Assembly (NCBI RefSeq): GCF_001425825.1 | Contig: NZ_LMDM01000001.1 | Span: 442,204-506,203 of the forward strand | Length of the DNA stretch: 64,000 nucleotides | Origin: Rhizobacter sp. Root1238 | GTDB lineage: Bacteria; Pseudomonadota; Gammaproteobacteria; Burkholderiales; Burkholderiaceae_C | Reading direction: 5' to 3' | In this document: piece after piece, positions 1 through 64,000 of the stretch | Numbering within the stretch: the stretch's first letter is position 1 | Layout: the number at the start of each line of letters is the position of its first letter | Translations under genes and position numbers: made by a program | Notes under the pieces: model-generated | What the model saw: the letters and a program-made list of their open reading frames with translations, nothing else | The model's database searches: none | Told to the model about the DNA's origin: nothing

Positions 1-249
<249 letters not shown>

Positions 250-280
250 GTGTCGGCTGCCGCAGCGCAGCGCGACCGCG

Positions 281-307
281 AAAGGCCTCCCCCGGGAGGC
301 CTTTTTT
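281..307 (+). terminator. Rho-independent terminator of gap
   Basis: Bases 281-291 and 294-304 form a near-perfect inverted repeat (AAAGGCCTCCC / GGGAGGCCTTT) that runs into a T tract at 302-307. It lies 32 bases after the gap stop codon. Confidence 0.9.
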
Positions 308-456
308 CATGGGCCGGCCCGCCGATCCGTTGCATCTGCACGGTCCGTGAAACCGAGTTGTCTCCAAGCGTGTCGGCCGATGTCCGGTTCACCCCTGGAC
401 ACACGGCCGATGCCTACACTGGCCGTTCCGGGCTGCGAGCCCCTTCAGGCTGTCCC

Positions 457-2439
457 ATGACGCGACTCATTTCCTGCTGCATCGCCTCGTTGCTGGCCGT
501 GGCGTTCGCGCCAGCGGCGTCGGCCGCCGAACAGGCGCCCGCCGTGCACAAGATCCCGGCCGAGATGCAGGCGCGGGTCATCGTCAAGTTCAAGGCCGAT
601 TCGAGCGCGATGCGGGCGCTGTCGGTTGCCAGCGGCAGCGCGCAGGCCGCGCCGCAGCAGGCGCAGGCGCTGTCGCAGCGGCTCGGCCTCGCGCTCAGCG
701 ACGGCCATGCGCTGACGGCGCGCAGCCAGGTCGTGAAGGCGAGCGGGCTCAGTTCGGCCGACCTGGCGGCGCGCCTGTCGGCGTTGTCCGATGTCGAATA
801 CGCCGTGCCGGACGGCCGGCGCCGCGCGTTCGCCGCGCCGAACGATCCGCTGTACGCCGGCGGCGCGAGCGTGTCGCCGACCGCCGGTCAGTGGTACCTG
901 CGCGCATCGACCGCCAGCCTGGTCTCGGCCATCAACGCCGAGACGGCCTGGGGCATCACCACCGGCAGCAGCAGCGTCGTCGTTGCGGTGCTGGACACCG
1001 GCATCCGCCCCGACCACCCGGAACTCGCCAGCAAGCTGCTGCCCGGCTACGACTTCGTCAGCGACGCCGCCACCGCGAACGACGGCAACGGCCGCGACAG
1101 CGACCCGAGCGATCCCGGCGACTGGATCTCGTCGACCGAGGACGCGAGCGGTGACTTCGCCGGCTGCGGTGTCGAGGGCAGCAGCTGGCACGGCACGCAG
1201 ACGGCCGGGCTGGTCGGCGCGTCGACCAACAACGGCAGCGGCATGGCCAGCATCGGACGCGACGTCAAGGTGCTGCCGGTGCGCGTGCTCGGCAAGTGCG
1301 GCGGCACCGACAGCGACATCATCGCGGCGATGCGCTGGGCCGCCGGTCTCGGGGTGGCCGGGGTGGCGACGAATGCCCACCCGGCCAAGGTGCTGAGCCT
1401 GAGCCTCGGGGGGGAGGGCACCTGCTCGCAGGCCTACAAGGACGCAATGACCGAGCTGACCACCGCCGGTGTCGTCGTCGTGGCCGCGGCCGGCAACGAC
1501 GGCCTCGCGGTCAACGTGCCGGCCAACTGCCCCGGCGTCGTCGGCGTGGCCGGCGTGCGCCACAGCGGCACCAAGGTCGGCTTCTCGAGCCTCGGGCCGG
1601 AGCTGACGATCGCCGCGCCCGCCGGCAACTGCGTCAACACGAGCGGCGCCTGCCTGTACCCGATCCTGACGACCACGAACACCGGCAGCACCACGCCGGT
1701 CGCCAGCGCCTACACCGACAGCGCGAACCCGTCGCTGGGCACCAGCTTCTCGACGCCGCTGGTGGCCGGCACGTTGGGGCTGATGTTCTCCGCCAACCCG
1801 AGCCTGACGCCTGCGCAAGCGATCGGCGTGCTGAAGAGCACCGCGCGTGCGTTCCCGAGCACCGGGGCGGGCGCCGGCGTGGCGGCCTGCAAGGCGCCGT
1901 CGGCGACCGCGCAGAGCGCCGAGTGCTACTGCACGACGACCACCTGCGGCGCCGGCCTGCTGGACGCCGGGGCGGCGGTGACCGCGGTGGCCCAGGTGGT
2001 GGCGCGCATCGATGCCGGCTCGTCCCGCACGACGCCCGGCGCTTCGATCACGCTGGACGGCAGCGGCTCGTCGGCACCAGCCGGCCATGCGATCACCGGC
2101 TACCAGTGGACGCTGACCGCCGGCAGCGACATCGCCAGCTTCACCAGCGCGACCAATGCCGCGACCGCGACGCTCGCGACCACGGCGGCCGGCAGCTTCA
2201 CCGTGAGCCTGACCGTCACCGACGACGCCGCGGCGCAAGCCACCAGCACCGCGTCGGTCACGGTGAGCGCGGGCACGACGCCGAGGTTGCCCCCCGCGCC
2301 GGGCCCTTCGACCACCGCGTCCAGCGGCGACAGCGGCGGCGGCGCCCTCGGCTGGCCGTGGCTGGCCGGGCTGCTGGCGGCGGTGCTGGCGCTGCAGCGG
2401 TCGTCGCGCGCGCGTCGTCGTCGCGTCATCCGCCGCTAG
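457..2439 (+). CDS. Secreted S8 family serine protease (subtilase) with PKD-like domain and GlyGly-CTERM-like tail
   Basis: 660-residue secreted subtilisin-like protease. Residues 1-24 are a signal peptide (hydrophobic core ending ASAA). A propeptide-like segment runs to about residue 120. The catalytic domain has Asp180 (VLDTG), His245 (SSWHGT) and Ser430 (GTSFSTP), so the triad is intact. Residues about 515-610 look like a PKD/Ig-like fold (ITLDGSGSSAPAG). The C-terminus is a GGGALGW motif, a hydrophobic helix and an Arg-rich end, the layout of GlyGly-CTERM sorting signals processed by rhombosortase in other proteobacteria. I chose ATG 457 because it places the signal peptide at the N-terminus; the frame is open further upstream (to 250), but that stretch overlaps the gap terminator. 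No good ribosome binding site is visible. The next gene is a paralogue in the same direction. Confidence 0.93.
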   Translation: MTRLISCCIASLLAVAFAPAASAAEQAPAVHKIPAEMQARVIVKFKADSSAMRALSVASGSAQAAPQQAQALSQRLGLALSDGHALTARSQVVKASGLSSADLAARLSALSDVEYAVPDGRRRAFAAPNDPLYAGGASVSPTAGQWYLRASTASLVSAINAETAWGITTGSSSVVVAVLDTGIRPDHPELASKLLPGYDFVSDAATANDGNGRDSDPSDPGDWISSTEDASGDFAGCGVEGSSWHGTQTAGLVGASTNNGSGMASIGRDVKVLPVRVLGKCGGTDSDIIAAMRWAAGLGVAGVATNAHPAKVLSLSLGGEGTCSQAYKDAMTELTTAGVVVVAAAGNDGLAVNVPANCPGVVGVAGVRHSGTKVGFSSLGPELTIAAPAGNCVNTSGACLYPILTTTNTGSTTPVASAYTDSANPSLGTSFSTPLVAGTLGLMFSANPSLTPAQAIGVLKSTARAFPSTGAGAGVAACKAPSATAQSAECYCTTTTCGAGLLDAGAAVTAVAQVVARIDAGSSRTTPGASITLDGSGSSAPAGHAITGYQWTLTAGSDIASFTSATNAATATLATTAAGSFTVSLTVTDDAAAQATSTASVTVSAGTTPRLPPAPGPSTTASSGDSGGGALGWPWLAGLLAAVLALQRSSRARRRRVIRR

Positions 2440-2500
2440 CCCTTGCACACAACTTGAAGCACGGCATTGGGGCATGATCTCCGCTCGACGGAGACACCCC

Positions 2501-4288
2501 ATGCGCCACTTTCTGACACTCCCTTGCGCCGTCGCGGTGCTCGGGGCCCTGGCCGCCGGCCACGCCGCGGCCGCCTCGCCCCAGCCCGAACGGCTTTTGA
2601 CGACCACGGCGACCGCGCCGCGCGCGCTCGGGCTGCTGGTCAAGCTGAAGGATGCGCCGTCGCACGAGCAGGCCGCGGCCCTCGGCGCGACGAAGGCGGG
2701 CACCGAACGGCTGCAGGGCGTGATGCGCGCGTCGGGCCTCACCGCGCTGAAGATCTCGCCGAACGGGCGCGCGGCGCAGCGGGTCGATTTCGACCACGTG
2801 CTGACGGCCGGCGAGGCTGCGGCGATGGCCGCCAGGCTGCGCGCGCAGCCGGAGGTCGAATGGGTCGTCACCAACGACCTGGAGCGCCGGCTGGCGCTGC
2901 CGAACGACCCGCGCTTCCCGAAGACCGCCGGCACCACCGGGCAATGGTGGTTGCAGCCGGTCAGCGGCTCGAACCTGAACGCTGCGGTCGACCGCATGCG
3001 CGGCGTGCCGGGGGTGCAGGGTGCGTGGGACACGAGCACCGGCAATGCCGCGGTCACGATCGCGATCCTCGATTCGGGCGTGACGGTTCACCCCGACCTG
3101 TCGGCCGCACGCTATTGGCCGGGACGCGATTTCGTCTCGGAGATCGAGTACTCGAATGACGGCAACGGCTGGGACACCGACCCGAGCGATCCCGGCGACT
3201 GGGTCACGCAGGCCGACCTGGGCGACCCCGCGTTCGCCGGCTGCGGCGTCGAGGACAGCTCGTGGCACGGCACCACGACGGCCGGCATCGCGGCGGCGTC
3301 CAGCAACGACGGCGTCGGCGTGGCCGGCGTCAACTGGACCAGCCGGGTGCTGCCGGTGCGCATCTCCGGCAAGTGCGGCGCGACGGTCGGCGACATCGTC
3401 GACGGCATGCGCTGGGCCGCCGGCCTGTCGGTGCTGGACAGCAGCAACAACACGATCCCGGTCAACCCGCACCCGGCGCGCGTGATCAACCTGAGCTTCG
3501 GCGGCAGCAGTGCCTGCAACGCCGCCTACCAGAGCGCGATCGACGACCTGGCCGCGGTGAAGACCGTGGTGGTTGCGCCAGCCGGCAACGAAAGCGGCGG
3601 CGTGACGCGACCGGCCAACTGCAGCGGCGTGGTCGGCGTCGCCGCGGTGAACCGCGACGGCTTCAAGGCCAGCTATTCGAACTTCGGCCCGAGCATCCAG
3701 ATCGCGACGGTCGGCGGCGACAGCTCGCAGATCGGCGCCTGGGGCAGCACGGTCAACGACGACGGGCTGCTGACGATCAGCAACAGCGGCTCCAGCAACC
3801 CGGGCACCGGCAACTACGTCAACGTGTTCGGCACCAGCTTCTCGACGCCGCTGGTGTCCGGCGTGCTGAGCCTGATGGTCAGCGTCAACCCGAACCTCAC
3901 GACCGCGCAGCTGATCGACGGGCTCAAGCGCAGCGCGCGGCCGCACGTCACGTCGCCGGTGGTCGGGGCGTGTGCGAACGCGAACCCGGGGCGCTGCATC
4001 TGCACGACGAGCACCTGCGGCGCCGGGCTGATGGATGCGGCGCAGGCGCTGGTGTATGCGGCGAACCCGACCGGCTACACCGCGCCGAACTGGTCGTCGG
4101 TCGTGATCGACACGCCGGCGCTGCGGGCCGCGGCGGCCCAGGGCCAGGACCTGCCGGGCAACGGCGAAAGCGATCCGGTGACGCCGCCGATCAACCCGCC
4201 GGGGGATGGTGGCGGGGCGCTGGGATTCGGCTGGCTGCTGGGGCTGCTGGCGGCGGTGGTGGCGCTGCGACGTACTGCGCCGGTTTGA
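2501..4288 (+). CDS. Second secreted S8 family serine protease with GlyGly-CTERM-like tail
   Basis: 595-residue paralogue of the protease just upstream (61-bp gap), similar throughout the catalytic domain but without the PKD-like domain. Signal peptide at residues 1-26, prodomain to about 125, catalytic Asp191 (ILDSG), His256 (SSWHGT) and Ser446 (GTSFSTP). The C-terminus (GDGGGALGFGWLLGL, hydrophobic helix, then ALRR) is again a GlyGly-CTERM-like tail. ATG 2501 has GGAG eight bases upstream; an upstream in-frame ATG at 2474 would add nine residues in front of the signal peptide and is less likely. The two genes look like a tandem duplication that kept one export and sorting route. Substrates are unknown. 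Confidence 0.93.
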   Translation: MRHFLTLPCAVAVLGALAAGHAAAASPQPERLLTTTATAPRALGLLVKLKDAPSHEQAAALGATKAGTERLQGVMRASGLTALKISPNGRAAQRVDFDHVLTAGEAAAMAARLRAQPEVEWVVTNDLERRLALPNDPRFPKTAGTTGQWWLQPVSGSNLNAAVDRMRGVPGVQGAWDTSTGNAAVTIAILDSGVTVHPDLSAARYWPGRDFVSEIEYSNDGNGWDTDPSDPGDWVTQADLGDPAFAGCGVEDSSWHGTTTAGIAAASSNDGVGVAGVNWTSRVLPVRISGKCGATVGDIVDGMRWAAGLSVLDSSNNTIPVNPHPARVINLSFGGSSACNAAYQSAIDDLAAVKTVVVAPAGNESGGVTRPANCSGVVGVAAVNRDGFKASYSNFGPSIQIATVGGDSSQIGAWGSTVNDDGLLTISNSGSSNPGTGNYVNVFGTSFSTPLVSGVLSLMVSVNPNLTTAQLIDGLKRSARPHVTSPVVGACANANPGRCICTTSTCGAGLMDAAQALVYAANPTGYTAPNWSSVVIDTPALRAAAAQGQDLPGNGESDPVTPPINPPGDGGGALGFGWLLGLLAAVVALRRTAPV

Positions 4289-4322
4289 TCCACGGACCCG
4301 GATCGTCATCCGGGCTACGGTT

Positions 4323-4988
4323 CTACCTCGCGCAGCTGCCGAACGGGCGGCCGAGCAGCGCGTCGGATTTCAGTGCCATCACCTGCGCCCACAGCGCGTC
4401 GTCCGCGCGCGGGATGCGCAGCGAATGGCTGACGCCGGGCGCCGACAGCTGCGCGACGCGGGCGGTGCGCACGCCGCGCTGCGTCAGCTCGGCCAGCGCC
4501 TTCTCGGCCGAATCCCTGTTGTCGAAACGGCCGAGCGACAGGCCGACCTCGAACTCCGGCGCGTTGCGCAGTTCTTCGTACGGCACCTTCATCCGCTTCA
4601 GCTCGTCTTCCTTCTTCTGCAGGCCTTCGCGGTTCGGGAACTTGCCCATGTAGACCATCCAGACCGCCGGCAGCTCGTTCCTCACGCTGCTCCAGCTGCC
4701 GGGCGGCAACGCGCTCTGCAGCGCGGATTCGGCGCTGGCGATCTGCGCCGGCGTGTAGGGGCCGGCCTCCAGGCAGGCCAGCGCCGGCTCGCCGGGGCCG
4801 CCGGCCGGCGCCGACGCCGTGCTCGACGGCAGGATGTGCACGCTGTCGGCCCGCACCTGGCGCGCCAGCCGCTCGGGCTCGCGGTCGCCTTGCGCGCGCA
4901 CGCCGACCACGCCGTCGAGCTGCCCCTGCGTCCAGGCCCAGAAGCCCAGGTTCGCGAGCACCAGCAACAGCACGACCGCACGCAGCAT
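4323..4988 (-). CDS. SPOR domain-containing membrane protein
   Basis: 221 residues. Residues 1-20 are a membrane anchor (LRAVVLLLVLANLGFWAW). After a Pro/Ala-rich linker, residues about 105-190 have the look of a SPOR domain (VWMVYMGKFPNREGLQKKEDELKRM, then VGLSLGRFDNRDSAEKALAELTQRG). SPOR domains bind septal peptidoglycan lacking stem peptides. The start codon overlaps the birA stop by one base (TGATG), so the two genes are co-transcribed and probably translationally coupled. A SPOR-type gene after birA is common in Burkholderiales. The specific division role is inference. Confidence 0.85.
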   Translation of the reverse strand: MLRAVVLLLVLANLGFWAWTQGQLDGVVGVRAQGDREPERLARQVRADSVHILPSSTASAPAGGPGEPALACLEAGPYTPAQIASAESALQSALPPGSWSSVRNELPAVWMVYMGKFPNREGLQKKEDELKRMKVPYEELRNAPEFEVGLSLGRFDNRDSAEKALAELTQRGVRTARVAQLSAPGVSHSLRIPRADDALWAQVMALKSDALLGRPFGSCAR

Positions 4989-6001
4989 CAGGCGTCCTCG
5001 GCCGGCACGTCGGGCGCGCCGCCGTCGGACGGCGTCAGGCGCACGCTGACCTCGCCGCTGCCGACCTCGCGCGGGCCGTCGACGGTGATCACGCGCAGCA
5101 TGCCGTTGGCGCTGACGCCGTCGGCGATGCCCTCGGCCACGTCGGGCTGCGTCGTCGTGATCGCGCGGCCGCGCAGCAGGTCGCGCTCCGCGAAGCGGTC
5201 GACGAAGGCACCGAAGCCGCGCCGGTTGAATTCGATCAGCGCCTTCACCAGCGGCAGCGCGACGCGCGCCAGCGTGGCCGGGGCGGTCAGCGTGGCGTCG
5301 AGCTCCTGCACGCAGCCGTAGCCGGTGTTCAGCTCGGTGGTGGCATGCATCGGCTGCACGTTGATGCCGATGCCGATCACCGCGAGCCGCCGCTTGCCGG
5401 CGGCCACCGTCTCGATCAGCACGCCGCCGAGCTTGCGGCCCAGCCGGCTGCCGGGCTGCGCGAGGGCACCGGTCTCGGCGCCGGGCTCCATCAGCCACAG
5501 GTCGTTGGGCCACTTCAGGCCGATGCGCGGTGCGCTCGTGTCGCCCGGCGTGCGCGGGTCGAGCGCTTCGGCCAGCGCGACGCCGACCGCCAGCGACAGC
5601 CCGGACCAGTCGGGCGGGTTCATCGGCAGCGACAGCGAGAAGGTCAGCGACGCGACCGGCGCGGCCTTCCAGACCCGGCCCATGCGGCCGCGCCCGCCGG
5701 TCTGGTGCTCGGCCACCAGCAGGCAGGGCTGCACATCGGCGGCACGCCGGCCGAACGCGGCGCTCTCGACGCTGCGGCGCACCTGCACCAGCTCGGCCGC
5801 GGCCTCGTCGATCGCGCTCATGTTGACGCGGGCGCGTTCGAGCAGCGCGGTGTTGGTCGACGAGATGCGCGCGACCACCTCGACGCTCAACCCCGGCAGC
5901 AGCGGCTCGAGCTGCTGCCACAGCGCCTCGGCGCCCCAGTGCTGCGGCGTCGGCGCGGGCAGCGTCGGATCGGGGGTGTCGTCTTCGGGGAGGTCGCTCA
6001 T
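4988..6001 (-). CDS. birA: Biotin--[acetyl-CoA-carboxylase] ligase
   Basis: 337-residue biotin protein ligase, which adenylates biotin and transfers it to the carrier lysine of acetyl-CoA carboxylase. The biotinyl-AMP loop GRGRMGR and the KWPNDL motif are both present, followed by GGVLIE and IGIGINV and a C-terminal SH3-like domain. There is no N-terminal winged-helix DNA-binding domain of the E. coli BirA kind, so this is a ligase without the repressor function. An insertion rich in Gly/Ala follows KWPNDLWLM. It heads a two-gene unit with the SPOR gene. Confidence 0.93.
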   Translation of the reverse strand: MSDLPEDDTPDPTLPAPTPQHWGAEALWQQLEPLLPGLSVEVVARISSTNTALLERARVNMSAIDEAAAELVQVRRSVESAAFGRRAADVQPCLLVAEHQTGGRGRMGRVWKAAPVASLTFSLSLPMNPPDWSGLSLAVGVALAEALDPRTPGDTSAPRIGLKWPNDLWLMEPGAETGALAQPGSRLGRKLGGVLIETVAAGKRRLAVIGIGINVQPMHATTELNTGYGCVQELDATLTAPATLARVALPLVKALIEFNRRGFGAFVDRFAERDLLRGRAITTTQPDVAEGIADGVSANGMLRVITVDGPREVGSGEVSVRLTPSDGGAPDVPAEDA

Positions 6002-6038
6002 CGCAGTCTCGGCGTTCGGCTTTCGACGTCCCAGCGGG

Positions 6039-6590
6039 TCAGCGCTTGGGGGCCAGCATCGTGCCGCGGCAGTTGCGGGTGCCGCAGCGGCATTCGTATT
6101 CCTTCTTCAGCTTCGGCGTGTAGCGCTCGTCGATGATCAGGCCGTAGTCGTAGAACAGTTCCTCGCCCGGCTTGATGGCGCGCCGGGCCTTGATGAACAC
6201 CCGGCCGTCGATCTCGTCGGATTCGCAGTTCGGCGTGCAGGCATGGTTGATCCAGCGCGCCGCGTTGCCACCGTACTTGGCGTCGATCGCCATGTCGCCG
6301 TCGAGCTGGAAGTAGAAGGTGTGGTTCGGGTCCTTCGGGTCGTGCGGGTGGCGGCGCAGCGCCTCTTCCCACGGAATGACCTCGCCCTTGTACTCGATGA
6401 CGACCTCGCCGCGGGCGATCGGGGCGATCGCGAACACGCCCTTGCCGTGCACGCCGGAGCGGCGCACCTGGATGCGCCGGCCGGCGGCAGCCGCCTGGCC
6501 CGCAGCCTTCACGGGTGTCGGCGCGGGGGTCGGTCTGGACCGAGGGGACTTGGCGGTGCCGGCTTGCGTCATCGATTTCTTTGGGTACAT
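6039..6590 (-). CDS. SET domain-containing protein (putative protein-lysine methyltransferase)
   Basis: About 183 residues with a SET domain, the fold of lysine methyltransferases that use S-adenosylmethionine. Visible hallmarks are the N-terminal VHGKGVFA, the NHACTPNC motif that binds the cofactor, the catalytic-tyrosine segment ELFYDYG, and a post-SET-like cysteine cluster (CRCGTRNC). The N-terminal 30 residues are Ala/Pro/Lys-rich and probably disordered. Two other in-frame ATGs (6599 and 6572) could be the start; none has a strong ribosome binding site. The gene is divergent from topB across 108 bp. SET proteins occur in a minority of bacteria; the substrate is not known from the sequence. 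Confidence 0.88.
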   Translation of the reverse strand: MYPKKSMTQAGTAKSPRSRPTPAPTPVKAAGQAAAAGRRIQVRRSGVHGKGVFAIAPIARGEVVIEYKGEVIPWEEALRRHPHDPKDPNHTFYFQLDGDMAIDAKYGGNAARWINHACTPNCESDEIDGRVFIKARRAIKPGEELFYDYGLIIDERYTPKLKKEYECRCGTRNCRGTMLAPKR

Positions 6591-6601
6591 TGAATTCATG
6601 G

Positions 6602-6638
6602 GTGCGCGCGCGTGCCTGCGCATGCGTGCATGCGCGCG
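6602..6638. other. Alternating purine-pyrimidine tract (Z-DNA-prone)
   Basis: Bases 6602-6615 and 6617-6638 alternate purine and pyrimidine strictly, mostly GC and GT/CA steps, with a single phase break at 6616. The tract lies in the divergent SET/topB promoter region. Confidence 0.6.
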
Positions 6639-6698
6639 AGAAGCCCGGATTGTAGAGAGCACGCGCCGACCCCGGCCGAGCCATCACCAGAAAGTCCC

Positions 6699-9374
<2,676 letters not shown>

Positions 9375-9417
9375 ACCGAGCGGGCCTGAACGTTACTGGT
9401 AGGTATTCATTCATTCC

Positions 9418-9500
9418 TTTGTCACGACATTTGTCACAACGAGTCTCTCGTAGCGGCGTGTTGTGACTCCTGTGTAGTGCGACACTGCGCCCACTACAAG
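9418..9500. promoter_or_regulatory. Upstream region of the PhnD-like gene with GTCAC repeats
   Basis: The 251-bp gap between topB and the next gene carries TTTGTCAC twice (9418-9425 and 9430-9437, 12 bp apart) and the inverted form GTTGTGAC at 9460-9467. GTAGTG (9475-9480) and CACTAC (9493-9498) form a further small inverted repeat. This is a candidate operator cluster; no clear -35/-10 pair is visible. Confidence 0.35.
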
Positions 9501-9625
9501 TGCGCACACACTCGGCGCGGTCACCGGTCGTCCCACACCGACGACCGACCTGCACCGGGGTGATGCGGCGGCGCGGCCCTGTCGTGGGAGGCCGCAAGCG
9601 TCCAACACAGGAACAGGGATCCCGA

Positions 9626-10441
9626 ATGAAACTGCGTGACTTCCGTTGGCTGGCCGCCGTGGCGCTGTTCGCCTGTGCGCCGTGGGCCCAGGCCCTGGTC
9701 TTTGCGGTCAACGAGGGCGTGACCTACCGCGTCCCGGCCGAAGAGATCCGCGCCAAGTACGCCGCGATCGCGGCCGACCTGAGCAAGATCCTGAAGCAGC
9801 CGGTCAGCATCGAGCCGATCGGCGACTACCCGTCGCTCAAGCGCGGGCTGGCCGAGAAGAGCTACGACCTGGCGATGGTGCACCCGGCGCACATCTCGAT
9901 CGCCGCGATCAAGAGCCCGGGCTACAAGCTGGTCGCGGTGACCAAGGGCTTCCTGGAGTACCGGGCCAGCTTCCTCGTCAAGGCCGACTCGCCGGTGACC
10001 TCGCTGGCCGACCTGAAGGGCCGCAAGCTCGGGGCGCCGGACGAAGACTCGATCACCGCGTGGATGGTGCGCGCGACCTTGCGCGACGCGATCGGCGACC
10101 CGAAGCTGGTCGCCACCACCTACACCCGCTACCAGGACGCGGTGCCGTTCTTCGTCGAGAACAACCTGACGCAGGCCGGCGCGACCGCGTCGAACGCGGT
10201 CGTCAAGGACTGGCTGGCCAAGGGCGGCAAGGTGATGTTCAAGTCCAAGCCGGTGCCGATCAAGCACATCATCGCGAGCCCGAACCTGTCGGCCGAGCAG
10301 GTCGAGAAGGTGCGCGAGTACCTGCTCGGTCTGGACGGCAGCGAAGAAGGCCGCAAGAAGCTCGAACCGACCAAGTTCCAGGGCTTCGTGCGCTACGACG
10401 ACGCCGCGATGATGGCGGTCGGGACCTGGCTGGGGCTGTGA
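9626..10441 (+). CDS. Periplasmic phosphate/phosphonate-type substrate-binding protein (PhnD family)
   Basis: 271 residues. The signal peptide is residues 1-23 (ending AQA). The mature part is a two-lobed type-2 periplasmic binding fold of the PhnD/phosphate-phosphonate family: YDLAMVHPAHISIAA, KGFLEYRASFLVKADSPVTSLADLKGRKLGAPDEDS, and later QAGATASNAVVKDWLAKGG. No permease or ATPase gene is adjacent, so it is an orphan binding protein. It may serve a distant transporter or a sensor. The ligand is not predictable; phosphite, phosphonate and thiamine-precursor binders all fall in this fold. Confidence 0.85.
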   Translation: MKLRDFRWLAAVALFACAPWAQALVFAVNEGVTYRVPAEEIRAKYAAIAADLSKILKQPVSIEPIGDYPSLKRGLAEKSYDLAMVHPAHISIAAIKSPGYKLVAVTKGFLEYRASFLVKADSPVTSLADLKGRKLGAPDEDSITAWMVRATLRDAIGDPKLVATTYTRYQDAVPFFVENNLTQAGATASNAVVKDWLAKGGKVMFKSKPVPIKHIIASPNLSAEQVEKVREYLLGLDGSEEGRKKLEPTKFQGFVRYDDAAMMAVGTWLGL

Positions 10442-10522
10442 GCCGCCAGCGGATCCGGCGCCCACGCGACGGATCCGGACCTGGGTTCGTGCTGGTTGAA
10501 CTGTCGGCCACCGCCGCCTAAT

Positions 10523-10549
10523 CTCGGAAAGCCGGTAACGTTTTCCGAG
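10523..10549. promoter_or_regulatory. Inverted repeat overlapping the ribosome binding site of the lipoprotein gene
   Basis: CTCGGAAA (10523-10530) and TTTCCGAG (10542-10549) form an 8-bp perfect inverted repeat with an 11-base spacer. Its right arm touches the GAGGAG ribosome binding site at 10547-10552. It could be an operator or an RNA hairpin that limits translation. Confidence 0.35.
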
Positions 10550-10558
10550 GAGCCCGCC

Positions 10559-10771
10559 ATGCTGCGTGTTGTTCGTGCGTTCAGTGTCGTGCCCGTGTTG
10601 CTGCTCGGCGCCTGCGCCGGCCTGCCGGGCGGATCCACCCAGGAGGTCGACCAGCAAAGGGTGGCCTCCATCGATCGCGCCGCCCTCGGACGGGGCGTCA
10701 AGGTCTACTGGGTGAGCATGCCGACGAAGCGGGTCGCGCCCGCAGCGGCCACGTCGGCCGCACCCGGGTGA
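10559..10771 (+). CDS. Small lipoprotein, function unknown
   Basis: 70 residues. The N-terminus is a lipoprotein signal: Arg-containing start, hydrophobic core and lipobox LGAC, so Cys19 or close by would be acylated. The mature part is short and has no domain I recognise (VDQQRVASIDRAALGRGVKVYWVSMPTKR, split here from an Ala-rich end). GAGGAG lies six bases upstream of ATG 10559, a strong ribosome binding site that supports a real gene. It lies between the PhnD-like gene and an AEC transporter without obvious functional link. Confidence 0.75.
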   Translation: MLRVVRAFSVVPVLLLGACAGLPGGSTQEVDQQRVASIDRAALGRGVKVYWVSMPTKRVAPAAATSAAPG

Positions 10772-10798
10772 CCGGAGGGCTTGATCGATACTGGCGCG

Positions 10799-11776
10799 AT
10801 GTCGCTGCCGGTACTGTTCAAGCTCCTCGCCATCTTTCTCGTCGTCGCCCTCGGCTACCTCGCCGGCCGCCTGCGCTGGCTGGGCGAGAACGACCCCGCG
10901 CGCGTGCTGGGCAACGCCGCGTTCTACCTGTTCGTTCCGGCGCTGCTGTTCCGCACCACGTCGCGGCTCGACCTCGCCGGCATGCCGTGGGGCACGCTGC
11001 TCGCGTTCTTCGCGCCGGTGCTGGTGCTGCTGCTCAGCGTCTACGCCTGGCAGCGCCCGCGGGTGCACGCCGGCCGCCTCGCGACCGCCGCGCCCAGCGT
11101 GCGGGCGATCTCGGCGAGCTTCGGCAACACGGTGCAGGTCGGGATCCCGCTGGTCACCGCCGTCTTCGGCGAAGCGGGGCTCGAGATCCACGTCGCGATC
11201 GTCAGCCTGCATGCGTTGACGCTGCTGACGGTGCTGACCGCGCTGGTCGAGCTCGACCTGGCGCACGAACGCGTCAGGCAGGGGCAATCGAGCGCGCACC
11301 TGGGGCGCACGCTGGCGCGCACCGCCCGCAACACCATCGTCCACCCGGTGACGCTGCCGGTGCTGGCCGGGCTGGCCTGGAACCTGTCGGGCCTCGCGAT
11401 GCCGGCGGTGCTCGACGAGGTGCTGGTCCAGCTCGGCCTGCCGGTCGTGCCGCTGTGCCTGGTGCTGATTGGCATGTCCCTTGCGTACTACGGCGTCCAG
11501 GGCGCCGTGCGCGGTGCCGTGGTGATCTCGGTGCTGAAGCTGCTGGTGCTGCCGGCCCTGGTGCTGGTCGTCGGCCACTGGGGCTTCGGGCTCGCGGGGC
11601 TGCCGCTGGCGGTGGTGGTGATGGCGGCGGCATTGCCGATCGGCAGCAATGCGCTGATCTTCGCGCAGCGCTATGCGGCACTCGAAGCCGAGACCACCGC
11701 GGCGATCGTGCTGTCGACCTGCGGCTACATGCTGACCGCACCGTTGTGGCTGTGGTTGCCCGGCCGGCTGGCCTAG
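10799..11776 (+). CDS. AEC family (auxin efflux carrier-like) transporter
   Basis: About 325 residues with ten hydrophobic segments in two halves, the pattern of AEC family permeases, which move organic acids such as malate or malonate. The family's N-terminal FLVVALGYLAGR segment, the SFGNTVQVGIPLV motif in the middle and IGSNALIFAQRY near the end are recognisable. A TTG at 10781 is in frame but only two bases from a GGAGGG, too close, so I prefer ATG 10799. The gene ends about 85 bp before dppA. A substrate cannot be assigned. Confidence 0.87.
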   Translation: MSLPVLFKLLAIFLVVALGYLAGRLRWLGENDPARVLGNAAFYLFVPALLFRTTSRLDLAGMPWGTLLAFFAPVLVLLLSVYAWQRPRVHAGRLATAAPSVRAISASFGNTVQVGIPLVTAVFGEAGLEIHVAIVSLHALTLLTVLTALVELDLAHERVRQGQSSAHLGRTLARTARNTIVHPVTLPVLAGLAWNLSGLAMPAVLDEVLVQLGLPVVPLCLVLIGMSLAYYGVQGAVRGAVVISVLKLLVLPALVLVVGHWGFGLAGLPLAVVVMAAALPIGSNALIFAQRYAALEAETTAAIVLSTCGYMLTAPLWLWLPGRLA

Positions 11777-11793
11777 GCCAGCGCGCTATCATC

Positions 11794-11822
11794 CGCCGCG
11801 CTGCCCACAAGGCGGCGCTTTT
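11794..11822 (+). terminator. Possible weak terminator after the AEC transporter
   Basis: CGCCGC (11794-11799) and GCGGCG (11812-11817) pair across a 12-base loop and are followed by TTTT at 11819-11822. The stem is short and the loop long, so the call is tentative. Confidence 0.35.
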
Positions 11823-11861
11823 CCTTCAGACGTTGGACAACCCTTCTCAGGACCCACCCCC

Positions 11862-13469
11862 ATGAAACTTCGCGGCTTCCCCTTGAAGGCCCTTGCGGCC
11901 ACCTGCCTGCTGGCCTGTGCGGGCGCATCGTTCGCGGCCAAGACGCTGGTCTACTGCTCCGAGGGCAGCCCGGAAGGCTTCAATCCGCAGTACTACACCA
12001 CCGGCACCACGTTCGACGCGGTGTCCGTGCCGATGTTCAACCGCCTGGTCGAGTTCGACACCGGCACCACCAACATCATCCCGGCGCTCGCCGAGAGCTG
12101 GACCGCCGCCGCCGACGGCCTGAGCTACACCTTCAAGCTGCGCAAGGGCGTCAAGTTCCACAGCACCTCGAAGTTCACGCCGACGCGCGACTTCAACGCC
12201 GACGACGTGCTGTTCTCGTACAACCGCATGGCCGACCCGAACCACCCGCTGGCCAAGACCCAGCCGGGCGCGACCTACGCGTACTTCGAGGACATGGGCA
12301 TGAAGGACATCGTCGACCACGTCGAGAAGGTCGACGCGCTGACGGTGAAGTTCGTGCTGAAGAAGCCCGAGGCGCCGTTCATGGCCAACATGGCGATGGA
12401 CTTCGCGTCGATCCTGTCGGCCGAATACGGCGAGAAGATGAAGGCCGCCGGCACGCCGGAGGCGCTCGACCGCGAGCCGGTGGGCACCGGCCCGTTCCAG
12501 TTCGTCTCGTACCAGAAGGACGCGGTGATCCGCTACAAGGCCTTCGACGCCTACTGGGGCGGCCGCCCGAAGATCGACAACCTGGTGTTCGCGATCACCA
12601 CCGACGCATCGGTGCGCTATGCCAAGCTGAAGACCGGCGAGTGCCACGTGATGGCCTTCCCGAAGCCGGCCGACGTCGCGCTGATGAAGACCGACCCGAA
12701 CATCAACCTGGTGCAGCAGAACGGCCTGAACGTCGGCTACATCGCGTTCAACGTCGAGAAGAAGCCGTTCGACAACAAGCAGGTGCGCCAGGCGCTGAGC
12801 ATGGCCGTCAACAAGAAGGCGATCCTCGACTCGGTGTTCCAGGGTGCCGGCCAGCAGGCCAAGAACCCGATCCCGCCGACCCTCTGGTCGTACAACGACA
12901 AGGTCACCGACTACGCCTATGACCCGGCGAAGGCGAAGGACCTGCTGGCCAAGGCGGGCTTTCCGAACGGCACCGAGGTCGAGCTGTGGTACCTGCCGGT
13001 GACCCGCCCGTACAACCCGGACGGCAAGCGCATGGCCGAGCTGATCCAGGCCGACTGGGAGAAGATTGGCGTGAAGACCAAGCTGATCACCTTCGAATGG
13101 GGCGAGTACCGCAAGCGCAGCAAGACCGGCGAGCAGCACGCGATGATGTTCGGCTGGTCCGGCGACAACGGCGACCCCGACAACTTCTTCGTGCCGCTGC
13201 TGGGTTGCTCGGCGGTGAAGGGCGGCGGCAACGTCGCGCGCTGGTGCGACAAGGGCTTCGAGGAGCTGGTGCAGAAGGCCAAGGCGGTGACGAAGCAGTC
13301 CGACCGCGCCGCGCTGTACTCGAAGGCCCAGGACATCGTGCACGAAGAAGCGCCGTGGATCCCGATCGCCCATTCGGTGCGCTTCGATCCGGTGCGCAAG
13401 GAAGTGATCGGCTACAAGATGGATGCGACCGCGCACCATTACTTCACCAAGGTCGACCTCGCGAAGTGA
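11862..13469 (+). CDS. dppA: Periplasmic dipeptide-binding protein of the dipeptide ABC transporter
   Basis: 535-residue solute-binding protein (SBP_bac_5 family). Residues 1-25 are the signal peptide (ending SFA). The mature protein opens with KTLVYCSEGSPEGFNPQYY, as in DppA, and carries the family segments VSVPMFNRLVEFDTGT, FKLRKGVKFHS and VRQALSMAVNKKAI. It delivers di- or tripeptides, or related ligands such as heme or 5-aminolevulinate as reported for E. coli DppA, to the membrane complex. It is first in the set dppABCDF. The 103-bp gap to dppB is almost filled by an intergenic repeat that could attenuate transcription between the abundant binding protein and the permease genes. Confidence 0.95.
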   Translation: MKLRGFPLKALAATCLLACAGASFAAKTLVYCSEGSPEGFNPQYYTTGTTFDAVSVPMFNRLVEFDTGTTNIIPALAESWTAAADGLSYTFKLRKGVKFHSTSKFTPTRDFNADDVLFSYNRMADPNHPLAKTQPGATYAYFEDMGMKDIVDHVEKVDALTVKFVLKKPEAPFMANMAMDFASILSAEYGEKMKAAGTPEALDREPVGTGPFQFVSYQKDAVIRYKAFDAYWGGRPKIDNLVFAITTDASVRYAKLKTGECHVMAFPKPADVALMKTDPNINLVQQNGLNVGYIAFNVEKKPFDNKQVRQALSMAVNKKAILDSVFQGAGQQAKNPIPPTLWSYNDKVTDYAYDPAKAKDLLAKAGFPNGTEVELWYLPVTRPYNPDGKRMAELIQADWEKIGVKTKLITFEWGEYRKRSKTGEQHAMMFGWSGDNGDPDNFFVPLLGCSAVKGGGNVARWCDKGFEELVQKAKAVTKQSDRAALYSKAQDIVHEEAPWIPIAHSVRFDPVRKEVIGYKMDATAHHYFTKVDLAK

Positions 13470-13545
13470 CGACCCCTCGGCCGGCGGGTACGCCGGCCGA
13501 TCCCCCGAGGGGATGCGGGCCGGCTTGGGGCGGCCCGGCGCTCGG
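13468..13545 (-). repeat. 78-bp intergenic repeat, copy A (inverted relative to copy B at 17509-17586)
   Basis: The reverse complement of this stretch matches 17509-17586 over its whole length, with roughly 85% identity by eye and one single-base gap. It starts within the dppA stop codon. It contains internal palindromes (CCCCTCGGGGG and the GGCCGGC..GCCGGCC arms), so transcripts through it would fold. Confidence 0.85.
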
Positions 13546-13572
13546 CCCGCCTTCTCTCCGGCCACCATTCAA

Positions 13573-14580
13573 ATGATTTCCTTCCTCGCCAAGCGCCTGT
13601 CCCTGGTGCTGCCGACCTTCCTCGGCATCACCCTGCTGGTGTTCTCGCTGATCCGCCTGTTGCCGGGCGACCCCGTCGAAGCCATGTCCGGCGAGCGCGG
13701 CATGACGCCCGAGCGCTACACGCGCCTGGTGCACGAGTTCGGCCTCGACCGCCCGCTGTGGCAGCAGTACCTCGACTACGTCTGGCGCGCGCTGCACGGC
13801 GACCTGGGGCTGTCGACCATCACGCACGAGCCGGTGTTCCGCGAGTTCCTGACGCTGTTCCCGGCCACCATCGAGCTGTCGATGGTCGCGTTGTTCCTCG
13901 CGCTCGCGATCGGCCTGCCGGCCGGCATCCTGGCCGCGATGAAGCGCAACACCGTCTACGACTACAGCGTGATGGGCGCGTCGCTGACCGGCTATTCGAT
14001 GCCGATCTTCTGGTGGGGCCTGCTGCTGATCCTGTTCTTCTCGGTCACGCTCGGCTGGACGCCGGTGTCGGGCCGCATCGCGATCCAGTTCGACATCCCG
14101 ACGGTCACCGGCTTCATGCTGATCGATTCGCTGCTGTCCGACGACACCGGCGCGTTTCGCAGCGCGGTCTCGCACCTGATCCTGCCGGCGGTCGCGCTCG
14201 GCACCATCCCGCTGGCGGTGATCGCGCGCATGACGCGTTCGTCGATGCTCGAGGTGCTGCGCGAAGACTACGTGCGCACCGCGCGCGCGAAGGGCGCGTC
14301 GACCTGGCGCGTGGTCGGCATCCATGCGCTGCGCAATGCGCTGATCCCGGTCGTCACGACGGTCGGGCTGCAGGTCGGCACGATGCTGGCCGGCGCGATC
14401 CTCACCGAAACCATCTTCTCGTGGCCCGGCATCGGCAAGTGGCTGGTCGAGGCCATCCACCGCCGCGACTACCCGGCGGTGCAGGGCGGCATCCTGATGT
14501 CGGCCACGGTGATCATCGCGGTCAACCTGGTGGTCGACCTGCTGTACGGCGTGATCAACCCGCGCATCCGGCACCACTGA
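13573..14580 (+). CDS. dppB: Dipeptide ABC transporter permease
   Basis: 335 residues, six predicted membrane helices, with the N-terminal hallmark of DppB/OppB permeases (VLPTFLGITLLVFSLIRLLPGDP) and the EAA loop that contacts the ATPases (DYVRTARAKGASTWRVVGIHALRNALIP split across the loop). It forms the translocation pore with DppC. Compared with E. coli DppB it shares size and layout, including the insertion around IQFDIPTVTG. It lies after a repeat-filled gap behind dppA and ten bases before dppC. Confidence 0.95.
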   Translation: MISFLAKRLSLVLPTFLGITLLVFSLIRLLPGDPVEAMSGERGMTPERYTRLVHEFGLDRPLWQQYLDYVWRALHGDLGLSTITHEPVFREFLTLFPATIELSMVALFLALAIGLPAGILAAMKRNTVYDYSVMGASLTGYSMPIFWWGLLLILFFSVTLGWTPVSGRIAIQFDIPTVTGFMLIDSLLSDDTGAFRSAVSHLILPAVALGTIPLAVIARMTRSSMLEVLREDYVRTARAKGASTWRVVGIHALRNALIPVVTTVGLQVGTMLAGAILTETIFSWPGIGKWLVEAIHRRDYPAVQGGILMSATVIIAVNLVVDLLYGVINPRIRHH

Positions 14581-14590
14581 GGGCGGCACC

Positions 14591-15508
14591 ATGAATCAAG
14601 CAAGCTCTCCGCAAGCCGCCATCGCCGCCCCGCCCGACACCGGCACGCCCCCGACGCAACTCGCCGAGCTGTGGCGCGACTTCCGCCGCAACCGCGGCGC
14701 GATCATCGGCTTGGCCATCGTCGTCGCGCTGCTGCTGTGCGCGCTGCTGGCCGACGTGATCGCGCCCTACTCGCCCTCGGAGCAGTACCGCGATGCGACG
14801 CTGCATGCGCCGTCGTGGGAGCCGGTCAACGGCCACCGCTTCCTGCTCGGCACCGACCCGGTCGGGCGCGACGTGCTGTCGCGGCTGATCCACGGCACGC
14901 GGCTGTCGCTGCTGATCGGGCTGGTGTCGGTCGGGCTGTCGCTGAGCATCGGCGTGGTGCTGGGCCTGCTGGCCGGCTTCTTCCGCGGCGCCACCGAGTT
15001 CACGATCATGCGGCTGATGGACATCATGCTGGCGCTGCCCAGCCTGCTGCTGGCGGTCTCGGTGGTCGCGATCCTCGGCCCCGGGCTGATGAACGCGATG
15101 TACGCGATCGCGATCGTGATGCTGCCGCACTTCGTGCGCCTGACGCGCGCCGCGGTGATCGGCGAGTTGGGCAAGGACTACGTCGCCGCGTCGCGGCTGG
15201 CCGGTGCCGGCACGTTCCGGCTGATGTTCGACACCGTGCTGCCGAACTGCGCCGCGCCGCTGATCGTGCAGGCCACGCTCGGCTTCTCGACCGCGATCCT
15301 CGATGCGGCCGCGCTCGGCTTCCTCGGCCTCGGCGCGCAGCCGCCGACGCCCGAGTGGGGCTCGATGCTGGCCAGCGCGCTGGAGTTCATCCAGAGCGCC
15401 TGGTGGGTCGTCACGCTGCCGGGTCTCGCGATCCTGGTGTCGGTGCTGGCCTTCAACCTGATGGGCGACGGCCTGCGCGACGCGCTGGACCCGAAGCTGA
15501 AGAGATAA
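14591..15508 (+). CDS. dppC: Dipeptide ABC transporter permease
   Basis: 305 residues. The N-terminal cytoplasmic stretch (about 30 residues) and first helix precede the DppC/OppC signature [26 protein letters not shown]. The EAA loop reads [26 protein letters not shown]. Six membrane helices. It pairs with DppB as the second half of the pore. Start ATG 14591 lies ten bases after the dppB stop codon, consistent with one operon. Confidence 0.95.
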
Positions 15509-15513
15509 GACCG

Positions 15514-16481
15514 ATGCCTTTGCTGGAAGTGGATCAACTGCGGGTCGAGTTCGGCTCGACCGTGTCGCCGTTCAAGGCGGTCGACGGCGTCAGCCTGCGC
15601 ATCGACGCGGGCGAGGTGGTGGGCATCGTCGGCGAATCGGGTTCGGGCAAGAGCGTGACCGCGCTCGCGCTGATGGGGCTGATCGACGAGCCCGGCCGGG
15701 TCTCGGCGCAGGCGCTGCGCTTCGACGGCCACGACCTGCTGGCGATGCCGCTGAAGCAGCGCCGGCAGATGCTCGGCCGCGACATCGCGATGATCTTCCA
15801 GGACCCGATGAGCAGCCTGAACCCCTGCTTCACGGTGGCCTACCAGCTGATGGAGACGCTGCGCATCCACGAAGGCGGCTCGAAGAAGGCGCTGCGCGCC
15901 CGCGCGCTGCAGCTGCTGAAGGATGTCGAGATCCCCGACGCCGAGCGCCGGCTCGATGCCTTTCCGCACCAGCTGTCGGGCGGCATGAGCCAGCGGGTGA
16001 TGGTCGCGATGGCGATCGCCTGCAACCCGCGGCTGCTGATCGCCGACGAGCCGACCACCGCGCTCGACGTGACGATCCAGGCGCAGATGCTGGCGCTGCT
16101 GCTGCGGCTGCAGCGCGAACGCGGCATGGCGCTGATGCTGATCACGCACGACCTGGGCGTGGTGGCCGAGGTCGCGCAACGGGTGCAGGTGATGTACGCC
16201 GGCGAGGTGGTCGAGACGGCCGGCGTGCCGCGCATCTTCGAGGCGCCGCGCCACCCGTACACCGCGGCGCTGCTGTCGGCGCTGCCGGAGCACAACATCG
16301 GCCAGCGCCGGTTGAACTCGATGCCCGGCGTGGTGCCGGGGGCCTGGGACCGGCCGGGCGGCTGCCTGCTGTCGCCGCGCTGCCCGCGCGTGCAGGACCG
16401 CTGCCGTGCCGAGCGGCCGGCGCTGGTCGGGCCCGACGGCGCGCAGGCGCGCTGCTTCTTTCCGTTGACCGAGGTGGCGGC

Positions 16482-16485
<4 letters not shown>
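15514..16485 (+). CDS. dppD: Dipeptide ABC transporter ATP-binding protein
   Basis: 323-residue ABC ATPase. Walker A is GESGSGKS, the Q-loop [10 protein letters not shown], the signature LSGGMSQR and Walker [13 protein letters not shown], followed by the H-loop THD. The C-terminal extension typical of oligopeptide ATPases is present ([15 protein letters not shown]). It powers the DppBC pore together with DppF. It starts five bases after dppC and its stop overlaps the dppF start as ATGA. Confidence 0.95.
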
Positions 16486-17486
<1,001 letters not shown>

Positions 17487-17508
17487 CGGGCGGGGAACGG
17501 CGCAGGGG

Positions 17509-17586
17509 CCGAGCGCCGGGCCGCCCCAAGCCGGCCGCGTCCCCTCGGGGGACCGTCCGGTGTACCCACTGGGCGAGGGGTGGTCA
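17509..17586 (+). repeat. 78-bp intergenic repeat, copy B
   Basis: Inverted partner of copy A at 13468-13545. It fills most of the gap between dppF and proA and includes the palindrome CCCCTCGGGGG. The two copies enclose dppBCDF and nothing else. Confidence 0.85.
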
Positions 17587-17604
17587 TCCTGCGAGAATGC
17601 GCGG

Positions 17605-18885
17605 ATGACTTCGACCGACCTCCAGGCCGTGATCGCCCACATGGGCGCGGCCGCCCGCGCGGCCAGCAGCAGGATGGCCGCGGCCTCCACCGCCGCGAAG
17701 AACGCCTCGCTGCTGGCGCTGGCCCGCCGGCTGCGCGAAGACGGCCCCTTGCTGGCCCAGGCCAACCAGTTGGACATCGATGCCGCCATCGCCGCCGGCC
17801 TGGCGGCGCCGATGGTCGACCGGCTCAGGCTGACGCCGAAGGTGCTGGCCACCGTCGCCGAAGGCTGCGAGCAGATCGCCGCGATGCCCGACCCGATCGG
17901 CGAGATCACCGGGCTGCGCCGCCGGCCGAGCGGCATCAGCGTCGGCCAGATGCGCGTGCCGCTCGGCGTGTTCGGCATGATCTACGAGAGCCGCCCGAAC
18001 GTGACCATCGAAGCCGCGTCGCTCGCGATCAAGAGCGGCAATGCCTGCATCCTGCGCGGCGGCTCCGAGGCCATCCACTCGAACCTCGCGCTGTGGAAGC
18101 TGGTGCAGGCCGCGCTCGCCGAGGCCGGCCTGCCGCCCGACGCGGTGCAGCTGGTGCAGACCACCGACCGCGCCGCCGTCGGCCACCTGATCGCATCGCC
18201 GGAAGCGGTCGACGTGATCATCCCGCGCGGCGGCAAGGGCCTGATCGAGCGCATCAGCCGCGAGGCGCGCGTGCCGGTCATCAAGCACCTGGACGGCAAC
18301 TGCCATGTCTACGTTGATGCGCAGGCCGACCTCGACCTCGCGCTGCGCGTGACCGACAACGCGAAGACGCAGAAGTACAGCCCCTGCAATGCGGCCGAAT
18401 CGCTGCTGGTGCACCGCGACGTCGCCGCCGCCTTCCTGCCGCGCCTGGGCGCGCTGTGGGCGCCGAAGGGCGTCGAGATGCGCTGCGACGCGGCGGCGCT
18501 CGCACTGCTGCAGCCGGTGGCCGGGCTGGCGCTCGTGGCCGCGACCGAGCAGGACTGGAACGAGGAATACCTCGCGCCGGTCATCAGCGTGAAGCTGGTG
18601 GCCGACCTCGACGAGGCCATCGCGCACATCAACCGCCACGGCTCGCACCACACCGACGCCATCCTCACCGAGCACCACGGCCATGCGATGCGCTTCCTGC
18701 GCGAGGTCGATTCGGCCAGCGTGATGGTCAACGCGAGCACGCGCTTCGCCGACGGCTTCGAGTACGGGCTGGGTGCCGAGATCGGCATCAGCACCGACAA
18801 GTTCCATGCGCGCGGGCCGGTCGGGCTGGAGGGGCTGACGTCGATGAAATGGGTCGTGCTCGGCCAGGGAGAAGTGCGGACATGA
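17605..18885 (+). CDS. proA: Glutamate-5-semialdehyde dehydrogenase (gamma-glutamyl phosphate reductase)
   Basis: 426 residues. Catalyses the NADPH-dependent reduction of gamma-glutamyl phosphate to glutamate semialdehyde, second step of proline synthesis. The family segments [42 protein letters not shown] and the catalytic cysteine in [13 protein letters not shown] are present, with the C-terminal [19 protein letters not shown]. No proB is adjacent. The start ATG 17605 lies 19 bases after an intergenic repeat. The stop overlaps the queC start as ATGA. Confidence 0.96.
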
Positions 18886-19619
18886 GCGATCCCCGTTCGG
18901 CGCTGGTGCTGTTCTCCGGCGGCCAGGATTCCACCGCCTGCCTCGCGTGGGCGCTCGAAAGCTACGCCCACGTCGAGACCATCGGCTTCGACTACGGCCA
19001 GCGCCACGTCGTCGAGCTGGAGTGCCGGCTGAACGTGCGCGCGCAACTGCATGCGAAGTTCCCGCGCTGGGCCGGCAAGCTCGGCGACGACCACCTGCTC
19101 GACCTGCAGCTGCTCGGCCAGATCTCCGACACCGCGCTGACCAAGTCGCGCGCCATCGAGATGAACGCGAGCGGCCTGCCGAACACCTTCGTGCCGGGCC
19201 GCAACCTGCTGTTCTTCACGTTCGCCGCCGCGGTGGCCTACCGCCGCGGCCTCAGCGTGCTGGTCGGCGGCATGTGCGAAACCGACTTCTCGGGCTATCC
19301 CGATTGCCGCGACAACACGCTGAAGGCGCAGCAGGTGGCGCTGAGCCTGGGCATGGACACGCCGATGACGATCGAGACGCCGCTGATGTGGCTCGACAAG
19401 GCGCAGACCTGGGCGCTGACCGCCGAGCTGGGCGGCGAGCCGCTGACCGACATCGTCGTCGAGCACACCCACACCTGCTACCTCGGCGAACGCACGCTGC
19501 GGCACGAATGGGGCTACGGCTGCGGCCAGTGCCCCGCCTGCGCGCTGCGGGCGCGCGGCTACGGGGCCTGGCGGCGTCACGGCGCGATGCCGTTCGCCGA
19601 CACCGAACGCGCCGGCTGA
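18882..19619 (+). CDS. queC: 7-cyano-7-deazaguanine synthase
   Basis: 245 residues. QueC converts 7-carboxy-7-deazaguanine to preQ0 with ATP and ammonia in queuosine biosynthesis. The PP-loop is SGGQDST at residues 11-17; FDYGQRH and the zinc site near the end (HTCY, then [10 protein letters not shown]) are in place. It overlaps proA by four bases. Its 3' end overlaps the convergent regulator gene by 43 bp. Other queuosine genes are not in the window. Confidence 0.95.
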
Positions 19620-20293
19620 ACCGCGAGCCACGGTGCGAGCGCGCGCCGGCCGTCCGGCGTCAGCGTCAGCGCGCGCGAGCCGTCGACGCGGCGCAGCCAG
19701 CCGTGCGCGATCGCGTGGTCCAGCAGGTTGACGGCCAGCGCACCGGCCAGGTGGTCGCGGCGCTCCGACCAGTCCAGGCAGGCATAGGCCTGGCGCTTCG
19801 AGCCGGCCGCCGGTACGGCGACCCCGAGCGTCTGCAGTTCGTGCCGGCCGACATCGGTCAGCACGAACTGGCCGTCGCGCGGCGCCAGCGTGCCGCGCGC
19901 CAGCAGCCCGTCGAACAGCGCGACGCCCAGCTCGCCGGCCAGGTGGCTGTAGCAGGTGCGCGCGGCCTTCAGCGGCTTGTAGGCGCCGTGGTTCCACTTG
20001 TCGGCGCTGGCGGCGCGCTCGGCCACCAGCGACAGGGCTTCGAGCGCATGGCCGATGTCGGCATCGGCCAGCCGGAAGTAGCGGTGCCGGCCCTGCGTGC
20101 GCACGACGACCAGCTCGTTGTCGACCAGTTGCGCCAGGTGCGTGCTGGCGGTCTGCGCGGTGACGCCGGCCACCTCGGCCAGCTCGCCGGCCGCCAGGTA
20201 CTGGCCGCCCATCAGCGCGGCCAGCATGCGGGCGCGGGTCGGGTCGCCGATCATCGCGGCGATGCGGGCGAAGCGGGGTTCCGGGTGGCTCAT
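19577..20293 (-). CDS. ArsR-family helix-turn-helix transcriptional regulator
   Basis: 238 residues. The first 90 are a winged helix of ArsR type ([36 protein letters not shown], split over the HTH, then [16 protein letters not shown]). The remaining 140 residues form a second domain with HTH-like and [10 protein letters not shown] segments, as in the longer ArsR-like regulators of this order. I see no metal-binding cysteine pair typical of ArsR/SmtB sensors. It lies 22 bp upstream of the TauE/SafE gene's end, both on the minus strand; co-transcription is possible but the regulator would be downstream. Confidence 0.85.
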
Positions 20294-20315
20294 CGCGCGA
20301 TCCTCGCATGCCGGG

Positions 20316-21071
20316 TCAGGCCAGTGCCGACCGCAGTGCCAGATACGCGCCAAGCAGCCACAGCCCGGCGAAGAAGACGCGTTTGAAGGCGTCCGGCTGC
20401 ACCGCCCGCCGCAGCCGCTGGCCGAGGCCCATGCCGAGCAGCGCCGGCAGCAGCGCGAGCAGCGAACTGCCAGCGGCCTGCGCATCGAGCGTGCCGCCGT
20501 GGCGCAGGCTGACGGCCAGCGCGATCGTCGACACCAGGAACGAGATGCCGAGCGCGCGCACCAGCTCGTCCTTCGCGAGGCCGAGCGCCTGCAGGTAGGG
20601 CACCGCCGGGATCACGAACACACCGGTCGCCGCGGTGACCAGGCCGGTGGCCACGCCGACCGGCAGCGCGAGCCAGCGCTCCCAGCGCGGCGGCACCTGC
20701 AGCCGCACCGACAGCAGCCCGAGGCTCGCATAGGCCAGCAGCGACAGCCCGAGCGCGAGGCCGGCCCAGCCCGGCGCATGGCCGGCGCCCAGCCAGCCGG
20801 CGCCCAGCGCGACGCCGACGCACACGCCGGCCAGCAGCGGCGCCAGCCGGCGCAGCAGTGCGCCGAAGCCGGGCCCGGCGATCTGCCACAGGTTGGTGAC
20901 GAACGACGGCACCACCAGCAGCGCGGCCGCCTGCGCCGGCGGCATCACGACGCTCAGCAGGCCCATCGAGATGGTCGGCAGGCCGAGGCCGATCACGCCC
21001 TTGACGAAGCCGGCGAGGGCGAAGACGAAGCCGGCGAAGGCCAGCAGGAACGACAGGTCGATGGAAGTCAT
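20316..21071 (-). CDS. TauE/SafE family (TSUP) sulfite/sulfonate-type exporter
   Basis: About 251 residues with eight hydrophobic segments and the two half-repeats of the TSUP family (FAGFVFALAGFVKGVIGLGLPTIS near the start; GVATGLVTAATGVFVIPAVPYLQALGL in the second half). Members move sulfite, sulfoacetate or related organosulfur anions. An alternative in-frame ATG at 21098 has a better ribosome binding site (GGAG five bases upstream) and would add nine residues. Substrate not predictable. Confidence 0.87.
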   Translation of the reverse strand: MTSIDLSFLLAFAGFVFALAGFVKGVIGLGLPTISMGLLSVVMPPAQAAALLVVPSFVTNLWQIAGPGFGALLRRLAPLLAGVCVGVALGAGWLGAGHAPGWAGLALGLSLLAYASLGLLSVRLQVPPRWERWLALPVGVATGLVTAATGVFVIPAVPYLQALGLAKDELVRALGISFLVSTIALAVSLRHGGTLDAQAAGSSLLALLPALLGMGLGQRLRRAVQPDAFKRVFFAGLWLLGAYLALRSALA

Positions 21072-21222
21072 GGAAAGTCCCGGAAGCGATGCCGCCATCG
21101 TCGCTCCGGCGACCCGCCGGTGGCTTCGGGCTGGATCGAAGCATCGGAAGTCACAGACCTGCCACATGTCGTCGCGACACTCCCCGCTTCGCCCCACGGC
21201 GACCACACCACGAGGAGTTCAG

Positions 21223-23267
<2,045 letters not shown>

Positions 23268-23271
<4 letters not shown>

Positions 23272-24068
23272 GTGCCACCGTGACGACCGCGGCGACCGAT
23301 GACCTGACGCCGACGGCGCTGCCGGCCGACCGCACCTTCTTCTGGGCGCTGGTCGCGCTGGCGGCGGCCACTGCGGCGCTGGCAGCGGGCCTGTCCGTGC
23401 GCAACGGCTCGTCCGAGCGCGCGGCGATGGCCGCCGTGTCGACCGAGCAGTTGGCGGTGCGTGCCGGGGCCGGCCGCGACGCGCAGGCGCTGCAGCAGCT
23501 GCGCTACCGCGCGCAAGGCGGCGCGGCACCGGCGCAGCAGGCGCTCGGCAGCGTGCTGGCATCGACCGAGGGGGCGGACCGTGCCGAGGCGGTTCACTGG
23601 CTGGAGGCGGCGCAGCGGCAAGGCGACGCGCAGGCGTCGTACCTGCTGGGCCGGCTGCACCTGCAATCGGCTGCGCTGCACGCCGAAGCGTACGCGGCGC
23701 GCGATTTCGAACGGGCCGCCGCGGCGGGCCATGCCGGTGCGGCGCTGCAGCGCGGGCTGATGGCGCGCCGCGCGCAGGATCCGGTCGCCGCGGCGCGCTG
23801 GCTCGCGCAGGCCGCGCAGGCGCACGATCCGCAAGCGCTGTTCCTGCTCGCCAACGCCACGCGCGAAGGCAACGGCGTGCCGCGCGACGAAGCCCGTGCG
23901 CTGGCGCTGTACCGCGAGGCGGCCGCGCTGGAATACCCGCCGGCCCACCAGGCCTTGGCGATGGCCTACGAACGCGGCGAACTGGGCCTGGCGCGCGACA
24001 GCGACCAGGCGCGCGAGGCGCTGGCCGAAGTGGCGCATTCGCTGAAACACCCGCCGGTCGAGCGCTGA
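23268..24068 (+). CDS. Sel1-like repeat protein, membrane-anchored
   Basis: 266 residues. A short cytoplasmic stretch, one membrane helix at about 25-46 (FFWALVALAAATAALAAGL) and then Sel1/TPR-like helical repeats (AVHWLEAAQRQGDAQASYLLGRLH; AARWLAQAAQAHDPQALFLLANA; ALALYREAAALEYPPAHQALAMAYERG). Such repeats usually bind other proteins. The GTG start overlaps the stop codon of the nucleotidase gene (GTGA), indicating translational coupling. Confidence 0.82.
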
Positions 24069-24140
24069 ACCGGTGCTTGTTGGCGCGGCGGCCGCGTTCC
24101 GTCGCGGGGCGGGCCGCTGCTGGCGTAGAGTGCCGCCTTC

Positions 24141-24734
24141 ATGAGCACTCCCCAAATCGTCGCCTGGATCCTCGTCGCCGTGCTGGTCTTCTGGGCCGTC
24201 GGCGCCTACAACCGCCTGGTGCGGCTGCGCAACGTGATCGGCAATGCCTTTGCGCAGATCGACGTGCAGCTCAAGCGCCGCTACGACCTGATCCCGAACC
24301 TGGTCGAGGTCGCCCGCAAGTACGTGGCCCACGAGCGCGAGACGCTGGAGGCGGTGGCCGCCGCGCGCAACCAGGCCAAGGCGGCGGCCGACCTGGCGCG
24401 TTCGCGCCCCGGCGCCGCCGGGCCGGTCACCAGCCTCGCGATGGCCGAGGGCGTGCTCGGCTCGGCGATGGGCCGGCTGATGGCGCTGGTCGAGGCCTAT
24501 CCCGAGCTGAAGGCCGACCAGAGCCTGCGCGAGTTGTCCGAGGAGCTGACCAGCACCGAGAACAAGGTCGCTTTCTCGCGCCAGCTGTTCAACGACGCGG
24601 CCCTCGACTACAACATCGCCGCGCAGCAGTTCCCGACCCGCCTGCTGGCCGCGCTGTTCGGCTTCCGCGAGGCGGCGATGCTGCAGGCCACCACGAACGA
24701 GGCCGAGCGCGCCGCGGTGCGCGTGCAGCTGTAG
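24141..24734 (+). CDS. lemA: LemA family protein
   Basis: 197 residues with an N-terminal membrane helix (IVAWILVAVLVFWAVGAYN) and the LemA signature AFAQIDVQLKRRYDLIPNLVEVARKY. The helical domain ends with LDYNIAAQQFPTRLLAALFGF. LemA proteins of unknown biochemical role are often encoded next to membrane M48 metalloproteases, as here (13-bp gap). Confidence 0.93.
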   Translation: MSTPQIVAWILVAVLVFWAVGAYNRLVRLRNVIGNAFAQIDVQLKRRYDLIPNLVEVARKYVAHERETLEAVAAARNQAKAAADLARSRPGAAGPVTSLAMAEGVLGSAMGRLMALVEAYPELKADQSLRELSEELTSTENKVAFSRQLFNDAALDYNIAAQQFPTRLLAALFGFREAAMLQATTNEAERAAVRVQL

Positions 24735-24747
24735 CCCGCACGCCCCC

Positions 24748-26679
24748 GTGCGCTTTCGCGACCAGCAGCACGAGACCCGCCAGGCCACGCTGCGCCTGCT
24801 GGCGCTGTTCGTGCTGCTGCTTGCCGCGCTGGTGCTGGCGGTCAACGCGGCACTGTGCGGGCTCTGGTGGGGCGGCAGCGTGCTGCTGCTGCGCGACCCC
24901 GGCTTCCTCTACCTCCCGCCGCTCTTCTTCGAGACGAACACCGCCATCGTGCTGGTGTTCGTGCTCGGCGGCTGCGGCATCGAGACGCAGCGGCTGCGCA
25001 GCGGTGGCGGCGCGCACGTGGCCGAATGGGCCGGCGGGCGCGAGCTGACGGACCCGCGCGACGTCACCGAGCGCCGGCTGCTGAACATCGTCGACGAGAT
25101 GGCGCTCGCGTCCGGCCTGCCGCGCCCGCGCGTCTACCTGCTGGAGCGCGAGCAGGCGATCAATGCCTTCGCGGCCGGCTGGTCGCCGCAGGAATCGGTG
25201 GTCGCGGTGACGCGCGGCGCGCTGCAGCGGCTGACCCGCGACGAGCTGCAGGGCCTGGTCGCGCACGAGTTCGGCCACATCCACAACGGCGACCTGCGCC
25301 TGCACATGGTGCTGCTCGCGCTGGTGTGGGGCCTGTCGCTGGTGCACGGCTACGGCCACCGCCTGTTCGACGCCGACGAAGACGGCGACCGCAGCTTCCC
25401 CGGCGTGCTGGTCGGCCCGGTCTTCATCGCCGCCGGCGGCCTGGGCTGGGTCGCCGGCCGGGTGCTGCAGGCTGCCGTCTCGCGGCAGCGCGAGTTGCTG
25501 GCCGATGCCAGCGCGGTGCAGTTCACCCGCAGCCGCGACGGCCTGGGCGGCACGCTGCGCAAGATCTGGCACCAGGTCGACGCGCACGAGGCCGGGCTGC
25601 TGCGGGTGCCGTCGCGCCTGCTGGCCGGCCAGCTGATGCAGGCACAGCCCGGCTGGTTGTCCACGCACCCGCCGCTGGCCGAACGCGTGCGCCGCATCCA
25701 GGGCCGCGTGCTCGGGCCGCTGGCCGCCCCGACGCTGGCGATCGGCGAGGCCGAGGAGCCGCGCCGCGCGCACGCCCCGGTCCCGCCCGCCGCGTTGGCT
25801 GGCACCGCGTCTTCCATCGCCTATGCTGTCCCCATGCCAGAGACACCCGACCCCAGCGGCACGCTGCCGCAACCCCGCCCGAAGTCAGATGACGACGAGC
25901 GCGAGGCGATCGATCGCCTCGCGCGTGTGCACGGCCCCGGCGAGATGCGGGCGGTGCTGCTGGCGCTGATCGCGACGCCCGGCAGCCAGCGCGAGCGCCG
26001 CGCCTGGCGCGACGAGACCAAGGGCCTGAGCACCGCCGATGCGCTGCGCGACGAGGTCAAGAAGCTGAGCGCCGCGGCGCGCCTGCCGTGGCTCGAAGTG
26101 CTGCTCGGGCGCATCGCGCGCGCGCCGCTGCACGACCGGCAGGACGTCGTCGAAGCGGCGCGCCGGGTGATGGCGGCCGACGGCCAAGTGCGACCGATCG
26201 ACCGGCTGCACTGGCTGGCGTTGCGGCACCGGCTGGGCGAAGCGCGCCCGCCGAGCCCGAGCGCCGGCACCAGCAACGACGTGGCCGACCTGCCCGAATC
26301 GGCGCTGCTGCAGGTGGCGCGGCTGACCGCCTTCCTGTCGCGCCTGGTGCCCGATGGCGAGCTCGAGACCGGCACCGCCTGGTACCAGGCGGTGATGAAG
26401 CGCTGGGTGCGCGGCGCCATCGTGCCGGCACCCGAACTGCCGGATGCCGACGAGGTGGCGCAGGCGCTGGCCGTCGTGCAGGGCCTGCCGTGGATGCTGC
26501 GGCCGGTGCTGGTGCGCGCCTGGCTGGAGGCGGCGCTGGCCGCGAGCCCGCTGAACCGGCTGTCGGACGGTGCGGCCGATGCGCTGCGGCTGGCCGGGTT
26601 GCTGCTCGACTCGCCGATGCCGCCCGAGCTGGCGCGGCACTACATCGAGTTGCCGGCCGCCATCAGTTCAGGCACATGA
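24748..26679 (+). CDS. Membrane M48 family metalloprotease with an extra C-terminal domain
   Basis: 643 residues, GTG start. Two N-terminal membrane segments (about 10-35 and 55-75) are followed by the M48 protease domain: zinc motif HEFGH at 173-177 (VAHEFGHIHNGD), further membrane segments, then the third-ligand region SRQRELLADASAVQFT. After the protease domain ends near residue 340 (LSTHPPLAERVRRIQ) there is a roughly 290-residue helical region with a TerB-like signature (VMAADGQVRPIDRLHWLAL). HtpX-type proteases degrade damaged membrane proteins; the extra domain is unusual and its role unknown. Paired with lemA. Confidence 0.9.
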   Translation: MRFRDQQHETRQATLRLLALFVLLLAALVLAVNAALCGLWWGGSVLLLRDPGFLYLPPLFFETNTAIVLVFVLGGCGIETQRLRSGGGAHVAEWAGGRELTDPRDVTERRLLNIVDEMALASGLPRPRVYLLEREQAINAFAAGWSPQESVVAVTRGALQRLTRDELQGLVAHEFGHIHNGDLRLHMVLLALVWGLSLVHGYGHRLFDADEDGDRSFPGVLVGPVFIAAGGLGWVAGRVLQAAVSRQRELLADASAVQFTRSRDGLGGTLRKIWHQVDAHEAGLLRVPSRLLAGQLMQAQPGWLSTHPPLAERVRRIQGRVLGPLAAPTLAIGEAEEPRRAHAPVPPAALAGTASSIAYAVPMPETPDPSGTLPQPRPKSDDDEREAIDRLARVHGPGEMRAVLLALIATPGSQRERRAWRDETKGLSTADALRDEVKKLSAAARLPWLEVLLGRIARAPLHDRQDVVEAARRVMAADGQVRPIDRLHWLALRHRLGEARPPSPSAGTSNDVADLPESALLQVARLTAFLSRLVPDGELETGTAWYQAVMKRWVRGAIVPAPELPDADEVAQALAVVQGLPWMLRPVLVRAWLEAALAASPLNRLSDGAADALRLAGLLLDSPMPPELARHYIELPAAISSGT

Positions 26680-27088
26680 CCGACGCGGTGGCGACCAGTT
26701 CGTCGAACAGCGCCATCGAGACCTCGCCCGACACCGCATACGGATCGAGCTCGGCCTTCTCGGAGTACTTCAGCAGCAGCGCCGGGTTCAGCATGTTCAT
26801 CTGCACCTGGCCCATCGCCCAGCCGGCGAAGCGGCGCTCGCCGATCTCCTCGTAGCGCAGCAGCGCCACGTCGTGGTGGCGCGCATCGTTGGCGATGCGG
26901 TTGTACAGCAGGCTCACCGGCAGCCGGCCGCCTTCGAGCACCTGCAGGAAGATGCCGCCCGAGAAGCACAGCACGCCGGTCACGCCGACCTGCGGGTTGT
27001 GGGCGCGCGATTTCTTCATGATGGCCGCGAGCGTCTCGTTGTCCATCGACGCGGCGGCACGGCTGGCGTACATCAGGCGCACGAGCAT
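26663..27088 (-). CDS. BLUF domain blue-light sensor protein
   Basis: 141 residues, essentially one BLUF domain, a FAD-binding blue-light sensor. The flavin-interacting residues are visible: Tyr7 (LMYAS), Asn31 (AHNPQVGVTG) and Gln49 (IFLQVLEG), the equivalents of AppA Tyr21, Asn44 and Gln63. No output domain is attached, so it should act by binding a partner. It begins 11 bases after the stop codon of folE and is almost certainly co-transcribed with it. The 3' end overlaps the M48 gene by 17 bp in convergent orientation. Confidence 0.93.
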   Translation of the reverse strand: MLVRLMYASRAAASMDNETLAAIMKKSRAHNPQVGVTGVLCFSGGIFLQVLEGGRLPVSLLYNRIANDARHHDVALLRYEEIGERRFAGWAMGQVQMNMLNPALLLKYSEKAELDPYAVSGEVSMALFDELVATASVMCLN

Positions 27089-27099
27089 GGGGAATCCTT

Positions 27100-27828
27100 T
27101 CAGGTCTTCTTGCTCAGCAGGGACAGGAATTCGCGGCGCAGGCTCGCATCCTTCAGGAACGCGCCGCGCATCACGCTGTTGGTCATCATCGACTGGTCGT
27201 CCTTGACTCCGCGCCAGTGCATGCAGAAGTGGTCGGCTTCCATCACCAGCGCGAGGCCGTCGGGCTTGACCCGGCTCTGCAATTCGTTGGCCAGCATCGT
27301 GACCGCCTCTTCCTGGATCTGCGGGCGGCTCATGATCCAGTCGCAGATGCGGGCGTACTTCGACAGCCCGATCAGGTTCGAATGCTCGTTCGGCAGGATG
27401 CCGATCCAGACCCGCCCCATGATCGGGCACAGGTGGTGCGAGCAGGCGCTGCGCACCGTGATCGGGCCGACGATCATCAGCTCGTTGAGCCGCTCGGCGT
27501 TCGGGAATTCGGTGACCGCGGGCATCGGCACGTAGCGACCGCGGAACACCTCGGTCAGGAACATCTTCGCGACGCGCTGCGCGGTCTCGTGGGTGTTGTG
27601 GTCGCTGTCGGTGTCGATCACCAGCGCCTCCAGCACCTGCTGCATCTTGGCCGCGACCTCGTCGCGCAGCTCGTCGATCTCGCCGTCGCGGATGTGGGCC
27701 GCGATGTTGTCGTTCGCGTGGTAGCGGCAGTCGGCGCCGACCAGCCGGTAGCGGATGCGCTCGGACGCGGGCAGCGCGGCGAGTTCTGCGTCGCTGCGGG
27801 CGTCGCTGCGGGGGGGCGCTTTCGGCAT
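27100..27828 (-). CDS. folE: GTP cyclohydrolase I
   Basis: 242 residues. FolE opens the guanine ring of GTP to make 7,8-dihydroneopterin triphosphate for folate and pterin synthesis. Zinc-site and catalytic segments ITVRSACSHHLCPIMG, GLSKYARICDWIMSRPQ and the C-terminal EADHFCMHWRGVKDDQS are present. The N-terminal extension of about 35 residues is Asp/Arg/Ala-rich. It is followed directly by the BLUF gene. Confidence 0.94.
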   Translation of the reverse strand: MPKAPPRSDARSDAELAALPASERIRYRLVGADCRYHANDNIAAHIRDGEIDELRDEVAAKMQQVLEALVIDTDSDHNTHETAQRVAKMFLTEVFRGRYVPMPAVTEFPNAERLNELMIVGPITVRSACSHHLCPIMGRVWIGILPNEHSNLIGLSKYARICDWIMSRPQIQEEAVTMLANELQSRVKPDGLALVMEADHFCMHWRGVKDDQSMMTNSVMRGAFLKDASLRREFLSLLSKKT

Positions 27829-27951
27829 GTCGGCCTTTCTGGGTGCTGCGCGAGGTCGAGGCGGATCGGGTGCCGCCGGGTGGCGATTGTGCCGCGACGC
27901 GCGCCATCTCGTCGGCGGGCACACCCGGATCTCGCCCGTAGACTCTCGCCC

Positions 27952-29280
27952 GTGACCTCCCTGCCGCTGTCCCAGCTCCTCATCCATGTCGCGACCGCCG
28001 TGCAGGCCGTGCGCGATGGCCGCTCCCTCAACGACGCGCTCGCGCGCTGCCCCGCCGAGGCCCGCCCCGGCACGCAGGCGCTGGCGTTCGAGGTCATGCG
28101 CAAGCTCGGCGCGGCCGAGGTGCTGCGCCGCCGGCTGGTTCCCAAGCCGCCGCCGCCGTTCGTCGACGCGCTGCTGCTGAGCGTGCTGGCGCTGATGTGG
28201 CCCGGCGAGGACGCCGCACCGGCCGACGACGGCGCCCGCTACGCGCCGCACACGCTGGTGAACCAGGCGGTCGATGCCGCCAAGCAGCGTGCGCGGGCCA
28301 GCGCGTCGTTCGTCAACGCGGTGCTGCGCCGCTACCTGCGCGAGCAGCCGGCCCAGGTGGCCGCGGCGCTCGCCGACCCGCTGGCCCGCCACAACCACCC
28401 GCGCTGGTGGATCGAGCGGCTGCAGGCCGACTGGCCGGCGCACTGGGAGGCGCTGCTGGCCGCCAACAACAGCCGCCCGCCGATGACGCTGCGTGTCAAT
28501 GCGCGTCGCGGCACGCCCGAGGCCTATGTGCGCCGGCTCGCCGACGCCGGGCTCGAAGGCCGCGTCGCCGGCCCGCATGCCGTCGTGCTGGCGCAGCCGA
28601 CCGCGGTGCAGCGGCTGCCCGGCTTCGCGGCCGGCGACGTCTCGGTGCAGGACGCCGCGGCCCAGCTCGCCGCGCCGCTGCTGGTCGGCGACGGGCTGCC
28701 GGCCGGCGCCCGGGTGCTGGACGCCTGCGCGGCCCCCGGCGGCAAGACCGCCCACCTGCTGGAGCTGGCCGAGCTCGACGTGACGGCGCTCGACAGCGAC
28801 CCGAACCGGCTGGCCCGGGTGCGCGACACGCTGGACCGGGTCGGCCAGCGCGCCACGCTGGTGGCTGCCGACGCGCGCGACACCGCCGCCTGGTCGCAGG
28901 GGCGGCCGTTCGACGCGATCCTGCTCGACGCCCCCTGCAGCGCCTCGGGCATCGTGCGCCGGCATCCGGACGTGCGCTGGCTGCGCCGCCCGACCGACAT
29001 CCCCACGCTGGCCGCGCTGCAGGGCGAGCTGCTGGACGCGCTGTGGCCGCTGCTGGTGCCCGGCGGCCGGCTGGTGTATTGCACCTGCTCGGTGTTCCAG
29101 GCCGAGGGACGCCAGGTGATCGACGCTTTTTTGCAACGCGAACCCGGTGCCGCCGTGGCTTCCGACCGGCCTTCGCCCGGCCACCTGCTGCCGCTCGCTG
29201 ACAATCCAGCCGAAGGCCACGCGCTCCAACCGGGTGCATCGCCCGACGGCTTCTTCTACGCACTGCTGACCAAATCCTAG
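27952..29280 (+). CDS. rsmB: 16S rRNA (cytosine(967)-C(5))-methyltransferase
   Basis: 442 residues, GTG start. The N-terminal NusB-like RNA-binding domain (residues to about 140, FVNAVLRRYLRE) is followed by the RsmB/Nol1 methyltransferase domain: SAM motif LDACAAPGGKTAHLLEL, acidic ALDSDPNRL, the DAPCSASGIVRRHPD motif and the catalytic YCTCSVFQAEG. It methylates C967 of 16S rRNA. The gene after it starts nine bases downstream. Confidence 0.95.
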   Translation: MTSLPLSQLLIHVATAVQAVRDGRSLNDALARCPAEARPGTQALAFEVMRKLGAAEVLRRRLVPKPPPPFVDALLLSVLALMWPGEDAAPADDGARYAPHTLVNQAVDAAKQRARASASFVNAVLRRYLREQPAQVAAALADPLARHNHPRWWIERLQADWPAHWEALLAANNSRPPMTLRVNARRGTPEAYVRRLADAGLEGRVAGPHAVVLAQPTAVQRLPGFAAGDVSVQDAAAQLAAPLLVGDGLPAGARVLDACAAPGGKTAHLLELAELDVTALDSDPNRLARVRDTLDRVGQRATLVAADARDTAAWSQGRPFDAILLDAPCSASGIVRRHPDVRWLRRPTDIPTLAALQGELLDALWPLLVPGGRLVYCTCSVFQAEGRQVIDAFLQREPGAAVASDRPSPGHLLPLADNPAEGHALQPGASPDGFFYALLTKS

Positions 29281-29289
29281 AACGCACCC

Positions 29290-29889
29290 GTGCTGCGCTC
29301 TCACCGGCTCTCTCCCAGGCAAGGCTGTGGTGCCCCCCGCTCGCGCGGCTGGGGGCGGCTGTTGCTGTGGCTGGCGATGGCGCTGCTGGTGACGCTGCAC
29401 GCGCCTCTGCGGGCCGAGCCGATCGAGCTCGAGAGCTTCGACCTTGTGCGCGGCGACGATGGCCTGATGCTGGGCTTCTCGGCCCAGTTCGAGCTGCCGC
29501 GGACGGTCGAAGACGCGCTGCTGAAGGGCGTGCCGGTGTACTTCGTCGCCGAGGCCGAGGTCTACCGCGACCGCTGGTACTGGCGCGACAAGCTGGTGTC
29601 GTCGGCGACCCGCACCTGGCGCCTGGCCTACCAGCCGCTGACGCGGAAATACCGCGTCACCTTCGGCGGGCTGCACCAGAGCTACGACAATCTGTTCGAT
29701 GCGCTGGCCTCGCTGCGCCGCGTCGTGAGCTGGCGGCTGGCCGATGCCGCCCAGATCGAGGACGATGGCCACCACTACATCGAGTTCAGCTACCGGCTTG
29801 ACACCAGCCAGCTGCCGCGCCCGATGCAGATCGGCATCGGCGGCCAGGCCGACTGGACCTTGCGCGTCGAACGCTTCAAGCGATTTTGA
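29290..29889 (+). CDS. DUF4390 domain-containing secreted protein
   Basis: 199 residues, GTG start nine bases after rsmB. An Arg-rich N-terminus precedes a hydrophobic segment (LLLWLAMALLVTLHAPLRAEP) that looks like a signal peptide cleaved near residue 42. The mature part (VYFVAEAEVYRDRWYWRDKLVSSATRTWRLAYQPL, split in two strands; YRVTFGGLHQSYDNLFDAL) matches the DUF4390 pattern found between rsmB and ntrY-like kinases in Burkholderiales. Function unknown. Confidence 0.88.
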   Translation: MLRSHRLSPRQGCGAPRSRGWGRLLLWLAMALLVTLHAPLRAEPIELESFDLVRGDDGLMLGFSAQFELPRTVEDALLKGVPVYFVAEAEVYRDRWYWRDKLVSSATRTWRLAYQPLTRKYRVTFGGLHQSYDNLFDALASLRRVVSWRLADAAQIEDDGHHYIEFSYRLDTSQLPRPMQIGIGGQADWTLRVERFKRF

Positions 29890-29942
29890 TGCGCGCTCTG
29901 CTTCAAGGGTGATCGCTACGTTGTCGTGGGTTCGTCACTGAC

Positions 29943-32210
29943 ATGACCAAGGCTTCCCGCTGGGCATGGATCGTCTCGCTGGTCGCCGTCACCGGCGCGG
30001 GGCTGGTGCTGGTGTTCCTGCTGTCGATCGCCACCAACAGCCGCGGGCTGTACGAGAAGCACTACGTCTGGCTGTTCTGGGTCAACCTGCTCGTCGCCGC
30101 GCTGCTGCTGCTGGTGATCGGCATCGCCTCGGTGCGGCTGCTGCTGCGGGTGCGGCGCGGCAAGTTCGGCAGCCGGCTGCTGCTGCGGCTGGCCGCCATC
30201 TTCGCGATGGTGGGCGTGGTGCCCGGCTTGCTGATCTACACGGTGTCGTACCAGTTCGTCTCGCGCAGCATCGAGACCTGGTTCGACGTGAAGGTCGAGG
30301 GCGCGCTCGATGCCGGCCTGAACCTCGGCCGCGGCACGCTCGATGCGCAAGTCAACGACCTCGCGAGCAAGACCCGGCTCGCCGCCGAGCGGCTGGCCGA
30401 CAGCACGCCGACCGTGCAGCCGCTGCAGCTGGAGCGGCTGCGCGAGCAGTTGTCGGCGCAGGAGGTGACCGTGCTCGGCCCGAGCGGCCAGGTGCTGCTG
30501 ACGGTCGGGCCCAGCGCCGCCGGCAACCTGTCGCCCGACCGGCCGACGCAGGCCCAGCTGCGCCAGGCGCGCAGCACCCGCGTGCTCAGCCAGCTGGAAG
30601 GGCTGGACGAAGACACCGCGGCGAATTCGGGCACCGCACGCATCAAGGCGCTGGCCTTCATGCCGAGCACCAACCTCTCGCTCGACGGCCAGGACCGCTT
30701 CCTGCTCGTCACCCAGCTGCTGCCGAGTTCGGTGGTGACGAACGCGCTGGCGGTGCAGGCCGCCTACCGCGAGTACCAGCAGCGCTCGCTGGCGCGCGAC
30801 GGGCTGCGGCGCATGTACATCGGCACGCTGACGCTGACGCTGATCCTCGCGGTGTTCGGCGCGCTGCTGCTCGCGGTGACGCTGGGCAACCAGCTCGCGC
30901 GGCCGCTGCTGGTGCTGGCCGAAGGCGTGCGCCAGGTGGCGCGCGGCGACCTGACGCGCAAGCAGGTGGTGGCGTCGCGCGACGAGCTGAGCGGCCTGAC
31001 GCGCTCGTTCGCCGACATGACCGAGCAGTTGTCCGATGCGCGCTCGCTGGTGCAGCGCAGCCTCGCGCAGCTGGAGGCTGCGCGCACCAACCTGCAGACC
31101 ATCCTCGACAACCTGACCGCCGGCGTGATCGTGTTCGACCGCGACGGCCGCATCGACACCGTCAACCCCGGCGCGACGCGCATCCTGCGACTGCCGCTGT
31201 CGGCCTACCGCGGCCGCACGCTGGCCGAGGTGCCGGGGCTCGAATCCTTCGGCCAGGCGGTGCTGCAGCGCTTCGACCTGCACCGCAGCAGCCCCGAGGC
31301 CGGCGAGCGCGACCACTGGCAGGACGCGTTCGACCTGCAGACCGCCCCCGACCGCGACAAGGTGACGCTGCTGGTGCGCGGCGCGGCGATGCCGCACGAC
31401 GGCCGGCTGATGGTGTTCGATGACATCAGCGACGTGGTGTCGGCGCAGCGTGCCGAGGCCTGGAGCGAGGTGGCGCGGCGCCTGGCGCACGAGATCAAGA
31501 ACCCGCTGACGCCGATCCAGCTGTCGGCCGAGCGGCTGCAGCACAAGCTCGAATCCAAGCTCGAGGGGCTCGACCAGGCGATGCTGGTGCGCTCGGTCGG
31601 CACCATCGTCAGCCAGGTGCAGGCGATGAAGACGCTGGTCAACGAGTTCCGCGACTACGCGCGGCTGCCGGCGGCGCGGCCGCACGCCCTCGACCTGAAC
31701 GCGCTGGTGGCCGAGGTGCTGACGCTGTATGCCACCGCGCAGGAATCGGGGCAGCTGCGCACCGCCTTCGCGGCCGACCTGCCGCCGATCATCGGCGACA
31801 CCACGCAGCTGCGCCAGGTCATCCACAACCTGGTGCAGAACGCGACCGATGCGGTGGCCGAGCGGCCCGATGGGCTGGTGCGGGTGGCGACCGAGCTCGC
31901 GCGCACCGAGCAGGGCGAGGTGCGCGCGGTGCGGCTGCAGGTGATCGACAATGGCCCGGGATTCGCGGACAAGGTGCTGAAGCGGGCGTTCGAACCGTAC
32001 GTCACCACGAAGAGCAAGGGGACCGGCCTCGGCCTGGCCGTGGTCAAGAAAATCGCCGATGAACACGGGGCTCGCATCCGGCTGGCCAACCTCACCGAGG
32101 CGTCCGAGCGCGGAGAAGTCGTGATCGGCGCCCAAGTTTCGCTATCATTTTCAAAATTCGCACCGGTTGGGTCCGCTGAAGCGGCCGCCGCCGACAGCCG
32201 GGTGCACTGA
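29943..32210 (+). CDS. NtrY-like sensor histidine kinase
   Basis: 755 residues. Three or four N-terminal membrane segments (about 8-30, 45-70, 80-105) and another near 290-315 surround a periplasmic region. HAMP (VRQVARGDLTRKQVVASRDELSGLTRSF) and PAS domains follow, then the dimerisation domain with phospho-acceptor His516 (RRLAHEIKNPLTPIQLSAERL in two parts) and the ATPase domain (NLVQNATDA, DNGPGFA, GTGLGLAVVKKI). This is the NtrY architecture. Its partner regulator follows after six bases. The signal sensed is unknown; NtrY relatives respond to nitrogen status or redox. Confidence 0.93.
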   Translation: MTKASRWAWIVSLVAVTGAGLVLVFLLSIATNSRGLYEKHYVWLFWVNLLVAALLLLVIGIASVRLLLRVRRGKFGSRLLLRLAAIFAMVGVVPGLLIYTVSYQFVSRSIETWFDVKVEGALDAGLNLGRGTLDAQVNDLASKTRLAAERLADSTPTVQPLQLERLREQLSAQEVTVLGPSGQVLLTVGPSAAGNLSPDRPTQAQLRQARSTRVLSQLEGLDEDTAANSGTARIKALAFMPSTNLSLDGQDRFLLVTQLLPSSVVTNALAVQAAYREYQQRSLARDGLRRMYIGTLTLTLILAVFGALLLAVTLGNQLARPLLVLAEGVRQVARGDLTRKQVVASRDELSGLTRSFADMTEQLSDARSLVQRSLAQLEAARTNLQTILDNLTAGVIVFDRDGRIDTVNPGATRILRLPLSAYRGRTLAEVPGLESFGQAVLQRFDLHRSSPEAGERDHWQDAFDLQTAPDRDKVTLLVRGAAMPHDGRLMVFDDISDVVSAQRAEAWSEVARRLAHEIKNPLTPIQLSAERLQHKLESKLEGLDQAMLVRSVGTIVSQVQAMKTLVNEFRDYARLPAARPHALDLNALVAEVLTLYATAQESGQLRTAFAADLPPIIGDTTQLRQVIHNLVQNATDAVAERPDGLVRVATELARTEQGEVRAVRLQVIDNGPGFADKVLKRAFEPYVTTKSKGTGLGLAVVKKIADEHGARIRLANLTEASERGEVVIGAQVSLSFSKFAPVGSAEAAAADSRVH

Positions 32211-32216
32211 GGGTTC

Positions 32217-32921
32217 ATGGCCACCATTCTTGTTGTAGACGACGAACTGGGCATCCGCGCCCTGCTGTCGGAGATCCTGACCGACGAAGGCCACCAGGTC
32301 GAACTGGCCGAAAACGCGGCGCAGGCCCGCGCGTGCCGCGAGCGCGTGCGCCCGGACCTGGTGCTGCTCGACATCTGGATGCCCGATGTCGACGGCATCA
32401 CGCTGCTGAAGGAATGGGGTGCGACGACGCTGCTGACGATGCCGGTGATCATGATGTCGGGCCACGGCACGATCGACACCGCGGTCGAGGCGACCAAGGT
32501 CGGTGCGGTGGCCTTCCTCGAGAAGCCGATCACGCTGCAGAAGCTGCTGCGCGCGGTGGAGCAGGCGCTGGTCAAGCCGAACAGCCGCGCGGCCCCGCCA
32601 CCTCCGCCTCCACCGCCGCCGTTGCCTTTGCCGCGCATCGAGTACGGCATGCCGATCGAGTCGATCCCGGCGAGCCAGGCGGTGGTGCTGCCGCTGCCGC
32701 CGATCGGTCCGCAATCGGAGCAGAGCTTCGAGCTGGACCGGCCGCTGCGCGAGGCGCGAGACGCCTTCGAGAAGAGCTACTTCGAGTTCCACCTGGCCAA
32801 GGAGAACGGCAGCATGACGCGCGTCGCCGAGAAGACCGGGCTGGAGCGCACGCACCTGTACCGCAAGCTCAAGCAATTGGGCGTCGACCTGACGCGCAAC
32901 AAGCGCAACGGCGGGATCTGA
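32217..32921 (+). CDS. Short NtrX-like response regulator (receiver plus Fis-type HTH, no AAA+ domain)
   Basis: 234 residues. Receiver domain at 1-120 with phospho-acceptor Asp52 (VLLDIWMPDVDG) and the Lys of EKPITLQ. A proline-rich linker with nine consecutive prolines near residue 125 replaces the sigma54-activating AAA+ domain of true NtrX. The C-terminal 50 residues are a Fis-type HTH (MTRVAEKTGLERTHLYRKLKQLG). It therefore cannot activate sigma54 promoters by ATP hydrolysis and should act as an ordinary activator or repressor. Partner of the NtrY-like kinase. Confidence 0.92.
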   Translation: MATILVVDDELGIRALLSEILTDEGHQVELAENAAQARACRERVRPDLVLLDIWMPDVDGITLLKEWGATTLLTMPVIMMSGHGTIDTAVEATKVGAVAFLEKPITLQKLLRAVEQALVKPNSRAAPPPPPPPPPLPLPRIEYGMPIESIPASQAVVLPLPPIGPQSEQSFELDRPLREARDAFEKSYFEFHLAKENGSMTRVAEKTGLERTHLYRKLKQLGVDLTRNKRNGGI

Positions 32922-32943
32922 CGGAGGCCCCGTCCCAAGCTGC

Positions 32944-32949
32944 TATACT
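32944..32949 (+). promoter_or_regulatory. -10 box of the tRNA-Phe promoter
   Basis: TATACT lies 11 bases before the tRNA 5' end. The best -35 candidate, TGACGG at 32919-32924, is 19 bp upstream and overlaps the stop codon of the regulator gene. Confidence 0.55.
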
Positions 32950-32960
32950 CGTCGGCTCAC

Positions 32961-33036
32961 GGCCAAGTAGCTCAGTTGGTAGAGCAGCGGATTGAAAATC
33001 CGCGTGTCGGTGGTTCGATTCCGCCCTTGGCCACCA
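32961..33036 (+). tRNA. tRNA-Phe (anticodon GAA)
   Basis: 76-nt cloverleaf with CCA encoded. Acceptor arms GGCCAAG / CTTGGCC, D-loop AGCTCAGTTGGTAGAGC, anticodon stem GCGGA/TCCGC with GAA at 32994-32996, and T-loop GGTTCGATTCC are all present. Confidence 0.98.
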
Positions 33037-33045
33037 GAATTCGCA

Positions 33046-33095
33046 AGAAACAGAAAAGCCCCGTTCAGTTCGCTGATCGGGGCTTTTCTGTTTCT
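33046..33095. terminator. Strong hairpin terminator after tRNA-Phe
   Basis: agaaacagaaaagccccg (33046-33063) and its exact complement (33078-33095) form an 18-bp stem with a 14-base loop and T-rich right arm. The A/T-rich stem ends make it usable on both strands. Confidence 0.9.
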
Positions 33096-33232
33096 GGGTC
33101 CTGAGCACGAAATCGTCACGGAACTTCATCACTGTTGCGGATGAAACGCCGTGTGCAAATGTTTCCCGCAGCGCGGCCGCCCTTATGCTTTCGCCCCAAA
33201 CAGCACACGGGCCGGGGCCCTGGAGGGATTCG

Positions 33233-34564
33233 ATGGAAGGCAGTGCACAGGTGCGCCTGGTGTTTGCAGGCGAACTGGTGGGCGGGTTCCGGATCGACGA
33301 GGTCAAGCGCAGCTTCGGCCAGGCCTACAAGGTCGATGGCGAGCGGCTGGACGCCGTGTTCGCCGGCGGGCGCACCGTGATCAAGCGGGCGGTCGCGCAA
33401 GGCGATGTCGAGCGCTACGTCGAGAAATTCCGCCAGATGGGCATGCAGGTGCTGGTCGAGCCGGCGGACGGGGAATCCCGGCCGGCCCCCGTCGCTGCAC
33501 CGAAGACCGCGCCCGCCGCGCCGGCCGTCGCCGCCCCGGTGGCCGCCGTGCCCTTCTCTGTGCCACCGCAGCCTGCGCCACCGCAGCCTGCGGCCGCCAC
33601 CGTCCCGCCGCTGGCACCCCCCGAGGCGCAGGTGACCTGCCCCAATTGCGGCGAACGCCAGTCGATGCGCGCGTTCTGCCGCAGCTGCTCCACCGACATC
33701 GCGCGGGCGCTCGCCAACAAGCAGGAAGAACTCGACCGGGCCCGCGCCGAACGGCTGGCGGCCCGCAACGGCGGCCGCTACGCACCGCCGAAATCCGGCG
33801 TGGCCGTGGTGCATGAAGGCACCGACGAGCTGCCGCCGGTGATGAGCCTCAGCTTCGAAGGCCGCATGGGCCGCATCGCGTACTTCAACACCGGCATGCT
33901 GAGCCTGCTCGGCATCGCGCTGATCGGCATCGGCGCGGCGGTGCTGCTGCCGATCTTCCGCTCCGCGACGGTGGTCGTGCCGCTGGTGCTGGCATTCGCC
34001 GCCTTCGGCGTCTGGGCGATGCGCGTCAGCGCGATCCGCCTGCACGACCTGAACCGCAGCGGCTGGTGGGCGCTGGTGCTGCTGATTCCGTACCTCGGCT
34101 CGGTCGTCAGCCTGGCGATGATGTTCTGGCCCGGCACCGACGGCGACAACGACTACGGGCCGCAGCCGCGCCAGGGCAATGGCGTCGCGGCCACGGTGAT
34201 GGGCGTGCTGCTGGTGCTGATGCTGGGCGGCTCGCTGGTGTCGTACCGCTCTTACACCAAGCGGCTCGGTCACGAGGCGGCCGAGGCCCAGGGACAGGAG
34301 CAGTTCGACCCGCGCGCCGCGCAGGCCGCCGAGGTGATCACCGGTCCGGCGGCACAGCAGGCCTTCACCGACGAGTACCTGCCGCAGCCGAACCACAAGG
34401 CCTTCGCGTCGTCCGACAGCGGTGCCTTCGGCTGGCGGTCCGGCCAGGGGTCGCCGCGCGAGGCGGCACGCCAGGCCCTGTCGGCCTGCGAGGCCAACCG
34501 CAAGCCCTACACCGAGCCGTGCCAGCTGATCAACGTCAACGGGCAGTGGCTGACGAAACGCTGA
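33233..34564 (+). CDS. DUF805 membrane protein with N-terminal domain and zinc ribbon
   Basis: 443 residues. The first 75 residues form a small alpha/beta domain (VRLVFAGELVGGFRIDEVKRSF, then RYVEKFRQMGMQVLVEP). A Pro/Ala linker leads to a zinc ribbon (CPNCGERQSMRAFCRSC, about residues 138-154). The DUF805 core follows (SFEGRMGRIAYFNTG, membrane helices, AIRLHDLNRSGWWALVLLIPYLG) and a further helix. The last 100 residues are soluble with two cysteines (SACEANRKPYTEPCQLI). GGAGGG lies six bases before ATG 33233, which favours it over an upstream in-frame ATG at 33185. Function unknown. Confidence 0.87.
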   Translation: MEGSAQVRLVFAGELVGGFRIDEVKRSFGQAYKVDGERLDAVFAGGRTVIKRAVAQGDVERYVEKFRQMGMQVLVEPADGESRPAPVAAPKTAPAAPAVAAPVAAVPFSVPPQPAPPQPAAATVPPLAPPEAQVTCPNCGERQSMRAFCRSCSTDIARALANKQEELDRARAERLAARNGGRYAPPKSGVAVVHEGTDELPPVMSLSFEGRMGRIAYFNTGMLSLLGIALIGIGAAVLLPIFRSATVVVPLVLAFAAFGVWAMRVSAIRLHDLNRSGWWALVLLIPYLGSVVSLAMMFWPGTDGDNDYGPQPRQGNGVAATVMGVLLVLMLGGSLVSYRSYTKRLGHEAAEAQGQEQFDPRAAQAAEVITGPAAQQAFTDEYLPQPNHKAFASSDSGAFGWRSGQGSPREAARQALSACEANRKPYTEPCQLINVNGQWLTKR

Positions 34565-34585
34565 GCGGCCCGCCGCCGCGGCGCG

Positions 34586-35227
34586 TCACTCGGCGCCGGC
34601 GGCGGCCAGTTCGCGCAGCGCCCGCTCGAAGACCTCGGGCGGCTGGCCGCCCTGGATCAGGTGGCGGTCATTGATGATCACCGACGGCACCGCCTGGATG
34701 CCGTGCTCGCGGTAGAACGCCTCGCGCTCGCGCACCTCGTCGGCGAATTCGTTCGTCGCGAGCACCTCGCGGGCGCGTGTCGCGTCAAGCCCCACGTCGC
34801 CCGCCACCTTCACCAGCAGCTCGTGCGAGCTCGGGTCCTGCCCGTCGGTGAAGTAGGCCTTCAGCAGCGCATGCTTCAGCGCGAGCTGGCGGCCTTCGAG
34901 TTCGGCCCAGTGCAGCAGCCGGTGCGCATCGAAGGTGTTGTAGATGCGCCCGCGCAGGTCCATGCGGAACGTGAAGCCGAGCGCGGCGCCACGCGCGCGG
35001 ATCGCCTCGCCGCTCTGTGCGCGCTGCTCGGCGGTCGCGCCGTATTTCTGCATCAGGTGCTCGCCGATGTCCTGGCCCTGCGGTGCCATGTCGGGGTTCA
35101 GCTCGAACGGCTGGAAGTGCAGGTCCACCTTCACGCTGTCGCCCAATCGGGCGATGCCCTCTTCGAGCGATTTGAGCCCGATGGCGCACCACGGGCAGGA
35201 AACGTCGGAAACGAAATCGATCTTCAT
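34586..35227 (-). CDS. DsbA family oxidoreductase (FrnE-like)
   Basis: 213 residues, thioredoxin fold with helical insertion and a CPWC active site at residues 11-14 (SDVSCPWCAIG). AVPSVIIND contains the cis-proline. There is no signal peptide, so it is cytoplasmic, like FrnE and other DsbA-like 2-hydroxychromene isomerase relatives. Convergent with the DUF805 gene 21 bp away. It follows the YciI-VOC fusion gene by 64 bp on the same strand. Confidence 0.93.
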   Translation of the reverse strand: MKIDFVSDVSCPWCAIGLKSLEEGIARLGDSVKVDLHFQPFELNPDMAPQGQDIGEHLMQKYGATAEQRAQSGEAIRARGAALGFTFRMDLRGRIYNTFDAHRLLHWAELEGRQLALKHALLKAYFTDGQDPSSHELLVKVAGDVGLDATRAREVLATNEFADEVREREAFYREHGIQAVPSVIINDRHLIQGGQPPEVFERALRELAAAGAE

Positions 35228-35291
35228 GGTCCCGATTGGACCAGCCCCGCGATCCCCTGGCGGGCCGACGGGGCATTCCGGCCGCCGCGGC

Positions 35292-36173
35292 TCACCCGAA
35301 GAGCTTCTGCAGGCGTTCTCTCACCTGCTGCGGCGTCAGGTCCTCCTTGTGGGTCGAGATGAACCACTGGTGGCCGAACGGGTCGATCAGGTGCCCGCTG
35401 CGATCGCCCCAGAACTGGTCGGCCACCGGCATCGTGATGCGCGCGCCGGACGCTACCGCCTGCTTCACGACCGCGTCGGTGTCGCTGACGTACAGCAGCG
35501 CCGAGCTCGACGAGCCGCCGAGCGTCAGCGGGCTCAGCGCCTGGTGCTCCGGCCGCTCTTCGGTCAGCATGAACTGCGCGCTTCCGACCTTCAGCTCGGC
35601 GTGCATCAGCTTGTTGTCCGGCGCGTCCATCTGCATCACCACCTGCGCGCCGAACACCTTCTGGTACCACGCGACCGCTTCCTTCGCGCCCTTGACCACC
35701 AGGTAGGGCGTGCTGCCGGTGGCCGGCGGCACCGGATCGACCGCGCCGGCCTGCTTCGCGTCGATCTGCGCACGCAGCCGGTCTTCCTGCGCGCGCAGCT
35801 CGGGCGTGAACTCGGCGCCGAAGTCCTCGGCCTCGAAGACCTGGCGGATCTCGATCTCCGACGACTCGCCCATCGGGTTCGGGCAGCGCTTGACCCAGGC
35901 GATCGCCTCGTCGAGCGAGTTCAGCTTCCAGATCCAGAAGCCGGCGATCAGCCCGTTGTCGCCGCTGAACGGGCCGTTGACGACGCTGCGCTCGCGCCCC
36001 TTGAAGCGCACGCGCGCGCCCTTCGAGCTCGGCTGCAGCCCTTCGCCGGCCTGCATCACGCCGGCCTCGACGAGCTCTTCGTTGAAGCGGCCCATCGCTT
36101 CGAGCAGCTGGGTGTCGGGCATCTCGCCGGCTTCGGAGTTCTTGTCGGCCTTGATCAGGATCATGAATCGCAT
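35292..36173 (-). CDS. Fusion of YciI-like (DGPF) domain and VOC/PhnB-like domain
   Basis: 293 residues. Residues 1-125 are a YciI-like domain (MRFMILIKADKNSEAGEMP; VNGPFSGDNGLIAGFWIWK, with the invariant GPF motif). Residues about 150-290 are a vicinal-oxygen-chelate domain of the PhnB/glyoxalase type (PYLVVKGAKEAVAWYQKVFGAQ; DRSGHLIDPFGHQWFIST). AAGGAG seven bases before ATG 36173 fixes the start. The two domains are usually encoded separately, both annotated as small dimeric proteins; fused function unknown. Confidence 0.9.
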   Translation of the reverse strand: MRFMILIKADKNSEAGEMPDTQLLEAMGRFNEELVEAGVMQAGEGLQPSSKGARVRFKGRERSVVNGPFSGDNGLIAGFWIWKLNSLDEAIAWVKRCPNPMGESSEIEIRQVFEAEDFGAEFTPELRAQEDRLRAQIDAKQAGAVDPVPPATGSTPYLVVKGAKEAVAWYQKVFGAQVVMQMDAPDNKLMHAELKVGSAQFMLTEERPEHQALSPLTLGGSSSSALLYVSDTDAVVKQAVASGARITMPVADQFWGDRSGHLIDPFGHQWFISTHKEDLTPQQVRERLQKLFG

Positions 36174-36334
36174 GCTGGATCTCCTTGGATGAATGGGAAG
36201 CGACGGCTTCATTCCCGCGACGCGTCGCGGCAGCGCAAATCGACATGCTGCGCCCTCTTTTTTGTAACCGCCGCAGCCCCCGGGTTATCTTTGCGGCTGC
36301 CAGCCACTTCCGGCCGCCGAGGCCGTGCGACGCC

Positions 36335-37030
36335 ATGCCGATCGAACCCTCCATGCCGACGACGACGCCGGTGCGCGTCTGGGACCTGCCGACCCGGCTG
36401 TTCCACTGGCTGCTGGTGATCTGCATCGTCGGCTCGGTCGTCAGCGCCAAGCTCGGCGGCAACGCGATGGAGTGGCACCTGCGCTTCGGCCTGATGGTGT
36501 TCACGCTGCTGGCCTTCCGGCTGCTGTGGGGCTTCGTCGGCGGGCGCTGGTCGCGTTTCGCGAGCTTCCTCCATGCGCCGTCCACGCTGCTGCGCCACCT
36601 GCGCGGCCAAGGCCGGCGCGACGAATGGCTGGAGGTGGGCCACAGCCCGAGCGGCGCGCTGTCGGTGTTCGCGATGCTCGCGATCCTCGGGCTGCAGGTC
36701 GCCAGCGGGCTGGTGGCCGACGACGAGATCTCGACCACCGGGCCGCTGATCAAGTTCGTCAGCGGGGCCACCAGCAGCCTCGCAACCTCATGGCACAAGC
36801 ACTGGGGCCAGTGGTTGATCTACCTGCTGGTCGCGCTGCACATCGCGGCCATCCTGTTCTACCTGCTCAAGCGCGGCAACAACCTGACCGGCGCGATGCT
36901 GCGCGGCGACAAGGCCTTGTCGGATGACACGCCGGCATCGCGCGACAGCGCGGCCACGCGTGCGCTCGCGCTGGTGCTGCTGCTCGCCTGCGCCGCGCTG
37001 GCAGCCTGGGTCTGGCGACTCGGCGCCTGA
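36335..37030 (+). CDS. Cytochrome b561-type membrane protein
   Basis: 231 residues with four membrane helices and the histidines expected to ligate two hemes b: LFHWLL at the start of helix 1, EWHLRFG, and WHKHWGQW plus ALHIAAI near helix 4. This is the di-heme cytochrome b561/Ni-Fe-hydrogenase b-subunit fold, which moves electrons across the membrane. No hydrogenase or partner dehydrogenase is nearby. A second in-frame ATG at 36353 is possible. Confidence 0.88.
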   Translation: MPIEPSMPTTTPVRVWDLPTRLFHWLLVICIVGSVVSAKLGGNAMEWHLRFGLMVFTLLAFRLLWGFVGGRWSRFASFLHAPSTLLRHLRGQGRRDEWLEVGHSPSGALSVFAMLAILGLQVASGLVADDEISTTGPLIKFVSGATSSLATSWHKHWGQWLIYLLVALHIAAILFYLLKRGNNLTGAMLRGDKALSDDTPASRDSAATRALALVLLLACAALAAWVWRLGA

Positions 37031-37076
37031 CACCCACCTGACAAGCCGGGCCGGGTTGCCTACACTCGACACCTGC

Positions 37077-37586
37077 ATGGACACGCCCGTCATCGAACTG
37101 GTCGCCCCCGACACGCCGGAATTGCTCGACGCCACGCGCGCCATCATGCGCGAATACGCCGACAGCCTGGGCATCGACCTCTGCTTCCAGGACTTCGAGA
37201 ACGAACTCGCCCGCCTGCCCGGCGACTACGCCCCACCGACCGGCCACCTGCTGCTCGCGCTGGTCGACGGTGCCGTCGCCGGCTGCGGCGCGATCCGCGG
37301 GCTGCCCGACGCCGACTACGCGAACGCCTGCGAGATGAAGCGCCTGTTCGTGCGGCCGGCATTCCGCCGCTTCGGGCTCGGCCGCGTGCTCGCGCAGGCG
37401 CTGATCGACGAGGCGCGCCGTGCCGGCTATTCGTCGATGCTGCTGGACACGCTGGACGACATGGAAACCGCGCGCGGCCTGTACGCATCGCTCGGCTTCG
37501 AGGAAATCCCGCCGTACTACTACAACCCGATTCCCGGCGCGCACTACCTGAAGGTGGCGCTCGACTGGCAGACCTCGACCTACTAG
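37077..37586 (+). CDS. GNAT family N-acetyltransferase
   Basis: 169 residues with the acetyl-CoA-binding core of GNAT enzymes (MKRLFVRPAFRRFGLGRVLAQALIDEAR in two parts, then YSSMLLDTLDDMETARGLYASLGFEE). Substrate unknown. It starts 46 bp after the cytochrome gene and ends 20 bp before the aldolase gene. Confidence 0.92.
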   Translation: MDTPVIELVAPDTPELLDATRAIMREYADSLGIDLCFQDFENELARLPGDYAPPTGHLLLALVDGAVAGCGAIRGLPDADYANACEMKRLFVRPAFRRFGLGRVLAQALIDEARRAGYSSMLLDTLDDMETARGLYASLGFEEIPPYYYNPIPGAHYLKVALDWQTSTY

Positions 37587-37606
37587 CGACGACCAAGGAG
37601 ACCACG

Positions 37607-38422
37607 ATGAATGCCTTTCGCCAGCTGCTCGGCTCGTCCGGTGCGCACCCCCCGATCGGCACGTGGATCTCGTCGGGCAGCCCGATCGTCGCCGAGGCGA
37701 TGGGCTGTGCCGGCTTCGACTGGGGCGTGCTCGACATGGAGCATTCGCCGCTCGACCTGATGGACCTGGTGCACCTGCTGCAGGCGGTGTCGTCGACCAA
37801 GATGCTGCCGGTGGTGCGCGTGCCATGGAACGACGCGGTGGTGGTCAAGCGCGTGCTCGATGCCGGCGCGGCCACGCTGCTGTTTCCTTTCGTGCAGGAC
37901 GCCGACGAAGCGCGCCGCGCGATCGCCGCGACCCGCTACCCGCCCGACGGCGTGCGCGGCATGGCCGGCATCAACCGCGGCTCGCGCTTCGGCACCATCG
38001 CCAACCACGCGACCACCGCCAACCAGCACATCGGCGCGATCATCCAGCTCGAGACGCCGGCCGCCATCAAGCAGCTCGAGGCGATCGCCGCGGTGCCGGG
38101 GGTCGATGCGATCTTCCTCGGCCCGGCCGACCTGTCGGCGACGATGGGCCATGTCGGCCAGCCGATGCACCCGGCGGTGCTCGACCTGATGTCGCAAGGC
38201 GTGCAGCGCTGCAAGGCGATCGGCAAGCCGGTCGGCACCGTCGGCGGCACGCCCGAGGTGGTGGCGCAGTACCGCGCCGCCGGCTTCGATTTCGTCGCGA
38301 TCGCGTCCGACCTCGGGCTGATGATGCGCGGCGCGCAGGCGTCGCTGGCCGCGCTGCGCACGCGCGACACCGAGCATGTGCACACGCTCGCGAGCGGCAC
38401 GCGGGCCGAGGCCGCGTACTGA
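37607..38422 (+). CDS. HpcH/HpaI family class II aldolase
   Basis: 271 residues. TIM-barrel aldolase that cleaves 2-keto-3-deoxy sugar acids or 4-hydroxy-2-ketoacids to pyruvate and an aldehyde. Catalytic and metal residues of the family are visible: DMEHSPLD (His), VVRVPWND (Arg), QLETPAAI (Glu) and LGPADLSATMG (Asp). GTVGGTPE and VAIASDLGLM complete the barrel. Together with the mutarotase and lactonase that follow it may belong to a sugar-acid route, but I cannot name the sugar. Confidence 0.92.
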   Translation: MNAFRQLLGSSGAHPPIGTWISSGSPIVAEAMGCAGFDWGVLDMEHSPLDLMDLVHLLQAVSSTKMLPVVRVPWNDAVVVKRVLDAGAATLLFPFVQDADEARRAIAATRYPPDGVRGMAGINRGSRFGTIANHATTANQHIGAIIQLETPAAIKQLEAIAAVPGVDAIFLGPADLSATMGHVGQPMHPAVLDLMSQGVQRCKAIGKPVGTVGGTPEVVAQYRAAGFDFVAIASDLGLMMRGAQASLAALRTRDTEHVHTLASGTRAEAAY

Positions 38423-38516
38423 AATACCGTGAAGACGCGGGTTCGCCATCCCCAGAAAGAAGCGGAGCACCCTGCCGGTTTCGTTGCGGTACCGGCGTAG
38501 CATTGCCGCCATCCCG

Positions 38517-38534
38517 GGCGCCATGGGGCGCCCT
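38517..38534. repeat. Short palindrome GGGCGCC..GGCGCCC
   Basis: GGGCGCC and GGCGCCC flank four bases about 30 bp upstream of the aldose epimerase start. It could be an operator; there is no T tract to make it a terminator. Confidence 0.3.
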
Positions 38535-38560
38535 GTGTTCCACCCTTGCCGGGAAGGCCA

Positions 38561-39421
38561 ATGACTGGATCGTCGAACAACAGCTTTGAATTGCACGCCG
38601 GCGCGCTGCGCCTGGCCGTCCGCCCGGACCTGGGCGGCACCATCGCCGGTCTTTGGCATCGCGACCAACCCATCCTCAGGTCCACCGAACCGGGCGACCT
38701 GACGTCCCCGCGGCTGGGCGGCAGCTACCCGATGGTGCCGTACTCGAACCGCCTCGGCTACCGCCGCTTCCGCTGGAAGGGCAAGGACTACACCACCGCG
38801 CCGAACTTCGACGACAGCCCGCATTCGTTGCACGGCGTGGCCTGGCAGCGCGCCTGGGAGGTGCTGTCGACCAGCGCCACCGAGCTGGTGCTCGGCTACA
38901 CCCACGTGCCCGATGCGCACTGGCCGTTCCCGTTCGACGTGAAGCAGTACTTCACGCTGACGCCGTCGCAATGCGGCGTGCAGCTGGTGCTGACCAACAC
39001 GCACGATGCGCCGCAACCGGCCGGCGTCGGTTGGCACCCGTACTTCCACCGCCGCGAGCGCAGCCGGCTGCACATCGACCTGTCCGACCGCTGGGATTCC
39101 GACGCCACGCAGCTGCCGGTGCGCAAGCACCCGCAGCCGGGCATCGACGGCGACGTGTCGCACCTCGGCTTCGACAACTGCTTCGAAGGCTGGACCGGCC
39201 CGGCGCGCATCCGCGACGAGAAGTTCTCGATGCAGGTGACCTCGTCGTTGCCCTACCTCGTCGTCTACACGCCGGCCGAGAAGCCGTACTACTGCGTCGA
39301 GCCGGTCAGCCACGTCAGCAACGCGATCCACATGGCCGACCCGGCGGCGCACGGGCTGCGCACGCTGCAGCCGGGCGAGAGCCTGGACGCGTGGATGAAG
39401 ATCGACGTGTCCCCGGTCTGA
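38561..39421 (+). CDS. Aldose 1-epimerase (mutarotase) family protein
   Basis: 286 residues with the galactose mutarotase fold: YPMVPYSNRLGYRRF (Asn/Arg sugar contacts), HSLHGVAWQRAWEV (catalytic His), GVGWHPYFHRR and the C-terminal VYTPAEKPYYCVEPVSHVSNA with the catalytic Glu. It interconverts alpha and beta anomers. GGGAAGG precedes ATG 38561. One base separates it from the lactonase gene. Confidence 0.92.
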   Translation: MTGSSNNSFELHAGALRLAVRPDLGGTIAGLWHRDQPILRSTEPGDLTSPRLGGSYPMVPYSNRLGYRRFRWKGKDYTTAPNFDDSPHSLHGVAWQRAWEVLSTSATELVLGYTHVPDAHWPFPFDVKQYFTLTPSQCGVQLVLTNTHDAPQPAGVGWHPYFHRRERSRLHIDLSDRWDSDATQLPVRKHPQPGIDGDVSHLGFDNCFEGWTGPARIRDEKFSMQVTSSLPYLVVYTPAEKPYYCVEPVSHVSNAIHMADPAAHGLRTLQPGESLDAWMKIDVSPV

Positions 39422-39422
39422 G

Positions 39423-40331
39423 ATGCGCAACCTGATCCCTGACGCGCACGAGCCGCTGCCCGTGGCCGCCTCGGTGCTCGGCGAATCGCCGCTGTGGCAC
39501 CCGGTGGAGCAGGCGCTCTACTGGTGCGACATCGCCGGCTTCGCGCTGAACCGGTTCGACCCGGCGAGTGGGCAGCATTCGCACTGGACCTTCGCGACCG
39601 AGGTCGCGAGCTGCGCCGCGATGCGCGACGGCGGCATGCTGCTGGCGATGCGCGACGGGCTGTGGCGCTTCGACACGCTCACCGGCGAGCGCACGCCGCT
39701 CGCCGCCGCGCCCTACGACCCGGCGCTCGAGCGCTTCAACGACGGCAAGTGCGATCCGCAGGGCCGTTTCTGGGTCGGCACGATCTACGAGCCGCGCAAG
39801 CCGGCGCTGGCGGCGCTGTACTGCTTCAGCGGCGGCACGCTGCAGCGCATCGCCGACGACGTGACGGTGTCGAACGGCCTCGCGTGGAGCCCGGACGGCC
39901 GCACGATGTACTGGAGCGACACCACCTCGCACACCGTGTTCGCGATGGACTTCGACGGCGCGAGCGGCAGGCCCGGTCCGCGCCGTGTCTTCGCGCGCTT
40001 CCCGCTGAAGCAGCCGGAGCAGGACCTCGCGACGTATGGCGGAAGGCCCGACGGTGCGGCGGTCGACAGCGAAGGCGCGTACTGGTCGGCGATGTTCGAG
40101 GGCCAGCGGCTGCTGCGCCTGTCGCCCGCGGGCGAGGTGCTCGATGAGCTGAAGCTGCCGGTGCGCTGCGCGACGATGCCGTGCTTCGGCGGCCCCGACC
40201 TGAAGACGCTGTACGTGACGACCTCGCGCGAGAAGCGCCCGGCCGACGAACTGGCGCAGCAGCCGATGGCGGGCCGCGTGCTGGCGTTCAGGGTCGAGGT
40301 GCCGGGGTTGCCCGCGACCTTGTTCGGCTGA
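39423..40331 (+). CDS. SMP-30/gluconolactonase family lactonase
   Basis: 302-residue beta-propeller lactonase. Metal-binding positions of the family can be seen: LGESPLWHPVEQALYWCDI (Glu), FNDGKCDPQGRFWVGT (Asn), SNGLAWSPDGRTMYWSDT (Asn) and GGRPDGAAVDSEGAYW (Asp). It opens sugar 1,4- or 1,5-lactones. It starts directly after the mutarotase stop codon, so the two are co-transcribed and probably act on the same sugar. Confidence 0.92.
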   Translation: MRNLIPDAHEPLPVAASVLGESPLWHPVEQALYWCDIAGFALNRFDPASGQHSHWTFATEVASCAAMRDGGMLLAMRDGLWRFDTLTGERTPLAAAPYDPALERFNDGKCDPQGRFWVGTIYEPRKPALAALYCFSGGTLQRIADDVTVSNGLAWSPDGRTMYWSDTTSHTVFAMDFDGASGRPGPRRVFARFPLKQPEQDLATYGGRPDGAAVDSEGAYWSAMFEGQRLLRLSPAGEVLDELKLPVRCATMPCFGGPDLKTLYVTTSREKRPADELAQQPMAGRVLAFRVEVPGLPATLFG

Positions 40332-40393
40332 TCCGATGCCCGCATGCCCGGCCTCTGTGTCGGGGTGTGTCAGGGACTGCGGGTCTTTGCCCA

Positions 40394-40399
40394 TATAAT
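40394..40399 (+). promoter_or_regulatory. Probable -10 box of the ATP synthase operon
   Basis: A perfect TATAAT lies 36 bp before the atpI start, after a clear gene end, in an otherwise GC-rich context. No good -35 hexamer is seen at normal spacing. Confidence 0.6.
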
Positions 40400-40435
40400 C
40401 CCGAGGCTTTGCTGCTGACGACTGTCTTCTCCGCC

Positions 40436-40909
40436 ATGACCGAACCCCTCGACCGTGGCGTGGCCCCAGAAGATGGCACCGACGACCAGCCTTTCAAGAC
40501 CCTGACGCGAGAAGAAGCCCAGGCCTTGCGAGGACGAATTCCCCAGGTGTCGCCCTGGAGGGTGGTGGCGGTGCAGGCGGTGGCGGGTTTGCTTTGCACG
40601 GCCATCGCGGTCGTCGTGACGCAACTGATGGGACAAGGATCTGGTGCTGCCTGGTCGGCGTTGTACGGCGCGGCGGCGGTTGTTCTTCCGGCGGCATTGC
40701 TCGCCAGGGGAATGACACGAGGAACACGAAACGCGATGGCTGCGGCCGTCGGCTTCATGTTCTGGGAAATGTTGAAGATTGCAGTTGCCATCGCGATGCT
40801 GGTGATTGCAGCAAAAGTTGTGCCCAACCTCAGTTGGCCAGTGCTGCTGGTGACGATGGTGGTGTGCATGAAGGTGAACTGGCTGGCGCTGCTGTGGCGC
40901 CGCCGCTGA
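40436..40909 (+). CDS. atpI: ATP synthase subunit I (assembly factor)
   Basis: 157 residues with four membrane helices in the last 120 residues, the AtpI pattern. AtpI helps insert and assemble the c-ring. The N-terminal 40 residues are charged and cytoplasmic ([22 protein letters not shown]). First gene of the atp operon, 19 bp before atpB. Confidence 0.9.
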
Positions 40910-40928
40910 TGGATACAGGGTTTCACGA

Positions 40929-42106
<1,178 letters not shown>

Positions 42107-42157
42107 GCCGCGCCGGACCACCGGAGCCCCTCTCTCTTTAGTTCCAGAGGCAACAAC

Positions 42158-42628
42158 GTGAGCATCAACGCTACGCTGATCGCGCAGTTGATCGTGTTCC
42201 TGATCCTGGTCGGGTTCACGATGAAATTCGTGTGGCCGCCCATCGTGAAGGCCCTCGACGAGCGTGCGCAGAAGATCGCCGACGGCCTGTCGGCCGCCGA
42301 CAAGGCGAAAGCCGACCTGAGCGCCGCCAACCGCCGCGTCGAAGAGCAGCTGTCTGCCGCTCGCAACGAAACCGCGCAGCGCCTGGCCGATGCCGAGCGC
42401 CTGGCCCAGGCGATGGTCGAAGAGGCCAAGACCCGCGCCAGCGAAGAGGGCGCGAAGATCGTCGCTGCCGCCAAGGCCGAAGCCGCGCAGGAATCGGTGA
42501 AGGCCCGCGAGGCGCTGCGCGAGCAGGTCGCCGCCCTGGCCGTCAAGGGTGCCGAGCAGATCCTCCGCAAGGAAGTCAACGCCGGCGTCCACGCCGACCT
42601 GTTGAACCGCCTGAAGACGGAACTCTGA
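42158..42628 (+). CDS. atpF: ATP synthase F0 subunit b
   Basis: 156 residues, GTG start with AGAGG upstream. One N-terminal membrane helix ([23 protein letters not shown]) and a long charged coiled coil make the peripheral stalk. Usual length for the family. Confidence 0.96.
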
Positions 42629-42630
42629 CC

Positions 42631-43164
42631 ATGGCCGAGCTCGCTACCATCGCCCGCCCGTACGCGGAAGCGCTGTTCCAGGTCGCCGGCAAAGGTGACC
42701 TGAAGCAGGCCTCCGAGCAGCTCGACGCGATCGCGGCCGTTGCCGCGAACGCGCAGATGCGCCAGTACGCCGACAACCCGAAGGCGACCGTCGACCAGGT
42801 GTTCGACGTGATCACCTCGGTCGTCAAGTCGCCGCTGTCCGACGCCACGCGCAACCTGCTGCGCGCGATCATCGAGAACGGCCGCCTGGCCGCGCTGCCC
42901 GAAGTGGCGGAGCAGTTCCATGCGCTGGTCAGCGAACGCTCGGGCGTGTCGGAAGCCACCGTCTACAGCGCGTTCCCGATCGACGCGGCGCAGCTGACGG
43001 CCGTGGTCGCGTCGCTCGAGAAGCGCTTCGGTCGCAAGCTGACGGCCAGCGTGCAGGTCGAGCCCGAACTGATCGGCGGCATCCGCGTGGTGGTCGGCGA
43101 CGAGGTGCTCGACACCTCGGTCAAGGCCCGTCTCGAACAAATGAAGGTGGCGCTCACGGCGTGA
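42631..43164 (+). CDS. atpH: ATP synthase F1 subunit delta
   Basis: 177 residues. Connects F1 to the b stalk. [15 protein letters not shown] at the start and [27 protein letters not shown] at the end are the conserved ends of the delta family. Starts two bases after atpF. Confidence 0.96.
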
Positions 43165-43240
43165 CGACCCGCAAGGGTTGTCCGCCGCAGGCGACAGCAT
43201 TCCAACCTGCAGGCCAGCGTGCCGCGGACCGGAGAAAGCA

Positions 43241-44779
43241 ATGCAACTGAATCCCGCAGAAATTTCCGAACTGATCAAGTCCCGCATCGAGGGGCTGGCC
43301 GGTTCGACCGACATTCGCAACCAGGGCACCGTGGTGTCGGTGACCGACGGCATCTGCCGCATCCACGGCCTGTCGGACGTGATGCAGGGCGAAATGCTGG
43401 AGTTCCCCGGTAACACCTTCGGCCTGGCGCTGAACCTCGAGCGCGACTCCGTCGGCGCGGTGATTCTGGGTGAGTACGAGCACATCTCCGAAGGCGACAC
43501 GGTCAAGTGCACCGGCCGCATTCTCGAAGTGCCGGTCGGTCCCGAACTGGTCGGCCGCGTCGTCAACGCGCTGGGCCAGCCGATCGACGGCAAGGGCCCG
43601 ATCAACGCGAAGCTGTCGGCCCCGATCGAGAAGATCGCCCCGGGCGTGATCGCCCGCAAGTCGGTCGACCAGCCGATGCAGACCGGCCTGAAGTCCATCG
43701 ACTCGATGGTGCCGGTCGGCCGCGGCCAGCGCGAACTGATCATCGGCGACCGCCAGACCGGCAAGACCGCCGTCGCGATCGACGCGATCATCAACCAGAA
43801 GGGTCAGAACATGACCTGCATCTACGTTGCGATCGGCCAGAAGGCGTCGTCGATCAAGAACGTGGTGCGCGCACTGGAAGCCAACGGCGCGATGGACTAC
43901 ACCATCGTCGTCGCCGCGTCGGCTGCCGAATCGGCCGCGATGCAGTACGTGTCGGCCTACTCCGGCTGCACGATGGGCGAGTACTTCCGCGACCGCGGGC
44001 AAGACGCGCTGATCGTCTATGACGACCTGTCGAAGCAGGCCGTGGCCTACCGCCAGGTCTCGCTGCTGCTGCGCCGCCCGCCGGGCCGCGAAGCCTACCC
44101 GGGCGACGTGTTCTACCTGCACAGCCGCCTGCTGGAGCGCGCCGCGCGCGTGAACGCCGACTACGTCGAAGCCTTCACCAAGGGTGAAGTCAAGGGCAAG
44201 ACCGGCTCGCTGACCGCGCTGCCGATCATCGAGACGCAAGCCGGCGACGTGTCCGCGTTCGTGCCGACCAACGTGATCTCGATCACCGACGGCCAGATCT
44301 TCCTGGAAACCTCGCTGTTCAACGCCGGCATCCGCCCCGCGATCAACGCCGGCATCTCGGTGTCGCGCGTCGGTTCTTCGGCGCAGACCAAGATCATCAA
44401 GGGCCAGTCCGGCGGCATCCGTACCGACCTGGCGCAGTACCGCGAACTGGCGGCCTTCGCGCAGTTCGCCTCCGACCTCGATGACGCGACCCGCAAGCAG
44501 CTCGACCGCGGCGCGCGCGTGACCGAACTGCTGAAGCAGGCGCAGTACTCGCCGCTGTCGATCAGCCTGATGGGCGCGACGCTGTTCGCCGTGAACAAGG
44601 GCTTCATGGACGACGTGGACGTCAAGAAGGTCCTGGCCTTCGAATCCGGCCTGCACCAGTTCCTGAAGACCAGCCACGCCGCGCTGCTGAAGGGCATCGA
44701 GGACTCGAAGGCGCTGAGCAAGGAAGCCGAGCCGGAGTTGTCCGCCGCGATTGCCGCGTTCAAGAAGAGCTTCGCCTGA
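43241..44779 (+). CDS. atpA: ATP synthase F1 subunit alpha
   Basis: 512 residues. Non-catalytic nucleotide-binding subunit. P-loop GDRQTGKT near residue 169, [16 protein letters not shown] and the family signature [17 protein letters not shown] are present. Preceded by GGAG and followed by atpG. Confidence 0.97.
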
Positions 44780-44828
44780 AGAACCCCTGTCGCCCCCGGG
44801 CGACACGCAAAACCAAAGGAGTTCGCTG

Positions 44829-45698
44829 ATGGCAGCAGGCAAGGAAATACGCGGCAAGATCAAATCGGTGGAGAACACCAAGAAGATCACCAAGGCCATG
44901 GAGATGGTTGCCGCCTCCAAGATGCGCAAGGCGCAGGACCGCATGCGCCATGCGCGTCCGTACGCCGAGAAGATCCGCAACCTGGCGGCCAACCTGTCGA
45001 CGGCCACGCCCGAGTACAAGCACCCGTTCATGGTCGCCAACGACGGCGCCAAGACGGTCGGCTTCATCGTCGTGTCCACCGACAAGGGCCTGTGCGGCGG
45101 CCTGAACACCAACGTGCTGCGCGCCGTCACCGGCAAGCTGCGCGAGCTGGAAGCGCAGGGCCTGGGTGCCGAGGCGGTGGCCATCGGCAACAAGGGCCTG
45201 GGCTTCCTGAACCGCGTCGGCGCGAAGGTGGTGTCGCAGGCCACGCAGCTGGGCGACAAGCCGCACCTCGACAAGCTGATCGGCCCGGTGAAGGTGCTGT
45301 TCGACGCGTACGCCGAGGGCAAGCTGAAGCAGGTGTTCCTGTGCTACACGCGTTTCATCAACACGATGAAGCAGGAACCGGTGGTGTTGCAGCTGCTGCC
45401 GCTCGCGGCCGACAGCATGGTGGTCGACAAGGGCACCCACGGCTGGGATTACCTGTACGAGCCCGATGCGCCGACGGTGATCAACGAGCTGCTGGTGCGC
45501 TACACCGAAGCCCTGGTCTACCAGGCGGTGGCCGAGAACATGGCGTCCGAGCAGTCGGCGCGCATGGTGGCGATGAAGTCGGCGACCGACAACGCCGGCA
45601 GCGTCATCGGCGAGCTGAAGCTGGTCTACAACAAGACCCGCCAGGCGGCGATCACCAAAGAACTGTCCGAGATCGTTGCCGGTGCGGCAGCGGTCTGA
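44829..45698 (+). CDS. atpG: ATP synthase F1 subunit gamma
   Basis: 289 residues. Central rotor shaft. [27 protein letters not shown] in two parts at the N-terminus, [13 protein letters not shown] in the middle and the C-terminal helix [20 protein letters not shown] are the family hallmarks. AAAGGAG precedes ATG 44829. Confidence 0.97.
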
Positions 45699-45712
45699 CC
45701 CAGAAGATTTGA

Positions 45713-47140
<1,428 letters not shown>

Positions 47141-47155
47141 TCTGAAGGACACACC

Positions 47156-47572
47156 ATGGCAACCCTGCATGTCGACGTCGTCTCTGCCGAGGAAGCCATC
47201 TTCTCCGGCGAAGCGAAGTTCGTGGCGCTGCCGGGCGAGAACGGCGAGCTGGGCATCCTGCCCCGCCACACGCCGCTGATCACCCGCATCCGGCCGGGCG
47301 CGGTGCGCATCCAGCGCGCCGACACCGGCGAGGAAGAGTTCGTGTTCGTGGCCGGCGGCATTCTCGAAGTGCAGCCGGGCCGGGTCACCGTGCTGGCCGA
47401 CACCGCGATCCGCGGCAAGGACCTGGACGAGGCCAAGGCCGCCGAAGCGAAGAAGATCGCCGAAGAGGCCGTCAAGAACGCGAAGAGCGACCTCGACCTG
47501 GCGAAGGCGCAGAACGAACTGGTGGCGCTGGCCGCCCAGATCGCGGCGCTGCGCAAGTACCGCAAGAAGTAG
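47156..47572 (+). CDS. atpC: ATP synthase F1 subunit epsilon
   Basis: 138 residues. Beta-sandwich domain ([24 protein letters not shown]) and C-terminal helical hairpin that can inhibit ATP hydrolysis. Last gene of the atp operon. Confidence 0.96.
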
Positions 47573-47582
47573 ACCCACCCCC

Positions 47583-47616
47583 GAAGGCGCGGGAGCGCCT
47601 TCCCCCTCGAGGGGGC
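47583..47616 (+). terminator. Hairpins after the atp operon
   Basis: GAAGGCGC (47583-47590) and GCGCCTTC (47595-47602) pair across GGGA; a second palindrome CCCCCTCGAGGGGG follows at 47603-47616. There is no T tract, so termination may need Rho. The CTTCCCCCTCGAGGGGG core resembles the intergenic repeat class seen around dpp. Confidence 0.5.
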
Positions 47617-47660
47617 GCCGCCAGTGGCCCGGCAAAGCCGGTTCCACGGCGTCCGCTGGG

Positions 47661-48215
47661 TCAGGGCTTCGCGGGTGCAGCAGGTGCCGTGAATGGCTTG
47701 ACCGTGCCGCAATCGCTGCCCAGCCAGCTCGCCGTCATCGTCATCTGCGACGTGCGGGCCTGCCCTTTCATCGTCATCGTCGTCGAGGTCTTCACGGTGT
47801 AGCTCTCGGGGCTCGCGAAGGTGACCTCGCCATCGGTCTCCGACGGCATCGGCTCGGTGCAGCTCGAATGCCATTTCCAGACGCTGCCGCTGCGCGAGCC
47901 GACATCGGTCTTGCAGCGGGTCTGCGCCTCTTGCCAGCGGCCCTGGTCGAGCGATTCCTTCGTGTGGCAGATCTTGAGTCCGCCGGTCGGGCCGCCGCGC
48001 GCCTTCATCGCCGCCTCCATGCGGGCGCGCGCTTCGGGCGGCATGTCCTTCAGGCGCTGCGCCATGTCGGGCATCGGCTGGCCGTTGACGAGGCGCTCGC
48101 TCTTCACCTCCCACAGGCCCGGCTTGATCGGCGGCGCGTTCTGCGCCTGCACGGCCATGCCATGGCTCGACAACAGCAGGCCCAGTGACGCGAGGCGAAG
48201 GCGGAAGCGGCGCAT
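47661..48215 (-). CDS. DUF3617 family secreted protein
   Basis: 184 residues. Signal peptide at 1-25 (ending VQAQ). PPIKPGLWEVKSERLVNG is the DUF3617 opening; pairs of cysteines (LKICHTKESL, TRCKTDV, SSCTEP, SDCGTV) suggest disulfides in the periplasm. Function unknown. Convergent with atpC. Confidence 0.87.
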   Translation of the reverse strand: MRRFRLRLASLGLLLSSHGMAVQAQNAPPIKPGLWEVKSERLVNGQPMPDMAQRLKDMPPEARARMEAAMKARGGPTGGLKICHTKESLDQGRWQEAQTRCKTDVGSRSGSVWKWHSSCTEPMPSETDGEVTFASPESYTVKTSTTMTMKGQARTSQMTMTASWLGSDCGTVKPFTAPAAPAKP

Positions 48216-48292
48216 GGCGGTCTCCTGACGCGGTAGGTGCGCGGATGATGGCACGCAGCCTGCGCCCGACCAAGTGGCCCGATACTGCGGCG

Positions 48293-49093
48293 ATGTCGCT
48301 GATCGATGAAGCCCTGCGCGCCGGCCACGCGCCCGCACCGCGCAACCCCACCGCGCTGCAACGCGTGCTGGTGGCCGGCGGTGCCGGCCCGCTCGGCTCG
48401 GCCTTGCTCGAAAGCCTGCTGTCGGTGCGGGCGTTCGCGCCGGTCAGCGTGCTCGTCACGCAGCCGACGCGCGCCGCGTTGCATGGCCTGCGCGCAGTGC
48501 TGTGGCCCGACGGCACGCCGCTGCCGCCGGGCGACGAGCAGGTCGGCGTGATCGTGTTCGACCGCGAGCGCCATGCCAACGGCCGCGAGCTGGCCTTCTA
48601 CCGGCCCGAACCGGCCGAGCTGCCTGCCATCGCGGCGCAATGGCAGGCGCGCGGCGTGCGCCACCTGCTCGTGGTGATGCCGCACACGATGGCGAGCCTG
48701 CCGGATGCGCTGAAGCGCGGGCTGGCCAACCTGGACGAGCACGCGGTCGCGGCACTCGGCTTCGAGCACCTGGTGTTCATGCGCACCGCGCAGGCCGGTG
48801 CGAACGAGCGCGTCAGCCATCCGGCGCAGCGCCTGGCTCACTGGATGCTGTCGCAACTGCAGATGATGGTGCCGCAGCGCGACCGGCCGGTGCGCGCGCA
48901 GAAGGTCGCGCAGTTCGCGGCGCAGGTGGCAGCCCGGCTCGCGCAGAGCCCGCCCGGCACACGCGTCGTGCCGCCGGAAACGGTGTGGGAGGCCGCGCAG
49001 GTCGACGACATCGCCGGTCTCGCGCAGCGCTGGCTCAACGGGCCAGAGCCAGCGCCAATGCCTGCTGTATCGGAGCGGGCGGCGCGGCCGTAG
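48293..49093 (+). CDS. NAD(P)-binding Rossmann-fold protein, unknown function
   Basis: 266 residues. LQRVLVAGGAGPLGSALLESLL is a glycine-rich dinucleotide motif of the NmrA/extended SDR kind. The catalytic YxxxK of SDR enzymes is not evident, so it may be a non-catalytic redox sensor or an atypical reductase. Another in-frame ATG lies at 48245. The 3' end overlaps the convergent GT51 gene by 59 bp. Confidence 0.75.
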   Translation: MSLIDEALRAGHAPAPRNPTALQRVLVAGGAGPLGSALLESLLSVRAFAPVSVLVTQPTRAALHGLRAVLWPDGTPLPPGDEQVGVIVFDRERHANGRELAFYRPEPAELPAIAAQWQARGVRHLLVVMPHTMASLPDALKRGLANLDEHAVAALGFEHLVFMRTAQAGANERVSHPAQRLAHWMLSQLQMMVPQRDRPVRAQKVAQFAAQVAARLAQSPPGTRVVPPETVWEAAQVDDIAGLAQRWLNGPEPAPMPAVSERAARP

Positions 49094-50354
49094 CATCCTC
49101 TGGCACCGCACGCGTGGCGTTGCCACCGCGCGCCGGCGGCTTCGGCGTGCGCGGCACCGGCCGCATCTGCGACAGCACCCAGCGTACGCGCGCCGCATTG
49201 ACCTCGCCGCGCGCATCGAAGCGCGCCAGCTCCAGGTCGGGGTTGTGCAGCAGGCTGGCCAGCCACGCGGCCTCGGCCGGCGTCAGCTTGTCGACGCGCT
49301 TGTGCAGCAGCTGCGCCGCGGCCGCATGCGCACCGCAGCGGCCCTGGCCCCAGGGCACCAGCGACAGGTAGAGGTGCATCACGCGCGCCTTGCCGAGCGT
49401 GCGGTCCAGCTCGACGGCATACAGCAGCTCGCGCAGCTTGCGCGCATGGCCGCGGGCGCCGCCGGTGTAGACCAGCCGCGCGAGCTGCTGCGACAAGGTG
49501 CTGGCGCCGCGCTGCGGTTCGAACGACAGCGCGTGGCCGATCTCGTCGAGGTCGTAGCCGGTGTGCTCGTGAAAGCGCTGGTCCTCGGCGGCGATCACCG
49601 CGCGCGGCAGCCAGGTGCCGAAGCCGCCGGCCGGCACCGCGCCGTCGGTGTTGCAGTTCGGCGCGGCATTCAGCAGCGCTTCGGTGCCCAGCCCCGCGAC
49701 GCGAAAGCCGTCGAGCCGCGGGCGGAACTCCAGCGTGCGCTCGGGCAGCCGCAGCCGCAGGTCGAAGCGCATCAGCCCGTCGACCTGCGCATGCGGCAGT
49801 TCGGGAATGGTCGATGCGAACAGCGCGAACGCATCGGCGATCGGCGTCACGTCGCCTTGCACATTCAACTCGAGCCGCTGCGGCGTCAGCACCGCGCGCC
49901 AGCGGCCGCGCACCGCATGCGCCGGCTCGCCGAGCGCGAAGTCGCCCTGCAGGTTCATGTCGGCGTCGCGCGCCAGCGTGACCACCAGGCGCGTCAGCCG
50001 CACCGCATCGCCCGGCAGGCCGATGCCGCGCAGCGCGCACGGTGCGCAGGTGGCCCGCCAGGCATCGGGACCGTCCGGCGCGATCGCGACGCGGCCGAAG
50101 GGCGTGCGCACCGTGCGGCCTTCGAGCACCCGCAGCATTACCGGGTGCGTCGCGAGCCGGATCACCGCCGGCATGCTGATCGCGCGCTGCCACGGGCCGA
50201 TGTGCAGCGTCTGCGCCCACTCGCCGTCGACCGGCCGCAGCAGGCGCAGCATCGCCCACCCGCCCACCAGCAGTGCGAGCAGCAACGCCGCCAGCACGCC
50301 GGTGATCCACAACGCCAACTTCGTTCGCCAACTCGTCACGCGCCAAGCTTTCAC
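49035..50354 (-). CDS. GT51 family peptidoglycan glycosyltransferase with large N-terminal extension
   Basis: 439 residues, GTG start. Residues about 12-35 are a membrane helix. Residues about 40-235 form a beta-rich extracytoplasmic region (MNLQGDFALGEPAHAVRGRWRAVL in pieces; RLELNVQGDVTPIADAFALF) reminiscent of AsmA/DUF-type barrels. The GT51 domain follows with the catalytic Glu of AVIAAEDQRFHEHTGYD, then QRGASTLSQQLAR and LDRTLGKARVMHLYLSLVPWG. There is no transpeptidase domain, so it is a monofunctional lipid II polymerase like MtgA but larger. It ends the exosortase operon and its start overlaps the EpsI-like stop (GTGA), so translation is coupled. Confidence 0.9.
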   Translation of the reverse strand: MKAWRVTSWRTKLALWITGVLAALLLALLVGGWAMLRLLRPVDGEWAQTLHIGPWQRAISMPAVIRLATHPVMLRVLEGRTVRTPFGRVAIAPDGPDAWRATCAPCALRGIGLPGDAVRLTRLVVTLARDADMNLQGDFALGEPAHAVRGRWRAVLTPQRLELNVQGDVTPIADAFALFASTIPELPHAQVDGLMRFDLRLRLPERTLEFRPRLDGFRVAGLGTEALLNAAPNCNTDGAVPAGGFGTWLPRAVIAAEDQRFHEHTGYDLDEIGHALSFEPQRGASTLSQQLARLVYTGGARGHARKLRELLYAVELDRTLGKARVMHLYLSLVPWGQGRCGAHAAAAQLLHKRVDKLTPAEAAWLASLLHNPDLELARFDARGEVNAARVRWVLSQMRPVPRTPKPPARGGNATRAVPEDATAAPPAPIQQALALALAR

Positions 50355-50896
50355 AATGCCCTCGCTGTCGTGATGGCCTGCCACGGGCCGGTGCTCTGCC
50401 CAAGCTGTGCTGCCCAGAACCAGCTGGACGCATCGGTGAAGGCCGCGCCGTCGGCCCCGACGATCCGTTCGCACACGCGGGTGCGCTGGCCGTTGCGCTC
50501 GGCCACGAAGCAACGCCACAGCCGCTGCGCGTCGTCGCGCTCCAGCCGGGCCTGCTCGATGCGGTAGCCGAGCCCGCGGTAGCAATCGGCGGCCGGGTGC
50601 AGCATGCGGGTCGGCGTGCGCACCTCGCGCATCACCAGCACCTGCGCACCGTCGGTGAGCCGCGCGATGCGGCCGGGGAACTGCGCTGCAAAGCGCTGCT
50701 CGACGGCGCTCAGCGCGAGCGGGCGAAGCGCGCGGCCCTCCCATTCGATCGGCCACTCGAAGGCGGCATCGGTCGCCGCGACACCCGTGCGGTCGCGCGG
50801 CGTGCCGAGCACCGGCAGCAGCGCACAGGCCAGCAGCAGGGCCGCGAAGCCCAGCTTGTGCCGCAGGCCGTCGCGGTCATTGCGGCGCAGCATCAT
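50351..50896 (-). CDS. EpsI-like exosortase-associated protein
   Basis: 181 residues. A membrane helix or signal at about 13-30 (KLGFAALLLACALLPVLG) precedes a secreted domain with MLHPAADCYRGLGYRI and two later cysteines (WRCFVAE, TRVCERI). EpsI-type proteins of exosortase loci have this size, an N-terminal anchor and an H-P-x(4)-CY-x-GxGY-like segment. Their biochemical role is unknown; they are always found beside an exosortase or fused to it. GGAGG precedes ATG 50896. The gene overlaps the exosortase gene by 20 bp and the GT51 gene by 4 bp. Confidence 0.78.
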   Translation of the reverse strand: MMLRRNDRDGLRHKLGFAALLLACALLPVLGTPRDRTGVAATDAAFEWPIEWEGRALRPLALSAVEQRFAAQFPGRIARLTDGAQVLVMREVRTPTRMLHPAADCYRGLGYRIEQARLERDDAQRLWRCFVAERNGQRTRVCERIVGADGAAFTDASSWFWAAQLGQSTGPWQAITTARAL

Positions 50897-51716
50897 CCAC
50901 CTCCCGCATCAGCACCGTCACCGCGGTGCAGACCATCGCCAGCACCGCGAGACCGATGCCCTGGTGCCAGGCCTCGGCCAGCGGTCCGCGCGACTCCAGC
51001 GCCACCAGCACGGTGTTGCGCAGCACGTTGCCGCACAGCACCAGCGCGCCGACCGCCGGCAGCCGCCGCATGAAACTGCGTTCGCGCAGCCCGCCCAGCA
51101 AGGCCATCGTGCAGGCGCAGAAGTACGCCATCCAGACCATCTGCACGCCGGAGCACGGCGCATCGACGATCACCAGCTGTCCGTCCACCCGCATCGCGGT
51201 GCCGCTGCGCTCGGCCGCGCGGCCGGCGAGCTGCAGCAGCCAGGTGCTGCATTGGGCCGTCACCAGCCGCAGCGGGAAGCCGGCGTAGAACTGCAGCGAC
51301 GAGATGACCGGCAGCGACAGCACGGCCAAGCCCGCGAGCGGCAGCGTGGCCTGGCCCGACGGCGCGATGGCGCGCCAGCCGCAGGCCAGCGCCAGCGCGG
51401 CCAGCCCTGCGCCGGCGAGCGGTGGTGCCACCGCCTGCGACACGGTGGCCAGCAACGTCAGCGCGCCGGCCGCGATCCACCAGCCCGGCCGCGGGTTGCC
51501 GCGCAGTCCGTGCGCCTGCCAGACGACCCAGCCGAGCAGCACCGCCACCGCGGCCAGCCCGAGCGGATCGTCCGAGCCATCGGCCAGCCGACCCGCCGCC
51601 CAGCGCCAGTGCGGCCACAGCGCCACCGCCTGCAGCCCGAGCCAGGCGAGCGGCGGCATCGCTTCGAAGCGCTCCAGCCAGCGGCCGGTGGCGGAGGTGG
51701 ACAACACGGTTCCCAT
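50877..51716 (-). CDS. Exosortase (integral membrane transpeptidase-like sorting enzyme)
   Basis: 279 residues with eight or so membrane segments. The three residues proposed as catalytic in exosortases are present: Cys188 in DAPCSGVQM, Arg233 in GNVLRNTVLVALE and His251 in EAWHQGIG. Exosortases recognise PEP-CTERM tails and are thought to cleave and re-attach the substrate. The only PEP-CTERM protein I see in the window is encoded 18 bp upstream in the same operon, and no extracellular polysaccharide genes surround it, unlike the EpsH-type loci. This suggests a dedicated, single-substrate enzyme. Which named exosortase subfamily it belongs to I cannot say from sequence alone. Confidence 0.93.
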   Translation of the reverse strand: MGTVLSTSATGRWLERFEAMPPLAWLGLQAVALWPHWRWAAGRLADGSDDPLGLAAVAVLLGWVVWQAHGLRGNPRPGWWIAAGALTLLATVSQAVAPPLAGAGLAALALACGWRAIAPSGQATLPLAGLAVLSLPVISSLQFYAGFPLRLVTAQCSTWLLQLAGRAAERSGTAMRVDGQLVIVDAPCSGVQMVWMAYFCACTMALLGGLRERSFMRRLPAVGALVLCGNVLRNTVLVALESRGPLAEAWHQGIGLAVLAMVCTAVTVLMREVDDAAPQ

Positions 51717-51734
51717 GGTGGTGCCTCATGCCTT

Positions 51735-53813
51735 TCACGCGACGGCTGCCGCGCGGCGGCGCTGCAGCGCGACGCCGGCCACGCCGAACACCACCAGCAG
51801 CGCCAGCCAGGCCGCCGGCTCCGGCGTGCTCGGCACCTCGGCGCCGAGCGCGGTCTCGGCCACGCCCTGCGGCAACGGCAGCGGCTGGTCGACGGTCGGC
51901 GCGAGCGACGGGTTCGGGTTGCGCACCACCTCGTCGACCGCGATGAAGCTGGTGTACTGCGTCAGCAGGCTGTACTTCAGGCCGAGCGCGGTGATGGCTT
52001 CCTTCTCGGCGTTGCCGCCGACCAGCGACTCCTGGTCGCTGAGTGCCGCGATGCGCTGGCGGGCCCACAGGTGGCGCAGCGCCGACGAGGTCTGGTCCTC
52101 ATGGCCGGCCACCATCAGCTCCTCGCGCCACGGGCCGTCGGCCGCACGGCCATCGAGCACCAGCCGGCCTGCGGCCGGCACGCCCGGCTGCGAGCGCCAC
52201 TTGCCCTGCAGCAGCACCGGGCGGCCGCCCAGCACGTCGGGCAGCGCGGCCGGTTCGACGTCGTAGACGTCCAGCCCGTCGAAGCGCGCCTTCAGCTGCG
52301 TCAGCACCGGCGAGTCGATCATGCGGCGCAGGCGCTCGGCCTGCGCGGCGGCCTCGGCCGGCTTCGTGACGACGAAGGCCTCGCCCTGGCCGGCACGCGC
52401 CAGCCCTTCGATCAGCGCGCGGTTGACGCTGCTGCCGATGCCGAACGCGAACACGTTGAACTCGTTCAGGTGGCGGCGCACCAGCTGGAACAACTCGGAC
52501 TCGACCGTCACGTAGCCGTCGGTCACGACGATCACGCTGCGCGACAGGTCCGCGGGCTTCGGCAGTTCGGCCACGCGGCGCAGCGCCGGCACGATCTCGG
52601 TGCCGCCGCCGCCGCTGGTCTGCGTCAGGGCCTGCAGCGCGCGCTCGATGTTGGCGCGGGTGGCCGGCACCGAGGTCGGCGACAGCATGCGGCTGCTGCC
52701 GGAGAACAGCATCACGTTGAAGGTGTCGCTCGGGCGCAGGCCGCCGATCAGGTTCTGCATCAGCACCTTCGCGGTGTCCAGCGGGTAGCCGTGCATCGAG
52801 CCGGAGATGTCGACCACGAAGATGTAGTCGCGCGGCGTGACCTGCTGCAGCGGCACGGCCTTCGGCGGCTCGACCATCGCGAGGAAGAAGTTCTCGCCGC
52901 CGGTCAGGTCGTCGCCTCGGTACAGCATCAGGCCGGACGCGATGCGGTCGCCCGCCAGGCGGTAGCTCAGGATGAAGTCGCGGTTGTTGGCAGCCTTCGC
53001 GGCGGCAAGGCTCACGCTCGCATGCGCGGTGTCAGCCCCCTGCACGCGGATCTCGTGCGATGACGAGACGATGTCCTTCACCGCGATCGGCGCGTCGACC
53101 CGCAGCTTCAGGTCGAACGCGGTGTTCGATTCGACGCCGCCGCGCAGGTAGGGCGTGGCGGCCCAGGTCGGCCGGCCGGCCGCATCGGCCACGGACGGGC
53201 TGCCGTAGCGCGGCCCGACGACCGTCGGGAACACGAAGCCGTACTGCGCGTCGGTCGGCACCAGCAGTTCGGTGTAGCGCAGCTCCACCGCCACGTCGTC
53301 GCCCGGCAGGATGTTGGCGACGTTCATCTCGAACACATTGGGCCGGTGCTGTTCCAGCAGTGCGCTGGTCTTGCCCTCGCGCTTCGCGTTGTCGTACTCG
53401 ATGCGCGCCTGCTGCTTCTCGCGGATGCGGGCGGTCAGCAGCCGGTTGCCCAGGCGCACGTTCATCGCGTAGATCGCGGCCTGCGTCGAGCCGGGGAACA
53501 CGTAGCGGGCCTCGATCGGCCGCTGGCCTTCGTTGCGGTAGTGCTGCGTGACGGTCACGTCGGCGATCACGCCGCTGATGCGCACGTCGACCGCGGTCGA
53601 CTTCAGCGGCAACCGGTCGGTGCCGGGATCGGCGTTGTCGATGAAGAAGTACGGGCTCTCGCCCTTGCGGGCCTCGGAGTCGTCGGCACGGGCCGGCGAC
53701 CACGCGAGCGTGAGGATGGCCGCGAACAGCGACAGCGCAATGCACAGCATCACGCGGCCGACGCTGGTGAGGGGGCGAAGCGGGTGGAACGGAACGCGGC
53801 GCAGCGGGGACAT
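51735..53813 (-). CDS. Secreted VIT/VWA domain protein with PEP-CTERM sorting tail
   Basis: 692 residues. Residues 1-43 are a long signal peptide (ending SPARA). A VIT domain (about 55-190: ISGVIADVTVTQHYRNEGQ, IEARYVFPGSTQAAIYAM) precedes a VWA domain with an intact metal-ion site: Asp335 of DISGSMHG, then FNVMLFSG and VTDGYV. A helical region follows (LRHLWARQRIAAL, KYSLLTQYTSFIAVDE). The last 30 residues are PSTPEPAAW, a hydrophobic helix and QRRRAAA, a textbook PEP-CTERM signal. This VIT/VWA arrangement is that of the target proteins of dedicated sortase systems in marine proteobacteria, and of inter-alpha-trypsin-inhibitor heavy chains. AGGAG lies six bases before ATG 53813. First gene of the operon. 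Confidence 0.94.
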   Translation of the reverse strand: MSPLRRVPFHPLRPLTSVGRVMLCIALSLFAAILTLAWSPARADDSEARKGESPYFFIDNADPGTDRLPLKSTAVDVRISGVIADVTVTQHYRNEGQRPIEARYVFPGSTQAAIYAMNVRLGNRLLTARIREKQQARIEYDNAKREGKTSALLEQHRPNVFEMNVANILPGDDVAVELRYTELLVPTDAQYGFVFPTVVGPRYGSPSVADAAGRPTWAATPYLRGGVESNTAFDLKLRVDAPIAVKDIVSSSHEIRVQGADTAHASVSLAAAKAANNRDFILSYRLAGDRIASGLMLYRGDDLTGGENFFLAMVEPPKAVPLQQVTPRDYIFVVDISGSMHGYPLDTAKVLMQNLIGGLRPSDTFNVMLFSGSSRMLSPTSVPATRANIERALQALTQTSGGGGTEIVPALRRVAELPKPADLSRSVIVVTDGYVTVESELFQLVRRHLNEFNVFAFGIGSSVNRALIEGLARAGQGEAFVVTKPAEAAAQAERLRRMIDSPVLTQLKARFDGLDVYDVEPAALPDVLGGRPVLLQGKWRSQPGVPAAGRLVLDGRAADGPWREELMVAGHEDQTSSALRHLWARQRIAALSDQESLVGGNAEKEAITALGLKYSLLTQYTSFIAVDEVVRNPNPSLAPTVDQPLPLPQGVAETALGAEVPSTPEPAAWLALLVVFGVAGVALQRRRAAAVA

Positions 53814-53872
53814 GGTTTTCTCCTGGGGCGCGCCGCTCGGTGGGCGCGTGGCCGCAAGGATCGAGCGTCGAT

Positions 53873-53922
53873 GCGAAGCGGCTTCGAAGTCGCCACCGTG
53901 TTGTGTGAAGCGCACGTGAAGC
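53873..53922. promoter_or_regulatory. Divergent regulatory region with a cre-tag and phased direct repeats
   Basis: GTGAAGC at 53905-53911 and 53916-53922 is a perfect 7-4-7 direct repeat. On the minus strand it reads TTCAC-N6-TTCAC, the binding tag reported for the response regulator CreB (BlrA in Aeromonas), and it points toward the VIT/VWA gene 92 bp away. A weaker pair of the same kind (GCGAAGC, TCGAAGT) lies at 53873-53890. Such 11-bp phased repeats are bound by OmpR/PhoB-type regulators in general. Confidence 0.65.
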
Positions 53923-53975
53923 CTGTTCCGACCCGAGCCGCCGCGAAAGGCAAGCCGCTGGCGATAGAGTCGGGC

Positions 53976-55580
53976 ATGTTCCGCATCCGCCTGTCGCTCG
54001 CATTGGCCGCCCTGGTCGCCCTGGTCTGCCTCCAGGCGGTGGCCGTCCGCTGGGGGGCGACCCGGGTGCATGCGTATGCGCAGCACAGCCGGCTCGCGAG
54101 CGACATCCTGTCCGAGTTGCTCGCGCTGTCGGCCAACAAGCAGCGGTTGCGCGTCTGGGCGTCGCAGCAGCTGATGGGCGCCGACGCCTCGCTCGAGGCG
54201 CGGGACCGGCTGCTGGCCCAGATGCAGGCCAGCGCGGCCGACCTGAAGAAGCTGGCGGCGCGCGACCTCGAGGCCCGGCGCGAACTTGCGGCCGACGATG
54301 GCGTGCCGGTGCCGCCCGAGGTGGCGCAGCTGGTGACCGTCACCGAGCTGCTGGACGACAACATCGTGGCCGTCCGTGCACGGCTGTTGCAGCTGGCGCC
54401 GCTCGATCGCGGCAGCGAGTTCAGCACCGTCTGGCGCGAACTCAACCAGGTGTTCGACACCGCCCGCGGCCGCGACCTGCGCGAACTGGTCAACGGCGCG
54501 ATCGAGCGCCAGCGCAGCGTGGTGCCGACCGCGCGCGCCGCCACCGAACGCGGCCTGGACCTGCTGCGGCTGCAGAGCGGCGCCATGGTGCTGGTCACGC
54601 TGGTCGCGGCAGTCGGGCTGGCGGTGCACCTGGGCCGGCGCCTGCAGCGGCCGCTCGACCGCCTGCTCGCGGGCATCCAGGCGCTGCAATCCGGCGACCT
54701 GGGTCACCGCGTGGCGATCGGTTCGGGCGACGAGTTCGACCGCCTGGCCGGGCATTTCAACGCGATGGCCGCCGAGCTGCAGCAGCACCGCAGCGAGGCC
54801 GACGCGGCGCGGCAGCGCCTGGAAGATGCGGTGCAGGCACGCACGCGCGAACTGAGCACGGCGCACGAGGCGCTGCAGCACATCGACGCGCGCCGCCGCC
54901 AACTCTTCGCCGACCTGGGCCACGAGCTGCGCACGCCGGCCACCGCCATCCGGGGCGAGGCGGAGATCGCGCTGCGCGGCGCCGACAAGGCGCCTGCCGA
55001 CTACAAGCAGACGCTGTCGCGCATCGTCGGCGGCGTGACGCAGCTGGCCGGCGTCATCGACGACCTGCTGCTGATCGCGCGGGCCGAGGCGGAGCAGCTC
55101 GCGATGCGCTTCGATGCGGTCGACCTGCCGGCGCTGCTCGGCGACGCGGCGGAACAGGCCGAAGCGCTCGGTGCGCAGCACGGGGTCAGCGTGCACCTCG
55201 ACGAGCCGGCGCAGGAAGCCGCCCGCAACGCCACCGTGCACGCCGACGCCGACCGCCTGCGACAGGCCGTGGTGATCGCGCTCGACAATGCGGTCCGCTA
55301 CTCGCGGCGCGGCGGCACGGTGCGCCTGGGCTGGCAGCTGCGCGACGACCGCATCGAGGTCCTGGTGAAGGACGACGGCATCGGCATCGATGCCGAGGAA
55401 TTGCCGCTCGTCTTCGAGCGCTTCGTGCGCGGCCGCCGGGCGCGCTCGCACCGGCCCGACGGCACCGGCATCGGTTTATCGATCGCGCAGGCCATCGTGC
55501 GGGCGCATCGCGGCGAGATCCGCCTGGACAGCCGCGTCGACGAGGGCACCACCGTGTGCATCGAGCTGCCATGCCGATGA
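53976..55580 (+). CDS. Sensor histidine kinase divergent from the exosortase operon
   Basis: 534 residues. Membrane helices at about 3-25 and 205-228 enclose a periplasmic helical domain of roughly 180 residues. HAMP (RPLDRLLAGIQALQSGDLGHRV) and a coiled coil lead to His316 in FADLGHELRTPATAIRGEAE, followed by the ATPase domain (ALDNAVRYSRRG, VKDDGIGIDAEELPLVFERFVRG, GTGIGLSIAQAIVRAH). Its partner regulator overlaps its 3' end. In dedicated sortase systems a kinase/regulator pair likewise flanks the VIT/VWA and sortase genes. Confidence 0.93.
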   Translation: MFRIRLSLALAALVALVCLQAVAVRWGATRVHAYAQHSRLASDILSELLALSANKQRLRVWASQQLMGADASLEARDRLLAQMQASAADLKKLAARDLEARRELAADDGVPVPPEVAQLVTVTELLDDNIVAVRARLLQLAPLDRGSEFSTVWRELNQVFDTARGRDLRELVNGAIERQRSVVPTARAATERGLDLLRLQSGAMVLVTLVAAVGLAVHLGRRLQRPLDRLLAGIQALQSGDLGHRVAIGSGDEFDRLAGHFNAMAAELQQHRSEADAARQRLEDAVQARTRELSTAHEALQHIDARRRQLFADLGHELRTPATAIRGEAEIALRGADKAPADYKQTLSRIVGGVTQLAGVIDDLLLIARAEAEQLAMRFDAVDLPALLGDAAEQAEALGAQHGVSVHLDEPAQEAARNATVHADADRLRQAVVIALDNAVRYSRRGGTVRLGWQLRDDRIEVLVKDDGIGIDAEELPLVFERFVRGRRARSHRPDGTGIGLSIAQAIVRAHRGEIRLDSRVDEGTTVCIELPCR

Positions 55581-56260
55581 ACCTGCTGGTGGTCGAGGAC
55601 GACGTCCGCGTCGCCGATTTCCTGATGCGCGGCCTGAAGGCCGAAGGCTATGCCGTGCAGCTCGCCCGCACCGGGCCGCAGGGGCTCGAACTGACGCGCA
55701 GCACCGCGCCGTCGCTGCTGATCCTGGACCTGATGCTGCCCGGGCTGAGTGGCCTGGAGCTGTGCCAGACGCTGCGTGCCGAGGGGTGCCACGTGCCGAT
55801 GCTGATGCTCACCGCGATGAGCAAGCTCGAGGACAAGGTGAACGGCCTGCGCCTCGGTGCGGACGACTACCTGACCAAGCCGTTCGCGTTCGAGGAACTG
55901 CTGGCGCGCATCGAGGCGCTGCTGCGGCGTGGCCGCGAGCAGCGCCCGCGCGCCAGCAGCCTGCAGGTGGCCGACCTGGTGCTGGACCTCGAACGCATGC
56001 AGGCGAGCCGGGCCGGCAGGCCGATCGCGCTGACGGCGCGGGAACTTGCGTTCCTCGAACTGCTGATGAGCGCGCCGGGGCGCGTGTACAGCCGCGAACG
56101 CATCCTCTCGAACGTCTGGGGCACGAACGAGGATCCGCTGACCAACGTGGTCGACGTCTACGTGCGCCGCCTGCGCGCCAAGGTGGACGAGGGCCATGCG
56201 CTGGCGCTGATCAAGACGGTGCGCGGGCTGGGCTACCGGCTCGACGCGCAGCCCGGCTGA
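55571..56260 (+). CDS. OmpR-family response regulator, partner of the preceding kinase
   Basis: 229 residues. Receiver domain with Asp53 (LLILDLMLPGLSG) and DDYLTKPFAFEEL, then an OmpR/PhoB winged helix (LTARELAFLELLMSAPGRVYSRERIL; VVDVYVRRLRAKVD; VRGLGYRLD). ATG 55577 (ATGA overlap with the kinase stop codon) is an alternative start two codons later. It is a candidate to bind the phased direct repeats at 53873-53922 and 56273-56334. Confidence 0.94.
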   Translation: MPMNLLVVEDDVRVADFLMRGLKAEGYAVQLARTGPQGLELTRSTAPSLLILDLMLPGLSGLELCQTLRAEGCHVPMLMLTAMSKLEDKVNGLRLGADDYLTKPFAFEELLARIEALLRRGREQRPRASSLQVADLVLDLERMQASRAGRPIALTARELAFLELLMSAPGRVYSRERILSNVWGTNEDPLTNVVDVYVRRLRAKVDEGHALALIKTVRGLGYRLDAQPG

Positions 56261-56272
56261 CGGCGCGCCGCC

Positions 56273-56334
56273 GTTCATCCGGCGTTCATTTCGGCGTCAG
56301 CGGCCGTTCATCGCGGCGCACGGGTCCCGTTCAT
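56273..56334 (+). promoter_or_regulatory. Array of GTTCAT direct repeats in helical phase
   Basis: GTTCAT occurs at 56273, 56284, 56306 and 56329, spacings of 11, 22 and 23 bp, with a degenerate unit (GCGTCAG) filling the gap near 56295. The first two give TTCAT-N6-TTCAT, one base per half-site away from the cre-tag. It ends 86 bp before the start of the small secreted protein. Confidence 0.6.
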
Positions 56335-56419
56335 GGGTCGCTCGAACAATGGCCTCCATGCATCGCGACGCGGTGCAGCGCCGCCGAGGCGGTGTCATCC
56401 AACCAGACGAGGACCCTTC

Positions 56420-56896
56420 ATGAACCTGCTGAGAGCAGCTCTCCTTCCCGCGATCGGATTCAGCCTGTCGACCGCTGCCCTGGCGCAGACGCCGTCCACC
56501 CAGGCCTGCCAGCCCACCGACGACAAGCAGGTCGCGGCCCTGTTCGACCGCTGGAACGATTCGCTGCGCACGCTCGATCCGGACAAGGTCGTCGCGAACT
56601 ATGCGAGCGACGGCGTGCTGCTGCCCACCGTGTCGGACACGCCGCGCACGAACCCGGCCGAGATCCGCGACTACTTCGTCAAGTTCCTGAAGAACTCGCC
56701 GCAGGGCAGGATCGACCGCCGCATCATCAAGATCGGCTGCAACGTCGTGCAGGACGTCGGCACCTACACCTTCACGCTGAAGGGCGGCAAGCAGGTGCAT
56801 GCCCGCTACACCTACGTCTACGAATGGCAGAACGGCAGCTGGCTGATTGCGCACCACCACTCGTCGGCGATGCCGGAGGGCGGCGCGGGCAAGTGA
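56420..56896 (+). CDS. Small secreted NTF2-like (SgcJ/EcaC, DUF4440-type) protein
   Basis: 158 residues. Signal peptide at 1-22 (ending ALAQ). The mature protein is an NTF2-like cone: VAALFDRWNDSLRTLDPDKVVANYASDGVLLPTVS in two parts, then YTYVYEWQNGSWLIAHHHSSAMP. Two cysteines (QACQPT, KIGCNVV) may form a disulfide. It follows the two-component pair and is preceded by the phased repeat array, which suggests it is a regulon member. Ligand unknown. Confidence 0.88.
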   Translation: MNLLRAALLPAIGFSLSTAALAQTPSTQACQPTDDKQVAALFDRWNDSLRTLDPDKVVANYASDGVLLPTVSDTPRTNPAEIRDYFVKFLKNSPQGRIDRRIIKIGCNVVQDVGTYTFTLKGGKQVHARYTYVYEWQNGSWLIAHHHSSAMPEGGAGK

Positions 56897-56919
56897 CGGC
56901 GGCGCCTGACGGCTGCCCG

Positions 56920-58350
56920 TCAGGCGCCAAGCGGCAGCGACAGTGTCGCGATGGCCCCGCCGGCTACCGCGTTCTTCAGCGTGATGCGCCCTTCGTGCAG
57001 TTCGGCGATCTCGCTGACGAACGAGAGCCCGAGCCCGGTGCTCTTCTTGCGCGAATGCGGCCGCGCGAGCGAATAGAACTTCTCGAACACCTTCGATTCG
57101 GCGTAGTCGGGAATGCCGGGCCCGCTGTCCTGCACGCGCAGGTCCACGCTGCGCCGGTTGATCTGCAGCGACAGCCGCACCGTGCCGCCCTCGGGCGAGA
57201 AATCGAGCGCGTTGTCGAGCAGGTTCGACAGCGCGCGCTGCAGCAGGAAGGCATCGCCGTCGACGCTCGCGTCGGGCCCGTCCTCGACCACGATCGTCAG
57301 CTTTCGCGTGGCCGCGGCCGCCTGGGCGCTCGCGGCGATCTCGTTGACCAGCGGCCGCAGCGCGACCGGCGCGCGCCGCTCCAGGCTGCGCCGCGACTCC
57401 AGTGCGGTCAGCTCCATCATCCGGTCGACCAGCTCCTGAATGCGGTGCGTCTCGCGCGCGATGTTGGCGACGAAGCGCGCCCGGTCGGCATCGGGCATCG
57501 GCTCCTGCAGCAGCTCGGCCGCGCCGCGGATCGCCGACAGCGGGCTCTTGACCTCGTGCGTCAGCGTCTGCACGTAGTCGGCCACGTAGTTGCGGCCGGC
57601 CAAGGCGTCGCGCATCTCGTCGTAGGCGGCGCCGATCGCGCCGAGCGCGCGCCGGCCGAGCCGCGGCAGGCTGAAGCTGCGCTGCGAGCGCACATAGCGC
57701 ACGTAGTCGGCGATCAGCCCGAACGGCCGCACCAGCCACACCGAGACGATCACCACCAGCAGCAGCACCGCGACCACCGAGGTCATGCCGACCAGCAGCG
57801 TCTTGCGCCGCGCCGCATCGACGAACTGCCCGAAGCTCTGCACCGGCTTGCCGACGCTGACCGCGCCGATGATCTCGTTGCGCGCACGCACCGGCGCGGC
57901 CACGTACATCACCGCGGTGCGGTTGTCGTTGTCGATGTCGGGCGTGGTGCGCGCGCCGTACTCGCCCTGCAGCGCGCGCCAGACGTCGTGCCACTGCGCG
58001 TAGTCCTCGCCGAGGTGGCGCTGCGTCGAGTCGTAGACCACCTTGCCGGCGCGGTCGGTGACGATCAGCCGCAGCTCGACCCGCGTCTTCTCGAAGCCGA
58101 AGATGTCGGCCTTGAAGCGGCGCGCATACAGCGACTCGAACACCGGCGCGAGCGTCTGCGCGCGCAGCGTGCCGTCCGTCGACGAGGCTTCGAGCGTCGC
58201 GGCGATCAGGTGCGCGGTCTCGACCAGCGACTCCTCGGCCGACTCGCGGTAGCGCGGGTCGATGTCGCCGAGCAGGCGGTACATCAGCACGCCGACGCCG
58301 AACGCGTAGGCGAGCAGGATGCCGACGAAGATCCGCGTTCGCTTCGAGAT
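56920..58350 (-). CDS. creC: Sensor histidine kinase CreC, probably starting at a non-canonical ATC codon
   Basis: Kinase of the CreBC envelope-stress/metabolic two-component system. The sequence follows E. coli CreC closely: periplasmic domain with YGARTTPDIDNDNRTAVMYVAAP and IGAVSVGKP, second membrane helix, HAMP, His in QTLTHEVKSPLSAIRGAAEL, and ATPase motifs (LLDNALDFSPEGG, DSGPGIPDYAESKVFEKFYS, STGLGLSFVSEI). The first ATG/GTG/TTG in frame is GTG 58290, but that cuts away most of the first membrane helix. The helix (RIFVGILLAYAFGVGVLMY) is encoded upstream, and the ATC at 58350-58348 follows a GGAG by seven bases, giving 476 residues, close to the 474 of E. coli CreC. No ATG, GTG or TTG precedes it in frame. 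Confidence 0.9.
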   Translation of the reverse strand: MSKRTRIFVGILLAYAFGVGVLMYRLLGDIDPRYRESAEESLVETAHLIAATLEASSTDGTLRAQTLAPVFESLYARRFKADIFGFEKTRVELRLIVTDRAGKVVYDSTQRHLGEDYAQWHDVWRALQGEYGARTTPDIDNDNRTAVMYVAAPVRARNEIIGAVSVGKPVQSFGQFVDAARRKTLLVGMTSVVAVLLLVVIVSVWLVRPFGLIADYVRYVRSQRSFSLPRLGRRALGAIGAAYDEMRDALAGRNYVADYVQTLTHEVKSPLSAIRGAAELLQEPMPDADRARFVANIARETHRIQELVDRMMELTALESRRSLERRAPVALRPLVNEIAASAQAAAATRKLTIVVEDGPDASVDGDAFLLQRALSNLLDNALDFSPEGGTVRLSLQINRRSVDLRVQDSGPGIPDYAESKVFEKFYSLARPHSRKKSTGLGLSFVSEIAELHEGRITLKNAVAGGAIATLSLPLGA

Positions 58351-58351
58351 G

Positions 58352-59065
58352 TCAGCTCTCCGGCTTCGTGGCCGGCAGGTCCTCGGCCAGCGCGTAGCCG
58401 GTGCCGCGGTGCGTCTTGATCGGCTCCAGCCCCGGCGCGACCAGCTTCATCTTCGCGCGCAGCGTCTTCACGTGCGCGTCGACCGTGCGGTCCAGGCTTT
58501 CGGTGGCGTCGTCCCACACGCGCTCGAGCAGCGTGTCGCGCGAGAACACATGGCCCGGCCGCGAGACCAGCGTCTTCAGCAGGCCGTATTCGTAGCGCGA
58601 CAGCTCCAGCAGCTGGCCGTAGAAGCGGATCTGCCGCCGGCCGTCGTCGATCGCGATCGGCAGCACCGGCCCGGCCGCAGCGATCGGTGCCGGCGCCGGC
58701 TTCGTTGCACGCCTCAGCACCGTGCGAACGCGCGCCACCAGCTCGCGCGGCGAGAACGGCTTCGCGACGTAGTCGTCAGCGCCCAGCTCCAGCCCGACCA
58801 CGCGGTCGATCTCGTCGCTGCGCGCGGTCAGGAACACCACCGGCACGTCGGCGAGCGCGCGGATGCGCTTGAACACCTCGAAGCCGTTGGTGTCGGGCAG
58901 GCCGACGTCGAGGATCACCAAGGCAGGCGGCTGCGCCTGCACCTGCGCGACGGCCTCTTCGCCGGTGGCCACCCAGGCCGGCTCGAAGCCGTCGGTGCGC
59001 AGCGCGTACTGCAGCGTGTCGGCGATGCCGGGTTCGTCTTCGACGATCAGGATGCGCGGCTTCAT
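58352..59065 (-). CDS. creB: Response regulator CreB
   Basis: 237 residues. Receiver with Asp53 ([12 protein letters not shown]) and [13 protein letters not shown], then an OmpR-type winged helix ([29 protein letters not shown] in pieces; [29 protein letters not shown]). CreB in enterobacteria and its BlrA equivalents in Aeromonas bind TTCAC-N6-TTCAC, a site found at 53905-53922 here. The start overlaps the cysK stop (ATGA) and its stop is one base before the putative creC start. Confidence 0.92.
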
Positions 59066-59982
59066 TCGGTCGGCAGGAAGCCTTCGATCGACAGGTAGCG
59101 CTCGCCGGTGTCGTAGTTGAAACCGAGCACCGTCGCGCCGGCCGCCAGCTCGGGCAGCTTCTGCGCGATCGCGGCCAGCGTCGCGCCCGACGAGATGCCG
59201 ACCAGCAGCCCTTCTTCGCGCGCGGCGCGGCGCGCCATCTCCTTCGCGGCATCGGGCTCGACCTGGATCACGCCGTCGAGCAGGTCGACGTGCAGGTTCT
59301 TCGGGATGAAGCCGGCGCCGATGCCCTGGATCGGGTGCGGCCCGGGCTTGCCGCCGCTGATCACCGGCGACAGCGTCGGCTCGACCGCGAACACCTTCAG
59401 CTTCGGCCAGCGCGCCTTCAGCACCTTCGCGCAGCCGGTGATGTGGCCGCCGGTGCCGACGCCGGTGACCAACGCGTCGATGCCGCTCGGGAAATCGGCG
59501 GCGATCTCCTCGGCGGTGGTGCGCACGTGGATGTCGATGTTGGCCGGGTTGTCGAACTGCTGCGGCATCCAGGCGCCGGGCGTTTCGGCCACCAGCTCGT
59601 TGGCGCGCGCGATCGAGCCGTTCATGCCCTTCTCGCGCGGCGTCAGCACGAAGGTCGCGCCGTAGGCGAGCATCAGGCGGCGGCGCTCGACGCTCATGCT
59701 CTCGGGCATCACCAGCACCAGCTTGTAGCCCTTCACCGCGGCGACCATCGCGAGGCCGACGCCGGTGTTACCCGAGGTCGGCTCGATGATCGTGCTGCCG
59801 GGCTTCAGCTTGCCGCTCGCCTCGGCCGCCTCGACCATCGCGAGCGCGATGCGGTCCTTGATGGAGCCGCCGGGGTTCGAGCGCTCGCTCTTCACATAGA
59901 CCTGGTGCGTGCCGCCGAACAGGCGGTTGATGCGGATGTGCGGCGTGTTGCCGATGGTCTGCAGAACGTTCGATGCGAGCAT
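59062..59982 (-). CDS. cysK: Cysteine synthase A (O-acetylserine sulfhydrylase)
   Basis: 306 residues. PLP enzyme that makes cysteine from O-acetylserine and sulfide. Lys42 in [13 protein letters not shown] holds [18 protein letters not shown] and [12 protein letters not shown] bind substrate and phosphate; GISSGA closes the site. GGAGGT lies four bases before ATG 59982. It heads a cysK-creB-creC operon with four-base overlaps, an unusual partner for a two-component system. Confidence 0.95.
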
Positions 59983-59996
59983 GAAAACCTCCGTCG

Positions 59997-60025
59997 TTGG
60001 ACCGCAAATTATGGGCGCGATAATT
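59997..60025. promoter_or_regulatory. Overlapping divergent promoters of cysK and hemE around a palindrome
   Basis: AATTAT (60007-60012) and ATAATT (60020-60025) form a perfect inverted repeat with a 7-base spacer. Each arm contains a -10-like hexamer: CATAAT toward cysK and GATAAT (60019-60024) toward hemE, the latter with TTGGAC at 59997-60002, 16 bp upstream. Confidence 0.5.
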
Positions 60026-60030
60026 CGCCG

Positions 60031-61089
60031 ATGTTTGCACCGCTTCAGAACGACACCTTCCTGCGCGCCTGCCTGCGCCAGCCCACCGACCACACGCCGG
60101 TCTGGCTGATGCGCCAGGCCGGCCGCTACCTGCCGGAGTACCGCGCCACCCGCGCGAAGGCCGGCAGCTTCATGGGCCTCGCCACCAACACCGACTACGC
60201 CACCGAGGTGACGCTGCAGCCGCTCGAACGCTATGCGCTCGATGCAGCCATCTTGTTCAGCGATATCCTGACCGTGCCGGACGCGATGGGTCTGGGCCTG
60301 AGTTTCGCGCTCGGCGAAGGCCCGAAGTTCGCGTCGCCGGTGCGCGACGAGGCCGCGGTCGACCAGCTCGCGGTGCCCGACATGGACAAGCTGCGCTACG
60401 TGTTCGACGCGGTCACGTCGATCCGCCGCGCGCTGAACGGCCGGGTGCCGCTGATCGGTTTCTCGGGCAGCCCGTGGACGCTCGCCTGCTACATGGTCGA
60501 AGGCGCCGGCTCCGACGACTACCGGCTGGTGAAGACCATGCTGTACAGCCGCCCCGACCTGATGCACCGCATGCTGGCGATCAACGCCGATGCGGTCGCG
60601 CTCTACCTGAACACCCAGATCGAGGCCGGCGCCCAGGCGGTGATGATCTTCGACAGCTGGGGCGGCGTGCTGGCCGACGGCGCATTCCAGGCTTTCAGCC
60701 TCGCCTACACGCAGCGCGTGCTGGGCCAGCTGAAGAAGGAACACGAGGGGCAGCGCATCCCGCACATCGTGTTCACCAAGGGCGGCGGCCCGTGGCTCGA
60801 ACAGATCGCCGGCACCGGCGCCGACGTGGTCGGGCTCGACTGGACGGTGAACCTCGGCCAGGCGCGCCAGCGCACCGGCGGCCGGGTCGCGCTGCAGGGC
60901 AACCTGGACCCGAACGTGCTGTTCGCGCCGCCGGCGCAGATCCGCGCCGAGGTCGAGCGCACGCTGCAGAGCTACGGGCCGGACCGCACCGGCCACATCT
61001 TCAACCTCGGCCACGGCATCAGCCAGCACACGCCGCCGGAGCATGTCTCGGTGCTGGTCGATGCGGTGCACGAGGCGTCGCGGCGCTGA
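60031..61089 (+). CDS. hemE: Uroporphyrinogen decarboxylase
   Basis: 352 residues. Decarboxylates uroporphyrinogen III to coproporphyrinogen III in heme synthesis. The N-terminal signature [19 protein letters not shown], the catalytic-Asp segment [32 protein letters not shown] and the C-terminal [16 protein letters not shown] are present. No ribosome binding site precedes ATG 60031, and a GATAAT box ends only six bases before it, so the mRNA may be leaderless. Confidence 0.96.
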
Positions 61090-61190
61090 ATCGGCCGCGC
61101 GCCGTGTCATCCGACACCGTCGGGCGCTGTAACGATCGCCGGGCTTCTGGGGGGAGTGATTTCCCCAGGTACGTTTGCACGGAGCTTGAC

Positions 61191-61392
61191 TTATCCCCAA
61201 AACGCTGAATGTGACGAATGCCGCTGCGAAGCTCAGCGAGTGTCACTGCCAAATCCTGGTGCATGCGCTAAGTTGTTGATTTCATTGAGTCTGAAAATTG
61301 CCGCGAAAGTGAGCAACGCAAGCAGAGGCCAAACAGATCAAGAACTTAGCGCGGCTCTCTGCAGGTTTCCCACAAAGTTATCCACAGAACGC
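61191..61392. other. AT-richer hemE-priA intergenic region with DnaA-box sequences
   Basis: The 369-bp gap 61090-61458 has no gene I can support. It is much richer in A/T than its surroundings and holds a perfect DnaA box TTATCCACA at 61378-61386, a near box TTATCCCCA at 61191-61199 and TTTCCCACA at 61368-61376. The first two sit in longer near-identical copies (13 of 15 bases: 61191-61205 and 61378-61392). Confidence 0.5.
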
Positions 61393-61458
61393 GGGGAAAG
61401 CTCCAAAACGCCTTTTGTATCAGCGACTTAGATGGATTTCCTGTGAGTCACTCTAGCT

Positions 61459-63558
61459 TTGGCCGATAACTCACCCCCGATTCCTGCCGAGCTCGCCACG
61501 GCGTTGCCGGTCGCGGTCGAGACCCCGCAGCACAGCGGGTTGCAGGGCACGCTGGACTACCTGAGCGAGCGCACGCTACCGCCAGGAACCCTGGTGCGCG
61601 TGCCGCTGGGACGGCGCGAGGTGCCGGGCATCGTCTGGCCCGGCGAGGCCGGCAGCGAGCCGTCGCTGGCGCTGAAACCGATCGCGCAGATGCTGGACGC
61701 GCTGCCGCCGCTGAGCACCCGCTGGTGCGAGCTGGTCGGTTTTGCGGCCGCCTACTACCAGCGCAGCGTCGGCGAGATGGCGCTGGCGGTGCTGCCGCCC
61801 GAATTGCGCAAGCTCGACGACGCCCAGCTCGCGAACCGCATCGCCCGCCTGCGCAAGGCGATGGCGGCGGAGCCCCGGCCGAGCGCCACGGCCGTGCCGG
61901 CGCCGGAGCTGAACGCCGACCAGGCCGCCGTGCTCGACCAGCTGCAGGCGCTGCACACGCCGGGCTCGGCGCCGGTCGTGCTGCTGCACGGCCTGACCGG
62001 CAGCGGCAAGACCGAGGTCTACCTGCGGGCTGCGGAGCGGGCGCTCGCCGCCGGCCAGCAGGTGCTGGTGCTGGTGCCGGAGATCAACCTGACGCCGCAG
62101 CTCGAGGCCCGCTTCGCCGAGCGCTTCGGCAGCGGGCCGTCGCCGCGGCGCATCGTTTCGCTGCACAGTGGGCTGACGCCGGCGCAGCGGCTCAAGCACT
62201 GGCTCGCGGCGCACCTCGGGCTGGCCGACCTGGTGCTCGGTACGCGGCTGGCGGTGTTCGCGCCGCTGCCGCGCCTGGGCCTGATCGTCGTTGACGAAGA
62301 ACACGACCCGTCGTACAAGCAGCAGGAAGGCGCGCGCTATTCGGCCCGCGACCTCGCGGTGTACCGCGGCAAGCTCGAAGGCGCCTGTGTCGTGCTCGGC
62401 TCGGCCACGCCGTCGATCGAGAGCTGGCAGCGCGCCGAGCAGGGCCGCTACACCCGGTTGACGATGGGCCACCGCATCGGCGGCGGCGCGCTGCCGGCGG
62501 TGCGGCTGGTCGACATGAACCTGCTGCCGAAGATCAAGGGCATCAGCACCGCGCTGTCGCCGCAGCTGGTGGCCGCGCTCGGCGCGCGGCTTGAGCGCGG
62601 CGAGCAGAGCATGCTGTTCCTGAACCGGCGCGGCTATGCGCCGGTGCTGCACTGCGGCGAATGCGGCTGGAAGAGCGGCTGTCCGAACTGCAGCGCGTTC
62701 CGGGTGTTCCACCGCGTCGACCGCACGCTGCGCTGCCACCACTGCAGCCTGACGCAGCCGGTGCCGCGCGCCTGTCCCGATTGCGGCAACCTCGACATCG
62801 CGCCGATGGGCCGCGGCACCGAGCGGCTCGAGGAGCAGCTCGCGCAGGCGCTGCCGGGCGCGCGCATCGCCCGCATCGATGCCGATTCGACGCGGTTGAA
62901 GGGCTCGCTCGAAGCGCAGTTGTCGGCGGTGCACGACGGCAACGTCGACGTGCTGGTCGGCACGCAGATGGTGGCCAAGGGGCACGACTTCCGGCGCATC
63001 ACGCTGGTGGCGGCGGTCGATCCCGACAGTGCGCTGTTCAGCAGCGATTTCAGGGCGCCGGAGCGGGTGTTCTCGCTGCTGATGCAGGCCGCAGGGCGGG
63101 CCGGGCGCGACGCGGCGCAAGCGGGCGCGAGCGAGATGTGGGTGCAGACCTGGCACCCGCGGCATGCGCTGTACCAGGCGCTGCGCACGCACGACTACGC
63201 GGCCTTTGCGGCGCAGCAGTTGAAGGAACGCGAGATGGCAGGGCTGCCGCCGTTCACGCACCTGGCGCTGCTGCGGGCCGAGGCGCGCACCGCGCAGGCG
63301 GCGCGCGATTTCCTGCAGGCGGCGTCGGACCTGGCGAGCCAGTTCGAAGGCGCCGACCAGCTGCTGATCTACCCGCCGGTGCCGACCAGCATCGCACGCG
63401 TCGCGAACGTCGAGCGCATGCAGATGCTGATCGAGGGGCCGTCGCGCGGGGTGCTGCAGCGGGTGCTGACGTCGTGGGTCGCGAGCCTGCCGTCGCTGCG
63501 CAGCGAGCACAAAGGCGTGCTGCGCTGGGCGCTGGATGTGGATCCGCTGGCGATCTGA
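61459..63558 (+). CDS. priA: Primosomal protein N' (replication restart helicase PriA)
   Basis: 699 residues from TTG 61459. PriA reloads DnaB at stalled forks. N-terminal 3'-binding domain (LQGTLDYLSERTLPPGTLVRVPLGRREVPGIVW in parts), Walker A GLTGSGKTEVYL, DEEH box VDEEHDPSYKQQEGARYSARDLA in parts, eight zinc cysteines (CGECG, CPNC, CHHC, CPDCG) and motif VI QAAGRAGRD. No ATG is near the N-terminus; a second TTG at 61504 (reading LPVAVETP) fits the E. coli start (MPVAHVALP) as well or better, so the exact start is open. Confidence 0.95.
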   Translation: MADNSPPIPAELATALPVAVETPQHSGLQGTLDYLSERTLPPGTLVRVPLGRREVPGIVWPGEAGSEPSLALKPIAQMLDALPPLSTRWCELVGFAAAYYQRSVGEMALAVLPPELRKLDDAQLANRIARLRKAMAAEPRPSATAVPAPELNADQAAVLDQLQALHTPGSAPVVLLHGLTGSGKTEVYLRAAERALAAGQQVLVLVPEINLTPQLEARFAERFGSGPSPRRIVSLHSGLTPAQRLKHWLAAHLGLADLVLGTRLAVFAPLPRLGLIVVDEEHDPSYKQQEGARYSARDLAVYRGKLEGACVVLGSATPSIESWQRAEQGRYTRLTMGHRIGGGALPAVRLVDMNLLPKIKGISTALSPQLVAALGARLERGEQSMLFLNRRGYAPVLHCGECGWKSGCPNCSAFRVFHRVDRTLRCHHCSLTQPVPRACPDCGNLDIAPMGRGTERLEEQLAQALPGARIARIDADSTRLKGSLEAQLSAVHDGNVDVLVGTQMVAKGHDFRRITLVAAVDPDSALFSSDFRAPERVFSLLMQAAGRAGRDAAQAGASEMWVQTWHPRHALYQALRTHDYAAFAAQQLKEREMAGLPPFTHLALLRAEARTAQAARDFLQAASDLASQFEGADQLLIYPPVPTSIARVANVERMQMLIEGPSRGVLQRVLTSWVASLPSLRSEHKGVLRWALDVDPLAI

Positions 63559-63564
63559 CCCCAC

Positions 63565-63739
63565 CCGTTCGCCCTGAGCAGGGACTGAGCTTGTCGAAGG
63601 CCCGTGTCGAAGGGTGGGTGCCCTGGCCCGAGGGCTTCGACAGGCTCAGCCCAGCCCTTCGACAGGCTCAGGGCGAACGGACTGATTCTCCGTTCGAGCA
63701 GAACTCATCCCGTTCGGGCTGAGCCTGTCGAAGCGCCGG
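63565..63739. repeat. Cluster of four REP-like CTTCGACAGGCTCAG units
   Basis: Units lie at about 63565-63600 (CCTTCGACAAGCTCAG on the minus strand), 63632-63655 (GCTTCGACAGGCTCAG), 63655-63680 (CCTTCGACAGGCTCAGGG) and 63710-63739 (minus strand, AGCCTGTCGAAG on plus). Units alternate in orientation, so neighbouring units can pair as hairpins between priA and the convergent gene. Nothing else is seen in 63559-63766. Confidence 0.85.
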
Positions 63740-63766
63740 TGCTGCGCGAATCCGGGTTGGGCTGGA

Positions 63767-64000
63767 TCAGACCAGCAAGCCCGGCACCTGCGGCACCAGC
63801 GCCTGCCGCTGCGCCGTCGCACTGCCCAGCAACGCGAAGCCGAGCAACTGCCCGTCGCCGCTGTGGAAGCGCGCATCGCAGCCGTCGTCGCTGAGGGTCA
63901 CCGTCCACGCACCCGACGCATCGAGCGGCGGCGGGCACACCACCGTCGGGCAGGCCGGTGTCTTCACGATCACCGGCATCGCCGGGTAAAGCACCGGGGT
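63767..64000 (-). CDS. Rubredoxin reductase-like FAD-dependent oxidoreductase, C-terminal end (cut by right edge)
   Basis: The last 77 residues of a longer protein; the frame is still open at base 64000. LYPAMPVIVKTPACPTVVCPPP followed later by GQLLGFALLGSATAQRQALVPQVPGLLV matches the C-terminal dimerisation domain of rubredoxin-NAD(+) reductases (AlkT/RubB type). These pass electrons from NADH to rubredoxin. The FAD and NAD domains lie outside the window, so the family call rests on this domain only. Confidence 0.8.
   Translation of the reverse strand, partial: TPVLYPAMPVIVKTPACPTVVCPPPLDASGAWTVTLSDDGCDARFHSGDGQLLGFALLGSATAQRQALVPQVPGLLV

Follow-up and report, generated by a model that had tools for sequence, protein, structure and literature searches.

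The locus analysed here raises the question of whether an exosortase can be devoted to a single surface protein and, if so, which regulator controls it and what the neighbouring genes contribute. An earlier note on the window (the whole stretch of 64,000 nucleotides that was analysed) described four closely spaced minus-strand genes together with a divergent histidine kinase and response regulator, and all six genes are present, the four with spacing of 20 bp or less. Based on comparison with related loci, we consider it probable that the locus is an envelope module built around a one-substrate exosortase and controlled by CreBC, a control that is predicted from sequence.

The four-gene core and its exosortase

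The core begins with the gene of a VIT/VWA surface protein (51735-53813, minus strand; 692 aa), which has an ATG at 53813 and an AGGAG-type ribosome-binding site. It is followed on the same strand by the genes of the exosortase XrtQ (50877-51716), of an EpsI-like protein of 181 aa with one N-terminal helix, a soluble alpha/beta domain and an H-P-A-x-D-C motif (50351-50896), and of a GT51 peptidoglycan glycosyltransferase of 439 aa that starts with GTG and matches PF00912 (49035-50354). The VIT and XrtQ genes are separated by 18 bp, the XrtQ and EpsI-like genes overlap by 20 bp and the EpsI-like and GT51 genes by 4 bp. This order and strand are kept in 58 of the 61 other loci above the XrtQ cut-off. 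Of the neighbours that the earlier note expected to recur beside homologues of the exosortase, the VIT/VWA, EpsI-like and GT51 genes do so, and the divergent kinase and regulator have no close match there. No exopolysaccharide genes were recognised at 43-64 kb of the window, within which the statement that none lie nearby holds; genes named by eye there as ATP synthase, CysM, HemE and PriA lie near the locus.

The exosortase is a member of the exosortase Q sequence family, with 372.7 bits on NF012182 (cut-off 270). The three residues named for it earlier, which correspond to the conserved Cys, Arg and His of the exosortase superfamily, are invariant in the aligned XrtQ proteins, the window counted (Cys188 66/66, Arg233 66/66, His251 64/64). 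The pairing of an exosortase with a VIT-domain protein has a named precedent, because XrtN pairs with such a protein (TIGR04476/TIGR04477). However, XrtQ scores 42.7 bits on TIGR04476, under the cut-off of 200, and the window VIT protein gives no TIGR04477 match at E 0.01; it is a distant XrtQ-like locus, L077 (118.3 bits, cut-off 250), that resembles the XrtN/VIT system. In a literature search covering few subscription papers, no paper naming exosortase Q was found, the term "XrtQ" returned engineering and physics titles only, and nothing joined CreBC to exosortase or to PEP-CTERM. The NF012182 entry that we consulted gives the name only; the substrate, the GT51 partner and the predicted CreBC control of XrtQ come from the present analysis.

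The VIT/VWA protein as proposed substrate

The surface protein carries a VIT domain (PF08487, 116.7 bits) and a VWA_3 domain (81.1 bits), and its tail has the P-E-P motif, hydrophobic stretch and basic end of the PEP-CTERM pattern. Curated PEP-CTERM cut-offs are not reached by the window protein on PF07589 (16.5 against 20.7) or NF035944 (20 against 35). Among the VIT proteins, the Thr-Pro-Glu of the tail is conserved in 61-62 of 62. PEP falls within the last 45 residues of 58 of the 62 frames, two have TPE only and two have neither; the aligned Pro-Glu is present in all 62, farther from the frame end in the last two. A second PEP-CTERM-like ORF in genome G447 was considered as a second VIT protein and dropped, as BLAST gave no match in the G447 stretch.

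The claim that the exosortase serves one VIT/VWA protein is backed by the genome-wide PEP-CTERM count in the 26 genomes in which XrtQ is the sole exosortase. Twelve of these have no PEP-CTERM match other than the VIT tail, which is the best match in 20 of the 26 and among the matches in 22; VIT tails make up 22 of the 44 matches, and the other 22 are mostly weak or from incomplete genomes. The median is one match per genome, compared to 7.5 in the 20 genomes with further exosortases. Weak TIGR02595 matches mean little either way, because at E up to 1 this model also fires in 7 of 14 control genomes. If XrtQ were instead a general exosortase that processes PEP-CTERM proteins beyond the locus too, one would point to the 16 TIGR02595 matches of the window genome and to the strong extra PEP-CTERM matches in the XrtQ-only genomes G647 (three), G529 (two) and G466 (one). 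However, XrtB is present in the window genome as well (400.6 bits, cut-off 275), an EpsD-type gene lying 3.5 kb from it, and G647 and G529 are incomplete (89% and 70%), so that a further exosortase could have gone unseen; G466 is 99% complete. Considering also the median of one match, a general role appears quite improbable. Since the four-gene core recurs and the VIT tail is the best match in most XrtQ-only genomes, the reading of XrtQ as a dedicated exosortase is well supported, with the VIT/VWA protein as its proposed sole substrate and cleavage as a prediction.

Two-component pairs and the predicted CreB operator

The divergent genes form a cassette on the plus strand: a histidine kinase (53976-55580), an OmpR-type response regulator (55556-56260) whose best NCBIfam match is TIGR01387 (cztR/silR/copR; 229.2 bits, cut-off 279.2), and a SnoaL-like/SgcJ protein (56333-56896; TIGR02246, 54.7 bits). 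A role of the pair at 53976-56260 as dedicated regulator, on the pattern of the proteobacterial dedicated sortase systems, would fit its place beside the module, with the CreB box between the VIT and kinase genes. A divergent regulator/kinase pair also adjoins the VIT-domain PEP-CTERM gene of L077, and in another locus, L063, the frame immediately upstream of VIT is a different response-regulator-like one (35% identity). However, the L077 pair is itself nearest to CreB/CreC, below cut-offs, and no close match to the window pair adjoins XrtQ in 66 other loci; after better CreB/CreC matches, three weak ones remain at 30-35% identity (L063, L076 and L100). A 3.0 kb stretch holding the cassette (53925-56931) is missing from the 93% identical sibling locus L092. 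The pair occurs in 2 of 11 congeneric genomes, its own included; in the other one, G765, the kinase, regulator and SnoaL-like genes stand together (L235) with no XrtQ, VIT or CreC within the 20 kb examined. The pair was rejected as module regulator on conservation, and we give that role almost no credence; from these comparisons the cassette looks like a recent insertion outside the conserved system. The description of it as the system's own two-component pair is not supported, the recurring pair being CreB/CreC.

The likeness to dedicated sortase systems (TIGR03785, TIGR03787, TIGR03788) lies in the wider VIT/VWA target family and in a two-component pair nearby. The window target, however, scores 418.8 bits on TIGR03788 (cut-off 551.65), CreC 118.1 (612.2) and CreB 138.5 (335.7) on the models of that system; the enzyme is an exosortase, and none of the ten locus proteins that were scanned matched a sortase. 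For the divergent pair, TIGR03785 and TIGR03787 were not among the best 25 families listed.

The gene of the sensor kinase CreC (56920-58344, minus strand; start codon tentative, genome match spanning 56929-58344) encodes a protein scoring 581.5 bits on NF008312 (cut-off 356), and that of the response regulator CreB (58352-59065, minus strand) one scoring 323.6 bits on NF008296 (cut-off 273). The earlier note had not mentioned this second pair (56920-59065) or the predicted CreB operator at 53905-53920. CreC is present in 60 of 61 XrtQ genomes versus 100 of 338 without XrtQ (Fisher p 2e-26, kinship ignored). In 44 of the 61 it is found upstream of VIT at a distance of no more than about 7 kb, on the same strand in all 44; four of these (G512, G596, G447 and G760) were read from the locus survey and the other 40 counted separately. 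In Agitococcus, no CreBC was found within 10 kb on each side of the locus. The window locus shares CreB, CreC and the TTCAC-N6-TTCAC operator with the CreBC-CreD/BlrAB regulon. It differs in having VIT-XrtQ-EpsI-GT51 downstream of creC, with creD elsewhere in the genome (C1:60675) and without an exact box; in five examples examined of CreC genomes without XrtQ, creD occupies that spot. CreD exceeds its cut-off in 17 of 40 XrtQ genomes versus 39 of 40 CreC-positive genomes without XrtQ, and of the 30 best-scoring creD loci (56 genomes have CreD), 29 have a box upstream of creD with one mismatch or none.

The predicted CreB operator (cre/blr-tag), TTCACGTGCGCTTCAC, is located at 53905-53920 on the minus strand, about 91 bp upstream of the VIT start codon. 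The consensus TTCAC-N6-TTCAC is the one printed in the excerpts of PMC4689548 and PMC3660660. In box and co-occurrence counts alike relatives are not independent samples; with that reading, the box upstream of VIT is exact in 55 of 58 readable loci and has one mismatch in the other three (58/58 overall), and in a partly overlapping set of named genomes it is exact in 34 of 38 and within one mismatch in 38 of 38. Within 61 loci (1.14 Mb) there are 68 exact boxes, 64 of them at VIT. Genome-wide box counts lie close to background, since exact boxes also occur in 18 of 19 genomes that lack CreC, and were discarded as regulon evidence, so that only the position of the box argues for it.

Several XrtQ loci share a wider neighbourhood of CysM, HemE, PriA and ATP synthase genes, and CreBC could accordingly stand beside the operon through inherited gene order only, the operon being no CreB target. 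However, ten other gene types had no exact box in the same orientation, and in XrtQ genomes the creBC stretches without the operon had none either (0/7, L185-L191). The box stays with the operon where the latter is clearly separate from creBC, 21-86 kb away or on a different contig with ample flanking sequence, in 9 of 10 genomes (seven exact, two with one mismatch); in the tenth, G385, no box was found in the stretch examined, where the VIT match is incomplete. The box is also present in Agitococcus (L220) and in a Moraxellaceae assembly (L225). We therefore regard mere inheritance of gene order as very unlikely and favour control by CreBC.

Partner proteins and the proposed mechanism

The label "EpsI-like" comes from the earlier note and from the C-terminal part of the exosortase T model (XrtT, NF033770), which we take to be EpsI-like. 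That single model has an exosortase and an EpsI-like part: XrtQ matches positions 17-266 (45.4 bits) and the EpsI-like protein, for which it is the sole NCBIfam match, positions 290-446 (48.1 bits). Both are far under the cut-off of 250, which sets the window proteins apart from exosortase T. The protein has no Pfam match up to E 10, and so none to DUF3485, presumably the Pfam name for EpsI; its structure model (pLDDT 89) has no PDB match at E 0.001 or below. His100, Asp104 and Cys105 are conserved in 65/65, the window counted, and in 10 of 64 loci XrtQ and the EpsI-like protein lie in a single open frame. Such fusions and the co-occurrence of the two suggest that the EpsI-like protein is the periplasmic partner of XrtQ.

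The GT51 protein (PF00912, 120.6 bits) has one N-terminal helix and a beta-rich N-terminal domain, and scores 107.1 bits on the monofunctional transglycosylase model TIGR02070, under the cut-off of 182.65. Its structure model matches GT51 structures, for example 2oqo (E 1.1e-7), the best matches aligning over about 150 residues, the length to be expected if only the GT51 part is aligned. E263 and E315 (numbering of a 445-residue reading), which we take to be the catalytic Glu residues of GT51, are conserved in 59/59, and at 90% or more in a second GT51 set (n=35, including one out-of-place GT51). The N-terminal domain occurs in 63 of 399 genomes, namely in 59 of 61 with XrtQ versus 4 of 338 others, and one of these four, G485, holds split XrtQ fragments. 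No Pfam match up to E 10 was found for this domain in the L194 relative; a first impression of an AsmA-like fold was dropped.

This co-occurrence, the overlap of the GT51 and EpsI-like genes and the conserved catalytic motifs would be in line with a chemical coupling of GT51 to sorting, in which XrtQ hands on the VIT/VWA protein and the acceptor is lipid II or nascent glycan produced by GT51, so that the protein is anchored to peptidoglycan. However, VIT-XrtQ-EpsI occurs without this GT51: in G403 it is absent genome-wide, and in G311 and Agitococcus it is absent from the stretches examined. Conversely, in G495 the box survives together with a short remnant of VIT and an intact GT51 frame, and the stretch has no match to XrtQ or the EpsI-like protein. 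G632 was discarded as a second GT51 survivor of VIT/XrtQ loss, its GT51 frame being without the catalytic core in a fragmented assembly. Because GT51 and XrtQ separate in some genomes, we judge the coupling, and with it anchoring to peptidoglycan, rather unlikely. The fuller version, a CreBC-driven wall-repair kit in which the exosortase attaches the VIT/VWA protein to glycan or lipid II fresh from its dedicated GT51, is a shade more doubtful still; if true, it would join exosortase anchoring to peptidoglycan synthesis.

For the CreBC-controlled module that we prefer, the following course is proposed. CreC, which according to the literature responds to disturbed peptidoglycan synthesis in other bacteria, would phosphorylate CreB, which would bind the box at 53905-53920 and control VIT-XrtQ-EpsI-GT51 as one operon; box, gene order and conservation suggest that the effect is most likely to switch the operon on. 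Judging from its family, the Cys/Arg/His site of XrtQ would cut the PEP-CTERM tail of the VIT/VWA protein and pass the protein to an acceptor. GT51 would make glycan strands in the same response, more likely in wall repair or reinforcement alongside the sorted protein than as supplier of the sorting acceptor. In the excerpts of PMC2654508 and PMC3599342, loss of PBP4 activates CreBC in P. aeruginosa and colicin M induces the CreBC regulon in E. coli. That cell-wall stress would activate CreBC here is extrapolated from these other species, and the sign of control could differ, because CreBC signals are disputed: in the literature excerpts they are metabolic in E. coli, and creD is lowered by CreBC in S. 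maltophilia.

With a single substrate, a single exosortase, a single partner protein and a known switch predicted to control them, the system makes two general questions about exosortases, their acceptor and their physiological role, testable together. To our knowledge, little is known of CreBC targets outside a few gammaproteobacteria, and the module would add to them a strongly predicted target at the envelope, in Burkholderiales.

The four-gene core and where it occurs

The four minus-strand genes of the earlier note, namely those for the VIT/VWA protein (51735-53813), the exosortase (50877-51716), the EpsI-like protein (50351-50896) and the GT51 polymerase (49035-50354), were confirmed, the exosortase being a full exosortase Q (XrtQ) family member. 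Rhizobacter belongs to the Burkholderiales. Of 399 genomes from the family, 61 have XrtQ over the cut-off, as do 2 of 369 from the class, the host's own 6.52 Mb genome being counted in both. We compared 66 loci, consisting of those from the 60 other family genomes, from genome G311, and five weaker or fragmentary matches. All four genes recur with order and strand kept in 58 of the 66. Among the eight loci without a complete core, those of G403 and G311 have no GT51 match, that of G758 is incomplete at a contig end, L077 and L078 are distant XrtQ-like loci, and those of G514, G485 and G395 are fragmentary. Among the named relatives are Albitalea, Caldimonas, Piscinibacter, Schlegelella, Rhodoferax, Variovorax, Polaromonas and Curvibacter and, beyond Burkholderiales, Agitococcus lubricus (Moraxellaceae) and an assembly labelled Moraxellaceae. 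The gene adjoining GT51 (48185-49093, plus strand) has no Pfam or NCBIfam match and lies near the operon in part of the relatives.

CreB, CreC and the operator upstream of VIT

The divergent kinase (53976-55580) and regulator (55556-56260) had been taken for the system's own pair. This was not supported, as the pair is not recurrent: once better CreB/CreC matches were removed, three matches at 30-35% identity were counted in the 66 loci (L063, L076 and L100). In L063, a response-regulator-like frame with 35% identity to the window's inserted regulator immediately precedes VIT and shares its strand, and CreC of that genome is on a different contig. The window aligns to the sibling stretch L092 at 93% as far as 53924 and at 94% from 56932 onward; between these flanks lie 3.0 kb in the window and about 0.5 kb in L092. 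When ten further genomes of the genus were compared, the kinase-regulator-SnoaL cassette (53925-56931) turned up in one, in another setting, and XrtQ, VIT and CreC were not found beside it in the 20 kb fetched.

The recurring pair is instead CreB-CreC (58352-59065 and 56920-58344 in the window, minus strand), which shares the strand of VIT and precedes it by no more than about 7 kb in 44 of the 61 genomes; it is clearly separate from the operon in 10, and contig ends leave 7 undecidable. CreC is present in 60 of the 61, the exception (G472) being 76% complete. A second, partial GT51-like match lies between VIT and CreC, on the opposite strand, in L081-L084, L089-L091, L099 and L103.

PMC4689548 and PMC3660660 describe the box TTCAC-N6-TTCAC (cre/blr-tag) as the site of CreB/BlrA. 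In a first scan, window included (53905-53920), a box with at most one mismatch was found upstream of VIT in 59 of 62 regions (56 exact), and a base-shuffled control gave a mean of 0.72 per 62 regions. It was missed in L057, L065 and L101, in all of which the VIT match is truncated. A stricter scan used fixed windows and was restricted to loci showing the VIT start; the box was exact in 55 of 58 and within one mismatch in all 58. With identical windows and orientation (6 to 64 loci each), no exact box was found at XrtQ, EpsI-like, GT51, CreC, CreB, CysM, PriA, AtpC, the 48185 gene or CreD, and GT51 had a one-mismatch box in 3 of 58. The motif with reversed halves was exact at VIT in 1 of 58 loci, but in 16 of 58 at one mismatch. 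Named genomes with readable VIT genes, a set partly overlapping the first, had an exact box in 34 of 38 and at most one mismatch in 38 of 38. The box is kept in 9 of 10 genomes whose operon is separate from creBC (7 exact, 2 with one mismatch), and is present in Agitococcus and the Moraxellaceae assembly. Since the window's extra stretch starts four bases past the box, the window operon retains its operator.

The host genome has a second exact box (contig C14, 54122-54137; position 4122 of stretch L238), which precedes the ATG of a 549-aa ORF by about 60 bp. An alpha-2-macroglobulin gene (L238, 5733-11090) follows this ORF, so CreB may also govern an alpha-2-macroglobulin operon. Two more exact boxes, on C8 (L115) and C26 (L117), may be due to chance; a phosphatase-like gene holds one of them in its 5' part, and the other has a secretin-like gene and a kinase-like gene nearby (genes named by eye).

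The place of creD, the parts of the module and its substrate

CreD was found in 39 of 40 CreC genomes without XrtQ over the cut-off versus 17 of 40 XrtQ genomes, both sets being hand-picked, mainly complete, from 100 and 61 genomes, and the former including G395 and G495 with remnants of the module. In five fetched examples of CreC genomes without XrtQ (L179-L183), creD follows CreC, sharing its strand, at about 2.6 kb or less, and 29 of the 30 best-scoring creD loci have a box at most one mismatch from consensus upstream of creD. CreD and VIT diverge in 12 XrtQ loci; the shared region has a VIT-facing box in all 12 and a creD-facing box in none. Judging from these counts, positions and boxes, the module tends to occupy the usual place of creD and to share its operator. 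In G395 (L112), CreB, CreC and the box are followed by an XrtQ-like protein reduced to its N-terminal part, with no VIT match, which looks like a decayed module.

The GT51 model has its catalytic domain behind a beta-rich N-terminal domain that is predicted with confidence. The features that we take to be catalytic, GxST and QQ motifs as well as glutamates, are kept in 58 or 59 of 59, and four cysteines are almost as well conserved. The N-terminal domain occurs in 59 of the 61 XrtQ genomes versus 4 of 338 others, these being G485 (split XrtQ), G495, G632 and G750. Internal loss left G495 (L184) with CreB, CreC, the box, a GT51 frame that is unbroken and a short remnant of VIT; in G632 (L237) the internal loss is accompanied by a missing GT51 core. 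By this distribution and by G495, the polymerase is part of the module, yet able to stand alone behind a CreB box. Conversely, G403 shows a sorting part able to stand without GT51.

XrtQ and the EpsI-like protein form a single open frame in 10 of 64 loci having both, and correspond to two parts of the exosortase T model. These shared frames and matches suggest that the two function as a single unit; the EpsI-like protein would be the partner of XrtQ, and the VIT/VWA protein would be cleaved. The conserved His-Pro-Ala-x-Asp-Cys motif of the EpsI-like protein could be a separate catalytic site.

In order to count substrates we scanned for PEP-CTERM (TIGR02595, E up to 1). No second exosortase match (PF09721) was found in 26 of the 61 XrtQ genomes scanned, and these had a median of 1 PEP-CTERM match versus 7.5 in 20 multi-exosortase XrtQ genomes; four XrtQ-less genomes (1, 19, 5 and 113 matches) were excluded from this comparison. 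When the 26 were rescanned by themselves and more candidates were admitted at the first look, 44 matches were obtained, and 22 of these are the locus VIT gene by coordinates. VIT is the sole match in 12 of the 26 and the best in 20, a genome-wide count that supports the dedicated exosortase of the earlier note. The 22 other matches are strong in G647 (3), G529 (2) and G466 (1), middling in G564 and G447, and otherwise above E = 0.15. The VIT match is missing in G647 and G466. G554 and G415 have no match at all, yet their VIT genes end in TPEA and TPEP tails, so the profile overlooks some tails. The window genome has 16 matches, for which its second exosortase, an XrtB with an EpsD-type gene 3.5 kb away, can account.

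A possible role under CreBC

The distant locus L077 has an exosortase and a VIT-domain PEP-CTERM protein, the latter nearest to the XrtN-system VIT protein but below NCBIfam cut-offs, although its VIT domain is over the Pfam cut-off (42.2 versus 26.5). Its divergent pair is nearest to CreB and CreC, also below NCBIfam cut-offs. By BLAST alone, L078 has a regulator with 39% identity to CreB and a kinase with 25% to CreC. The association of a VIT protein, an exosortase and a CreBC-like pair may be old, a lead from one locus.

In the literature, loss of PBP4 activates CreBC in P. aeruginosa (PMC2654508), colicin M, which attacks peptidoglycan precursors, induces the CreBC regulon in E. coli (PMC3599342), and CreBC lowers creD in S. 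maltophilia (PMC5402928, PMC4689548); because of the last, control may not run in the same direction in every species. The operator, gene order, conservation and substrate count are what was observed here; we propose that VIT, XrtQ, EpsI-like and GT51 would be co-transcribed, that CreB would activate the operon, and that the module would serve wall repair.
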